DNA from: Blepharisma japonicum
Taxonomy: Eukaryota > Ciliophora > Heterotrichea > Heterotrichida > Blepharismidae
Length of the DNA: 64,000 nucleotides
Assembly: GCA_949751835.1 (NCBI GenBank)
Contig: CATKHK010000005.1
Location: forward strand, 744,001 to 808,000
Direction of reading: 5' to 3'
Positions 1 through 64,000 of this stretch are shown piece after piece; positions within the stretch are counted from its first letter, which is position 1; every line of letters begins with the position of its first letter. Position numbers and translations under genes: made by a program. The notes below the pieces were generated by a model, which saw nothing but the letters and a program-made list of their open reading frames with translations, did no database searches and was not told where the DNA came from.

Positions 1-1268
1 ATAATAAGGGCTGCGCTTTTAAAGATTTAGGTAGAAAGCTCGAAGCAATAGAACTCTTCAATGAAGCAATTAATCTCAACCCAGTTGATTTTGAAGCTTA
101 CTGTAATAAAGGTGCAATCCTTTCCGATTTAGAAAGAAATTTTGAAGCAATAGAATGCTATAACGAAGCAATCAAAATCGAGCCTGAAAAAGCTAAAACC
201 TCTCATAAAGCAAAGATTATCAGAGATCTTGGCAATAAAGGCGAAGCAATAGAATGCTGCAACAAAGCAATCAAGCTTGAGCCTGAGTATACTGATGCTT
301 ATTTTGTTAAAGGCACTATTCTTCTGCATTTAGCCAAAGATCTTGAAGCTATTGAATGCTATAATGAAGTAATTAGACTTAAACCCGACTATTATAGGGC
401 TTATATGGGCAAAGGAACCTCATTTTGGGCTTTGGGCAGAAAAGAGGAAGCGCTAGAATGCTATAACGAAGCAATCAGAATCAAGCCTAATGATGCTTAT
501 TTTTTATATAATAAAGGATTTATTCTACGTGAAATGCACAGAAATGCAGAGGCACTTGAATGCCATAGCGAAGCAATTAAACTCAAGCCTGATTATGCTG
601 AAGCTCACTATTATAAAGGTTTGGCTCTTGATAATTTAGACAGAAAAACTGAAGCAATAGAATCTTTAAATGAAGCAATTAAACTCAAACCTTCCTTTTT
701 ATCTCAGGTTTATTATTATAAAGGTACTATTCTTAGCAATTTAGGCAAATATCTTGAAGCAGCAGAGTGCTTTGATGAAGTAATAAAACTTGAGCCTGAT
801 CACACTAATGCTTATATTAACAAAGGCAACGCTTTTATGCATTTAAATATGTACATAGAAGCAATAGAATGTTTTAGCCAAGTAATTCGAATAGAGCCTG
901 ACAATGGTGGTGCTTATAATAATAAAGGTTTTGCTCTTGGTATTTTGGGGAGGTACGCTGAAGCAATTGAATGCTATAGTAATGTAATAAAAGTTGTGCC
1001 TGAGTACATTGATGCTCATTATGGTAAAGCGTCTTGTCTTTATAATTTAGATAGACTAGATGAAGCAATAGAGTGCTGAAGTGAAATCATAAAACTTGCT
1101 CCTGGCTATATTAAAATATATTTATTGAAGGGCAATACTCTTAAAGATTTAGGAAGAATTCCTGAAGCAGTTCAATGCTATGTTGAAGCATTAAAAATGA
1201 ATCCAGATGGCATTTTCCTAGCAGAAATTAAGGAAAAGCTGTATGAAGCTTTACTATGCATGAATTAA
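1..1268 (+). CDS. TPR-repeat protein, 5' end outside the window
   Basis: Open reading frame entering from the left edge (codons in phase with position 3) and ending at TAA 1266-1268. It is made almost only of 34-residue tetratricopeptide repeats with the pattern K-G-x-x-L-x-x-L-x-R-x-x-E-A-I-E-C-Y-N-E-A-I-K-L-x-P; about a dozen units are visible. One in-frame TGA (1077-1079) sits in the middle of a repeat and is read as Trp. No catalytic domain is visible, so this should be a helical scaffold that binds other proteins; partner unknown. Closely related to the TPR gene at 2486-5359 and to relics at 1866, 6040 and 15563, so it belongs to a local expanding family. Confidence 0.85.
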
Positions 1269-2485
1269 ATTTGATTAGTTTTAATTAATGAATTATATTT
1301 AATTATGTTGCTTTTCAATAACAATTAAATGAATTACGCAGTCTAAAGAGTTTCATAGCCATGCTTTGCTATTATTTTACCTTAAAAAATTTTTTTGGGT
1401 TTATTTTCGATATATAAGAGCAGTTACTTCTCATTAGTAATTAAGGAATTAAAAATTTGAATTTTGTTTTTCTTTCTATAGAGTTTTATATATTATCAAA
1501 AGATTGCAAACTTCCATTTATTGACTTAAATAGCTATATATGATTATGCATAGAGCACTCGAAACTTAAAAAAATATTTTTGATTGGCTTAAGAATCGTA
1601 AAGTATAAAAATATCGCAATCAATAGACTTAATTGCTTTGAAATTGCCTGCTGAATTTTTTTAAATTGGCTATTTTGAGTTAATAATAATTGCTTTAGTG
1701 TCAATTCGCTTCAAGATTTGTACTTTAACTGATTCAGGGTTAAAATAAAGTGTTAATCTCTTATAAATAATAAAATTACACTATTCATTTTAAAATAATA
1801 TTTTAGCATCCAAGCTTTATCAAAAATATGTTTGTTATTAATGCGAAAATTAGAAAATTAAGCAGAGACTAAAAGAATTTGAATGCTATGCCGAAGGACT
1901 TAAGCTCAATCCTTATGATCCTAAATAAAAAGAGCTCTTGTTAAATTAAAGAAGTTATTATAATAAAATTTATTTTTATAATTTGAAAAAGAATTAGCTA
2001 CAAATTAAAATTGAATATGTCCTTTAACAATTATATCTCTTTTAAAGCTTTGATTTTAATATTAATAGCTAGCAGGTTTAATTACTGTGAATTTTTGGAT
2101 AGCTTTCATATTTAAATAATATTTCTTTATATTTATTAAAGAATTGGAAAATAATGAGAATTTGGTGCAACACTGCCATCGTTGAAGAACTTGCATGATA
2201 AACTCACTCGATAGATCTCAGAAGAAGCTTCAATCTATAATAGCTGTCTAGCAGTTAATTTCAAACTTGAAGCCATTCTAATAATAGCCTATAAGCATTA
2301 TAGATTAAAACATATTTAAAAATAAATTTTATCTTTATTAAATATAAAAACCTTTGGACTTCAATAAAACGAAGATCTTAATTTATCCGATAATCAATAA
2401 AAAAAATAAAAGACTTATAAAGTGCAGCTTACTCATAAAGAAATCCATTAAATGTAGACATACAAATAATAATTAATTCAACAAC
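1269..2485. other. AT-rich spacer with a TPR gene relic
   Basis: About 1.2 kb with stops in all frames. The only recognisable piece is at 1866-1926, plus strand, which reads like half a TPR unit (E-F-E-C-Y-A-E-G-L-K-L-N-P-Y-D-P-K) before a stop. Nothing else is identifiable. Confidence 0.6.
1866..1926 (+). pseudogene. TPR repeat fragment
   Basis: A short piece matching the second helix of the neighbouring TPR units, with the E-C-Y...L-K-L-N-P signature, followed directly by TAA. No start codon or further repeats flank it. It is a remnant of another member of the local TPR family. Confidence 0.5.
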
Positions 2486-5359
2486 ATGGATAAGGGTCGA
2501 TTTAAAAACTTTGAGCATTGAAAAGAGAAAGGCAGAAAACTTTATAAAGATAATAAGTTTAAAGAAGCCTTAAAATGTTATACAGAAGCAATTAAACTCA
2601 ATCCTGACGACGCTGGCTTATACATTAAAAAAGGAAATGTTCTTAGAAAATTGGACAAAGATCTTGAAGCATTAATATGCTATCAGCAAGCAATTGAACT
2701 CAAGCCTGATGAATTTAAAGCTCACTATAAAAAAGGTATTGTTTTTGATGATTTAGACTTAACAGAAGAAGCAATTGAATGTTATGACGAAGCACTACAA
2801 ATCGATCCTAATCATTTTGAAGTTTACCTCAAAAAAGGCTCTGCTCTTGATGATATAGGCAATTATAGTGAAGCAATCGAATGCTATGATGAAGTAATTA
2901 AAATTTGCCCTAATTGTGCTGATTTTTACAATATGAAAGGCTGTGTTTTGGGAAAATTAGGCGATGGTCTTGAAGCAATAAAATGTTATGACAAAGCATT
3001 GAAACTTGAGCCTAATGATCCTGGAACTTACGTTAATAAAGGCTGCATTCTCGATAATTATATTCATAAAATGGCATAGTGAGTCAACCTTTCCCCTTAC
3101 AATTAAAAAAAATTTGGTTTCAGTGAAAGGGAATTTTTGCTGTTATTTTGTTTCAATTTAAAATATTTGTAGTCAGAAATGAGAACAGCTTTGGTGATTG
3201 TATTCGGGTGGGCTTTGGCTGACTTAGTGGAACAGCAACATCGAGTAGACTGACCCAAACTAGTATCAGGTTGAATTTCCCTCAGTGAAGAGATAGAGCT
3301 CAGAGTCTAAAAGGAGTAGCTTTGCAGTGCCAAAAGTAGGTTTCTTGGCCAATTGGATGACTTCCCCAGAGCGATGCTAGGCATGCATATTGGGCTATGA
3401 ATTTGGAATCTATATTTATGCAATGAATTTTCGCCTTGGGCAGACAAATGACCAGAAAATTCGATATATCTAATTTCGGGAAGGCAAACCCTTTGATATG
3501 GCATGGTGACTCATCGTTTCTGACTCTTAAATAGTGATTAAAGTCTCATCCATAAAGAATAAAATAGAAGAAAGCTAGTGGTCTGCAAAGTTCTCCATTA
3601 GCCATTTAAATAAGTAACAATTCTCTATAGTTTAGACAGGAACACTGAAGCAATAAAATGCTTTAACAAAGCAATAAAACTCAAGCCTGACTATGCGGCT
3701 GCTTACTTTAAAAAAGGTAATACACTTTGTGAATTAGACAGAGAACTTGAAGCAATAGAATGCTATAATCAGTCATTAAGAATAAGGCCAAATAGTGTAC
3801 GCGCTTATAATGCTAAAGGTGCTGCGCTTGATGCTTTAGGCATGTATCGTGAAGAAATAGAATGCTATAATGAAATAATTAAACTTGAGCCTCGTGATGC
3901 TGTAGTTTATGTCAAAAAAGGTGATGCTCTTATGGAACTGCGTAAATATTTTGAAGCAATAGAATGCTATGATGAGGTAATCAAAATTGACCCTAATTTT
4001 GCTTCTGCTTACTTTAATAAAGGAGTTATTTTTAAGATATTAGAAAGGAACATTGAAGAAATGGAGTGTTATGACCAAGCAATAAGAGCCAATCCTAATT
4101 ATGTTATGGCTTATAATAATAAAGGAATTGTTCTTAGCGAGCTAGGCAGGTTTCCTGAAGCAATTGAGTGCTATGATCAAATAATAAAACTCAATCCAGA
4201 TGATGCTGTGGCCTATAGCAATAAAGGAAATGCCCTTAAAGATTTAGGAAGAAATCTCGAAGCGATAGAATGTTATAACAAAGCAATTAAACTCTTTCCT
4301 GATTTTGCTGATGCCCACAATAATAAAGGCTGTGCTCTTCATAATTTAGAAAGGTATGCTGAAGAAATAGAATGCTGCAACGAAACAATTAAAATTAAAC
4401 CTGATCACTTTTTTGCTTATTATAACAAAGGCAAGGCTCTTTCATGTTTAAATAAAACTCTCGAAGCAATTGAATGCTATAATAATGCAATAAAATTCAA
4501 GCCTGATTTTTATTTAGCTTACAATAATAAAGGTACTGAACTTGATGAGCTAGGCAGATATGCAGAAGCAATAGAATGCTACAATGAAGCAATAAAAATC
4601 AATCCCGATAATGCTATGGCTTATTATAATAAAGGCAATGCACTTAAGAAGTTAGATAAAAATCTTGAAGCATTAGAATGTTATAATAAAGCAATTAAAT
4701 TTGTTCCTGACTATGCTGATTATCACAGCAGTAAAGGCATGGTTCTTAGCTCAATCGGCAAAAATGTTGAAGCAATCGAATGTTTAAATGAAGCAATCAG
4801 ACTTAAACCTGAAAATTCTAGTTATTATGATATTAAAGGTATTATTCTTTGCAAGCTTGGCAGAGAACTTGAAGCAATAGAATGCTTTAAAGAGGCACTC
4901 ACACTACAACCAGATGATGAAGATATATTAAAAAATTTAATTATTGCTCTTCACAACTTAGAAATAAGTAATGAAACAGAAGAAACTCATGAAGAAGATG
5001 TGCAGGCGGAGTCTGATGTCTCTGAAGAAACTCATGAAGAAGATGTGCAGGCGGAGTCTGATGTCTCTGAAGAAACTCATGAAGAAGATGTGCAGGCGAA
5101 ATCTGATGTCTCTGAAGAATCTTTCTGCAAAAAAGGCGATGCTCTTTATGAATTAGGCAATTATAATGGGGCAATAGAATACTACAACGAAGCAATTGAA
5201 CTCAACCCAAGTGATGCTGATGCCTATATTAAAAAAGGAAAAGCTCTTATTAAATTGGATAGGAGATCTGAAGCAATAAAATGCAATATCAAAGCAATCC
5301 AGCTAAATCCTGATTGCATCTATTTGATAGAGAATGAAGAGACTCCTGATGATGATTAA
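2486..5359 (+). CDS. TPR-repeat protein split by a 573-nt TA-bounded insert
   Basis: Starts at ATG 2486 (M-D-K-G-R-F-K-N-F-E-H-W, the Trp coded by TGA) and ends at TAA 5357-5359. Consists of about 20 TPR units of 34 residues. The frame is broken by stops between 3057 and 3627. Leaving out 3055-3627 (one TA kept) joins the sequence in frame and gives a unit of exactly 34 residues (K-G-C-I-L-D-S-L-D-R-N-T-E-A-I-K-C). Near the C-terminus three identical-length 15-residue acidic repeats (4979-5113) interrupt the TPRs, followed by two more TPR units and an acidic end. A scaffold function is inferred; partner unknown. If the insert is not removed in the expressed genome, the gene is two fragments: 2486-3079 and a start-less 3' part. 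Confidence 0.8.
3055..3627. other. TA-bounded insertion in TPR gene, candidate IES
   Basis: 573-nt segment bounded by TA at 3055-3056 and TA at 3628-3629. It has stops in the host frame, a base composition richer in G and C than the spacers around it, and no resemblance to TPR sequence. Exact removal between the two TAs restores one perfect TPR unit. TA boundaries are known for internal eliminated sequences of Blepharisma and other ciliates, and also for Tc1/mariner insertions. The ends show only weak inverted similarity; an imperfect 15-nt direct repeat (t-g-g-c-a-t-a/g-g-t-g) occurs near 3071 and 3499. A 65-codon open frame on the minus strand (3307-3504) has no recognisable domain. Confidence 0.65.
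4979..5113 (+). repeat. 3 x 45-bp tandem repeat, coding
   Basis: Three head-to-tail 45-bp copies inside the TPR gene, nearly identical at the DNA level (one base differs in the third copy). Each codes for the 15 residues E-E-T-H-E-E-D-V-Q-A-E/K-S-D-V-S. The length is a multiple of three, so copy number can change without breaking the gene. Confidence 0.9.
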
Positions 5360-6039
5360 TTAAGGATTATTTTATTTTAACCATATTAATATCAAAGGTT
5401 CTTAACTTAACTCCAATTATTATATATTAGAGAATAATAGTTAAATTTTAATTTCTAAGCATTATATTAATTATTATTATTATTATTATTAAATTTTTGA
5501 TAGCTCATCCTTGATCCAACGATGGTGGATTATTTGATCAAGAACAGGAAGTAGGTAAATTTATTTTTGATAAATCAGTTATTTCCTATAGCAAAATCCT
5601 TATAATATATATGAAATTTGGTATAGAGCAAGAGATGGGGCTAGAATCCCCAGATAAAACTAGTAGACCAAGTAGAACCCGATTTCCAGAGAGAGCTAAA
5701 CTTCAATATTGAGCCAGTCAGAATGAGACTGAGAGACATTCAATTGCAATAGACCCAATAGACCCAAATAAAGCTAAACTTCTAGTTAGACCGAGCATAC
5801 CCAGATATACTTAGTGAGATTGATCCATCCCCACTCTATCCTTATCAACTGGAAAAAAGGTGGGCTCTTATATATTAAATATATGAATTTTTGTCATTTT
5901 TATTAGTGTTAGAATTTCAAAAATTTTAACACCATAAAAGCATACATTAAGCTTATCTTATAGCAAATAGCAGGATAGAAGAATTAAAAGTTCTGACCTT
6001 GAGCTAAATGAAACTATCAGTAGAATAATTAATCAGATT
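5360..6039. other. Non-coding spacer with ATT run and GC-richer island
   Basis: No coding frame recognised. Contains a simple ATT/TTA run at about 5469-5494 and a GC-richer stretch at about 5620-5860 with repeated short phrases (agacccaa, gctaaactt twice). The island resembles the 19.25-19.5 kb island only in composition. Origin unknown. Confidence 0.5.
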
Positions 6040-6292
6040 CATGAGCCAAAATCAATTTTGGATTTATGAGCATTGGAATATGGAAGGGTAAGCGACTTTC
6101 AAAAGAAAATAGGTGGAAGGAAGCCTTAAAATGCTATAAAAAAGCAATTGAAGCCAAGCCTGAAGACGCTAGCTTATACATCAAAAAAGGCAGTGTTCTT
6201 AGAAAATTATTCAGAGACCTTGAGGCAGTAGAATGCTATAACAAGGCAATTGAACTTAGCCCTCTGGCTTTCAATTCTTCTAATATTGCCTA
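6040..6292 (+). pseudogene. Truncated TPR gene
   Basis: The start (ATG 6040, ending in Y-E-H-W) matches the start of the TPR gene at 2486, and the following text (R-W-K-E-A-L-K-C-Y-K-K-A-I-E-A-K-P-E-D-A-S-L-Y-I-K-K-G) is the first TPR unit of that gene, but the two pieces lie in different frames. The frame ends at a TAG at 6290-6292 soon after the second unit begins, where the sequence switches to unrelated DNA. A broken 5' end of a TPR paralogue. Confidence 0.6.
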
Positions 6293-6490
6293 GCTTATTC
6301 TGTTCTGACGCTCGTCTATCTTTCTTTCCTCCATTAAAGCTATTTCTATTTCTTGAGACTTTTTCTTTCTTCCATTTCAATTGCATATCTTATAGCGTTT
6401 GGCTCAACTCAAATATATCAATCGCTATTGCAAAAAAATGAATTGCTACTCCTCCAAAAATATGCAATTTCATTGCAACACAAACTGCAA
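6262..6490 (-). pseudogene. Coding-like relic on the minus strand
   Basis: Reads on the minus strand as a charged helix (A-I-R-Y-A-I-E-M-E-E-R-K, then Q-E-I-E-I-A-L-M-E-E-R-K) with a frame change and a TAG inside. The E-I-E-I-A-L-M-E-E stretch recalls a ubiquitin-interacting motif but is too short to name. It directly abuts the truncated TPR gene. Confidence 0.25.
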
Positions 6491-6689
6491 TATGCTCTGA
6501 ACTTGCAGCAAGAAATTTTCAAATACCTTAGAGTTGCGCTCATCATATTATCAAGTTTAAACATATATCAGAAAGTCTCTGGCTTCATGGATAGGAGAAA
6601 TTGACAAATTAGATTGCCAATTTAAGCTGGATAAGTCTCCCTAGAGAACTAAACAGCTCAAGATAATCCAAAATCATTCCAATACTATA

Positions 6690-7110
6690 TCTGATTATCA
6701 TTAAAGCACGTTATAATATGATTTCAGCCAGTATCAATTCTTCCTCCAAAACAACATAAAACTTTTGTTCTATCATTATGAGTCATACATACTATGCTGA
6801 AAAATAGGAGAAGGTAACTCACAGTTGCAGCTGACTTTTTTTTTCCAGTCATATTTAAAATCCAGAAACCATTATTAGATTTTCTATCATCTCCTACACC
6901 TACAAATATATAAATTTCAGGCGTTCTTAGGTCTTGATAAATAGACAGATGCATATTATATATGCTTTAAGCTGTTCAGAGCAGGTATTTCTTCAAGCTT
7001 TATTTTTTGGTTTAACTCTCAATGAATAAGCATATGTTTTCCTACTCCAGCTGCACAATGATTTTTCCTTGGCTGTATCACGCATTGCCAAATTCCAGTT
7101 TAGATAAATT
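6690..7110 (-). pseudogene. Decayed kelch-repeat gene fragment
   Basis: On the minus strand the text I-Y-I-F-V-G-V-G-D-D-R-K-S-N-N-G-F-W-I-L-N and V-L-C-C-F-G-G-R-I-D-T-G has the spacing of kelch blades (I-Y-I-F-G-G ... W ... L), and upstream H-C-A-A-G-V-G-K-H-M-L-I-H is another blade edge. Frame shifts and stops separate the pieces. The intact kelch gene of this window (30215-31447) is a different, more distant member. Confidence 0.35.
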
Positions 7111-7467
7111 GAGGGATCTAGAAATTGTCCAATTTAACAAGGATTAAACCTCATATTTGGCTTTTAAGATTTACAAATAATTTTTAATCGAAAAGTTAAT
7201 CTTTGGCTTTTATATTACTAAAAAGAAAATGATTATTTTGTCATCAGATCGCTATAGAAGTATTAAAAAGTAAGAGGTTTAAAAATGTGCACTACAGAAG
7301 ATAACGATTTTAATAAAATTAGAAGATCAACAATTTTACTCAGCTTATCAAAGATTTAAAGTCAGAAATTTTGCAGCTGATATTCCTAATTAATCTTGAA
7401 TTTTTATTTAGACATTAAAATAATCTTTAATATTTAGCAACAACTAAAACTAATAAAAATTAGCAAA

Positions 7468-7971
7468 ATGCTAGCCCTAATCGGAATTTAAACTGAAGAC
7501 TATGAAATTATGGTCCCAGTCCAACTTTTATCAATGGTCGGACATATATTCCACACTGTCTGTCCGAGCAAGCAAGCAAGCAGGTGACGATATCTTGCAT
7601 CTGTCCTATATTTAGAACTAGGTCTCAAATCTATTATTCAATTGACAGATTTGTCGCTGACAAAAATCATTTCAGAGTTAAACGAGGCTGAATATGACAC
7701 TTAATTTATCACTAGAGGTGGGACACCTGAACATATAAGACAAAATACAAGGTTAGTCAAAATTTAGAGGTTGCTGGAGTGCTAAGAGGGAGAAAAGCAA
7801 CTGGGGTATATTGCACGTAAACCTGAAGTCACTATTTCTGGAAAAAATTTATATGAAAAAGATTGGGAGCAGACAAATGTAGACGGAAATCTTATGAGCA
7901 TGCAACTTAGTTGGGGCATGAATCTTTTATAGCGGAGTTTTTGAAGGTTTTAAATCCAAAAATTGAGCTTT
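7468..7971 (+). pseudogene. Dead DJ-1/PfpI-like gene
   Basis: Plainly the decayed twin of the gene at 21097-21681: it keeps the start (M-L-A-L-I-G), the E-D-Y-E-I-M-V-P-V-Q-L-L-S-M-V-G stretch and the end (H-E-S-F-I-A-E-F-L-K-V-L), but has in-frame stops, small insertions (an extra aagc repeat near 7570) and a deletion covering the nucleophile-elbow region. It cannot give a full protein. Confidence 0.9.
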
Positions 7972-8096
7972 AACTAATAAAATATACTAATTATAAAAAT
8001 TCATAACTATATGATGAAGAGTTATATTATTTAAGACAAGAATGTTTTAGACTCAGTAATTGGGCATATCTTTTATATGAGACTTATATTACTACT

Positions 8097-8714
8097 TTAA
8101 AAATCTCTAGGCTCACGAGTTTCCAAAAACGTTTTCAGTGTCCTTGAGGAATTTAAAAACCTGACTTTCCACTGTCTCAGCTTATTACGCCCCTCTAACG
8201 TCTCTGGGTGGAATTTTTCAATGATGTTATGAAGTACTGCAAATACGTGGAAATCTGCCCTAGTAGGATGATTTCCCACAAAGTACCCACTTCCTCCATT
8301 ATTCTTATCAAGCCTTGCCTCAATTATTCCGAGCCACGCAGGGACTTTTTCTGTAAAAACTTTATTAAGTCCTTCAAAGTCTTTATTAAAGGCTAAAGGA
8401 GTTATAGCACCCGCAATATCTTCACATAGGTCACACAAGGACTCAACCCAATAGGTTTCTTCACCTTCTGCAGCTCCATAGCCAAATTTATTGCAAAGGT
8501 AGCGGGAAATTGATTGAGTTTGAGCCAGTCTGTGTCCATCTACGTCTACTATAGGCAGTTGTGAAAATTCAGCGAAGCCTGAACCTTTCAGCTGAGGCCA
8601 TTCTTGAAACTGAATTTTGTGGTCTTCAAAAGCAGCCCCAGCGTAGTGAAGAATCATCCGGATTACGTCGGCTCTCCCATATATGTCGAAATAGTGAACG
8701 GTTATTCGTGACAT
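8097..8714 (-). CDS. Sigma-class glutathione S-transferase (copy A)
   Basis: 205 residues, a normal length for a cytosolic GST. The thioredoxin-like N-terminal half starts V-H-Y-F-D-I-Y-G-R-A-D-V-I-R with the expected catalytic Tyr at residue 8; the glutathione-binding Q-L-P-I-V-D and Q-T-Q-S-I-S-R-Y-L (Gln-Ser pair binding the gamma-glutamyl end) follow; the C-terminal half is the all-helical domain with F-V-G-N-H-P-T-R-A-D-F-H-V-F. It should conjugate glutathione to electrophiles or act as a prostaglandin-synthase-like isomerase in the cytosol. The start is set at M-S-R-I by comparison with copy B; an upstream in-frame ATG (8747) is not shared. Divergent from the plus-strand GST at 8980, with a 265-bp shared promoter region. 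Only five residues differ from copy B. Confidence 0.93.
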   Translation of the reverse strand: MSRITVHYFDIYGRADVIRMILHYAGAAFEDHKIQFQEWPQLKGSGFAEFSQLPIVDVDGHRLAQTQSISRYLCNKFGYGAAEGEETYWVESLCDLCEDIAGAITPLAFNKDFEGLNKVFTEKVPAWLGIIEARLDKNNGGSGYFVGNHPTRADFHVFAVLHNIIEKFHPETLEGRNKLRQWKVRFLNSSRTLKTFLETREPRDF

Positions 8715-8979
8715 TATTATATAATTTGGCTTCCAATGGTTTTGCATTGGCTCATATTGATAGATATTTAGATATTATAGTAAAAGGAGTAAGAATGTTA
8801 CTGATTGGAATTAGACAAATTGATACTTTTTGTAATTTTTTAATAGAAAAATTGGGCTTTAAATATAATTTATTATTCTAAGATAGAAAATTAAAAAGCT
8901 ATATATAAAACCTAAAATAATCAGCATTTTATGTAAATTTATCCAGATTGTTATAAGCTTACAGTTAATAATAATAATA

Positions 8980-9675
8980 ATGGGTTGTGGTAAAAGCAAC
9001 GCTAAAGAGCCAACTATACCTACTAAGGTCTCGGCTGGATCTAATCCCACTTTTCAAAATGTAGTTTTACACTATTTCTCTTTGTATGCAAGAGGAGAAG
9101 TTATCCGTGTGAGTCTTCACTATTTAGGCGTCGACTATACAGAAGACTTCGTCACTGCCCAAACTTGGCCAGCCCTTAAGCCAAAAACTGAGTTTGGTCA
9201 AATTCCAGTGCTTGAAATCAATAACCTCAAACTCGTTCAAACGAGATCAATCATGCGTTATCTATTTCAGACCTTCAAGCATTATCCAACAGATAACTTC
9301 CAAGCTTACAACGTTGAAAGTCTAGTTGATTTATTAAATGACATGAGGGATCCTCTAGATGATGCTCAAGTTAAAAGCGCCGTTGAGCAAGTAGAAGCCC
9401 TTTATACAACGAAATTTCCTGACCAGCTGAAAATGATAGCAAAAAGATATTCAACGTATGGGTCTAAGAAGTTTATGGTCGGCAATAACGTGAGTATGGC
9501 TGATATGTATGTTTTTCAATTTATACATGATAACTTTATGACTCCTTTAGCAAAAAAATATGAAAATTTACTTGATCAGCATTGCCCAGCTGTCAAGAAG
9601 TGGGCAAACGAGTTTTTGGAGTCGTCGCCAGCATTGAAAGCATATTTAGCTTCAAGGCCTGAAAGACCTTTCTAA
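8980..9675 (+). CDS. GST-like protein with N-terminal acylation signal (copy A)
   Basis: 231 residues. A 25-residue N-terminal extension begins M-G-C-G-K-S, a classic N-myristoylation start (Gly2, Ser6) with Cys3 for palmitoylation; then a GST fold: V-L-H-Y-F-S-L-Y-A-R-G-E-V-I-R with Tyr32 in the catalytic position, Q-I-P-V-L, Q-T-R-S-I-M-R-Y-L, and C-terminal M-V-G-N-N-V-S-M-A-D-M-Y. So it is a sigma-type GST probably tethered to a membrane, which is unusual since members are normally soluble. Activity is inferred from the fold. Divergently paired with the minus-strand GST. About 38 residues differ from copy B. Confidence 0.9.
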   Translation: MGCGKSNAKEPTIPTKVSAGSNPTFQNVVLHYFSLYARGEVIRVSLHYLGVDYTEDFVTAQTWPALKPKTEFGQIPVLEINNLKLVQTRSIMRYLFQTFKHYPTDNFQAYNVESLVDLLNDMRDPLDDAQVKSAVEQVEALYTTKFPDQLKMIAKRYSTYGSKKFMVGNNVSMADMYVFQFIHDNFMTPLAKKYENLLDQHCPAVKKWANEFLESSPALKAYLASRPERPF

Positions 9676-9799
9676 ATAATCATATATTTATGATAAAATT
9701 GACTAATGAAATATTTATTAATAAAAATTCATATAGATCCCTTGCTGAAACTAAATTTATATTAGCTCTATCAGCTCTAGTTATTATTTTGTTTAAGGC

Positions 9800-10160
9800 T
9801 TATAAATGTTTTATTAAATTTAATTATATTTTCTCAGTGCATATGCTGGTTTTATTACATGCATTTCCTCATAGCAATTTTTACAGAATTTCTCATAATT
9901 CCATTCTCTATGCTAGGTAGCGAACACAGAAATTTGACAATTTAAAAATTATATTCACTAGTCAAAATTAAATATATTTTTATATAGAAAATCATTTTTA
10001 ATAATTAATTATTTGTTCTCTATAAAAAGAATTGCTCTAGCGGCCATTGGATATCTGATTCAACTTAATGATCTTTGATATAATAAAAATTTAGACTTCT
10101 ATTGACTCGATGAGCATTGTTTGATTAAGGTGAGAGTCTTTTATTTTTATATTATCTAGT
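9800..10160 (-). pseudogene. Dead copy of the small zinc-binding protein gene
   Basis: Aligns with the gene at 23399-23776: shared phrases include the end of the gene (tctcagtg), ttttacagaatttc and ttcaacttaatgatcttt. The cysteine codons of the zinc knuckles are not kept, extra AT-rich DNA of roughly 90 bp interrupts it, and there is no open frame. Confidence 0.7.
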
Positions 10161-10165
10161 GACCA

Positions 10166-10744
10166 CAGCCACCCAACGGACCTTAACTTCATAAACTCTA
10201 AGCGTCATATGAAGTAATTTAAAATTTAGAGCCTCTTGCACAAAAACTCCTGTAATTTAGTAGATATAAAATGCTAGTCAAAGAATTTTCTTGACCATAA
10301 TCCAATAATTTAAAGGCTTATCCAGACGATGCAATCTTGAATTTATTAATAATCTATAAATTCATTTAAGCTTATAAATTAAAATCTTAAAATAATTCAA
10401 AATAAACAGCATTAAAAGATTTAAAAAAATTATTTTGTGTTTTAAGCAAAATTGCTTAATTTCATATGGAAAAATAACTTAATAAAACAAGACTTAGTAA
10501 TGCATGGCAACACAGTATAATAATAGATCAGCTACTTTAAAGTGATTTATTTGAGGAAATCTGTGGAGAGGTACGAATGGCTAATTAGAAAGCTCAAAAA
10601 TTTATGAGAAAGAGCTAGATAGTAATATCTCATTGCTATTACTTAATTTATTCAGTTTTATTAATAGATTTTTCAAACAATAAGCTGTTGAGTGATAATT
10701 TCATTATATTTTTAAATTTAAACATTCTTAAAATAATTAAATTT
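10166..10744. other. AT-rich spacer
   Basis: About 580 bp between the duplicated block and the 3' end of the receptor gene. Stops in all frames; nothing recognised. Confidence 0.6.
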
Positions 10745-13700
10745 TTAGCTCTGAAGATTACTCTCTGATATCATATTTTCGTTAACAGTAGGGACCATTC
10801 TAGTAGAATTTATGATAGGTGTATTTTTTTTGATTGAGTCTCTTGAGTTATTAATTTCCTTTTTCATTCTATTTAAATCAGCAGCCGTAATTTTATTCCC
10901 TATTTCAAATTTAAAAAATATTGCTATATCTAGCACCTTTTCAGTATTTAATAAGCTGGAGTATCATTTGCATTGTATAGCAATACCAACTGATATTAAA
11001 AAAGTTCAACCGCAGCATATTAGAGCCAGAAAAAGTATTTTTAATTCAAATTTTGTGAGTCAATAAATGCTTGACAAAATAAAACATCATAAAATAGCCA
11101 GGTATGAAATTATAACCCAAAGATTCATTCTGTGGTAATTATATGAGCTTTGCTTTAAGCGTAGCAAAATTATGACGAGAAAAAGAATACAACAAAGAAG
11201 CCCATGCAGTGATTCATTGTATACTTTTACTGTATTATTCAGAATAATTATAATTATTTGGCAGATTGCTTTTTCTATAATAAAAATTGGATTTGTTCTG
11301 ACATTAATGTGGCCATTAACAATTTCATAGTAATATCTTAAATAAATAGCTAAAGGGATATAAGCTAACAAAGAAATTATTGAGATGATTGCCCATATAA
11401 GATATTGATCATCCCAACAATTAACAGTGCAGTCATGTCTTATAAAAGAGTCTGTAATCTTTGAGCTGATTCCTTGGTCACATTGAAAAACACTTAAAAG
11501 CACTGAAGCCATAGGAACAAATATTATATGTCCAACTAGAGGCAATAAAAGTAAAGCAAGACTTATAGCATGCCTCAGTGTTATTCCTATAATTTCGATT
11601 CGCCTAAAATATAAAATAAAACAAGAAATAATTAAATAGCCAGTAATCCCAATAGCTGTATAAACATATCCTCAATAAATATTCCCTGCAACTGTAGAAT
11701 CAAAATTAGCCATTGAATAGGTGCACAATAATGATAATCAGCTATATAATTCACTTATATCTGGTCCTTGAGAAATAAATTGGAAAAAGTCTATAGCAAT
11801 AACTCCCATCAAAATATAATCTTCAAAATGTACACGTGCAGCAACTACTAACTTCTTAATTATTATATTTTTTCCGATTTTTTTTCATATGAAAAAAGCT
11901 TCAATAGCTGAAATAATCATTATGCAGGCAGTAATTCCATATAGCACCCCAGCACCTTTCTCAGAACGAGAAATCTTGCTAGGTGGAAATGAGCAGCCAT
12001 TTGCATAAATTTTGGTATCTGTAGGGACATTTGTGGTATTGTCATATCATACGATGGAACTATAAAAAGTAAATAGCTGGACACTGCTAACATCATATAC
12101 ACCTACGAATTCTTCATATAATTTTTGTAATTTATCGTCCCATCTTAAGCTATAAATCCCTATTGTTGGCACACTTCTTTGATTTCCTCCTGGTTCAATT
12201 GAAATAGTCCCGGAACACCCTAAAAACTTTTGTTTTCTAAGATTTGCATTCATTATTTGGTTATTTTTAACATTTTCACCCTGCTTTATTGTATATTCTA
12301 TTCCATTAAGAAGTAGCATTGCAGCATCAAATGCTCAACAGCAGAAATCTGTTTGGTTGCCATATGCTTTTACATATCCATTTTTTAACATTTTGCCATA
12401 TTCGCCAAACCATTCCACTTGCGTAACAATGATTGATCCATAAAATAATTCGATAAGTTTCTGTCGCTCAACTGGATCTTTTTCCCATTCTACTGTGTAA
12501 GCCATTTTTGCATTAGATAAATGAAATGCACCACCTCTTCTAACCCCAAGATCATATAATGTCTCAGCTACATAAAACCCATAAGGAGGAGTTAAAAAGC
12601 TGACTGCAATTCTCGTTTTTACATTTATTAAGCCCTCAAATCACCATCTCCATTTCTCGAAATCCGCTTTGGTATAATAAGTATCAATCTTTCTATAAAT
12701 AGGAGGATTTGTAATTTTCATGTTAAATTGCTCAACATTTGCCACAAAATATTCGTAAGCGTCTTTATTTGCATCATCATAAGTCACTATAAAATTTTTT
12801 CAACCAAAAACAAGAGCAAGACTCAATATAACCTGAGTATAGAATTTTTCATCTTTTATAACTGTCATGAATTCTGGGAAACTTGCTTGGCTTCGAGAAA
12901 TTGTGGAGGGGGCGTATGGAGAAATGCTTGGGATTGAGCAATTTAAAGCTCTCAATGTGTAGATATAACCGATAGAAATATATGGGTATAAGGAAGTTAA
13001 ATAGCCAACACCGGGAGTTTTTAGCAACTTAGCAAAACAGGAATATGCATAGGTTTTGTCAAATACGGTTGCCCCACAATCTGTATTAGTAACTGTGATT
13101 TCAAAGCCATCTAAAACATGTATGCTTTTTCAATAGGCTAATGCATAAAATTCTCCTGAAGTAACACTTGTGGCTAAATAGTCTGGGTCAGTACCTGGGT
13201 TTGTTGATCCATCTGCAATTCATATATTAATGTTTGTAGTTGGAGAGTTTGGAATTATTGTGGAATTTCCTGGAAATATCAAAGGACTTGATATCATCAA
13301 ATTTCCGTTAAAAATATTTCCTACTATTATTTTTTTGCTATTTTTTACGTTTAGTAGAGTAAAATTAGAAATTGGATGATGGTTATCTGTATTTTTATCT
13401 AAAAAATCAAGTAAGGCTAAAGGATCATATGCAGAAGGACACTCAAGTATCAGATTTAAAAATTTTTGGATCGCTAAGCATTGATAACTAAAGTGGCTAT
13501 TAGCATTTTCTAATCCTGATTCGGCATATGCAATGATCCCATTTCCATATAAACCCCATGACCCTTCACTTCCTACGATAATTCCAGTCGTATTAGTAAG
13601 AAAACCATGATCTCCTAGACTTTTCAAAAGAATAGTTGCACCGTTCCCATTATTTAGTATCACAATATTTCTTATTCCAGTTGTCTGAATTATTTTTCCT

Positions 13701-14218
13701 ATAAATAAATCAGCAGATCTCTTATCATTGCTATCTGGAAAATAAAATCATTGGCAATTTTTACCCAAAATATTATTTAGAAGCCCATCATAAATTTCGC
13801 TAGAAATTACAATAAAAGTTTGCCAATTTAAATAAGCAATAACGCTAGATAAGGCATAAAAATGGCTTTCCATTGAGTTATGAGTAAAAAATATTGAATT
13901 GGAATTTCCGCCAAAAGCTTTATCAACATTAGCAATTATAGCATGATTTTCTTTAGCATATTCTTTAAGAGACTCAGATAATGAGGGGCTAAAAGTGGCA
14001 TCAAGAATTATATTTGGGCTACTTTTAGGTCCTTGGAGGCTCAAATTATTACCAAAATAGATGAGGCTAAATTCAAATTGATATTGAAAATTTTGCTTAA
14101 GATAAAGAGTTAAATTTTGAACAAAGGCTTGATCTGTAAAGGAACTGTAAAATATACCAACAAAAAGTTGACTTCTAGCAAGAACAATGAAAAATGATAG
14201 AACCTTTAAAATATTCAT
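10745..14218 (-). CDS. Receptor with two periplasmic-binding-like domains and multipass membrane domain
   Basis: One uninterrupted frame of 1157 codons once TGA is read as Trp. Signal peptide at the start (M-N-I-L-K-V-L-S-F-F-I-V-L-A-R-S). Residues about 20-300 and 340-700 each look like a type-1 periplasmic-binding (ANF-receptor) domain; the second has S-F-P-E-F...S-L-A-L-V-F-G-W-K-N-F-I-V-T-Y-D-D, the usual strand-helix hinge text. From about residue 750 to 1070 come seven or more hydrophobic segments (for example G-A-G-V-L-Y-G-I-T-A-C-I-M-I and Y-L-I-W-A-I-I-S-I-I-S-L-L), then a polar tail of about 80 residues. The plan is that of a class C G-protein-coupled receptor, but with two ligand modules in tandem. 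Ligand unknown; amino acids or nucleotides are typical for the family. Confidence 0.75.
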
Positions 14219-15562
14219 TATTAAATCACAAATTTTAGGTTTAGTATTTAATAGTTGTAATTAAATGTAATAAGCATCATTGATTTATTAAATTTTATGC
14301 AGATTTCGATTAGAGTTGAAATATATTTATGATGTTCAAAATACAGAAATTATTATTTTACAAATTATAGATATATGGATTATATTTACAAAAATGGAAA
14401 TTGCTTAAGATTATTTATTACCTTTTTAATAAAAGCAGAAATTAAAATAAATTTTTAGACCTCTAATCATAATATTCTAAGATCGTAGATTAATAATTAT
14501 CAAAATCTTTATCTTAATCTAGATAGAGTTTTCCTTATCATGGAAAAATTTAATAATTGCTCTGATTGCGCTTTCTTATAAGCAGTACGATATCTCTTCT
14601 GAATCAAGTAACAAAGTTAGATAGAATGGAAGAAAATTAAAAGATATTGACCTTATGACATCAATTAGCTAAAACAAAGTAAAAAATATTAAAAATTGAT
14701 TAGATTATAAAAAGCATGAGCTAAAATTTTTTGGTAAAACTAAAAAAAATTAATTCTTTCAAATTTATCGAGTGAAAAAATCGTAAAAGAAGCTATATTA
14801 GGACTATAAAAATTAATAAAATATTTATATAATAAAAGTGAAATAAGTCAAACAAATCGTTTTAATGAAAATTTATTCAATTTTTCTTTTCATTAATCAA
14901 TTGGCGAGTTCAGTCTATTAAACTAGCATTGTTAGCATCAAATAAAATAAATAAAAAATTTATTATGATTATAAGTCGGATTTTAAGTTAGATTTAAAAT
15001 ACAAGATCTGATTATGATAATAAAATATTGCTTAAGTAAGTTTTAAAGATTGCCTTGATAGCTGGTTTTACCTTTTATTGAAATGAAAGCAGCTGCACTA
15101 TCATAGCTGTGTAAGAAGGGGCAAAAGCTGCAACTTATACCAATGTGTTAAAAAAATTCCAGTTAGTGATAAAGATGGTCTAGCAGATGCTGATAAAAAG
15201 ATACTTAGATGTGTAAAGTATGAAAATGTTGGGTGCATAGGAGATTGCTCAAACTTCCAACTCGAAAACTGAGAGTACAGCTATTGATTAAGCGTTTGCT
15301 CAAGTGATTAATATTATTAAAACAATTGAGAAAAAAGAATTAAATGCCAAATATGCAGGATATGTATCTTGCCCACTATTTGCTTGATATGAGAAAGAAT
15401 TTTAGCAGAATTCAAATATGAAGGAGTTCCAGATGATACTTATAAAATCCTATGGATAAGTCTAATTGTGCCAAAATGACAATATTATAAATTTACATTA
15501 ATACATTAATACAATGGGTGGAAGATTTGAAGCAATATAATATAATATAATATAATATCAAA
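14219..15562. other. AT-rich spacer with a decayed coding region
   Basis: Mostly structureless AT-rich DNA. At about 15040-15480, plus strand, there are long stretches that look like former coding sequence (for example C-V-K-K-I-P-V-S-D-K-D-G-L-A-D-A-D-K-K-I and N-A-K-Y-A-G-Y-V-S-C-P-L-F-A) spread over different frames with TAA/TAG stops. I could not assign a family. A short (AATAT) run lies at about 15533-15557. Confidence 0.4.
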
Positions 15563-15610
15563 TCAATCAAGCTAAATCCTGATAGCATCTATTTATAGGA
15601 GTAAAAAGAA
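15563..15610 (+). pseudogene. 3' end fragment of a TPR gene
   Basis: Nearly the same as the last codons of the TPR gene at 5295-5342 (shared core gctaaatcctgat, gcatctattt), with a TAG inside. A dispersed relic about 10 kb from the TPR cluster. Confidence 0.6.
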
Positions 15611-15630
15611 TACAGCAAGTATAAATTAAT

Positions 15631-18600
15631 TTAATTACCATCATTATTTTTTATTAGAACAATAAGTTCCTCTAATTTTTCATAAATTTCTTTATTATTC
15701 TTTGCAATCTCAGCTTTAGTTTCTATATTATTTTTTGAGATTTCAGCTTGAATGGCCTTTATTTTCTTTTTCAAAGGAAGTATTTCATTTATTTTATCTT
15801 TCTTGCTGTAACAGTTACTGTCAATGCACATCTGGAAAAAGCATGGCTCCGAAATATTTCTGTTCTTTATGAGCATTGTTTCAAGCTCAATAATCATTCC
15901 GACTAGCTCATGCGTATCTGCTATCTGAGAATTGACTTGAACATTTCCAAATGTATCACCAATAATTGATATCAGAAGATTCAGCATCACAATCATATTA
16001 ATCATAGTCACCAAAACAAAACAAATTCATTGAATAGAGTTCATACTAGATGTATCAAAATCCCCAACAATAAACCTATATGACATTTTAACATAATCTA
16101 CAAAATTCGGGTCATTTTCATCTAAAACTAAGAAAATTAACGCAAAAGAGAGTATTGAATAATGCAATAAAATTAAAAATGAAATCATATCTTTCATTAC
16201 TTCAGATATCAAATTTACCATATAACGAGTATTTTCAAATATTCTGAAATAAGAAATACCTCTTAGGCATGAAATTATGACTAAAAAGGCGAGGACGTCA
16301 TGTTTTTTTATTCAGCTTTCTGAACTTAGGCTTATATCGAAATATAAGATTGAAGATATTGATCTTGCTATGTCAATGTAATTTCATAAGTCTTTAATAT
16401 AGCTAATTGGAGAAGCTCATAGTTGATAAACTTCGTAAAGTGATAAGAGCATGCTAATGGAAAATAAAATTGATAAAACCATTAAAAAAGAAATATGTCA
16501 GATTTAGCTTTATTTTCGTCATTTCGGATATGAATCCGGCGTAAAACGACGCAAAAATATATAGATCACGAAAATTTTAATGCAAAACAATAATTTAATT
16601 TATTTCTTGAAATATAGAGGAATTTCTTTACAATAGCCTGCCCTTAGAGAAGAAATGAATTGGAGTTTCAGTCGAGGCGCTGCAGAATTTGGCAGTGTTA
16701 TCTCTTGTGTCTTTTCTAAATAGTGCTTCATAAAAATTCAATAAAGAATTGCAGTTTGATAAATTTAGCTTGACCAAATCTGAATTCCTTAAACTTGTTA
16801 ATCTATAAGGATGCAAAGACAAATATTTACCAATTGAAAGAATAATGGTGTTGATGCAGTTAAAATATCCTTTGTGGATTGCAATTGATAATGGATTTTG
16901 ATTAAAAATAGTATTAATCATTGATGAACTATTTTTTAAAGCTCGTTGTAAGTGCTTTGGATAATTAAAATAGGCATAGAGATGTAAAGTGTTTATCATA
17001 TAAGGAAAAATAGCTCATTGGTCCATTTCTGGATTATATTCAACTTCTTGGTTATTTATCAACTTTGATACATATTTCATGTATTCGTATTTGTTTCCAG
17101 GCCCAGCAAGAGTGATTTTGCTCATTTTAAAAGGATTTTCTTTAACCGTTAGTGTTCTTATTTCAGCGCCTTCAGTAAAGTTTTGATAGTAAAAATAATT
17201 TCCATCACCGCATTTATCCATATAATGTAATTTACTATATTTATATGAAAATATCTTGCTAAAAGTCTCCAGACTAATAAAAGTTACATCTCCTTCTTGA
17301 GAATATCCCATCATGAACCTATCATCTTTTGATATAGTAATTTTAAGAATTCGCGAATTACATTGTATCGAATGCAGTCGAATGTTCTTTCTCCAATTTC
17401 AGAAATTTATTGTGCAATCCGAATTAATTAAAATGATAATTTCTTCATTATGAGTTATATTCATAGTGTAATTGTCTTCTTTTTCACGAATAATTGCTCT
17501 TTCTTTTACTGTATCAAGATCCCATATCCTTAGAATTTTATTTTCAGCCATCCCCACTAATACTTTTGATTTAGGCAAATAAATGATTTCCTTTGTCCAG
17601 CTATCGAAACCTTTAAATTCTTTAACTATAGTCATAGACTCAAAATCCCGTAAATATATTTTCTTTTGACTTCCAGTGACAAGGTATTTGCCATCTGAAC
17701 TGGAGCGTGCCCATAAAATAGTTTCATAATCATTTTTATCTAAAATTTTAGTAAAAATGTTTCCTGTTGGAATATGAACTTTTTCTATGGTTTGGCTACC
17801 TATTATAAAAAAATATTCGCTATTTTGAACTTTTCAATAATTAGCGTGAATATTGGCAACAAATCTGATCTCATTGGTAATGAAATTCCATATTTGGAAT
17901 TTTTCACCAATATTAAATATTATTTTAGATTAAATCTAAGAACTCGCAGTTGTATACTTCTATAGATTTTTGGAAATCAAAGGTGGGAAAATTTAGTACA
18001 TAAATGTCGCGATAACGCCCAGATACAAAGACTAGTTTATTATCTTCACTTAGCCCTACAAAATTGATTTCAAAGTTATCAATATTTATTGTCTCTCTAA
18101 CTTTAAAGGTTTGCAAATCATAAAATATAAATTTTCTTTGTCTGGAAACACAAGGAATTTTTCATCATTAGTAATTGCGAATACTCCTCATTGGTTATAA
18201 GTAAGTTTAATCTCTCGTAATGTTTTTAAATTATAAGCATTTAAAATAGTGATTTTAGTTTCTTTTCCAATTATCATCATAGATCCCTTAGGGGAATAGA
18301 AGACTCTAAAAAAGTCTGGGTCAATAGGTATTTCACCGACCTTCTCATTATCCTCTGATAAAGCTACGAGCTTATTTTCTGAAGAAACAAGAACTATTTG
18401 ACCTTTGCTTGATATTGTAAATGTTTTAAAATCGCCTGAGAACATTGTTTTTGGCTTTGCTGAATCTGGCAAATCGAATAATAAAATTTCATCAGAAAAG
18501 CATGCAACTAAGCTTTTTTGATCATAATGTTTTTCCATGTGGAGCAACTTCCTGCCTTCTTCAAATGATCAAAATATACTCACTTCGAAAGAAGGAATTT

Positions 18601-19009
18601 TAATACAGAAAATTACATTTCCCTTATGAAAATACCCAACACTTTTCTCTTCAAAAAAAACCAACGAAAACCACCCAGATTCTGAAATTTTTTTGTCGAC
18701 AAAAGTTCGAGCTAGAATATCCAAGTAAATAATTGCACCTTCATTTGTTTGGGCTAAATAATGAATCCCGTCTGAAAGTGGCAGCAAGGATTCAAATGTA
18801 AAAGGAAGATTGAAAGAAATTGGTAATGCTTTGCCAAGATGGGTGGAAATGTTATTAATAGCTTGCTTCAAGGACAAAATTAAAGACTCAGTCTTGCTTT
18901 CTTGATAGGCTGGAGGTGTGAGTGCTGTAATCTGATGTTGGAAGCTGGTAGACTTCGAATAATCGCTCTCTTGGCTTAGTATGGGCTCTAGGAGCTCTGA
19001 ATTATTCAT
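15631..19009 (-). CDS. WD-repeat protein fused to an ion channel, interrupted frame
   Basis: Starts M-N-N-S-E-L-L-E-P-I-L-S and ends at TAA 15631-15633. The first half (to about 17.0 kb) is a run of WD40-like beta-propeller text (for example I-L-R-I-W-D-L-D-T-V-K); then a short ankyrin-like stretch (N-P-L-S-I-A-I-H-K-G-Y-F-N-C); then an ion-transport domain of the TRP/polycystin kind with helices at about 16.48-15.95 kb and the family's last-helix signature M-L-N-L-L-I-S-I-I-G-D-T-F; a coiled coil closes it. It should be a cation channel in a membrane with a cytosolic propeller. The frame is not continuous: two single-base shifts that cancel (near 18133 and 17938) and an extra segment with stops at about 16485-16635. 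Either a recently damaged gene, assembly errors, or removable inserts. Confidence 0.6.
16485..16635. other. Possible 151-nt TA-bounded insert in channel gene
   Basis: This part of the channel gene carries stops in the coding frame and has an unusual core at about 16516-16550, with nested inverted repeats (cgtc...gacg around cggat...atccg). TA pairs lie at 16483-16484 and 16634-16635; omitting 151 nt between them moves the frame by exactly the amount needed to link the ankyrin-like part to the first membrane helix. A second TA pair 11 nt away gives the same length, so the ends are not certain. Confidence 0.35.
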
Positions 19010-20409
19010 TTATAAATTATTTTAATCATATAAATATTAAGGTATCTTAACTCAACTCATTTTTGCATATTGACTAAATTAGTAAAATAAGCAAATAGCT
19101 TTATTTTACTATTATATGTTTATTTTCTTTTAATAACTAGACTTTCAAAAGATTTACCAATTTCAGTCAATGTACTTATTTATTTTTTTGATACAAGTTA
19201 AAAATTCTTGATATATTCAGGTGTAATTTTTTTTCGTAGCAAAGTATATGATATAGCGAGAGCTAAAAGAGGCTCGAGTTATATCTAGACATGGGATTTT
19301 TCGTCCTAGCATAGGCTGGTATCAAGTTGGAAAATGGAAATTATGTCATTGTTCTCAAAATTAGGTAGAGTCTTTACTCTAATTAGGGAAATGAAGGTCT
19401 CAAGGTGCCTTGTGTGTAATGAAAGCTGTTCTAAACGCTTAAGACACTGATGCTCTGGGATAAAGTCTAATATGCCTTTGGCTAAGCAAGGAAAACGGTG
19501 TCAGTAGATAATTTGATGAGGTTATAGAGAAAAAAGAGTAGAATTTATTAAATATGTTAATATGTATTTATTTTATTCAAATAATCAGTGCCAAAACTGA
19601 AAAGTTTTTGTGCTGCCAAAATTAACTGCAAATTTTTAAAAAAGGGAGTCAAAAATTATGTAAACGATATAATTACTAGATTAACTAATAGATAGTTATT
19701 TTAAAAATATTGGTTGAGTAATCCTAAACCAAATTTTCAGTAGAAAGTAAACAGAATTCTCAATGAAGGTCAGAAAAATTCCTGCGAAATAGTCAAGCGA
19801 CGCTATGTAAACATTTGAGCGTGACATTTTAATTAATTAGGATTGAAGCTTAATATAACTTTTTAATTTTCTTAATGTTTTAAAAATTTAAAATCAATAA
19901 TGACTTGAAATACTGAATATAGAGACTAAATATTGTTAATTAATTCACTTAAATATTATAATTAAAATATAAAGTTTAGAAAAATTTTGTGTAAACCTAT
20001 TTTAATTTGATACAGGAGAGCTTAACCTTATTTAAAGGGACTTTACCCTAAGTAAGATAATCGGCACGTGATCTAAAATATTTTTTTAAAAAGTATAAAT
20101 TTTAATATATACCTAATTATAAGATACCTACTAGTAATCGTAATATTATTTTCATATAAAAATAGGCTAATCAGTATTAATGCTTTAACTCATTCCAATT
20201 AGGTATTCTTAAAAACCTTAAATTTATGATTCATAGAGTTTGACCAAACCAGTTTTCTATCTTCTTAATATAGATTTTTAATATAATCTTTTTCAACCTA
20301 GACAAAATTCGGCAAAAATTTCAAAATCATTATTAAAAAATACGAAAAATAGCATCTCAAAAAATCACTAATTATCGTTCAATAATCAAAAAATTAATAA
20401 ATAATTAAA
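19010..20409. other. 1.4-kb non-coding region with GC-richer island
   Basis: AT-rich with stops in all frames, except a stretch at about 19230-19520 that is clearly richer in G and C and has no open frame. No terminal repeats or recognisable domain were found in it. Possibly a relic of a mobile element or lost gene. Confidence 0.5.
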
Positions 20410-20817
20410 ATGAGTAATGATCGAAAATACGAAAAGTGGCTGAGGATTTTATTTAGGGGGGATTTTATACAAAAACAAATTCCTTTATTTAATGACAGAC
20501 TTGATTCAGCTTATGAAGAAATGATGAATAGTATTTCAAAAAAAGAATCAGCATTATCTTCATTGTGAACAACTGGGCTTGGAATCTGATATTGGCATTA
20601 TTTTAAGCCTTATATAAAAAAAGTTAACTATCTTGAAAAGACTTGGGTTTTCATCTTGTGGGTTTTTGTAAGTGATTCTATTCACAAAATTACTACAAAT
20701 TATTTTATCGATTTAAATTTAGAAAATAAAATGCTTGAAAGATATATGCCCGAAGTGTTGAAAAATCGCCCCGGGCTCAAACGTTTATTGCCCAGCTCAT
20801 TGGAAAGGAAAAGATAA
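20410..20817 (+). CDS. Small membrane protein, unknown
   Basis: Seen only when TGA is read as Trp: 135 codons from ATG 20410 to TAA 20815-20817 with two TGA codons. Polar N-terminus with W-L-R-I-L-F-R-G, a Trp/Tyr-rich hydrophobic segment (T-T-G-L-G-I-W-Y-W-H-Y-F) and a second one (T-W-V-F-I-L-W-V-F-V), then a basic C-terminus ending R-P-G-L-K-R-L-L-P-S-S-L-E-R-K-R. The two hydrophobic segments suggest a membrane hairpin. No family recognised. It lies 280 bp before the DJ-1 gene. Confidence 0.5.
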
Positions 20818-21096
20818 AATCTATGCGAATATTCTATAATAAGGATTCTAAATTTGAATTTAGTTTTAATTAGTTTAAAAAAACTTAGAAAATTCTCAAT
20901 TGGACCAAAATTATGCATGCAGAAAATAAAATTTTAAATTAAATTCGGAGATCAGCAATTTACTCAGTTTATCAAAGATTTAACCCTAGATATTACTGAA
21001 GCTGGTTTTCTTGATTAATCTTTATTTTTTATTTAGAGTATTAAAAACTAATCTTTAGCTTTTAACAATTACTAAAACTTATAAAAAGTTGATAAA

Positions 21097-21681
21097 ATGC
21101 CAGCCAAGAAAATCTTAGCCTTAACAGGAGATTACGCTGAAGACTATGAAATCATGGTCCCAGTCCAACTTTTATCAATGGTCGGACATATAGTCCACAC
21201 TGTCTGTCCAGACAAGCAAGCAGGCGACTATACCTTGACCTCTGTCCATGATCTAGAACTAGGTCTCCAAACCTATTATTCAATTGACGGGCACAGATTT
21301 ACCTTAAATAAAACCTTTTCAGAAGTAAACGAGGCTGAATATGATGCTTTATTTATCACTGGAGGCGGCGCACCTGAATATATAAGATTAAATCCAAGGG
21401 TCATAGAAATTGTTCAACATTTCGCGAATAATAATAAACCTATAGGTATCGTAGGCCATGGCGTGCAAGTGTTAGCAGCTGCTGGAGTACTAAGGGGGAG
21501 AAAAGTAACTGGCTATATTGCATGTGAGCCTGAAGTCAATATATCTGGAGGCACTTATGTGAAAAAAGATTGGGGAGAAACCAATGTAGACGGAAATCTT
21601 GTGAGCTGTGTAGCTTGGTCTGGGCATGAAACTTTTGTAGCAGAGTTTTTGAAGGTTTTAGGGACAACAATTGAACTTTAA
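21097..21681 (+). CDS. DJ-1/PfpI family protein without the nucleophile Cys
   Basis: 194 residues, one DJ-1/PfpI (class I amidotransferase-like) domain: E-D-Y-E-I-M-V-P near the N-terminus with the conserved Glu18, Y-D-A-L-F-I-T-G-G-G, then I-G-I-V-G-H-G-V-Q-V-L-A-A-A-G-V-L where family members have A/I-C-H-G-x-Q, and L-R-G-R-K-V-T-G-Y ending in G-H-E-T-F-V. The text is closest to the DJ-1D/YhbO branch (glyoxalase or chaperone-like). Position 120, normally the catalytic Cys, is Gly, so glyoxalase or peptidase chemistry is not expected; a binding or regulatory role is more likely. Stops 39 bp from the convergent GST gene. Confidence 0.88.
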   Translation: MPAKKILALTGDYAEDYEIMVPVQLLSMVGHIVHTVCPDKQAGDYTLTSVHDLELGLQTYYSIDGHRFTLNKTFSEVNEAEYDALFITGGGAPEYIRLNPRVIEIVQHFANNNKPIGIVGHGVQVLAAAGVLRGRKVTGYIACEPEVNISGGTYVKKDWGETNVDGNLVSCVAWSGHETFVAEFLKVLGTTIEL

Positions 21682-21720
21682 TTAAATAAATATCTTTTAT
21701 ATGAGACTTATATTATTACT

Positions 21721-22338
21721 TTAAAAATCTCTAGGCTCACGAGTCTCCAAAAACGTTTTCAGTGTCCTTGAGGAATTTAAAAACCTGGCTTTCCACTGTC
21801 TCAGCTTATTACGCCCCTCTAACGTCTCTGGGTGGAATTTTTCGATGATGTTATGAAGTACTGCAAATACGTGGAAATCTGCCCTAGTAGGATGATTTCC
21901 TACAAAGTATCCGCTTCCTCCATTATTCTTATCAAGCCTTGCCTCAATTATTCCGAGCCACGCTGGGACTTTTTCTGTAAAAACTTTATTAAGTCCTTCA
22001 AAGTCCTTATTAAAGGCTAAAGGAGTTATTGTGCTCCCAATATCTTCGCATAGGTCGCATAGAGACTCAACCCAATAGGTTTCTTCACCTTCTGCAGCTC
22101 CATAGCCAAATTTATTGCAAAGGTAACGGGAAATTGACTGAGTTTGAGCCAGTCTGTGTCCATCTACGTCTACTATAGGCAGTTGGGAAAATTCAGCGAA
22201 GCCTGAACCTTTAAGCTGAGGCCATTCTTGGAACTGAATTTTATGGTCTTCAAAAGCAGCTCCAGCGTAGTGAAGAATCATCCGGATTACGTCGGCTCTC
22301 CCATATATGTCGAAATAGTGAACGGTTATGCCTGACAT
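21721..22338 (-). CDS. Sigma-class glutathione S-transferase (copy B)
   Basis: 205 residues starting M-S-G-I-T-V-H-Y-F with Tyr8 in the catalytic place, glutathione-site motifs Q-L-P-I-V-D and Q-T-Q-S-I-S-R-Y-L, and the helical C-terminal domain with F-V-G-N-H-P-T-R-A-D-F. Differs from copy A at five residues only (3, three adjacent near 100, one near 180). Function: conjugation or isomerisation with glutathione in the cytosol. Divergent from the plus-strand GST over 230 bp, so the pair may share a promoter. Confidence 0.93.
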   Translation of the reverse strand: MSGITVHYFDIYGRADVIRMILHYAGAAFEDHKIQFQEWPQLKGSGFAEFSQLPIVDVDGHRLAQTQSISRYLCNKFGYGAAEGEETYWVESLCDLCEDIGSTITPLAFNKDFEGLNKVFTEKVPAWLGIIEARLDKNNGGSGYFVGNHPTRADFHVFAVLHNIIEKFHPETLEGRNKLRQWKARFLNSSRTLKTFLETREPRDF

Positions 22339-22568
22339 TATTATATAAGTTTGGCTTGGAAAGTAAATTCCAATGGTTTTGAATTGGTTAATATTAGATA
22401 AAAAATTAGATGGTAATAGTAATAGGATAAAGAATGTGACTGATTGGAATCAGCCAAATTTAATAAAAAATCATATTTAAAAACCAAAACTGAAAACTTA
22501 GTATATATAATCACCAGCATTTTACGCTAAATTTATGCATCATTTTTATAAGTTGACAGTTAATAATA

Positions 22569-23264
22569 ATGGGTTGTGGTAAAAGCAACGCTCAACAGCC
22601 ATCTCCACCTACTAAGGTCTCGGCTGGATCTAAGCCCACCTTCCAAAATGTAGTTTTCCACTATTTCCCTGTTTATGCAAGAGGAGAAGTTGTGCGTGTG
22701 AGTCTTCACTATTTAGGTGTCGACTACACAGAAGACTTCGTCACTTTCCAAACTTGGCCTGCCTTTAAGCCAAAAACTGAGTTTGGACAAATGCCAACGT
22801 TAGATATCAATAACTTGAAACTCGGCCAAACGAAATCAATCATGCGTTATCTCTTTCAGTCTTTCAAGCACTATCCAGCAGATAACTTCCAAGCCTACAA
22901 CGTTGAAAGTCTAGTCGATTTATTACATGACATGAGAAATCCTCTTTATGAAGCTCATGTTAAAAAAGCCCCAGAGCAAGTTGAAGCCCTTTACACAACG
23001 AAGTATCCTGATCAGCTAAAAATGGTAGCAAAAAGATATTCAACATATGGGTCGAAGAAGTTTATGGTCGGCCAAAGCTTGACTATGGCTGATTTATATG
23101 TTTTTCAATTTATACACGATAACTTTATGACTCCTTTGACAAGAAAATACGAAAATTTGCTTGATCAGCACTGCCCAGCTGTAAAGACGTGGGCTAAAGA
23201 ATTTTTGGAGTCGTCGCAGGCATTGAAAACGTATTTAGCTTCAAGGCCTGAAAGACCTTTCTAA
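22569..23264 (+). CDS. GST-like protein with N-terminal acylation signal (copy B)
   Basis: 231 residues, same plan as copy A: M-G-C-G-K-S start for myristoylation and palmitoylation, Pro/Ser-rich linker, GST domains with H-Y-F-P-V-Y-A-R-G-E-V-V-R, Q-M-P-T-L and Q-T-K-S-I-M-R-Y-L, C-terminal helices, and the same P-E-R-P-F end. About 84 percent of residues equal copy A by eye, far less than for the neighbouring minus-strand GST pair. Probably a membrane-tethered GST; whether it is an active enzyme is not proven by sequence. Confidence 0.9.
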   Translation: MGCGKSNAQQPSPPTKVSAGSKPTFQNVVFHYFPVYARGEVVRVSLHYLGVDYTEDFVTFQTWPAFKPKTEFGQMPTLDINNLKLGQTKSIMRYLFQSFKHYPADNFQAYNVESLVDLLHDMRNPLYEAHVKKAPEQVEALYTTKYPDQLKMVAKRYSTYGSKKFMVGQSLTMADLYVFQFIHDNFMTPLTRKYENLLDQHCPAVKTWAKEFLESSQALKTYLASRPERPF

Positions 23265-23398
23265 ATAATCATATATTTATGATAAAATTGCCTAATGAAA
23301 AATACTAATTAATAATGGAATAGAGTTAAATTCAAATTTATAATAGTTTTATCTAGAGCCGATTATTCTTGTTTGAAGCTTCTAATTATTTTATAAAT

Positions 23399-23776
23399 CT
23401 AATTATATTTTCTCAGTGTATGAAACATTGGTTTTAGTGCATGCTTTCCCTCATAGCATTTTTTACAGAATTTCGCATAATTGCATTCTTTACAGTAACC
23501 TTCTGCATTTTTTAAACAATTTGAGCACAGAAATTTCACTATTTAAAAATTACCCCTAGAGATCGTTGAATAGCCGATTCAACTTAATGATCTTTCATGT
23601 AGTAGAGAATTATCTGGGCTGCTATTGTCTAGATAAACATTATTTGAATAAGGTGGGGAGTCAGGCATTATTTTTATTGGAGAACTTAAAGGAGAAGGGA
23701 GAAGATGGGGACGTGAAGGCTTTGGCTTTCTTGCTGTAGAGCAACAGCAGAATTGGGTTAGCAAGCCAGCTATCAT
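23399..23776 (-). CDS. Small cysteine-rich zinc-binding (B-box-like) protein, one intron
   Basis: Starts M-I-A-G-L-L-T-Q-F-C-C-C-S at 23776; exon 1 is Ser/Pro-rich and includes one TGA (Trp). A 15-nt intron gtaatttttaaatag (23539-23553) then opens exon 2, which codes for F-L-C-S-N-C-L-K-N-A-E-G-Y-C-K-E-C, then A-K-F-C-K-K-C-Y-E-G-K-H and ends L-R-K-Y-N with TAG 23399-23401. The C-x2-C...C-x2-C...C-x2-C...H spacing is that of a B-box or similar two-zinc fold. 120 residues in all. Function unknown; protein or ubiquitin-pathway binding is common for the fold. The N-terminal Cys triplet may be acylated. Confidence 0.7.
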
Positions 23777-24034
23777 TAATTATACATATTTTGATATTAA
23801 AAAGATAAGCTAAAAAATTCGTGACCAGAAATTAAATCTTTAATTCTCAATGAAAACTTATCCAATAATTATCATTTATTTATTGCATTATCAGTACAGT
23901 TCTTCGGATTTTATACAACATATATTTGAATATTCTCCCATTTTTCCTCATGATGCTATTTTTAAAGATTTATTTCTCTTATTTTTAGAATCTAAAAAAT
24001 TATTAATTTTTGCGATTTTCGAATATATAAAGAA

Positions 24035-25027
24035 ATGGTCTGTTATAAAGGAAAAGAAGTAAAAGTCAAGCTCAAGCTTATCAATCCCTTGCTCTATATA
24101 GACAACAGTGATTTTTTCTTAACATTTTCCAGTTTTTCTAATCCTTCTCTACTTGTAAGACAACTCAGCAATAAAAAGAAATTCAATATTTCACGTTCAG
24201 AATCTGGCTATAGTGTTGTACAGAATCGTATTGTTTTAATTAATCTAGATAAAAATCCACAAGAAGCCTTTTACGAGATTTTTCATATCATTGTAAATGC
24301 TGCACCTTCTCAAGAAGAAAATAAGAAAACCAAAAAAATTGTTTTGGTCTTTCCTGAAAATCCAGGGCTGTGACTATTGACAATAGAAGAAGCGATAAAA
24401 GCGCTTTTAAACTGCCCTGGCATAAGAACATCGCTGACTGTATGTTTGAAAAGCCAAGAATTAGAAACACTAAAAAATCACTTGAGTGAATCTAATTTTT
24501 ATCCGGAATTAAATGTGAATAATGCAAAAAAGCTTAAAAGATATATTTTTTCAAGGTTTATCTGTAATTCCTGCTATGAGTTCGCTTATAAACCTTATGT
24601 TTCAAGATGCTGCTTCTCAATTTATTGCAATTCATGTGTCAAAAATTTATACTGCAATGTCTGTAACATCCGATGTGAATTTGAAATTAATTTAGCAATA
24701 AAAAAATTAGTTAATGAATCGCCTTATTATTGCAACTGCGGAGAAAAGATAAAAGTAAAAGACATAGAAAATCATATGGAAAGTTGTGTGGCAAGTTTAT
24801 TTCGCTGCAAATTTACAGGATGTTCCTTTGAAGGCTCCCAAATAGAACTCATGGATCACGCTTTCCAATTTCATGCAGAAACAATATTAGAAAATATGAA
24901 TGAATATGCAAAAATTAATATAAGCCAAAAACAGCGTCTTATCCAATGCAGAATATGTGGAGATTTCAGTGAATCTCGATGCAAAAATTGTTTAAAAAGC
25001 ATTCCAATTACTAAAAATTTACAATAA
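24035..25027 (+). CDS. RING/TRAF-type zinc-finger protein
   Basis: Two frames joined by one TGA (24371-24373) give 330 residues. N-terminal 200 residues unrecognised; then F-I-C-N-S-C...C-C...Y-C-N-S-C...Y-C-N-V-C, a RING-like set of cysteines, followed by Y-Y-C-N-C-G-E-K-I...H-M-E-S-C and F-R-C-K-F-T-G-C-S-F-E-G...H-A-F-Q-F-H (TRAF-type fingers), and a last pair C-R-I-C-G / C-K-N-C. Such proteins are usually E3 ubiquitin ligases or TRAF-like adaptors. The start is uncertain: an upstream ATG at 23850 in another frame opens 70 codons (hydrophobic start M-K-T-Y-P-I-I-I-I-Y) that might belong to a longer form. Converges with the NB-ARC gene, 23 bp between stops. Confidence 0.7.
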
Positions 25028-25050
25028 TGCTTAAGAAATATTGGTTTTAT

Positions 25051-28000
25051 TTAGAATTTATTGAAATCTGCAATGATTTTTCCAATCTCGCTTGTTTTTT
25101 CATGGCTTTCTCCCAGTGTAGATTTAAATATAGAAAAAGCTTTTTCTAAATAAATTAAGGCAATTTGTTTATTTTTGATATTTGCAAGGCCCATATAATG
25201 ATAGCAAACCCCAGCCATTTCACTATTTTTCCCTGATTTTCCTTTAATTATTTTTAATGACTCTTTTAGGTGTTTCATAGCGTCGTTATCAGACCCAAGT
25301 TTTAAGTTGCAGTACCCAAAATCACTCAAAAACTGGGCTTTGACCAGTTCATCTTTTTCGTTTTCACAATAGTGGATTTCCTCAGCACTCTCATATTCTA
25401 ATATAGCTTCATTCCACATGGAAGCTCCCAAATAAAAACCAGCTAGTTTATTATAAGCTTTTCCCACCTCTAGACTTTTGTCGCCAAATTTTATTTTTCT
25501 TATTTCTAGGACTTGCCCCATGCATTTTTTGAACCCGTCAGATTTACCAATTTTTGAGTAATTTTCAGAAGCTTTGACTAAAAATTCAGTCTCATCTTCG
25601 TCAAAGCCTTCTTTAGTAATTTCAAAACAGTCTAAGTAGCATTGTATAGCTTCTTTATATTTTTGCAAGTTTTCTGCAAATTCAGCTGTTTTTATTAATA
25701 ATTCTAATGCTTCCTCGTTATTATGTTCTAAGTTGTTTTTCACTGCTTCTACCTGTTTAAGGCGAAATTCTAAAGCCTTTTGTGTGTTGTTTAGCTCACG
25801 GCAGATTCTGAATGCAGCATAAGCCCATTGGGCAACATCTGATGTCAGATGTTTTGGCCTATCTAATAAATAATTCAAAGCTCTTTCATATAATTCAAGA
25901 GCATCTTCTGGCTGGTTTTGGTTTTGCGCAAGCTTTGCTAAAGATGCATAAGATTTGCAGCATTCATAATGAGAAGTAGGAACAATTTTTTGTCTTATTT
26001 CTAATGCTTTTTCTAAGTATTCAGTAGCTTCTGGGATCTGGCTATCAGCTAGATGTAATAACCCTATTCTTTCGCAAGTATGGGCACAAAACAAATGGTC
26101 TTCTCCAACAGTTGTTTTAATGATCCTTTCTGCGTCTAGTGCATATTTCATAGCTTTTGGCTTATTTGTGCAGCATTTTGACAAGAAATATAAAATTTTC
26201 GCTATTTTTAGGTCATCTAAGCCATATCTTTGGACCCTGATTTCTAATGCACATTTTAAGTGATTTAGCGCTTCTTCACTTCTTTTGCAAGCAATATAAA
26301 AATTTGCAATTAAAATATGATAATCACTCAAAATATCATGGTGTGTCCCTACAATTTTACAAATTGGCTCCAAAAGGTTTTCTGAGTAATCCACAAGCCC
26401 GGACACCTCTTCTGACATTGGAGGAGGTTGGGAAATTAAGGTAGAAATATATGATAAATAATGGCAGCATTTTTTGTATAGCTCTAAAAATGAAAATCCC
26501 AAGGCAATTTTTATAAGTATAATTAAAGTAACAATCACATTTTCAGGGGCAGAAACTTGGTCTTCTATGATAGGCTCATATGGTCTTAAAATTTCATGAA
26601 AATCTTGATTGAGGACTCCGATTTCTATAATTGACTGTGAAATAGAAAAAATAGCGTCTGGAGAAGTCAACCCAAGGATTTCTTTGGATTTTAATATTTT
26701 TTCAAGCTCATTAAATCTCCCTAACTCACTAAGCGTGCTACATATCCCTACCTTTGAGTACAACAATAATTCTTTATTTTTACATTCCTGAATAATTTTT
26801 GTAAATAAATCTGAAGCTTCACGAGTCTTATGCAGCTTTAAATTGCAATAGGCTTCCCCATAATAAGCCTGATATCTATCCGGATGATTAAATTTTGTCA
26901 AAATTTCAATTGAATGATTAAAACTCTGTGCAGCCTCAGGGAAATTCAGCTCCACCTTCATTTCATATCTTCCTTTTTCATAAAAAACAATCCCAGCTTC
27001 TAATGAGCTTTCTCCTATAATATATTTTGATAGTTTTTTTATATGTAAAGACGCTTTTCCTGTTATACAAAATGTCGATAAAATATCTAAATCCCCAATT
27101 TCTTGTGTAAAAATCTGTTGTAAAGCCAAAGTAAATTGCTGACTTTGATGAGTCTGTGAGATAATTATTTTTGCTATAAATGGATGAATCTTTATTCTGT
27201 GTTTTTCGTCTTTTATTAAAATTCCTAGCTTATTGAGGGTATAAGTAAAAACTTCGTATTTAGAAGCATCAGATATTTTGGTTATATGGAAAAATACTTT
27301 TAAAGCAATATCTTGGGAAATCCCTGATACATCAATAAATGTGAGGCAAGATAGGAAATTTAGGAAATATGGGTGGTCTTTGGAAAGGCGATTTGCGGTA
27401 CATTTTCAAACTGTGGCAGCTGATAATTCAAGTTGAGAAAATCCTTGGAATTCAATTTTTTTTAGAGATTGCTTGCACTCAGAATGCAAATCTTTGTACT
27501 CTTCTAAGGAGATTTTATAGTAATTGATATATCTTCCTATTAGTTCTAAGGAAATAGGCATGCCTTCAGATATACTTAAAATTGACTCATTAAATAATTC
27601 TGTATATTTCCTTAAAATTAAAACATATTTTTCAGCTGGAATCGGCCTAATCTCCATTATATTTTCCCATTCAGGATGCGAAGATGTGACTATAATGTGT
27701 CCTTTATTTGGTAAAAAATTCCTAATAGACTCTAAGTTTTCAGCATCATCAAATATTAATAATGAAGGTTTGCTTTGGATTTCTAAGTATTCTTTTATTG
27801 AATAAATATTGTCTTCAAAAGTGTCTCTAATAGGCAGCTCAATTTTTCTAAATAATTTCAAAAATACAAAAGAAATATTGTTTATTGATTGTGAAGGAAT
27901 AAATAAAATAGCAGAATAAAGGTCATTGTAAACTTCTGAATATTTAACTGCTAAAGCGGTTTTTCCTACCCCTGAGTCTCCAACTAAAGCAACTATTTTG

Positions 28001-29505
28001 TTTTGGGCTTCTCCAAAGCTATTTCTAATTTGTTGCAGTTCTGAATTCCTTCCTATACAGGAGTATTGAATATGAGGATGAATAATTGGCTTTTCTTGGT
28101 CTTCTTCTTCATCCTCATCTTCTTCGCTAATTCTTTTATGATACGTTTTCAAGCATTCTCTATAAAAATCTGAAAACTCAAACATTTTTTTTACATTAGG
28201 ATGATTTTCTTGTAAAGCCCTTTGGCTGAGAATTAAATCAATTTCTTCATCAAATTTGTGGGTTTGTTCTTTAATTTTAATTAAAGTTTCTATTGCTTTG
28301 GCTCGGATTCTCCAATCATCAATTACATCTGAGTCTCTGAAATTGCTGAGTTTATTTAATTGTTCTAGAAGATCAGGGTTTAGAGTATGCAAAATTAAAA
28401 TTTCAACTGTATCTAATATAGCAACGATTTGTTCCCAAGTAGATTTCATACTTTTTGTGATAAATTTAATTAAAAGCTCAATTGAAGCATTTGTGGTCGC
28501 TTTTGGTTGCTCCATATAGGCTAAAACTATTAAATCGCTCAATAAGCTGCGTCCTTTTTTCACAGAGTCTTCAATATAAAGCTTTGCAGTGCCTATGCTA
28601 ACATTGGGAGTTTCATTTAGCAATTCATTGACCATAAGCTGGATATACACAGATAAATGTGGCAATAGTGGGACTCCACTGCTAATTTGGGTGACAATTT
28701 GGTCAATTGAATTTATGTATACTGCAAAAGTGGTTTCTGGATAAGTGCTTTCACAGATTCTTAGGAGATCTTTTATTTTAGTCACATAGTCTTGCAGAGG
28801 CATTTGATGCTCTTCTTTAAAAGAAGGAATTAATTTAGAAACAACCATATAAGCCCCTAAATATCGCCTTGCTTGCCGTGCCAGCCTCTCTCTGAAAATT
28901 TCCCATTTTTTTCATTTATAAATGACTTTTTTAGTCAACAGCTCTAAAAATCTTGCCCCAATTTCATAGAGTTTTACAGTCCCTGGGAGTCCAATGCTTT
29001 CGATTTTTTCAATAATTTCTCCTTCAATAGACCCTTCTTTAAAAGAATTAAAAACCTCATCAATATAGCTAAGAATTTTTTCTTCTTGTCTTTCGTCATG
29101 CTTAAACGAGATTGCCGGCGACCCAGGATCTTCTTCAACTTTTACATCTTCTTTTATGTCTTCAGTACTCGGAGTGTTGTCAAAGGGCTTAATAATTGAA
29201 CTACTAGGTCTACGATCTGTTGGTGGGACTATTGAAGCTGATGCCTTTCGAGGCTTTTGACCATTGCTTGTGGCACAGTTTCCTCCTCCACTTAAGCCAC
29301 TTTTACCAATGACGATTACATTTTTGGCTTTATAAAATGTTGTATTTCATTTATTAGGTGTTTTTGTTTGTGGAGCGTCAATAAAGATTTTTGCGTTTGG
29401 AGATATGAGGACTCCTTCTTTAGTAAAAACTTTGGAAGTGTGTTCGGATTTTTCTTTATTGAATTCTATAAGGTAGCCTTCTCGCGTTTCAATATAATCT
29501 CCCAT
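25051..29505 (-). CDS. NLR-like protein: NB-ARC NTPase plus TPR repeats
   Basis: One intronless frame of 1484 codons from M-G-D-Y-I-E-T-R-E-G-Y-L (29505) to TAA, with in-frame TGA read as Trp (for example at 27406). Residues 1-480: unknown, Ser/Pro-rich, then helical. About 490-700: NB-ARC/STAND NTPase with P-loop G-D-S-G-V-G-K-T, Walker B L-L-I-F-D-D-A-E and sensor-like I-I-V-T-S-S-H. About 780-1480: tetratricopeptide repeats of the 42-residue kinesin-light-chain type (A-L-E-I-R-Q-K-I-V ... S-Y-A-S-L-A-K-L). STAND proteins are ATP switches that oligomerise when the repeat domain senses a ligand; in animals and fungi many act in immunity or self/non-self recognition. Role here unknown. Confidence 0.85.
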
Positions 29506-29578
29506 TTTACTAAAGAAAATTAGAAATCTTATATTGTGGAAAATTAATTCAACGATTATTACAAAGTATTATTTGAAT

Positions 29579-29878
29579 TTAGTTGCGATTTGTATTGGAT
29601 AGTGAACGAAAATAAGCCCTACGGACATCTATCAGCTGCTGAGTCTTCTCATCAGCTTTTGGAGGTCCTGTTAAATTTCGACTTAGTCGCTGAGATTTTG
29701 GGCCATGCTTCATAATAAATTTTGGCTTGAATGTAGGTGTCATCAGCTCTTCTCTTTTTTCTATAACTCCGATTAGCTGTGATAAATTTAGGCTTCCTAT
29801 TTTAATGTTTTCTTTTGATGGTGCCATTCGGACATGAACTCTTGGAACTTGACTTGATTTGCTTTTCAAAATTTCCAT
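29579..29878 (-). CDS. Small basic protein, unknown
   Basis: 99 residues, no Trp, rich in Lys, Arg, Ser and Pro, with no recognised domain: M-E-I-L-K-S-K-S-S-Q-V-P-R at the start and R-A-Y-F-R-S-L-S-N-T-N-R-N at the end. Lies in the same direction as the NB-ARC gene, 73 bp upstream of its start. Probably disordered; likely real given codon use like its neighbours, but unproven. Confidence 0.5.
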   Translation of the reverse strand: MEILKSKSSQVPRVHVRMAPSKENIKIGSLNLSQLIGVIEKREELMTPTFKPKFIMKHGPKSQRLSRNLTGPPKADEKTQQLIDVRRAYFRSLSNTNRN

Positions 29879-30214
29879 TTTAAATATTTATTTGAATAAT
29901 AATCGAAAGATTAGGACCATCTTAGTAAATACTCATTTATAATGATGGCTAGTTTGATTTTTAATGATTTCAGATAAAAATCAATCTATTAAGCGAGATG
30001 CTCAAGTGGAAATGTGTTTATTTTCAATATAGATAACTTGTTTCAAATTAACCTTTTCTTCGTATTTAAATGTTCATAAAAAGAATATTTTTAATTTTTA
30101 ATAATTAATGTATTAACCTAATTTTATCTTGATTGCAAATTTCTTCATCATTCCATTATAAATAATATAAATCTGCAAATTAACTCAATTTACTGCACAA
30201 TCTTTCATATTTAC
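29879..30214. other. AT-rich spacer
   Basis: 336 bp between two minus-strand genes, presumably the promoter of the small basic protein gene and the 3' end region of the kelch gene. Nothing recognised. Confidence 0.6.
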
Positions 30215-31447
30215 TTAATTATCTATTTTAACTGGTGTCTTTAGCTCCTCCTCTATCAAAAAATACGCATACAAGTCACTAAACGGCATCTGATGTCTAT
30301 CGCCACCAAATATATACATAACATCCTCATGGACAACCGCCGAATGTCCATCCCTCTGATGGGGTGCTCTCCCTTGCACCCTCCCTTCCAGCGAAATATT
30401 GATCGTCCTTACATCAAATTCTGTGTTTGCCCTTGGCTTTGGGGTCAAAGGGCTAAAAGATTCTTTTTTATTCAAATTTGAATTCACAGTATGCCTCCTT
30501 GACATAAGATGGCTCTTATGAGCTTGTTTATACTCTTCAAGCTGAGCTGCTGAAACAGGATCTTTTACCTGGTGGTCATTTTGGAACAAAGTCCAGTCAT
30601 TCGTCAAAAATCCATAAGAATACATCTCATTGGTCTCTTGGGTCTCGTCTTTCATTCCTCCAAATATTACCATGATATCTTTATATACAATTGCAGAGTG
30701 CCCAGACCTGCCTGCTGGGATTCTTTGCTTTGGGATGATGATTTCTCATATAAAAGTGTCAAGTTTTAGCCTTCAAAAATCGTGGAGTTTTTCGCCTTCA
30801 TTGCTGGAGCCTCCATAAATGTATAGATCGTTATGGTAAAGGACGGCTGTATGGTTCGATCGAGGTTCTGGGCCGGCATTTGTGTCTTCTAATTTTCATT
30901 TAAAATTAGACAGGTCTAAAGTATATACTTTATTTGTACGGGTTTCTTCGACAAAACCGCCGAAAACGATCATAGAAGAGCTTATTCCGTTTTCATATAG
31001 TGTAGCTGTATGGGAATCATGGGGTGGAGGAAAGTCAGGACGATTTGAAGTTATTTTTTCTACTCGCTGATTTATTATATCAATTACCCAAGTATCATTA
31101 AAAGCCTTTTCTCCATTGGTTCCTCCGAAAATATACATGAAATCTCCTTTCACAATCGCACTATGCCGACACAAAGGGGCCAATCCAGGAATTTCGAATT
31201 CTTCCCAAATTTCAATGTTTTTATTATCAAGATCAAAAGCCCACAAGCCACTTTGCAGACCATCTTGGATGTTTTGGCCACCATAAATCAGCATTCTGTC
31301 CCTCCAAACACAAGCTGAATGATAACTCCGCCGACTTGGGTGGATTCCAAGTGACCTGATTTCTTCTCACAAATGTTCAGTATTTTTTTGAAGCTTGGTA
31401 TTGATTTTTAAGAATGAAAACTGGTCTCTATGACGTTTTGGCTCCAT
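30215..31447 (-). CDS. Kelch-repeat protein
   Basis: 410 residues from M-E-P-K-R-H-R-D-Q-F with several TGA Trp codons. Five to six kelch blades with the usual pattern R-x-x-H-S-A, M-x-I-F/Y-G-G and W at blade ends: R-M-L-I-Y-G-G, F-M-Y-I-F-G-G, S-M-I-V-F-G-G, D-L-Y-I-Y-G-G, I-M-V-I-F-G-G, and after a Ser/Lys-rich loop V-M-Y-I-F-G-G. This makes a beta-propeller that binds proteins such as actin or E3 partners. No BTB or other domain is attached. The loop of about 80 residues between the last two blades is unusual. Confidence 0.85.
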
Positions 31448-31856
31448 GATAATAATTAGTTTAAAGAAAATTATAAAAAATTAAACAAAATTGGAAGAAT
31501 TTCTAGTGGAAAATATGGAGTCAGTGAAAGAAATGAAGAAACTAGGAAATAAACCAAGAAAATGTCAAGAGAGTTTTATAAGAGTTTAAAAAATGACTAG
31601 GAAAAAATTATTAAAAAATTAATTTAGTAATATCCAATATTTAAATAAACAAATAGCTTTAGCAATTCTTCAGTTTCCAAGGATTAATACTAAATTCAGA
31701 AAAAAACTATATTTTTGCCAAATTAATTTAATAGTAAAATAAAAAATTGTATCAATTTTCTATTTTAAGCAAAAAGCAAATAAATTATAAATTTATTATT
31801 AAAATGCTAATGCGGTTAAATTCAAAGATTTTAATAAAATTTATAAAATGTTTAAT
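31448..31856. other. AT-rich spacer
   Basis: 409 bp with no coding frame; upstream region of the kelch gene and 3' flank of the small gene at 31857. Nothing recognised. Confidence 0.55.
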
Positions 31857-32300
31857 TTACAATTGTCTAAGAGGAGTCCTTTTTCTTGTTTTAACAGGCG
31901 AGAAAAACCCTTCTGGAACTTCTATGTTATCCAGAACATGGTCTAGTTGTCCTTCCAACCTATTCATGTGTTCATAAAAAGTATTCCTTATTTCTGGCAC
32001 TGTAAAAATGGGCTTAGGAAGTGGAGGAGTCTTTGACACGTCTTTTAAAATCACAGGCGGGTTATTTTCTTTATTTTGATTTTGTTTTATCATTAATTTT
32101 CATACCAAGCTTGGAGGTCTTCTATCACTTGCTGACGAACTTCTAGGTCGTCTTGATGATGCAAAATGCTGGCTGAAATATTCAGGGATAAGCTTGGCTT
32201 CGATTTTTTTTTTGTTTGGGACCATTACAGGTTTGTTAAGATTTGCCGAAGGTGGTCTAGGTTTTAAACAGTTGGGTGTGATGGTAGGTTTGATAGACAT
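31857..32300 (-). CDS. Small Pro/Ser-rich protein, unknown
   Basis: 147 residues obtained by reading through one TGA near 32100: M-S-I-K-P-T-I-T-P-N-C-L-K-P-R-P at the start, a Ser/Arg-rich stretch (S-S-R-R-P-R-S-S-S-A-S-D-R-R-P), a short helix T-F-Y-E-H-M-N-R-L-E-G-Q-L-D-H-V-L, and the end F-F-S-P-V-K-T-R-K-R-T-P-L-R-Q-L. The S-P-V-K and K-R-T-P sites look like proline-directed kinase targets. No family recognised. Confidence 0.6.
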
Positions 32301-32493
32301 TTTTGATTTTAAATTATGATTTCATAAAATAAACTGTTATCGATCAATTAAACTCACATAATGGTTTTGTTTAAATTTATAGGCATTTGCTATCAGCCTT
32401 AAATAAATTAGCAAAATTTATCCCTGAAATTATTTCTCCATTTCCCAAGTTATAAAAAATATAATTTATCAGAAAAACTATTATCATAAGAAA

Positions 32494-35196
32494 TTAAAAA
32501 GCATTATCCCAAGCTTCTGATTCTTGGACAATCACTTTTTTAGCAGGCACTATATTTTCATCTTCTCCTAAAGAGTTCAGCACACTTTCCAAGCTCTTCG
32601 GATTTTTCAAAGCTTTTTCAATTTCCTTATCTAGATCAGGCAAATGAGGAACATAAGGAGTTGGCAATAACTTATTTAATAATCTTTCCCAGTCAACTCT
32701 ACAAAATCATGCATTTCTTTTTAAATTTTCAATGCTCCCTCCTAGCCTCATCGCTGGATTTTTGCTTAAAAGCTGCTCAATCACTGCCCTGACCTCACTT
32801 TTATTATTTAAATACCCAGTAAACTGTATTTTTCTTGCCAAAATTTTTTCATAAATTGCATAAGGCTCGTCTTCATCATTTCCAAAAGGTAAACAGCCAC
32901 AAATAAATTCAAATAGCATTATTCCTAAGCTTCAATAATCTACTGCTATCCCATAGCCTTTTCCTATAATAACTTCAGGTGCCATATAATGAGGAGTCCC
33001 TAGGATTGTATAAGTCCTTCCTGAGACAATTTTTGCTGTGCCAAAATCAATTAGCTTAGGGTACCCTTCGTCGTCAATCATAACATTTTCAGGCTTTAAG
33101 TCACGATAAATGATATCTCGTTCGTGAAGATGCTCTAAAATACAGAGAAGGCAGGACGTGTAGAATAAGGAATCTTCTTCGTTTACAAGGCCAAGTTCTC
33201 GGATAACATCAAATAGGTCTAGACCTCTTACGTATTCAAACAAAAAATACAATCTTTTGTTATCTTTAAAAGTCCTTACTAATTTTAATATAAAATTATG
33301 GTCGATTTCCATAAGAATATTTCTTTCAAGCATCATCATAGACTGTAGTTGATATTCTTCGATTTTTTTTCGTGAAACTGCTTTAAGTGCATATAAAGAT
33401 TCCTTAGCCCTATGGGCGGTCAATATAACATTGCCAAACATACCTCTTCCAAGAACTTTAACTGGAACAAGCTCATCCATCTCAATTTTATCATCTTGCA
33501 AACATATTCGTTTTAATAGCCTATTCCTTAAAGCCTCATCAATTATATTCAAAAAATCGGACTTTCTTAATATCCAGCAAGAAGACTGTCCTATAGATAT
33601 CACAGTTGCTGACCTATTCTTATCAAAAAGTAGAGACCTTTCACCGAAGTAATCCAATTTTTTAATAGCCCTTATCATCTGTCCGTCTTGGTAAACTTCA
33701 ACTTTTCCTGATCTTACTATAAAAAAAGAATCACCTGGGCTGTTTTGTTTGACAATTTCAAAGCCATCACTGTATTCCTGTACAAGTAAAGCGCGGCTTA
33801 GGGCTTGCAATTGATCGTTACTTAATCCTCTTAGAAGCTGAATTTTTTTCATGACTTGTAAGGCTTCATTATTTGCAGTAGCATGCTCATATCTTCCTCC
33901 AATACAAGCTTGGAATTTTTCTTTTGTAATAAATGCACAGTCAGTGAGTGCGTCAGCTAAAATATCATGGTCATAGGTTTCTGTTGACTCATTTGTAATT
34001 TCTTCATCTCCTAGACAATTAAATTTCTCAATAATTGTATCAGAATATTTTAATTTTCCTTTTAATATAATAATAAGCTGTGTGCCTTTAGCCGTGCCTC
34101 TATGAATTACTTGTGTGCCTGCTTGATAAGTATTAATTTCCATTGCAGCAATCAGTGAATTTGCTTGCTCAATAGTCAATTGGCTTAAAGTTTTGCTTTT
34201 TTCAATCGCAATTTTCTGGGAATTTTTATAAATAATTTGATGCAGATGATTTCCAAGAACTTTTATTAATTTTTCTCTACCAATTGCAATACAAGTCACA
34301 TTTTCGTCAGCTGTAATAGTAGCTGTTCTTGCACTTCCATATAATAATGCCTGCTCTCCAAAATATTCTCCTCTTTCCATACGTCTTATCTCTACCCCTT
34401 TTTGTGTGCAAATTACAGAACCTTCTTTTATTATATACAATAAATCCCCAGGATCACCTTCATTTACAATATTTTCTCCACTCGCAAATTTGAAGCTTGA
34501 CAACGCAAAAACTAAGGCTTCTTTTTGTTTAGCAGTTAAGATATGAAATAATGGCACAGTATTAACAAAATTTTTGTTTTCTTCATAATAAGTTGCATTT
34601 ATTTTTTCAAGGGCTTTTCGAAAAGTATGCCGAGTCAAGCCCCATAAGCCAACTTTTGTGGTTGTCTTTACAGTTGCGCTTCGAGGCGAATCATGGAGAA
34701 GAGCAAGCTCTCCAAAACTATCACCTGCGTGAAGTATTTTTACTTGATTTCCATTAATAATTACTTCTAAATCGCCGCTTTCAACTACGAAGAAGTTATT
34801 TCCAGGGTTGTTTTGTTCGAATATTATTTCCCCAGGGTTTAAATCATAATATTTCATATGGGAAACTATGGCTTGGTGAAGATCTTTTCTCAAGCCTTTA
34901 AATACGAAATGCTTTCCTAAGGCTTCCAATATTATTTCTAAGTCTCACTCTGTCTTTGGGCGATCAGAAATTTCTGCACTTGGTGCATCCTGATTCGTTT
35001 CAGCTTGCTCCCTATGAGCAATTCCTACTGGTTTCTTCTTAACAGTTCTTCTAGTATAAGAGTCCTTTAAATCTCCCCACTCAGATGTAGCTTCACTTTC
35101 ATATCCAGACCTTGGCATGTCGCCTCTTTTAGAAATAAGTTTACTTTTAGTATGATTTAGGGGAGCGCTTTGATGAGAACTGAGGCAGCCTCCCAT
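32494..35196 (-). CDS. cGMP-dependent protein kinase (PKG)
   Basis: 900 residues with TGA read as Trp at three or more conserved sites. N-terminus M-G-G-C-L-S-S (myristoylation/palmitoylation). Cyclic-nucleotide-binding domains with phosphate-cassette motifs F-G-E-L-A-L-L (161), F-G-E-Q-A-L-L (279) and F-G-E-R-S-L-L (517); a degenerate domain between them has only L-G-D-E-E near 395. Kinase: G-R-G-M-F-G (583), Lys605, Y-R-D-L-K-P-E-N (697), D-F-G (717), activation loop Thr in T-I-L-G-T-P, then the AGC-type tail M-R-L-G-G. Three working plus one degenerate cNMP site is the layout of apicomplexan and ciliate PKG. Phosphorylates Ser/Thr targets in response to cGMP at the membrane; in heterotrichs cGMP is tied to light and ciliary responses (known biology, not shown here). 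Confidence 0.92.
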
Positions 35197-35291
35197 ATAA
35201 AATTGATAAATGGATTCTAATTTAAATCTGAGAATACGTCATATAAAGAGCGTATCCCCTAATAAATTTGTGCTTGCACTCTATTAGTAAA

Positions 35292-35996
35292 ATGATAAGG
35301 ATTCTAAGTATAATTAATATGAAGATAGTTTCGACAAAAAAAGGCCTGAAAATCAGAAGCGGAATTCTGAGAGAGCAATACATATGGAGTAAAGATCCTT
35401 TTGTGAGAAAAAAAGAAGAAGATCAGTTTCCTGTGCCGATTTCACATTCAGAGCACCAAAGTATATTTTTATCTAATCTTAATCTATCTCCTGATACATC
35501 AATTACAGGGAGAAGTGCATTTATGATTGATGAAGATCCTTATGAAGTAAATAGACCGTTTGTTGGGAAGAGAATTCCAACACCATTTAGATCCCTTACT
35601 AAAGATATTGACATAAAAGTTACCCCAATGCACCCTAATAATGAAATAATCCCTATTAAAACAAGAGCTGAAGATATTGTAATGCCATGCATACCTTGTA
35701 AGTCAAACAAAGAATTACAGTTAATTCGATTACATAATAAGCGTAAATTAGAACAGGAAAATATACATAAAAAATTAAGAGAGAAAGTGAATCAAGAAAT
35801 TCCAACAAAAAAATTTTTGGAAGACGTAACAACATTATTGGAAAAATGCAAATCAGAAAATGCTATTTTTGAGGCAGTTGGAAATGATGATAGATTAAAA
35901 AATATTGCAAAATGGCACTTAAAAGAGTATAAAAAATGCTGGAATATGAAAAAGACATTTTTAAGCAGAAATGGTCATAGTATCATACAAAATTAA
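35292..35996 (+). CDS. Conserved-type protein of unknown function
   Basis: 234 codons from ATG 35292 (a second in-frame ATG at 35319 is equally possible) to TAA. Mixed charge, no membrane segment, a probable helical part L-Q-L-I-R-L-H-N-K-R-K-L-E-Q-E-N-I-H near residue 150 and a C-terminus with W-H-L-K-E-Y-K-K-C-W-N-M. No domain recognised. Divergent from the PKG gene (95-bp spacer) and convergent with the RING gene (14 bp between stops). Confidence 0.65.
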   Translation: MIRILSIINMKIVSTKKGLKIRSGILREQYIWSKDPFVRKKEEDQFPVPISHSEHQSIFLSNLNLSPDTSITGRSAFMIDEDPYEVNRPFVGKRIPTPFRSLTKDIDIKVTPMHPNNEIIPIKTRAEDIVMPCIPCKSNKELQLIRLHNKRKLEQENIHKKLREKVNQEIPTKKFLEDVTTLLEKCKSENAIFEAVGNDDRLKNIAKWHLKEYKKCWNMKKTFLSRNGHSIIQN

Positions 35997-36010
35997 TTTA
36001 ATTATTTTAA

Positions 36011-36556
36011 TTAATTTTTTGTATAAAACCCAGCAATTGCTAATCTATTTGAATAATTAGGTAAAAATTCGTCATATTGATTTTCCCATCCTTCATAGTG
36101 TACATACAAATCTGAGTAGCCCTCCCCACTAACCACAAGCTTAACCACTCCTTTTCTTCATATTCCTTCCTCATCTTTAATATCAATCTTTTCCCCCACT
36201 TTCACATTTTCCATTAATTTTGAATTTTCCATTATTTCAGTCCAAAATTTTTTCCTTGATAAATAGTTAAAAACTGCATTTTTATCTAATAAAGATTCAA
36301 TTACTTCATCTAAAATCAAATTTGGGTAAAATTCAGTTTTTTTGATGTTTTTATTGCAAATTGGACAATTCTATATAAAATTTACGTCATTTTCAAGTAA
36401 ATACTCAGTTATACAGACTTCACAAAAAGTGTGGCCACATTCTACAGTCGTGTTTCTTATAATTGGTTGCTTGCATAAAATACATGTAAAGTTGTAAGAG
36501 GAAAAATAATATTTCAAGGCAAAAACTTCACTCATAAATTCCTTGACTTTCTGCAT
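36011..36556 (-). CDS. RING finger plus Tudor-knot/chromo-barrel protein, one intron
   Basis: Exon 1 from ATG 36556 carries a RING finger: C-I-L-C-K...E-C-G-H-T-F-C-E-V-C; a 15-nt intron gtaaattttatatag (36371-36385) falls just before its last pair N-C-P-I-C, so the C3HC4 finger is complete only after splicing. Exon 2 then has a linker and I-D-I-K-D-E-E-G-I-W-R-K-G-V-V...L-Y-V-H-Y-E-G-W, followed by Y-D-E-F-L, the hallmark of Tudor-knot/chromo-barrel folds (H-Y-x-G-W-x-x-x-Y-D-E). About 176 residues. Likely an E3 ubiquitin ligase with a methyl-lysine or nucleic-acid reader; target unknown. One TGA (Trp) lies in the reader. Confidence 0.8.
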
Positions 36557-36596
36557 GAGGGGGGTTATTGATTATTTAATTTCAATTATACTTAAT

Positions 36597-37247
36597 CTAA
36601 TGACAGCAGCCTTTTCTCTTTTTTGGGGTTTCAGTGATTAAGCTTTTCCCTTTTAGAGTTCTGTCAACAGGGTCTCGTGAGTGTAAACTTTCTGCGAGGC
36701 TCATTTTTACGATAATCATTTTACTCACAGCTTCAAAAAGTTCATTAACTCCTTCTCCACTTTTGGCAGAAGCTTCCAAAAATTCGCATTTGGAGCTTTC
36801 AGCATATTTTCTAGCTTCATCATAAGTAACTTCTCGCTCTTCAGCTCTGTCTATTTTATTTCCTACTAAAAGTACATTTTCTATGCTTTCTATTGAATTA
36901 TTTTCTCTATAGTCGTTGATTCATATTTTTACATTATCAAAGCTTTCCCGATTGCATATATCATAAACAGCCACACAGCCATTTGAAGACCTAAAGTAGC
37001 AGTTTGTAATAGGCTTGAACCTTTCTTGTCCAGCAGTATCCCAGACTTGAAGCTTTACTTTTTTATCGTCAATTATCAAACTTTTGATTTTAAAATCCAC
37101 CCCAATAGTACAATTATAAGCTGTTTCAAATTCTTCGTCAACATACTTGGAGAGAAGAGAGCTTTTACCAACTGCAGCGTCCCCAATTAGAACCACTTTG
37201 ACTATATAATCAAAATCCCTAAAACTCTTTCTGGCTTGGTTTTCCAT
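36597..37247 (-). CDS. Rab-family small GTPase
   Basis: 216 residues with one TGA (Trp). G1 G-D-A-A-V-G-K-S, switch I with T-I-G-V-D-F, G3 W-D-T-A-G-Q-E-R-F, G4 N-K-I-D, G5 S-A-K, all intact. The F1-F4-type Rab motifs (I-G-V-D-F, K-L-Q-V-W-D-T-A-G, Y-F-R-S-S-N-G) fit Rab rather than Ras or Rho. The C-terminus K-G-C-C-H carries a double cysteine for geranylgeranylation, with one residue after it. Role: vesicle traffic at an internal membrane; which step cannot be told from sequence alone. Confidence 0.92.
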
Positions 37248-37421
37248 GAGTTAGATTATAGCATTATCCATTTTAAGTAAATATAAGATATATCTTAGGT
37301 GTTTTTAAGGATTTTCTGATAAATATACAGCACAAATAAGCATGAGAATATATAAATTAATTAGAAAAATTGCTATAGGAACAATTTTTTATATAAAATA
37401 AAAATATTATTTTGAAGGTTT

Positions 37422-37943
37422 TTATGAAACTTGCCAATTATCATTTTTTGTCATTTGATCTTCTATAATACCTTCATTCATCAGAAAATGATTTGGCCCA
37501 TGCTCCCATTTCAAGTTATTGCCTTTTTGGCATATATATTTGTATTCTAAGGTTCCCACCTTATCTTTTTCAATTGGAAGAGTCCCTTTCCATATATTAC
37601 CTTCACTCCATTCTAATTTAAAGGCTTTCTGCGGATTTCAATTGCCAATTTTTTCGTGATTCCCACATACCCAAATTGATTCCCCAAAGGAAGTTTTGTA
37701 ATTTATATTAAAATAAACGTCACATGCATGTTTTTCATTAAAATCTGTGTCCTTAGCTGGTGGCTTACCAACTCCAGTATGGTGTTCTTGCATTGGAATA
37801 TGCGTTATTTCGGCTTCTTTTCTTTCTTCGTGAGTTTCTTCATGTGACTCTTTATGACTCTCCTCGTGGGATTCTTGGTGACTTTGTTGGCTTTGTTTGG
37901 TTGTTTTCTTTCCTGATGTCTTATCTGATTCTGATGGCTCCAT
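37422..37943 (-). CDS. Starch-binding (CBM20) domain protein
   Basis: 173 residues, two TGA-free halves joined by one TGA (Trp). Residues 1-60: a low-complexity stretch of S-H-x-E-S-H-E-E-S-H-type repeats. Residues 72-165: CBM20 with V-C-G-N-H-E-K-I-G-N-W-N, A-F-K-L-E-W, W-K-G-T-L-P, L-E-Y-K-Y-I and W-E-H-G-P-N; the aromatic residues that stack on starch are present. No catalytic domain, so it should be a glucan-binding adaptor, for example tethering another protein to storage polysaccharide. No signal peptide. Confidence 0.85.
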
Positions 37944-38722
37944 TATAAATGAATATATTTTTTAATTTAATCCATTAAAATGATCAAAAGTTAGTATATC
38001 TCAGAATTATTACGATTTGAAACTTAATATATTTAAACGCTTTTTTATTAAAAAATTTTCAGTTTTAGAGTCCTAAAATAGAAGAATTCTTGGTTGTTTT
38101 GATAAAAAATTATTAAGGTCAAAGATATTTTGATAAGGGGAAAATTTCAAATTTTGGGTTAAAATATTTACTCAAATTAGTGATAGTTCAAAAAATTATC
38201 CACATTTAAATCAAGATAGATTTAAATTCAAACAGGAAAGTTATTTATTAAAAAATACACTTGATTTTTATTACTTATTCAAAATCAAGCTAATCCAAAA
38301 TAACCAGCAAGTTTTTTAATTGGAAATTTAATTTAGGAAGCGATTTTTTAAAAGATTTTTGAGCTAATTTATTTCTGATAATTTTTTTATTAGAGTTCTA
38401 TTACATCTTAGTTATATTAATATTAATAATTTTCATATCCTGATCAGGTTTGGTATCTCCATCTATCAAATGTGAGCTTGACCAATTCATCAATATAGGT
38501 CTCCCTACTCAAAACCCCACCCAAAATTTCTTTTCACGACAAAATCATACTAAAAAACATTTTCTTAATTTTAGTGTTCCCTCTTATTCCAACCACAATC
38601 CTTATTTTCTTAATTCTTAATTTCCGACCAGCCCGAAGTCTTCAAATCTTCACATTAATTACTGTAAATGCTGAAAAAATGAATGGCATCGTCATTGAGC
38701 ATAAAATCAATAATTAATATTG
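37944..38722. other. AT-rich spacer
   Basis: About 780 bp between divergent genes. The part at about 38440-38700 is less AT-rich but offers only very short frames on either strand. Nothing recognised; it must hold the promoters of the CBM20 and CDPK genes. Confidence 0.55.
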
Positions 38723-40261
38723 ATGGGCTGTTGTACATCAAAGAAGCCAGATAAAAATTCCAATTCATCCGAAATCATTATCACGACTAACAAAAACATA
38801 GAAAAAATTGTATTTTCCGCTAAAACCCCTAACACTAGATCAGTTACCGTTCATGAAGTCTCTAAAATTAGAAGATCTTCCCATGTAGCACATAAAAATG
38901 GTCCAATCGAAGAGTTCTTCAACGTTTTAGAAAAAATTGGGTCTGGAGGGTATGGAAACGTTTTTAAAGGGACTGATAAGCAGACAGGTTTTTTTAGAGC
39001 TTTAAAATGCATCAAAAAAAACAAACTTAAAAACACAAACTTAATGAGCGAAGTGGAACATTTACAAGAACTCGTAATCATAATTCAGGATCATCCAAAT
39101 ATCTTAAGAGTTTTGGAGGTGATTGAAGATTCGGAGAATTTTTGAATTGTTACAGAGCTCTGTAAAGGACCTAACCTGTTTGAAAAAATCTCGAAATTTG
39201 AAATATTCAGTGAAAATCAAGCTGCGGTGTACATGTATGACATTTTGTCAGCACTAAGTCATTGTCATAAGGCAGGGATAATCCACCGTGACATTAAGCC
39301 AGAAAATTTGCTTTTCGAGACTAGCGATGAAAATTCAGTCCTAAAAATCATTGATTTCGGGACATCACGTAAAATAACTGAAGATATAAAATGTACAGAA
39401 CTTATAGGGACTGTAATTTTAAATTAGCCATATTATGTTGCCCCAGAAGTGCTTGAAGGCGCCTATGATGAAAAGTGCGACTTGTGGAGCTGTGGGGTTA
39501 TTTTGTATATAATGCTGTCTGGATACCCTCCTTTCAATGGGTTGAACACTGGGAAAATTTTTAAAAAAATTAAGCATGCTTTATACACGTTTTCTAGTGA
39601 AGAATGGCAAGGGATTTCTGAAGATGCCAAAGATCTAATTTCTAAGCTTCTCCAAAAAGACCCAAATCAGAGACTCAGCGCAGAAGAAGCGCTGATGCAT
39701 AAGTGAATTAAAAAAAGGTCTGACCTTAAAAATTTCTGTGTAAATTCCAGCACCATAAGCCATTTAAGGCATTTTAACTCATCTTGCAAGCTAAAAGTGT
39801 CAGCGTTAAGTTATATAGCAAATCATTTGAGCACATTAGAAGAAATTACAGAAATAAGGGAATTGTTTTTGAAGCTCGATCTAAATGGAGATGGAAAACT
39901 TAGCAGAGAAGAACTTAAAAAAGGCTGCAAAGTCCTTGGAGTAAATAAAGCAGCTGAAATTGAAGACATTATGGAAAGATGTGATGCAGATGGAAATGGA
40001 TATATTGATTATACGGAGTTTATTATTTCTACAATGGATTGGGAAAATAAATTATCAATGGATAAGCTTAGGGAAACTTTTAGAGCTTATGATACTGATG
40101 GGAGCGGAGCAATCAGTATTGAAAATTTAAAAAATTTTTTTGCAAATGACTTAAGTTTGAATCCTGAAGATTTTGATGAAATGCTGAGGGAGGGAGATAT
40201 CAATGGGGATGGAATCATAGATATTGAGGAGTTTATGCAGGTTATGAACTTCACGACTTAA
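38723..40261 (+). CDS. Calcium-dependent protein kinase (CDPK)
   Basis: 507 residues after removal of one 15-nt intron gtaattttaaattag (39413-39427), which splits L-I-G-T / P-Y-Y-V-A-P-E-V. Start chosen at ATG 38723: M-G-C-C-T-S, a myristoylation/palmitoylation signal typical of CDPKs. Kinase domain about 65-330 with [20 protein letters not shown] and D-F-G; two TGA Trp codons. Junction helix, then four EF-hands with full loops D-L-N-G-D-G-K-L, D-A-D-G-N-G-Y-I, D-T-D-G-S-G-A-I and D-I-N-G-D-G-I-I. Calcium binding to the EF-hands frees the kinase; membrane-bound Ser/Thr kinase in calcium signalling. Confidence 0.95.
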
Positions 40262-40575
40262 GTCAGTGTATTGAATATATATACTAATCAATTTCTAATA
40301 TAATAATAAAATACAATTGGATAATAAATATGGTTTTATAAGGAATTTTTAATGGGTAGAGTATTTAAGGGGAAAAAATTAGCAAATAGTATCATTTTTG
40401 CATCAATGCCGTTTTGCCTATCATGGCACTTATCGAATTCACTAATAAATAAATAGATTAAATAAAGAGAGTTGTCTTAGTTTAAATAAAGAAAATTATG
40501 TATTTTAAAAAACTCATATTCAAATCAAAATAGATTAATTCACATCATTATTGATAATCATTAATATCTAATTCC
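40262..40575. other. AT-rich spacer
   Basis: 314 bp between convergent genes; nothing recognised. Confidence 0.6.
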
Positions 40576-41652
40576 TTAACTTAAATAAAAAGCTAAAGAC
40601 GCTAAAGCTAAATAAACTGCACTATCGTCTTCTTCGTATCCTGGGTCAAACAATCCAATACCTTTTGCACAATTATCAATAACTCCTGATTGATAAAGAG
40701 CCCAGTAATTGAATTGTTGATTCATAAGAACCCAATGGTTGTATTGATCATCCGAAATAGACCCACAAGCCCACAAGGTTTCTATATCTCCAACATGAGT
40801 TCTATCTTCTGCACATTTGCTATCAGAATATTGCATATCTTCATAAAGGCTTCCTATATGTTCATAAGCCAAAGACATGTATGAAGCACAATACCCAATT
40901 GAGGTGTTAGTTCCAGAACATAAGCAAGGCTCAGAAGCAATGACATCATCATAAACTAAACTTTTATAGGTGCAAGTATGGCCAATTCTGCATTGATAAG
41001 GAGGAGCTATAAGTCTTCCATTTGCATAGACTTTAATAGCATCGCAGTATCCGTTAGTTAAGTAATTGCTGATACAAAATTTTGCATCATCAGCTTGATC
41101 ACTATAATAGATGCTGAAAAGCTTGGTACATATTTTTTTGTTGCAGCCTAGGCCAGTGTCGCATTCATAATCTTTTGTGCATGCTGAGCCTTCAGGTAAG
41201 GTAGTTTTACAGTATCCATTGATAGTGCTAGTTAAATTATAGCAATATGAGCCAGCTTTACAAACACTGTGTGACCCGCAATAGCTATTATAGTCAGCTG
41301 GGCCACAAATTCCATCAGTACAGATGCCGGTCACACAGTTCCAATCCTGGCAGCATTGATCACCTGGGTCTTGAGTTTTTGTATAGGTGCTGTCGTTGCA
41401 TAAGTCTACATAAGTTTTAAAGCTGTAGTTTACACAAGTCGAGTTTTTCCAGGTGGTTGAATAGGCAGAGAGCTGAGAATAGCCAGAGCACTGATAGCCA
41501 GCTAGACATGGGCTTACGTTAACCTCATTTGAAAGAATTTGGATACAGTAGTTAGGATTAGTGTCAACACATTGCGTTTTTAGACAGCCATCAGAGTTGA
41601 GGGAGTAGGAAAATAGAGGAAAGGTTAGAAGGAGGAGTAGCGGATAGACCAT
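40576..41652 (-). CDS. Secreted cysteine-rich surface protein, likely GPI-anchored
   Basis: 358 residues with a clear signal peptide (M-V-Y-P-L-L-L-L-L-T-F-P-L-F-S-Y-S), about 30 cysteines in groups (for example C-C-Q-D-W-N-C...C-T-D-G-I-C-G and C-Y-E-C/ Y-E-C-D-T-G-L-G-C), several N-x-S/T sites, and a short hydrophobic C-terminal tail A-V-Y-L-A-L-A-S-L-A-F-Y-L-S preceded by an acidic stretch, which fits a GPI signal. Resembles the dickkopf-like cysteine-rich surface proteins common in ciliates. No enzyme motif. Function unknown. Confidence 0.75.
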   Translation of the reverse strand: MVYPLLLLLTFPLFSYSLNSDGCLKTQCVDTNPNYCIQILSNEVNVSPCLAGYQCSGYSQLSAYSTTWKNSTCVNYSFKTYVDLCNDSTYTKTQDPGDQCCQDWNCVTGICTDGICGPADYNSYCGSHSVCKAGSYCYNLTSTINGYCKTTLPEGSACTKDYECDTGLGCNKKICTKLFSIYYSDQADDAKFCISNYLTNGYCDAIKVYANGRLIAPPYQCRIGHTCTYKSLVYDDVIASEPCLCSGTNTSIGYCASYMSLAYEHIGSLYEDMQYSDSKCAEDRTHVGDIETLWACGSISDDQYNHWVLMNQQFNYWALYQSGVIDNCAKGIGLFDPGYEEDDSAVYLALASLAFYLS

Positions 41653-42301
41653 TTATTGATTTATAACTGAGGTTTAGGTTTAAAGTTTGAAGCTAAGAAA
41701 AATTCTTAAATTCAGATTGAATAATAATTAAAGAAACTATCTTTGAGAAGGTTGACTGGCTACGATAAATGATTAAAGATGACATCCATTTAAATTTCAG
41801 TTTATTAAATCTTGATGCTTTTTATTTTATTGAGTGAATTTATGCATAAGCAATATTTAATTTTTCCACTGATAATTTTATTATCAAAATTGATCAAGCA
41901 CAAAGCTGTCTTTCATAATAATTGATAATCTAATCATCTTGAATATATTAATCTGCAATTTAATAAGATTTAAAGAACTTTGAGATGATATTTTATTTAA
42001 TGCCAAATTATCCTTCTTTTGCATTTAAATCAATTTTTGATTATTAAACTGATTTACTCTAAATAAAATGGATTTTTTCTCATACGCATATTGCTTATAT
42101 AAAATCCAACTATTATGAAGAAATTCTAAAGTAAAATCCACAGTAATTATTAATAAAAATGATTAATTTTCAAAATAGCAAATAATTCAAGAAAAATTAC
42201 AAATAAATTTTTTATAGCATACGCCTTATAAATAATAATTGTTTCAATTATTTAGATATTTCTCTTCTATATCATGATTTCCCAAGCTAATGTAATTTTA
42301 A
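41653..42301. other. AT-rich spacer
   Basis: About 650 bp between divergent genes, the promoter region of the surface protein and glutamate-receptor-like genes. Nothing recognised. Confidence 0.6.
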
Positions 42302-43705
42302 ATGTCATTTTTTCTGCTATTATTTTTCGAACAAGTTTTCTCATTCAATATCGGCTTCTACAACTTACTCCCCTACTCTCACACTACAGAAGAATCTATT
42401 GCCCTCGATATTTGACAAAAAATATCTACGCAGCTAGGTATTTCATATACCATTATTAGCTTAGCAAACGAAACCCAAGGAATTGACTGCGTGAACTCAG
42501 GGTCTTGTGATGCCTGCATTACAGGAATTGATAGCCAACTTACTTTAAGCTATCCTTTATTTTATGTAAAATTCATCTAGGACCGCGGCTTATTAGTAAC
42601 AGTAGATAAGAGACCAGGATATGTCAGTAAATTTTTGTGACAATTTTTGATTTTAATCGTATCGATATGGCTACCTCTACTAATTATCGTCTCCCATATA
42701 ATTTATTTTGTGGAAACTCGATTTTTATACCCAAATAATTACCCTTTAGCTATTTTAAACGCAATATGACTAATGGTCACTTTTTCAACTATTAAAAAAC
42801 CTTATGCAAAAATATGAGCCTTGATCTCAGGAATTTTTTTGCTCTTTGTAATGATGCTTATTATCGCTGACTTGTCGTCTTCAATAGCAAATGCTAATCT
42901 CTATGGGTCAATTTCAACAGAAAGTATCATGGATATGGACCTATGTGCACAATATTGAACAAATTTTAACACAGATGCAAACTATGATACATTAAAAAAT
43001 TGTTTAAATGACTTAAAAGATGGCGATTATGATGGGGTGTTAGCAGGAAGACTTGAATTAAGCTATTTTGTAAAGCAGCATGATTCATGAAATGATGACA
43101 GCAGCCTAATTTTGCACGACACTATTAGTAATGAAATATTTTTCCATTTAGGATTTTCTTCAAAAAATACAGAGCTTTTGACGGAAATAAATAAAATTTT
43201 GCAAAACTTGTGAACAAATAAAGTCATTTTTCAGATCACACAGAAATATTATGAAAATTTAAGCATTAACTATAGAGAAAAATATACAGTAATCTTTAGG
43301 ATTGCGCCTCTGGTGCTGGCGGGGCTGACGATTATTATAGTGTTTATAGGGGCTTTACTTGTGATTGGTTTAGTAAAAGTTATAAAAAGTAGAAAAGAAG
43401 TAAGTCATAAAGAAATTGAGGATGGAGCCAATAGCTCAAGAGCCTTACTTTCTGCAAGGGACCATGGAAATACGCTTTCCCTTGAACGATCAAACCTGAG
43501 AGCCCAGCAAGGGGCTGGAAGACCTGAAGGGGAATGAGTAAACAAAGCTGTCAACATCGAAGATGAAAATGCTCACAAAATCAAAAATATCCAAGACTAC
43601 GAAAATGAGCTTTCCGCTGTACCCCCAGCCAGACCTTCCCTAGTAGCAAGTGACAGTTTAGCTTCTTTATTCAAACCTGAGAAATCTAAGACAAATAAAG
43701 ATTAA
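42302..43705 (+). CDS. Ionotropic glutamate-receptor-like channel, one intron
   Basis: 462 residues when the intron gtaaaattcatctag (42566-42580) is removed and TGA is Trp (six or more sites). Signal peptide M-S-F-F-L-L-L-F-F; first ligand lobe (E-S-I-A-L-D-I-W-Q-K-I-S-T-Q-L-G-I-S-Y, then Y-P-L-F-Y-D-R-G-L-L-V); helix F-L-W-Q-F-L-I-L-I-V-S-I-W-L-P-L-L; a re-entrant pore-like stretch with L-N-A-I-W-L-M-V-T-F-S; a second helix ending D-L-S-S-S-I-A-N-A-N-L, where animal receptors have S-Y-T-A-N-L-A; second lobe; a last helix L-V-L-A-G-L-T-I-I-I-V-F-I-G-A-L-L; polar tail of about 110 residues. No amino-terminal domain. A ligand-gated cation channel is likely; ligand and selectivity unknown. Confidence 0.82.
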
Positions 43706-43747
43706 ATATTTTCATATAAAAATACATTTATATTTCCATTATAAAAT

Positions 43748-45301
43748 ATGTATCGCAGACTCATAGCTTTATCTCGGTCCTTTTCCACTCATGAAAACAT
43801 CTTCAAGCAATACCTCAAACAAGCTGAGCAAATTGCTGAAGAAGAAAAGAAAAAAGCTGAAGAAGTCAAAATAGATACAGAACAATCACTAGGGCCAAAA
43901 GAATCGGGTTTAACAGACCCAGCATTAAAATACCTTAAAGCAACCAAACTTATAGAGAAAATTATCAAGTCAAAATCAGTTGAAAAAATGCAGCTGATCA
44001 TTGAAGACGCCTTGTATGATGTATCGAAAAGCTATAAAGAGAAAAAAGACCAAGAAGAAAATGTGCTCAAACCAATGGAATTAGTTGAAAAACTAACATC
44101 ACTATGGGGTGAAAGACCAGATCTAAAAGTCCTTAATGTCCCTCCAGCTTCCATTTTCCGAACTATGCTAATCAGCCAGATATCTGATAATAAAGGATAT
44201 TTTGGGAAATTCCAAAGAATCACTAAAAATGAAGAAGGCGAATTCAACCCTTTCTTTTATGGAGAATTTTCAGAAGAATTTTGCATGAATATGATCAAAG
44301 GAATAGGAAAAACTGCCCAAGGGATCAGAGTTATTAGAAGAGTTGTAGACCACTTGGCGGCCTTTGATATCGAACCAAGCACAGAGCTTGTAAATTTGAT
44401 AGTTGATGAATCAATACAAGGAAGGTGGCCAAAAGTTCTCCTCACAACCCTTGAATATGCTGTCAAAAAAAGAACAAAAATTCCTTTAGAAACTTGGAGT
44501 AAAGCTATAAAATTTTACCGTTTTTGCGCTGAACATTTCGATAAAGCAAGTACCTGCATCAATTTGGCTATAAAAACTGGAGTTGACCCTGATTATGATT
44601 TAATCGAGCCACTTGTAGCCAAAAATTTAAAACATGGAAGAATTGAAGAAGCCAAAGACTTAGTAAATATGCTCAGAAGAGAAGTTCTAAATAGAAATAG
44701 AGTCAATGCTATCCTTGTCAGAGAGGAGCAAGCCAAAAAGACTGTAGAAATCATGAAAAAGTTTATCAACACCCTATTGGATTCTCGCAAGCCAAAGCCA
44801 GCCCATGAATATTACGATGAATATATAAGAGACCCTTATATCAGTAAAATCAGCGAGAGTTATGAAATTGGTTTCAAACTTTACCAAGACATTGGTGACG
44901 TTAGAGACGGCATATGGCTCTATGAGTTTATAAAAGAAGACAAAAAATTCGAATGGAATCAAAAACTCGTCACAAGCCTCCTAAAAATGGTTAATGAATT
45001 TGGAAAATCTGGTCTTGATGCTGCCAAAGATAAAGCCCATCAGATTTTTGTTAATAAGGAGCTTTACAGCACTTTTGCATTAAATTTATTGATAACTTAT
45101 TTTGGAAAGCATGAGGTGTGGGATCAATTAGAAATTATAGTTGCAAAGCTTCTAGAGCATAAAACCGAGGTAAATAAGTATACAAAATTAGCATTGGAGA
45201 GACAAATTGACAAATGCTTAAATCCTTCTTACAAAAGGCAGATTTTAGATAAAGTCAAACTGATTAATTTCCCTGAAGAAATCCCAGAAGAAGCTAAATA
45301 A
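43748..45301 (+). CDS. Helical protein with mitochondrial-type presequence, unknown
   Basis: 517 residues. The N-terminus M-Y-R-R-L-I-A-L-S-R-S-F-S-T-H is basic, hydroxylated and free of acids, as in mitochondrial targeting peptides. The rest is all-helical and charged, with pentatricopeptide/TPR-like text in the middle (G-V-D-P-D-Y-D-L-I-E-P-L-V-A-K-N-L-K-H-G). I do not recognise the family; a mitochondrial ribosome or RNA-handling role would fit such repeats but is only a guess. Begins 43 bp after the channel gene, same strand. Confidence 0.7.
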   Translation: MYRRLIALSRSFSTHENIFKQYLKQAEQIAEEEKKKAEEVKIDTEQSLGPKESGLTDPALKYLKATKLIEKIIKSKSVEKMQLIIEDALYDVSKSYKEKKDQEENVLKPMELVEKLTSLWGERPDLKVLNVPPASIFRTMLISQISDNKGYFGKFQRITKNEEGEFNPFFYGEFSEEFCMNMIKGIGKTAQGIRVIRRVVDHLAAFDIEPSTELVNLIVDESIQGRWPKVLLTTLEYAVKKRTKIPLETWSKAIKFYRFCAEHFDKASTCINLAIKTGVDPDYDLIEPLVAKNLKHGRIEEAKDLVNMLRREVLNRNRVNAILVREEQAKKTVEIMKKFINTLLDSRKPKPAHEYYDEYIRDPYISKISESYEIGFKLYQDIGDVRDGIWLYEFIKEDKKFEWNQKLVTSLLKMVNEFGKSGLDAAKDKAHQIFVNKELYSTFALNLLITYFGKHEVWDQLEIIVAKLLEHKTEVNKYTKLALERQIDKCLNPSYKRQILDKVKLINFPEEIPEEAK

Positions 45302-45320
45302 TCAATAAAATTATTTAAAT

Positions 45321-46730
45321 ATGTTTTCCTATAGTTCTTCTCAGAGAATTTCTGACATTTTCAGCATAACTCGGACCCCAGAAAGTGAACTTTATAATGA
45401 AGAAAGACAAATTTTGAGGCAGCACATTGGGAGGTTAAACAGATCATTTGACAGTAAAGAAAAAATTTTGAAAAGTTTTGAAGATTTATTGAGGGCTGTG
45501 CATTTTTTTGATAAACCTGACATAATCCCAACCCCGAATGATATGGACTGGATTAAGCAACAAATTTTAATTAGACAGGAAGATAGCCAGGAATCATATA
45601 AAAGACTATATGAAGATGAAAAAAAATTAAGAAAAGATGAAGAGCAGGAGTGAAGAGAAAGAGAAAAGAAATGGAAATACTTAGAAAAAGAGTGGGAAGA
45701 GTCTATAAGAAGAGGGAAAATTGCAGAAAATGAACAGAAAAGGAGGAGGGCTGGAGAGATTGAAAGAGAAAATGAAGGACTAAAAATTATGATGAGAGAG
45801 ACTAGGAATAAATATGAAGAATTGGAAGGAATAAATAAGAATATGAGAAGGGAGTGAAAGGAAAGAGATGTGATGATAGAAGAGCTGAAAGAAGAATTAG
45901 AAATATTGAGAAGTACAGTAAGAGAGTATAGAAATAAATATGAAGAAGAATGTGAGGGGATGAGGAAGTCGAGAACTGAATTTAAAGAAAATTATTTAGC
46001 AGAAGAATTATTTCATGTCAAAAATAGATTTAATGCTCTACAAGAAGAGCATGAATTCACGCTGAAAAAGCTAAAAGCAATCGAGTCTTTTAAAGGATTA
46101 GAAGGAAAAGGAAACACAAAAAATATTTTAGAGCTTGAAAAAAGAAATAAAGAGCTTGAAGGGAGACTGCAGGTTTTAGAAAAAGCCTATGCAAACCAAT
46201 TGAATATTTTAGATAAAAAGAAAAATGAAAAAAATAATGAAGAAGAAAGTCCAGAAATAAGGGTAGAAAATGGCTTAGATGAAAAGCAAACTAATCAAGT
46301 TCCAGCAAAACTTATAAATCCTTTTCAGAAATTAAATAACGTAGAATCATTAAGCCTTGAAGACAGAATTCTTCAAACCCCTCTTTCTAATCACTCAGAA
46401 AAAGACAGTTTAAAGCATTTATTTTCAATCAAACCAAGCCATGACAACGCTCTTGATCCTAAAATCCAACCAAATTCTCATAAAATACACAAAGCAGAAT
46501 CCAAAAAATTTAAAAAATCATTAAAGCATAAAGGCTTATCTGTAAATCTTCATACTGACCGTTCTGATTTGTCGACCAGAAAGGATCCATTTGATGGGGG
46601 CTCGCAAATGTCAAAAACAGACAGAAAAAGTAGTAGGGAAAGACTAACAACAGAAAAAGGAGATTTCTGTGAGGTCTGTGTCAAAGTCCATGGCCACAAA
46701 TGGGCTAACTCTCCTTATAAAGAAAAATAA
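45321..46730 (+). CDS. Coiled-coil protein
   Basis: 469 residues with in-frame TGA codons at 45651 and 45855 read as Trp. Residues 1-110 polar; 110-310 a long charged coiled coil (E-E-L-K-E-E-L-E-I-L-R-S-T-V-R-E-Y); then a disordered Ser/Lys-rich part; the C-terminus has F-C-E-V-C-V-K-V-H-G-H-K-W, a possible single zinc knuckle. Converges with the DYRK gene, 11 bp between stops. Likely cytoskeletal or basal-body associated by composition only. Confidence 0.7.
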
Positions 46731-46741
46731 ATAATTAAACA

Positions 46742-48376
46742 TTATTTACAGGTTATTTTCTTACTTAAAAAGTCTTCACTCAAAAATGACTTTGATTTCT
46801 TTGTAATTGGCTTCTTCCTTGGGGATAGCTGTGGCCTAGAGTTTTGGCAAATCCAAGGATGCCTTAAAGCTTCATCAGGATTCAACCTCTTGTCTGGGTC
46901 TCAGTTCAAAATATCTTTTACAAACTCCAGGAACAACCCATCATTAGTTCCAATCATAGCTGCTAGTGGCCTTGTATTTGGGTATCTTAATTTCCCTCTC
47001 GAATTTGGGACAATTTTTGGCTGTCCGTCTGGCTCAAAAAATAATTTTTTCCTTGTACTTTGCTCCAATATGTTAGGAGGTGGAACCCCTAATACCTCAA
47101 TAATCCTTAGCAGCTGCTCATGCTCATTTTCTCCAGGAAATAATGGATAGCCAGTATGAAGCTCTACAACAATGCACCCAAAACTCCACATATCAATACC
47201 TGTCGTATAAGGAATTCCTAATATTATTTCAGGTGCTCTATAAAACCTTGACTGAATATATGTATAAATCCTTTCTGCTTCAAAACAAGAAGAGCCATAG
47301 TCAATTATTTTTATTGCAGACTCGTTTGGAGATTTTAGTAATATATTTTCTGGCTTTAGGTCACAGTGAATTATGGAATAAAGCTTAGTGAATCGCATAG
47401 CGATTAATATTTGAATTGCAAATCTACGAACGAGAGATAAAGATAAGCCTTCAAAAGAGTTGAGTTTTAAGAATTCGTAGAGATTAATAGATAAAAGCTC
47501 AAATGTAAGTATCAAATGCTTTCGAAACATAAAATTGTCCTTTATTCTAACAATATTGTATTTGTCCTCTGGATCTTGTGCTTTCAATAAATCAAGGACC
47601 TTCACCTCGACAGCACCTTGCTTAATGAACCTTTTTTTATTTTTTATGATTTTCAATGCGACGATCTCGCCATTCTTATGATCCATACATTTCAATACCT
47701 GCCCAAAAGATCCTTTCCCTAAAAAGCTTAAAGCCTCATACCTATAGCCAATATGATCCCCAATAACACAATTATAATTTCCTTTCTCATCGTCGTATCC
47801 ATAATTGAAATTTTCATTATTCGCATGGATTTTAGGTGCTCCTGACCCTATAAAATAAATTTCTTTATAATCCAGAATTTCTGATTGTTCATATTCAGTT
47901 AGCATATTTCCCATGTTTTTCAAGACTTCGCCAGGTGATAAATAAAGTTTCAGATTTTTTTTTGACTCAGTTGATAATGATTTTAAATGTGACCGAGCAG
48001 TTCTAGTTCTACTTGAGTTCAAACTTTGTAAAGAGCTTGAAGGACTGTTAAAGCTCAGGTTTATTTGTTTAGTAGCTCTGCTTGATAAAAGCCCTTCAAA
48101 GACGCGACGGGACGACGAAGAGTTGTTTAATGAGTTGTTGGAACTCGACTTATATTGGATTGGGAGGATTGGGACTTTTTTGGATCGAGTTGTTGCTAGG
48201 CCAGATGGAAGCTTTATTTGACGGCGAGGGGAAGCTTGCACTTTGGTTAGGCCTAAGAAAAGTTTAGGTTGCGGGTGAATGCGCTTAACAGAGCCTTCAT
48301 CGAAACTGTTTCCTATAGACCTAGACGAAGCTTTGAATCGATGTACACGGGTTAAGGATTGGGAATCAAAAGACAT
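46742..48376 (-). CDS. DYRK-family protein kinase
   Basis: 544 residues with one TGA (Trp) near 46901. N-terminal 200 residues Ser/Arg-rich; kinase about 215-510 with L-G-K-G-S-F-G-Q-V, A-L-K-I-I, H-C-D-L-K-P-E-N (Cys in place of Arg, typical of DYRK), activation loop Y-T-Y-I-Q-S-R-F-Y-R-A-P-E where the second Tyr is autophosphorylated, and the CMGC insert L-G-V-P-P. A Ser/Thr kinase of the CMGC group acting in growth, cell-cycle or morphology control. C-terminal tail rich in Lys and Ser. Confidence 0.93.
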
Positions 48377-48749
48377 ATTTAATAGAAAATGTTAATGCAT
48401 ATTAAAACTGGAGATTTATGTAAATGGAAATTTTCTTGCTTTAGAAGATATTTTATAATTATTTAGAAGCATTCAATTTCATTTATATTATACATTTATT
48501 ATTTTAAATATTTGTGGAAATTTCATACATAGATTAATAATCAATGCTATTATAAGAAGAGGACTATTATTGTTATGATAATGTAAGAGCACTGCCATAT
48601 TCGCATGAAGAACAGTTCATTAGTTATTATAACGCTAAAGCCTGCAAAAAGTGTTAGATAAATCTTTTACTGATAAATAAGTATCCTCATAAGTTAATAA
48701 ATTCTGATACTTATATATAGCAATATAAATAGTGGTTTTATTTAATAAT
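48377..48749. other. AT-rich spacer
   Basis: 373 bp between divergent DYRK and CoA-transferase genes; nothing recognised. Confidence 0.6.
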
Positions 48750-50168
48750 ATGCTCAAGAGATCAATTTGCCAATTTTACAAAACCTGCCACGAAGCAATA
48801 TCAGACATATCTTCAGACTCCTCGATTGCAGTTGGTGGGTTTGGCACAACTGGAGTCCCTGAAAACTTGCTTAAAGCTTTAAGCGAAAAGCCAGTTTCAG
48901 GCTTAAAATTCATGAGCATAGATTGCACAATTGATAATTATGGCATTGACTGAGTTTTAAAAAACAAACAAATTTCCCACCTAACCGTCTCATATGTAGG
49001 AGACAGCCCAAACTTCCAAAAACAATTTTTTGACGGAACTCTTTCCGTCGATTTCACACCTATGGGAACTCTTGTAGAAAAATTCCGAACAGGAGGCGCA
49101 GGAATCCCTGCATTTTATACAAAAACAGGCACAAAAACCCCTTATGTCAGTGGCCTCCCAAAACGTTATAAACCTGGAGGCCTTGAAGTCGCAGAATACA
49201 GCCTCCCTAAAGACACAAAAATGTTTAATAACAGAGAATACATATTAGAACCCTCACTAAATGCAGATTTTGCCTTCATAAAAGCCTGAAAAGGAGACAA
49301 ATTAGGAAATTTAGTATTTAAAGGTAACTCACAGAACTCCAACCCAGATGTTGCAAAATGTGCAAAAATTGCTATAGCAGAGGTAGAAGAATTGGTAGAG
49401 CCTGGAGAAATTGACCCAAAACATGTCCATTTGCCTGGAGTATATGTTGATAGAATAGTAAATCCATCAATTTATATAAAGCCAATACTACATTTGAAGC
49501 ATAAATCTAACTTTGAGGTTTCTGCAGCTGAAAATCTAATATTGACAAGGGCAGCTAAAGAAATTAAATCAGGAATGATTGTAAATTTAGGCGTCGGGCT
49601 GCCTATTTTTCTCCAAAAATACTTACAAGATAAAAATATTATTCTTCAATCAGAAAACGGCTTATTAGGAGTTGGAGACTACCCAGAACCAGGGCAGGAA
49701 GACCCTGATCTGGTTAATCCTGCAAAAGAAACCATCACAATGAATCCAGGAGCTGCACTCTTTGAAAGCTCTGAAAGTTTTGCTATGATCAGAGGATCGC
49801 ATATCGACATAAGTGTACTAGGGGCTTTACAAGTATCATTAAGTTGTGATATTGCAAGCTGAATGATCCCAGGAAAATTAATTCGAGGGATGGGTGGAGC
49901 TATGGACTTGGTAGGGTCTGATTCAAAAAAAATAGTGACTATGATACACAACTTTAAGGATCAGTCAAGAATTGTGGAAAAATGTAGTTATCCTCTGACA
50001 GGGACTAATATAAGTATGCTCATAACTGAGCTTGGGGTGTTTGAAAATAGAGAAGGGAGGCTTACATTAATTGAATTAATGCCAGGAGTTGATTTGGAAC
50101 TTATTCAGGCCAAAACTAAATGCAGATTTGAGACTTGCTCAAGCTTAAAGCATGTAGGACAAGCTTAA
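48750..50168 (+). CDS. Succinyl-CoA:3-ketoacid CoA transferase
   Basis: 472 residues with three in-frame TGA (Trp). Start at ATG 48750, giving a short presequence M-L-K-R-S-I-C-Q-F-Y-K-T. Both halves of the CoA-transferase are fused in one chain as in mitochondrial SCOT: V-G-G-F-G-T-T-G-V-P-E and G-A-G-I-P-A-F-Y-T in the alpha part, and S-E-N-G-L-L-G-V-G with the catalytic Glu in the beta part; G-A-M-D-L-V near the end. It moves CoA from succinyl-CoA to acetoacetate so that ketone bodies can be burned in the mitochondrion. No introns. Confidence 0.95.
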
Positions 50169-50245
50169 TTTAACCAATTTTACTAATAAATTTAATATAG
50201 ACTTATAGTATCTCTAAAACACTTAATCCTAATTTAAATAAAATT

Positions 50246-51073
50246 ATGTCTAACGAGCCAAGAATTTGGACCTTACAAGATTTCGAAATCGGCAAAGCCC
50301 TGGGCAAGGGAAAATTCGGCCATGTCTACCTCGCCAGAGAAAAGCGAACCCACTACATAGTCGCTTTAAAAATGCTCAGCAAGCGGCAGCTTCTTGAAGT
50401 AATGATTATTTAGTCACGTATGGAGCGGCAGCTTAGGCGGGAAATTGAAATCCAATCCCATCTCAAACATCCCAACATTTTACGACTTTTTGGCTATTTC
50501 TGGGATGAAAAACGCATTTATTTGATACTTGAATACGCTCCAAATGGTGAGCTTTTTAACGAACTCCGCATCGAAAGGAAATTTTCTGAGCCAAAATCCG
50601 CAAATTATATTGAACAAGTAATTAATGCCCTAATGTATTTGCATGAAAACAATATAATTCATAGAGATATCAAACCAGAAAATTTATTAAATTCTTGTGG
50701 AATCATAAAAATCAGCGACTTTGGGTGGTCTGTGCATGCCCCAACAACAAGAAGGAAAACACTGTGTGGGACTCTTGATTATTTGCCGCCGGAAATGGTG
50801 TGTAGGGAAGAGTATGATGAGTTTATAGACCATTGGGCGTTAGGGGTGCTAACTTATGAGTTTTTAGTGGGGGAACCGCCTTTTGAAAGTAGAGAGCCGA
50901 GAGAAACTTATAGGAGGATAGAAGGGCTACAGTATAATTTTCCGAGTCATATAAGTGAAGAAGCGAGAGATTTTATATCAAAGCTGCTAAGAAGAAATCC
51001 GTATGAAAGAATGAGCTTGGAAGAAGCACTAGAGCATCCATGGCTGGTAAATCACAGAAATAGTATGGTATAA
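50246..51073 (+). CDS. Aurora-type mitotic kinase
   Basis: 270 residues after removal of intron gtaatgattatttag (50399-50413), which sits between the beta-3 strand and helix C. Compact kinase with almost no extensions: [30 protein letters not shown] and activation loop [16 protein letters not shown], the Aurora signature with the activating Thr. Short N-terminus lacks the usual destruction-box region. Controls chromosome segregation or cilium disassembly in other eukaryotes. Confidence 0.94.
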
Positions 51074-51128
51074 CTATGTAAATTTTTATTTTTTTAATTA
51101 ATTTATTGAGGAACTTAATTTATATATT

Positions 51129-51437
51129 ATGAGTGATTTGCTTATATTGCAGTTAGAGTGCAAATTTGATAAGTGGAATAATAATTATAAAATGGAATTA
51201 GGCACCTTGGAATTAGACTTAAAAGGCAGCATCAAAAATGTAACTTATAAATAGAGTTCAGGAGAGCTAGAAGGATGGCCTGAAGAAAATAGAAAACGAG
51301 TGCTTACAATGCTGGAAGATTCTGGTGCACTTTTAGGCTCAGATTCTTTCCGAAGACTAGTTGTTGCTTATACAGGTTATGAGTATTTAATTACAATTAC
51401 CCGAGATTCCATATTAGTTCTATTAAGAGAAAATTAA
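51129..51437 (+). CDS. Small roadblock-like protein, possible LAMTOR4, one intron
   Basis: 97 residues: exon 51129-51239, intron gtaacttataaatag (51240-51254), exon to TAA 51435-51437. The text K-G-S-I-K-N-S-S-G-E-L-E-G and [19 protein letters not shown], then V-L-L-R-E-N, matches the layout of LAMTOR4 (E-G-A-V-L-A-S-S-G-D-L-E-N ... F-K-R-L-S-V-V-F-G-E-H-T-L-L-V-T-V, then V-V-K-R-Q-N) as I recall it. LAMTOR4 is a subunit of the Ragulator complex that anchors Rag GTPases on lysosomes for TORC1 signalling. Too short for a firm call; another roadblock/LC7 protein is possible. Confidence 0.6.
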
Positions 51438-51481
51438 CTAGTCACTTTACTTTACATTTCCATCTATCTTTTGTAATAAAT

Positions 51482-52549
51482 ATGCTTGATATTCGTGTAG
51501 GAGGCAGATATCGAATTGGCAAAAAAATCGGTAGTGGGTCATTTGGAGAAATTTATATCGGTGTCGACATCCAGACCAACGAAGAAGTCGCTATTAAGCT
51601 TGAAAAAATAGATTCAAGACATCCTCAGCTTATTTATGAAAGTAAACTGATACGGTTGCTGCAGGGCGGACCCGGACTTCCAGGTATTCTCTGATATGGA
51701 GTTGAAGGCAACTATAACGCAATGGTCATGGAATTATTAGGTCCGAGCCTCGAAGATCTCTTTAACTTCTGCAATCGGCGCTTTACTTTGAAAACTGTAC
51801 TTATGCTTGCCGATCAAATGATCTGTAGGGTGGAATACGTCCACTCTAAGAATTTCATACACAGAGATATCAAGCCTGACAATTTCTTAATAGGTCTCGG
51901 CAAGCGGAGCAGCCTTCTGCATATAATAGACTTCGGGCTAGCCAAAAAGTATAGAGACCAGAAAACTCATAAGCATATTCCTTATATTGAAGGAAAAAGC
52001 CTTACAGGGACTGCAAGATATGCCTCAATTAATACCCATATGGGCATTGAGCAGTCAAGAAGGGACGATCTGGAGTCAATAGGCTACGTTTTGATGTATT
52101 TTTTAAGAGGAAGTTTGCCATGGCAAGGAATTTCAGCTCATGGAAAACAAGAGAAATATCAAAAAATAAAAGAAGCCAAAATGAGCTCAGCGGTTGAAGC
52201 ATTGTGCAGAGGGTTTCCACCCGAGTTTGTAATATATCTTAATTACTGCAGAGAACTGAAATTTGAGGATAAGCCGGATTATGGATATTTGAGGAGGCTA
52301 TTTAAAGATCTTTTTGTAAGGGAAGGATATGAATATGATTATGTTTTTGACTGGACACTATTAAATTATTCTAATGCAAGACCACAAAGACATAGGCCAA
52401 GGATTGAGGAAGAGAAAAAAGAAGTTAAAGATGTAAGTAAAGAGGTGATAAATGCAAGCTCAAATAAGGAGAGCGAAATAAAGCCGATTGAAAAGCAAGA
52501 CACGAAAAAGTCTGAAAAGAAAAGCAAGAGTAAGTGCGATATTTTTTAA
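51482..52549 (+). CDS. Casein kinase 1 with C-terminal CaaX-like end
   Basis: 355 residues, one TGA (Trp) at 51692-51694. CK1 kinase domain about 8-290: [31 protein letters not shown], and the CK1-specific [12 protein letters not shown] and [10 protein letters not shown]. The tail is Lys/Glu-rich and ends K-S-K-C-D-I-F, which has the form of a CaaX prenylation box. Constitutive Ser/Thr kinase of many pathways. Converges with the coiled-coil gene, 23 bp between stops. Confidence 0.94.
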
Positions 52550-52572
52550 TAAAAATGTAAAATATAAAAAAA

Positions 52573-54051
52573 TTATAGTAGCATGGAGAGTTTGGATTTT
52601 ATTGATTCAAGAATCATGGAGTTAACGTTGTCTTCGGCTTCTATTGTACTTAGAGGTGAAAGGCCTTTTAGAAGACTTTCATGGCGCTTGGCTTTTCTTT
52701 CGAGATTTTTTGCGTATTTGTGGATGTCTGTAAGTTTTTCGAGAGACTCAATGGATTTGCAAGAGTTTTCAAGAAGCTCTTTAGCTTCAATTTCTCTAAG
52801 CCGCTTTTGGTCTTCTAAATAATTACGCCTATTAGGTCTAAAAGAAGCAGAGTCCTGCATCACACTCAATTGTGAGCTGCTACTATCGCTCTCCGAGCTC
52901 ATCCTACTATGTCTTTTCATAGTAGTTTGTGATCTTCTAATTGCAGGTGCTCTATGCGACAAACTTTGTGATTTTGGCAAAATTTCCTTCTTTTTGTCAA
53001 TTCTTTTTATGCTTTCCTCTAACTCCTGCTTTTTCTGCCTATCAATTATCGGTGGAAAATGCTCAATAACGATTTTCCCGTACTCAATTCTTTTATTTGC
53101 AAGCAATTTTTTTTCCAATGACATATATTCTTGCTTTTCACGTTCTTTTCTATCATTTTCAATCACCTCACTCATAAATTTGCTTGAATACATTGTAGGG
53201 CTTTCTCCTCTACTTGTGCTTTGGGATTTTATTTTTGGCTTTTCATCGATATATTTTTGGTATTTTTCTATATGAGTTTCTATATCTGCGTGCCTTATTG
53301 GTGAAAAAATTTCTCGCTTTTTGATTAAAACCGTTTTTCTTCTTTCCATTTCAGGTCTAACTACTTTTTCTTGATATTCTTCTTCTATTTTTTTATATAG
53401 CGGTTTTTCTTTAGAAAGGCTTTTCATCTCAGTTTTTGCTTTAAATAAATTCAATTTTCGTTGCTCTCTTTTAGCCACTAGTTCGTCAACTCGCTTTCTT
53501 TTAGCTAGATTAATTCTGTCCATCTCGAGCTGTTGCTGCCACAAGGATTCCTCATATTCCTTTTCTTCTTCTTTTATTTCTTTAAGTAGCTCCTCTTCTT
53601 TTTCCTTCAACTTTTTAGCTCTTTCTTTTAACAATTTTTTTGCAAAATCAGCAGCATACTGATATTTTTCATTTTCTGAAGTAAAAACGACTCTTTTTTT
53701 TTCCTTAGGCTTGCTCTCTTGCATTGATTTTGCTTTTGCTTTCTTTTTTTCTTTGATCTCATATTTAATCTCTTCAAAAAAATCATCATCACTTTTTTCA
53801 TTAATTTCTTCTTCGCTTTCTACATCACAAATAACAGGCTCCAATTCAATGACTCCCTTCCTTTTTTCCTTCCCATTTCCTTTATTTTCTCTATTTTTCA
53901 CAATTTTCGCAAAATTTCCACCAAGACTTGCAATAATATTTTTCTTAACTCTTTTTATAACACTCCACGCTGCAAAGTCTTCATAGTCTTTTGATCCAAT
54001 TGAGTTTAAAAGGACTTCCATGTAATTTTTTAGCCTTTTTCGCTTCGGCAT
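52573..54051 (-). CDS. Large charged coiled-coil protein
   Basis: 492 residues, one frame without introns. Basic start M-P-K-R-K-R-L-K-N-Y, acidic patch E-S-E-E-E-I-N-E-K-S-D-D-D, then long helix rich in Lys and Glu (K-L-L-K-E-R-A-K-K-L-K-E-K-E-E-E-L), an R-P-E-M-E-R-R-K-T-V motif, Ser-rich region, and a final helical part. Such proteins are common in ciliary axonemes and basal bodies, but no family was recognised. Only 78 bp separate its start from the divergent uS2 gene. Confidence 0.75.
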   Translation of the reverse strand: MPKRKRLKNYMEVLLNSIGSKDYEDFAAWSVIKRVKKNIIASLGGNFAKIVKNRENKGNGKEKRKGVIELEPVICDVESEEEINEKSDDDFFEEIKYEIKEKKKAKAKSMQESKPKEKKRVVFTSENEKYQYAADFAKKLLKERAKKLKEKEEELLKEIKEEEKEYEESLWQQQLEMDRINLAKRKRVDELVAKREQRKLNLFKAKTEMKSLSKEKPLYKKIEEEYQEKVVRPEMERRKTVLIKKREIFSPIRHADIETHIEKYQKYIDEKPKIKSQSTSRGESPTMYSSKFMSEVIENDRKEREKQEYMSLEKKLLANKRIEYGKIVIEHFPPIIDRQKKQELEESIKRIDKKKEILPKSQSLSHRAPAIRRSQTTMKRHSRMSSESDSSSSQLSVMQDSASFRPNRRNYLEDQKRLREIEAKELLENSCKSIESLEKLTDIHKYAKNLERKAKRHESLLKGLSPLSTIEAEDNVNSMILESIKSKLSMLL

Positions 54052-54129
54052 CTTCTTGAAAATCCAAGCTATTTAATATCAATTTATTCATGTACTCTGC
54101 ATCAAATTGGACATATTTTTTAGCCACTC

Positions 54130-54939
54130 ATGAGCCAGCAACGCAAGCAGCAAAGAGAAGAGGACATTCAGCTTTTACTTGCAGTTAAAGCCCACCTTGG
54201 CACTCCTAATGTTTCAGAGCAAATGAAGCCTTATGTTTTCCAAAAACGTACAGATGGCTTAAACATCATCCACCTAGGCAAAACCTGGGAAAAATTGATG
54301 TTGGCAGCCAGAGCTATCGTTGCTGTCGAAAACCCAAGTGACGTTATAGTCATCAGTGCTCGTCCTTATGGTCAACGTGCAGTGCTCAAATTCTCTCAAT
54401 ACACTGAAACTGCTTATCTCGCTGGCAGATGGACTCCAGGTACTTTTACAAACCAAAAAATCCCTAAATTCATGGAGCCAAGACTTATCATTGTGACAGA
54501 CCCACTTACAGACCACCAAGCTTTAATTGAAGCTTCCTATGCAAATGTCCCAACAATTGCATTTTGTGATACAGACTCGCCAATGAAATATGTCGATATT
54601 GCGATCCCTTGCAATAATAAAGCTAAGAACTCAATTGCTATGATGTACTGGTTACTAGCAAGAGAAGTGCTTTATTTAAGAGGAGCCTTAAGCAGAACAC
54701 AGCAATGGGATGTGATGGTCGATTTATTCATATGGAGAGACATCGAGGCTGAAGAAAGAGCTGCCAAAGAAAAAGGAGAAGCTGTAAGAGAAACTAGACA
54801 GAGAAGAAAGGAACAGTATGATGAAGCAGGAAATGAGGAACAAGCTGAAGGAGTAGCTAACGAAGAAAATTGGGGCGAGCAAGATAATTGGGATGCAGTA
54901 CCAGAAGCTGAAGGACAACCAGCCCAAGGTTGGGAATAA
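54130..54939 (+). CDS. RPSA: 40S ribosomal protein SA (uS2)
   Basis: 269 residues, uS2 family: [10 protein letters not shown] near the start, [52 protein letters not shown] and the C-terminal extension with W repeats (N-W-G-E-Q-D-N-W-D, ending Q-G-W-E), all typical of eukaryotic RPSA. Component of the small ribosomal subunit near the mRNA exit. Here Trp is coded by both TGG and TGA in the window, and this highly expressed gene uses TGG only. Confidence 0.96.
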
Positions 54940-54988
54940 ATAATTCCATTTTAGAAAAATAATAGATATAAATTTGAATTGGCGGTAT

Positions 54989-56593
54989 ATGGACAGACTA
55001 AGTGTTGATAGAATTGAAGACAGGAAAAAAAACTACCAGAAAGGCGTTGACATACTTGAAATGAAGAAAAAAAGAGAAGAAGGAGCTATCCAGCTGAGAA
55101 AGAAAAAAAGAAATGAGCACATTTGCAAGAAACGAGCCATGGGAGTTGACAGAATTGTGCCATCGAATGATATGAGAGACTATCAGCCAAATGCATTCAG
55201 CTTCCCTGCTGAGATGGTACCTGCTGTATTAGAAAAAAAAGACCAAAGATTGGCAGCTCCTGATTATTCTGCATTCCAAAGGTTCACTCTCTTAGTCCAT
55301 TTCATTATAGCAGAAGAAGACGAAGCTGTTTTAACCGAAGCTGCCAAAGTCTTAAGAAAACTATTAGCAGGGAACAGCCAGCCTTCTTTGAAAACCCTTG
55401 TAGAGATTGGAATCAGTTCAAAATTAATAAAATTGCTTACCTCAAAAAATGAAAGTCTATTATCTGAAGTTTCCTGATGTTTAATTAATTTATCATCAGG
55501 CCCTGCTGATATTTCAAGTGTCATGTTAAATCAAAATATAGCCAAAACTTTAGCTCAAGTTTTGGAAAAATGCCACTCTGTTGAGCTTGTTAATAACTAT
55601 GCATGAATACTAGGAAATATTTCAGCAGACTCAATAGACAATAGAGATGTAATTTTGGAGACTGGGGTGGTAAAGACACTTGTAGATTTTATAATTGAAA
55701 ATTTTAATGGGAGCTCTTTTGTGATTTGGACATTAAGCAATTTGTCAAAAGGGAAACCAATGCCTACTGACCATATTATTTTAGACCTTTTAAAGATTTT
55801 CCCTCGAGCTATTGAGACAAATAATGAAGATATGCTGGTAGATGCTTGCTGGATTTTGTCTAATATAACTGATGGTGAAAAATACATTGATAAAGTTTCT
55901 GATATTGGGATTATTCCCAAATTGGTAGATTTATTGGCTCATCCGAGCCAAGATGTACAAGGATTTGCGTCAAGAGTGATAGGAAATATTATCGTTAACT
56001 CCGATAAATATACCGGAACACTACTGAATTTAGGGATTTTAGACAATTTAGGAGGTTTATTGTACCACCCTCGCAGATCATTAAAAAAAGAAGCTTTATT
56101 GTCATTGGGTAATTTTTTGTTTGGAAATGACGAGCAAGTCGATCTTGTTATCAGCCACCCTTGCATGAAAAATATTGTCAGGTTTTTATTGGATGCCGAC
56201 CAAAATATCCGATATGAAGCTTTATGGGCAATCGGCAACGCAACCCACACAAGCAATAGAAACATAGTTAAGAAATTAGAAAAATACGAAGTTTTGAAAT
56301 CCCTTGTGGAGAATTTAAAAGACAAGCACCCTAAGACTCTTGTGGTAGCTTTAAAAGCTATTGACTGTATACTAGAAGCAGGAACTCAAACGAGTGGTGA
56401 TACAGGAATAAATATGCTTGCCTATAAGTTTCAAGAACTTGGAGGAGTTGACATGCTTGAGTTTTTACAAAGTCATCCAAATGTGACGATATACAACATT
56501 GCAGTCCATATTATGATGAAATATTATGGAGTCGAAGAGGACGTGGATGAGAACTTAAACAGCAGCGAGTCTAATGGTTTTGTGTTTAGTTAA
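54989..56593 (+). CDS. Importin subunit alpha
   Basis: 534 residues from ATG 54989 with two in-frame TGA (Trp), each in an armadillo repeat. N-terminal importin-beta-binding stretch rich in Arg/Lys (R-K-K-N-Y-Q-K-G-V-D and L-R-K-K-K-R-N-E-H), then about ten ARM repeats with the Trp-Asn array that binds nuclear localisation signals (A-W-I-L-G-N-I-S, W-T-L-S-N-L-S, C-W-I-L-S-N-I-T, A-L-W-A-I-G-N-A), then the acidic C-terminus. Adapter between cargo and importin beta for nuclear import, important in a cell with two kinds of nuclei. Confidence 0.95.
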
Positions 56594-56596
56594 TAA

Positions 56597-57154
56597 TTAA
56601 AGTTGTTCTGTTACAATTTCAAGCTTCGAATACTTTTTCGAAGTTTTTTTCTTAAATATCTCATAATCAACGTCTTCCTTAATTTCAACGACTTTGGGGG
56701 TGGCGATCTTTTCATACTCATCATAAGAAGGCAGCTCATTTTGATTTGGAGTGTCTAAAAGCTCATTAATTTCTATTTTTTCTGGCATTTTTTCATCAGG
56801 ATCAGGAATTTCGTCTTCATCCCCTAGGTTAGGTGGTGGTTTGTAGCTTCTTTCTTCTTCAGTCTCATTAATAATTTTAGATAAATTTTCAATACTGCTG
56901 TTGTCGCTCACCAAGATATCAGGCTCATCCACAGGCTCATGGATTTCTGCTGACTTGGGCTCTCCAGTATTCCTAGAAGATGGTCGAGATCTTGATCTTG
57001 AACTTCTTGATTTAGACCTCCTGTAAGGCTTCGTTGGGGTAGGTTTCAACGATTTTTCAAAAAATGTGGAAAATCCATTGACAACTTCATTTGGCAGCTG
57101 AGGAGGCAAAGGCACCAAAACTTGGGTGGTTTCTTTAGTGGAGCAAGAACCCAT
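56597..57154 (-). CDS. Acylated acidic protein, unknown
   Basis: 185 residues from the ATG at 57154: M-G-S-C-S-T-K-E, a myristoylation (Gly2) and palmitoylation (Cys4) signal; an earlier in-frame ATG at 57193 would bury this signal and is not preferred. Then a Ser/Arg-rich basic segment (R-R-S-K-S-R-S-S-R-S-R-S-R-P-S) and a long acidic, Pro-rich tail. No domain recognised; probably a disordered membrane-tethered protein. Its stop lies 3 bp from that of importin alpha (convergent). Confidence 0.65.
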   Translation of the reverse strand: MGSCSTKETTQVLVPLPPQLPNEVVNGFSTFFEKSLKPTPTKPYRRSKSRSSRSRSRPSSRNTGEPKSAEIHEPVDEPDILVSDNSSIENLSKIINETEEERSYKPPPNLGDEDEIPDPDEKMPEKIEINELLDTPNQNELPSYDEYEKIATPKVVEIKEDVDYEIFKKKTSKKYSKLEIVTEQL

Positions 57155-57270
57155 ATTCAGTTTAATTATTACTTCTAGTATTAATGATAGCATTTTTCCT
57201 ATAAATCGACAAATAAAGTGTTTTTACTCCAATATAGCTCACTGCTGAATTATTTATTTATAAAATAAAA

Positions 57271-57774
57271 ATGCATATTAGGCCAAGATCTACGAAAGAA
57301 CTGAAAATTATAGACATCAACTCAGACCCAATTTTGGGCGCTTTTAGACATGTGAAATCAAGGAGCAACCTAGAAAATGATATAACGAAATATGTGTATA
57401 CTAAGCAGACTTTTAAGAGGAGGGACTTTTCGCTTGTTAAATATGATGAAATTCAAAATAAAAGCTTTTTAAGCATAAAAACTACACTAGATATTAAGCC
57501 TGCAAGCATCAGGCATGCTCTAGAGAAAATACAGAAGCCTGAGTCTATTTCGCAATATAGAAGGACACCTTCAAGAAATAAAATTGTCATCAGGGTTCCA
57601 TTGGCAAAGCTTCTGCCGAGGTCAAAATCTCAGCTTAATTGGATAAAATGCATAAACCAGCCGTTTGTGAGCGATGGAAACCAGAGCTTGCCATATAGAG
57701 ATGGCGATCTTTATCTGAAGCGGAATTTCAGATCTTTTGGATGGAATATCCAAAATCAAATAGCTGCAAGTTAA
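57271..57774 (+). CDS. Basic protein, unknown
   Basis: 167 residues from ATG 57271; basic, with I-R-P-R-S-T-K-E-L-K near the start, K-Q-T-F-K-R-R-D-F-S, R-R-T-P-S-R-N-K and a C-terminal part N-F-R-S-F-G-W-N-I-Q-N. No signal, membrane segment or domain. Codon use matches neighbours. The short spacer before the next plus-strand gene (44 bp) is normal here. Confidence 0.55.
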   Translation: MHIRPRSTKELKIIDINSDPILGAFRHVKSRSNLENDITKYVYTKQTFKRRDFSLVKYDEIQNKSFLSIKTTLDIKPASIRHALEKIQKPESISQYRRTPSRNKIVIRVPLAKLLPRSKSQLNWIKCINQPFVSDGNQSLPYRDGDLYLKRNFRSFGWNIQNQIAAS

Positions 57775-57818
57775 TTTATTAGTAATTGATTTATTCAATA
57801 AAATAAAGAAGCCATAAT

Positions 57819-59498
57819 ATGTCTGTTAGAACGCCTCAAACTAGCTATCATAGCGGGTTTTCAACCCCAAACAAAGAAGTGAACTCGAACGCCAAGGCTA
57901 ATAATGAAGTTCTTATTTTAACCATAAATCTAGGAAATTCCAAAGATGATATAATCATCCATGAGTTTGATGACCCAAATATCTGTGCTAAAAGGTTCTG
58001 TGAAAAACATAATTTAGGACCCGAAGTCGAGTCTACGCTAGCAGAACACATAATTTTTAACCTCGAAAAAGTCCTTCAAGATTTATCTAACATCAATCAA
58101 AGATTGCAACAGAAAAACAGTGAGGAGAATTTTATTTCTAATGAAAATGCAAAAAAAGCAGTAACCCCAAAACCTCGTCTGCCAGCCCAGGAGAGGGCCA
58201 ATGAAAGCAGACTCTCAAAACAAAGCTCAGCTGCCACCATGGTCAGCTATGAAGACAAATCCCCGAGTAGATCTTTTTATAAAAATCCTGGAAATAGGCT
58301 CTATCAGCTAGGAATGATTCAGCAAAAAGATAGGGAAAATAAATCAAAGTTGTACCAGCAACAAAAAATGCAAAAAGAACTAGAAGAAGTCACTTTCACC
58401 CCAAGAATTAATACTAAAAGAATAAAAAAAGTTGAAAACACTGAAAATTTGCTGATAGAAAAAGGTAAAAAAGTTAAAGAAGTGCTGAAACTAAAGATTA
58501 AAGATCAATTGGACACAGACAGAAGAAAATGCACATTTACCCCTGAGTTGAATCCAGTCAGCTCTAGACTCGCAGCTAGGGATAGAAGTGCTGATAGAAT
58601 TAGTTATCTTTGCAAAGAAAAAGAAGAAAATAAAAAGAAAATTCAAGGAAAAGCAGAGGAATAGTATTTTTTATATAGTTTTAAAGAAATTTGTCCATTT
58701 ACGCCGAATAAAATATATAAATCTTATACGAAATCTGAATTAAATGACAGCATAGACAGATTGACGAAATCGAAAATTATGTCTGAAGATGAACTGGAAA
58801 AGTAAGGAATATGCAGATTAAGAGAAAAGCATTTAGGAGACCAGACAAAGGATCCAGTAACTGGGAGGGAGTTTTTTACACCTCAGATTAATAAAGGTCC
58901 AAGGACTGAAAGGCAGTATTCGAATGTATGAGAAGATTTGTACTATAAACGATCAAATAGCCAAAGTAGGCTTTCAATATCACCGCAGAAAACATATAAA
59001 AATGCAAAATCAGAAAAAATTATGAAAAAGTTAACGGGAGAAAAATATTGTGAAATATTTCAAAAGTTAAAACCTCAAAAAGGTACGATTTTATATAATG
59101 AAATTGATACATCTTCGCTAGAGCGCGAGCTTCTGCTAATTATTCAGCCTTTAATCGATGAAATGAAATCAGCCAGAGAAAGCTTGTCTTTTGAAGAATT
59201 TTGCGGAGCCATGGATGCTCTTATGAAAGTTCTCACTCCTCAAGAGAAAAATTATTTAATTTTCAATAGAAAAAAGCCTAAAAATGATAATGCATTGACA
59301 AGCAGGTCCCAATCTCCATCTTCAAGAGCAATTTTTCAAACATATGATAGGTTGATGAAGCATAAGAGAAATTTAGAAGAAAAATTGGAAGTGCAGAGAA
59401 GAATGAACGAAGAAAAACTTTTGAGTGAGTGTACGTTTAAGCCAAATACAAGGCAAAAATTAGAAGATTCTTTTAGGAATCTCAGCTTTGAAAATTAA
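57819..59498 (+). CDS. Cytoskeletal-type protein with repeated C-T-F-x-P motifs, two introns
   Basis: 549 residues in three exons joined over introns gtattttttatatag (58664-58678) and gtaaggaatatgcag (58802-58816), both 15 nt; one TGA (Trp) near 58929. N-terminal part contains a small ubiquitin-like or DIX-like region (V-L-I-L-T-I-N-L-G...F-C-E-K-H-N-L), then Ser-rich linkers. Four or more short motifs of the form V-T-F-T-P-R-I-N, C-T-F-T-P-E-L-N, C-P-F-T-P-N-K, F-F-T-P-Q-I-N and C-T-F-K-P-N-T recur along the chain. Such motifs are frequent in protist ciliary and basal-body proteins. Exact role unknown. Confidence 0.75.
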
Positions 59499-59512
59499 TG
59501 TTTATAAGTAAT

Positions 59513-60217
59513 TTATGGCTGTACTGAGATTCTTTTTTCTACTCTATCCACTAAGCCTTCTACATATTCTTTGGCAGCTGCTTCAGATGGAGAGGCTAAA
59601 GAAGGAATCATTGAGTCATGATGCTCTTTGGATTCTTCAATTCTATGATGAGATTCGTGACGCTCATGATGTTCTTCACTATGTTCTATATGGATTTCAT
59701 GACGGGTTTCTGTTATAATTTGGCGACTTTCTGTGATGACTTGACGAGTTTCTGAAGTAACTTGGTGATGAGCTTCTTTAGAGTGTTTTTCATCAAATTT
59801 TGACTCAGATTTTTTCTCCTGAACAGCAATATCTCTTGATTCACTTCCTCCTGATTTTTTCTTCTCATGAACTGCGTCTTGACTTTTTGGCCCTGAACTT
59901 TGCTTTCCTTCATGAGATTGATGAATTTGGCTTGCAACTCTTGGCTCTGAGCCAGGTTTGGTGGAGTATGCTACTTTTTCTGGCTCTTTTCTAATGATTT
60001 TTGGATAATCGCATGGCCTTGGCGCCCTTGGATTTGCTTCATCCCATATAAATTCTTTTCCCTAAGTAAAAATTACAGCTTGTTTGCATTTAAAGTACTC
60101 AGCTGCAAACACTATGATATCTTGAGGCTGCAAACGAAGGATTTCTCTTGTTAAATCACGTAAAATATTAGGAAATTCTGGAGGTATAGGAAACTGTTGC
60201 AGATATTTGGATGCCAT
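59513..60217 (-). CDS. RIIa-domain protein, one intron
   Basis: 229 residues. Exon 1 from ATG 60217 codes for Y-L-Q-Q-F-P-I-P-P-E-F-P-N-I-L-R-D-L-T-R and then E-I-L-R-L-Q-P-Q-D-I-I-V-F-A-A-E-Y-F, a textbook RIIa dimerisation/docking domain as in PKA regulatory subunits, ROPN1, SPA17 and radial-spoke protein 11. The intron gtaatttttacttag (60062-60076) is 15 nt. The rest is a His/Glu/Ser-rich repeat stretch (E-H-H-E-R-H-E-S-H-H) and an end with E-Y-V-E-G-L-V-D-R-V. It has no cAMP-binding or kinase domain, so it should bind A-kinase-anchor-type helices, probably in cilia. Confidence 0.85.
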
Positions 60218-60383
60218 AACTGCTTTTAAATTATTAATTTATTTAGAAATTCATACCTAAAGATTAACAAAAACATTTTAATAAGCTATTATCCGCTTTC
60301 ATAGTAATCAGACTTTAATAATTTTAAAAAATAATCATGATAGTAAAAATCAAATCTTTAATAAAAAGAATCATTCAGTATTA

Positions 60384-62399
60384 TTAATTTTTATAACCAT
60401 CAAGCTTTTTATAGAAGTCTTGATTGCAGATGCAAAATTGAGGATTTATCCCAATTTCCCTTGCTGCCATTTCACAATCCCCTCCATATTTATCAGTTCT
60501 TATAACACCTAAAATCTGCAAGTACATTTTGTGCCCCATAAAAGCTATTGGCTCAATATATGGCTTCTCATTATCAATTTGTTGGTTAATTTCATTAGAA
60601 AAAGAAACCATACTTCAAGTGTCAAATTGCGCTCTTTTATTTTCCATAATTGTAAACATTATTTTGAATAAATGAGTGCCTTCATTGATATTTTTATATC
60701 CTGCGTAAATAACTTCATTTAAATTAACTTTCATGCATAAAGATCCCAGTTTGGCGATTTTCATTGTAAAAACTTCAGAATTTATATAGTAAACAAGAGA
60801 ATCTGTTATTTTCTTCACTATTCGATTTAGCTCTATATCTTTGTATGTTGTTGTGACGTCTGCTGAATCATCAAACGATCTGATATTTAAAGGCTCTGGC
60901 AAATAACTAGAACAATATCATATTGGGATCTCCGAATCTCTGCAGGTTCTATCATCAGGAATCTTCTGAGAAAATAGACTGTAAAACTGTGGATATTTAC
61001 TTTTGAATTCTAAATTATTTTGGAAATGTGCTAAATATAGCATAGACTCCTTAAGATCAGGCTTAGAATTTAACCTAAACGTATTGTGCAGTAAATTATC
61101 TTGTGCTTCCATAGACTTCAAAAATTCATTTCTGGCCACAATAAAAAGAGCTGGCAGCCTATGCTCTTGAATTGAATCAGAATCATATAAGAACTCCCCA
61201 TACCTCATCCCATGGTCTGCAGCCATTACTATGACAACTTCATGAGTTTTGCTTACACTTTCTATATAATATTTAATATACTCCTTTAAATCATAATCCA
61301 ATGCTTGGGCATGCTGACCTGTACCTTCATGAGCTGCATCAAAATGGTTATAAATCCATTGGTTTGCGTTAGGATAAAGCTTATTAAAAGCTTTTGAATA
61401 TTCCATTAAATAGTAATGGGACATATGTGGCCCAATACATCTTTGTTTTGTTGTGAGCTGCTTCGCAGCTCTATAATCTCCATATATATAAAATGCACAA
61501 TAAAATGAAGACAAACAATGGTCAACTTGCGGGATCCTACCCATTGATTTTGGTACATTATGAGGGCATGAGTCAGCCCCTCATAAAGTCATAAATCCTA
61601 ATTTTTTCAGCTGGAATCAAATAGCTTCTTCCTTAAAATAATCAACGTCTTGATCGCCTAAAAATCTTGAGACCCACTTGTGTCCGAATACTCTCATCAT
61701 ATTTTCTGAGGTATCTGCACCTATAATATTGTGAAGCTTAAAATCAAAAACTGACCATTCAGAATTGGAATTTAGCTCATTAAGATAATTGACTGTTGAA
61801 GTTAACTTTCGAAAAAAATGGCGCCGTGAAAAACTGTCAGGGACTAAAAAGAGGATTGTCATAGGTTTTTTGATTGTTTTTCCCGAATTAAGAGTTTGGA
61901 CAGTATTTAAAGTTTCATAGTAAGATTCGCCTTGGAAACGTGGGGATAAGTATTGCATGTTTACTATTTCTTTATTGAAGCATGAGGCTACTGCAAATTC
62001 GTGGTGGGGCTCAATTGGGACTGGATTTTTGTAAAAAAATTGTTTTGTCAGAAAATTTTTTGATTCCGTTGGGTTTGCAACTTTGATTGATTTGTGTGGG
62101 CCAAGGATATAAAATGGGTTTTTACTTTCAGTACAATTGATTTCTAAGGTATTAATGCTAAAATCCATATAAATACTTCCTAAACTCGCTTTTGCTTTAT
62201 CTTCACAGCGAGGGTAAAAATAGAACGGAAATATTTCTTCTCCTTTTTTTACTGAAAATCCGAATACTGATGGTGATGCTGCAATATTCATATATTTTAA
62301 AATTTCTGTATCATCTATTCCAAACGAGGCAAGGGAAGTCAAAAATAAACAGCAGAAAGTAAAAAGAACTAAAAAAAAAGGTTTCTGATCGTGCACCAT
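60384..62399 (-). CDS. Secreted DUF229/alkaline-phosphatase-fold protein
   Basis: 671 residues with several TGA (Trp). Signal peptide or anchor M-V-H-D-Q-K-P-F-F-L-V-L-F-T-F-C-C-L-F-L; then a lumenal domain; the central part has M-T-I-L-F-L-V-P-D-S-F-S-R-R-H-F and V-V-I-V-M-A-A-D-H-G-M-R-Y-G, with the metal-binding D-H-G of the alkaline-phosphatase/sulfatase superfamily and F-D-A-A-H-E-G-T-G before it. This order (D-S-x-S-R-x-H-F, H-E-x-T-G, D-H-G-x-R-x-G) is that of DUF229 proteins of animals and protists. A metal-dependent hydrolase or transferase at the cell surface or in the secretory path; substrate unknown. Confidence 0.82.
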
Positions 62400-62664
62400 T
62401 TTTATGGCTAAGATCCTAAGATTACAACCTTAATTTCTTTTTAGGGTGAATAAAAATAAAGCCTTTCCTATAGGTGGTAAATGGATAAGAAATAACTTTC
62501 ATATTATAATTGAAAGTCTAACTAATATTTTGATCCTTTTAAATAATCATCATTATTAATTCAAATCAATTCAATCTTATATAAGTAATGACAATATACT
62601 TAAAATTTTTAAATAATCATTATTTTTACCCTAATATTTTTTAAGAAATTTATATAACTTCAAA

Positions 62665-63600
62665 TTATTTACCCACAATAAGGGCTATTTCAGAATGCAC
62701 TTTCTTGACAAATCCTGGAATGTGTTTTGCAGATGTCGTCTTAATAATAGATTTCGGAACTTTTCCTCCAAAGTTTGCAATATTTATATAAACAACTCTA
62801 CTTTTATTCCCAGCCTCATCAGTAGGAATTGTTTCAACATAATACCCACTCAGCTTCACAGTTGCTCTCACAAAGCTCTCCGTTGGCTCCAATTCCCCAT
62901 GCTCACATGATGTATTTATTATAATCGACCCATTATGTGCCTTCACCACCCTGCTTACAAGTAGCACATCTCTAGGGGAAATCATAGGGACTTTTTTGAA
63001 TTTAGAGTGTGTCACCACAATATCTGGTGGATATTTCGCTATAATGCTTACGCTTTCTAAACTCTTATCCCACCTACACCTGTCTTCGGCATTTCCTAAA
63101 AATTCAAAAAATTCTTTGGCTGCATACGGCATGAGCCATTGAGCCTTCATCATAATTCCTTCAGGAACTTCTTTTGAATATATTAAAAACCCATCTTTAT
63201 TCATCATTTCTTGGCTCCCTTCTTCTTGTAGAGGAAGCTCGAGATGCTGGACAAATTCAGTGGTTGCTTTATCTAATAAATTCATTAGAAGTCCTACATC
63301 AAAACTTGGCCCTTTTGGCTTTTCGTTGAGTTCGACCAAGGCCACTGACTTTTTTTCTTCTTGCAGTGGGTTAGTTTTTTTTATATCAAAACTTGTACCT
63401 CTTGGAGTTTCGTTGAGCTCAACCGAGGTGACTGATTTTCGTTCTTCACGAACTTGGTTAAGAGGCTTTGTCTGAACTTTTGGCTGAGGGAGAAGGAGAG
63501 GCGTGGTATTGGTCTCTTGCAATTCGTTTTCTGGCAATGAAGAGTCTTCTTCTTGCGACGTGAAGCATCACACGCACGTCTCTGAAACTGCGTTCCCCAT
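62665..63600 (-). CDS. START lipid-binding domain protein, acylated
   Basis: 311 residues from ATG 63600 read through one TGA (Trp): M-G-N-A-V-S-E-T-C-V-W-C-F begins with a myristoylation signal and nearby Cys. Residues 25-110: two imperfect copies of V-A/T-L/S-V-E-L-N-E-x-P-x-G-x-S-F-D, low complexity. Residues 120-310: START domain with G-F-L-I-Y-S-K-E-V, D-R-C-R-W-D-K-S-L-E-S-V, S-P-R-D-V-L-L-V-S-R-V and the C-terminal helix I-P-G-F-V-K-K-V-H-S. It should carry or sense a lipid at a membrane. Confidence 0.87.
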
Positions 63601-63632
63601 CTATTATTTTAGTCAACTAAGAAAATATTAAA

Positions 63633-64000
63633 TTAATCATCATATGGTGAGTAGTTTATTTTTTCAGTTTTTCTGTCAAGCTCCATTTCGTAGAGTTGGA
63701 TCATTTGTTTGTATTTGCTGATTGTGTTTTCTAGCTTGATGGTTTTTACACGATTTGTCCTGGCTGTGAAGGCGAGTTCGTTTTTTAGATTTTCAATTTC
63801 TTGAGTGAGATGGGTATTTTCTGCTTTTTTTTCTTCGTGAAGCTGCTGGATTTCGATGTGCTGGGATTTAGGGATATTTATTGAGGTTAATAAAAATTCA
63901 ATTATGGCTATAGCACCTTCGAAGCATTTTTCTACTCCATAAGCATGCTCAGGTAAGAACTCAATAATCCCCAACAATAAACTTTTTAGCTGCTTGGCAT
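63633..64000 (-). CDS. Coiled-coil protein, 5' end outside the window
   Basis: Open to the right edge; ends at TAA 63633-63635. About 122 residues visible: helical part with C-F-E-G-A-I-A-I-I-E-F-L-L-T, then a coiled coil (H-E-E-K-K-A-E-N-T-H-L-T-Q-E-I-E-N-L-K-N-E-L) and an end E-K-I-N-Y-S-P-Y-D-D. No domain recognised. Confidence 0.7.
   Translation of the reverse strand, partial: AKQLKSLLLGIIEFLPEHAYGVEKCFEGAIAIIEFLLTSINIPKSQHIEIQQLHEEKKAENTHLTQEIENLKNELAFTARTNRVKTIKLENTISKYKQMIQLYEMELDRKTEKINYSPYDD

Follow-up and report, generated by a model that had tools for sequence, protein, structure and literature searches.

Internal eliminated sequences of Blepharisma and the window

Among the closest described systems are the internal eliminated sequences (IESs) of Blepharisma stoltei, for which the published account gives 39,799 IESs scaffolded on a 41-Mb somatic genome in which genes account for 77%, or about one IES per kb (PMC9942856). 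By the figures given there, approximately 70% of the IESs are intragenic and about three quarters are TA bound, with a median length of 255 bp, a 90th percentile of 603 bp, and a GC content of 33.3%; IESs of at least 115 bp are mostly repetitive. Terminal inverted repeats (TIRs) are described as common and heterogeneous, and simple T/A junction repeats as common. The same account presents IES excision as a continuum, in which retroelements are partly excised from the soma, and reports a residual IES retention of ≤0.02 in DNA enriched for the macronucleus (PMC9942856). In B. stoltei, UGA is reported to encode tryptophan, and introns are mostly 15 and 16 bp long (PMC9942806).

The window analyzed here is a stretch of 64,000 nucleotides from Blepharisma japonicum (contig CATKHK010000005.1, positions 744,001 to 808,000), and all coordinates below count from its first letter. 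It is read with TGA as tryptophan, has 15-nt introns, and contains open frames of up to 1,506 codons. An intron of 15 nt, GTAATTTTAAATTAG (39413 to 39427), lies where an open frame ends inside a protein kinase domain and was joined computationally; a second GT-AG stretch of 15 nt (50399 to 50413), located where another kinase frame breaks off, was read from the frames and the motif. The four longest open frames measure 4,518, 3,516, 2,787, and 2,046 nt, 12,867 nt in sum. By arithmetic from the published figures (PMC9942856), germline IES density would predict about 11 IESs over this length, a comparison that is biased by the four frames having been chosen for being open. Because these long frames are open where about 11 germline IESs would be expected, the window reads as edited somatic (macronuclear) DNA, and we infer that this holds for the segment described below as well.

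A TPR gene interrupted by a 573-nt segment

The 5' piece of a tetratricopeptide repeat (TPR) gene, here called gene B, was found on the plus strand at 2486 to 3054 and comprises the start ATG, the N terminus, and five 34-residue units. Its frame as found continues past 3054 to a stop at 3077 to 3079. The 3' piece, at 3628 to 5359 on the same strand, is open through to its own stop and has its first in-frame ATG at 3842. TPR_1 matches above the Pfam cutoff were obtained on both sides, with E values of 2e-41 (2477 to 3079) and 9.3e-108 (3614 to 5359). Between the two pieces lies a segment of 573 nt (3055 to 3627), the omission of which restores both frame and repeat phase. A first-pass annotation made from the letters alone had described this segment as TA bounded, and TA is indeed present at 3055-3056 and 3628-3629; more exactly, ATA at 3054-3056 and 3627-3629 forms a short direct repeat, containing the TA, that is common to both junctions. 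The statement that leaving out the 573 nt repairs the frame and a 34-residue unit was likewise reproduced: joining 2486-3054 to 3628-5359 yields 767 codons including a single terminal stop, that is, 766 amino acids with TGA as tryptophan, and the junction unit of this computed join has exactly 34 residues and keeps phase with the neighboring units.

That one TPR gene is interrupted at 3055 to 3627 is well supported by the N-terminal text of the 5' piece, by the absence of a start before 3842 in the 3' piece, and by the undecayed units at the cut. The N-terminal and upstream text of gene B (2449 to 2706) is common to a third TPR stretch at 6005 to 6261, and the 3' piece has no N terminus of the type found at 2486 and 6066. 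The 70 codons at 3632 to 3841, which precede any ATG, contain no stops. The units adjoining the cut, at 2957 and 3632, have leave-one-out scores of 49.0 and 67.4, within a range of 6.5 to 77.2 for 28 units; the flanks show no decay even next to the cut.

Farther along the 3' part of gene B, at 4979 to 5119, there are about three near-identical 45-nt tandem copies that encode an acidic 15-residue unit.

Content of the segment

At 36.8%, the GC content of the segment lies above that of the TPR flanks (33.3%) and that of two spacers (23.5% and 28.8%), in agreement with the earlier remark that the segment is GC richer than the spacers. Its non-TPR core (3060 to 3605, approximately 546 nt) has gene-unlike codon scores in all six frames, and none of the collections searched yielded a relative. 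The earlier statement that the segment has no recognized gene is upheld by Pfam and PDB searches, and the segment is apparently noncoding. Across the segment runs a 190-codon frame on the minus strand (3033 to 3605, with TGA as tryptophan), the open length of which was matched by 1 of 2,000 dinucleotide shuffles of 3033 to 3627, a stretch selected so as to cover this frame. Its codon score is -0.165. By comparison, 23 frames ranged from +0.03 to +0.28 when scored with their own table, and three TPR pieces outside the training set ranged from +0.25 to +0.32. The 190-codon frame has 9 tryptophans in 190 residues versus 1.1% tryptophan in the training set. It had no Pfam match above the cutoff (best, DUF1648; E value, 0.075), no PDB sequence match, and no relative in the viral contigs searched; in genome contigs, 22 stretches fit the peptide pattern and none was confirmed by tblastn. 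A gene within the segment was rejected on the grounds of the gene-unlike codon score, the tryptophan excess, and the failure to find relatives in the libraries searched; the minus-strand frame is probably not a gene, rare though its open length is in shuffles.

The first-pass annotation had also raised the occurrence of the segment elsewhere, and no relative was found in the collections covered by the searches. Beyond the TPR flanks, matches within the window were weak only (E value, 0.048 or worse), as were six-frame protein matches (E values, 0.047 and 0.092), and there was no 30-base match in the viral contigs and no phage match. The window gave no Rfam match at gathering score and no tRNA. 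No TIR was detected: when the two 40-nt ends were compared, their best local match was equaled by 233 of 2,000 shuffles, and the end-anchored inverted match of the segment ends is 8 of 20. In a search by motif only, covering C-rich and microsatellite motifs of BogoMITE and BstTc1, a run of seven C or G, CTCCCC, GTACCCCC, and GGGAAGGACT were absent from both strands of 3055 to 3629. A spliceosomal intron was rejected because there is no GT among the left-border starts (3053 to 3060) that the 573-nt register allows; size also opposes such a reading, the two introns found in the window being 15 nt each.

TPR-like text inside the right border

The text immediately inside the right border (3606 to 3627, plus strand) is in register with the left junction text (3033 to 3054) and identical to it at 14 of 22 nt. 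Agreement at least this good was seen at 11 of 57,550 background positions and at none of 540 within the segment. The 27 other TPR units match the same left junction text at 8 to 16 of 22 nt. An in-frame TAA is present at 3611. Since the length of 22 nt had been picked after inspection, the comparison was repeated at 15 lengths from 8 to 44, with background fractions of 1.9e-4 to 4.1e-2 against the left junction and 0.001 to 0.064 against the mean of 26 units. An end-anchored, length-free run statistic, the best run of which is first attained at 8 nt, was equaled by 72 of 57,550 background positions, 12 of 5,006 TA-ended positions, and 0 of 507 positions within the segment.

Other tests of the border text were less favorable to a TPR origin. 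In an ungapped profile, it scored lower than any of the 23 training units at each of the ten lengths tested and was equaled by 0.9% to 8.2% of 57,400 positions. In a gapped test against 24 units, its mean score was reached by 26 of 1,500 random, 56 of 1,500 TA-ended, and 12 of 520 within-segment positions, and its best score by 203 of 1,500, 214 of 1,500, and 43 of 520, respectively. The nhmmer alignment of the right-hand TPR text starts at 3620. On the left side, the gapped test found extension of TPR text into the segment to be no better than chance (134/1,500). On balance, the final 22 nt or so before the right border are probably, though not certainly, degenerate TPR text, in register and with a stop at 3611. 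The earlier description, in which TPR text stops at 3054 and resumes at 3630, holds insofar as the segment interrupts the gene; a resumption only at 3630 is doubtful, as 3606 to 3627 are probably TPR derived.

In-phase joining of repeat text

Seven left TAs in 3030 to 3079 and seven right TAs in 3598 to 3649 make 49 TA-TA pairs. Sixteen of these are in frame, 7 of the 16 being stop free; exact repeat phase is kept by 2 of the 49, and a single pair is both stop free and in phase. With a period of 102 nt, about 0.5 in-phase pairs would be expected by arithmetic from 49 random pairs. Among 276 pairs of TPR units, an in-register TA in common was found in 42 for start columns -8 to 0, in 162 for start columns -12 to +5, and in 6 at column -4 itself. 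The exact junction TA is therefore moderately unusual and keeps modest weight.

The phase of the join is a different matter. The repeat unit is periodic, so that any two TPR texts can be joined in phase by trimming at most one unit, and the informative quantity is how little text is trimmed rather than the phase itself. An overlap of TPR text across the break, if real, would explain why a phase-perfect join exists at all. The judgment that chance would rarely give such a repair was too strong, because overlapping periodic repeat text can be joined in phase anyway, and the repeat-phase argument fails to single out programmed excision.

Gene relics and broken genes in the window

Other TPR genes or pieces were found at 1 to 1268 and from 6066. 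A lone TPR-coding scrap at 1873 to 1923 (nhmmer E value, 2.3e-6) lies in an AT-rich spacer that follows the first TPR gene and is a gene relic. The third TPR stretch, at 6005 to 6293, has upstream and N-terminal text as in gene B and about two units; its TPR text ends at approximately 6261 to 6287, with no further significant TPR match up to 8000, and a clean-edged break is thus also seen at approximately 6261. The text at 15544 to 15650 shares 76% identity with the gene B end (5275 to 5378), has stops in all three frames, and is probably a relic of the end of another TPR gene. Approximately 7250 to 10200 duplicates 20870 to 23730, with 2,286 identities in 3,078 alignment columns. Within this duplication, the gene at 21085 to 21681, putatively DJ-1/PfpI-like, has a copy near 7460 to 7995 from which 61 nt are missing and in which all three of the frames read are broken. 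An 89-codon frame on the minus strand (6685 to 6954) resembles kelch only very weakly (E value, 0.088, below the cutoff) and is possibly another relic. The relics and the frame-broken paralogue together indicate that gene death is ordinary at this locus.

Origin of the interruption

We lean, if only slightly, toward an ordinary young break of, or insertion into, a TPR gene. In its favor are the in-frame, in-phase join, the TPR-like text next to the right border, the relics and the frame-broken paralogue nearby, the edited look of the window, and the lack of a TIR. A gene of the TPR cluster in the somatic genome would have been interrupted by approximately 546 nt of noncoding, non-TPR DNA, with the TPR text of the two sides probably overlapping in phase by about 22 nt; the perfect repair obtained by leaving out 573 nt would then largely follow from the in-register joining of one stretch of repeat text to another. 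The cause may have been insertion or ectopic rearrangement between repeats, in a TPR family that would be losing members at this locus. We infer the young age of the break, its cause, and the persistence of the segment through development. Against a young break, the undecayed flanks and the 70 stop-free codons would be easier to understand if the gene were still read across the junction, and chance accounts only moderately for a junction TA (42 of the 276 unit pairs); the TPR-like border text, too, is short and insecure. A doubtful but serious competitor is a TA-bound IES of 573 bp, retained or partly excised in the assembled macronuclear copy, the excision of which at one TA would allow the 766-amino-acid TPR protein to be made. 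The first-pass annotation had proposed an IES, as a retained or germline copy. The intragenic position, the ATA at both junctions, the undecayed flanks, and a join that is in frame, stop free, and in exact repeat phase all speak for an IES; the length of 573 and the ATA repeat fall within the published Blepharisma range, and the excision continuum described there makes retention possible (PMC9942856). What weakens it is that the window reads as edited DNA, in the face of a published residual retention of ≤0.02 (PMC9942856), that the segment has neither a TIR nor the C-rich ends of BogoMITE or those of BstTc1, and that window matches beyond the TPR flanks are weak only. TPR-like text inside the right border is likewise unexpected for an insertion with a target repeat of 2 to 3 nt. 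A more elaborate form of this reading appears improbable to us: an incompletely excised IES, with a broken and a whole TPR gene in one macronucleus, a right border that is an extended imperfect direct repeat of degenerate host gene text, and a remnant antisense frame along nearly the whole length.

The break need not lie within a single gene if two adjoining TPR genes or pieces end at 3079 and start at 3842, with 3080 to 3841 as leader or spacer; both frames are open independently, and the further TPR genes or pieces at 1 to 1268 and from 6066 provide company for such an arrangement. It is nonetheless unlikely, given that the N-terminal text common to 2449-2706 and 6005-6261 is absent from the 3' piece, that 70 clean TPR codons lie upstream of the first ATG of that piece, and that the GC content of the segment exceeds that of both spacers. 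Least probable of all, and by our estimate hardly to be expected, is an assembly artifact, in which TPR repeats were misjoined or somatic flanks became attached to a germline molecule. Assemblies are known to be at risk from tandem repeats; the TPR stretches of the window are, however, mostly 64 to 81% identical in DNA, which makes collapse or misjoining less easy.

If some of the somatic copies lose the segment by excision, the locus would be a further instance in which variable IES retention alters a coding gene, here in an early-branching ciliate. If it is not excised, the locus is a caution: tandem-repeat genes give in-phase joins across inserts almost free, so that such a join alone is no proof of programmed excision.

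Comparison with known systems

A full-text literature search on Blepharisma and tetratricopeptide found no account of this locus. Like the spliceosomal introns of Blepharisma as reported (PMC9942806), the segment is a noncoding stretch within a gene; unlike those introns, of 15 to 16 bp, it measures 573 nt and has no GT at the border positions that restore phase. Its ends also carry no motifs such as those of BogoMITE (TAA/TTA, with a C-rich TIR) or BstTc1 (TATA, with a TIR beginning GTACCC).

The host traits, TGA as tryptophan and tiny introns, are those described for B. stoltei. With the IESs of that species, as far as the published figures describe them (PMC9942856), the segment shares a TA in the junction repeat, an intragenic position, a length in range, and an apparently noncoding content; it differs from them in sitting in DNA that reads as edited somatic, in having no TIR, and in the probable TPR text inside its right border. 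Like broken tandem-repeat gene families, the locus has relics and truncated kin adjoining the break, and repeat text probably overlaps across it; the flanks of gene B, however, are undecayed and lie in one frame, a state that would be unusual had the break been old.
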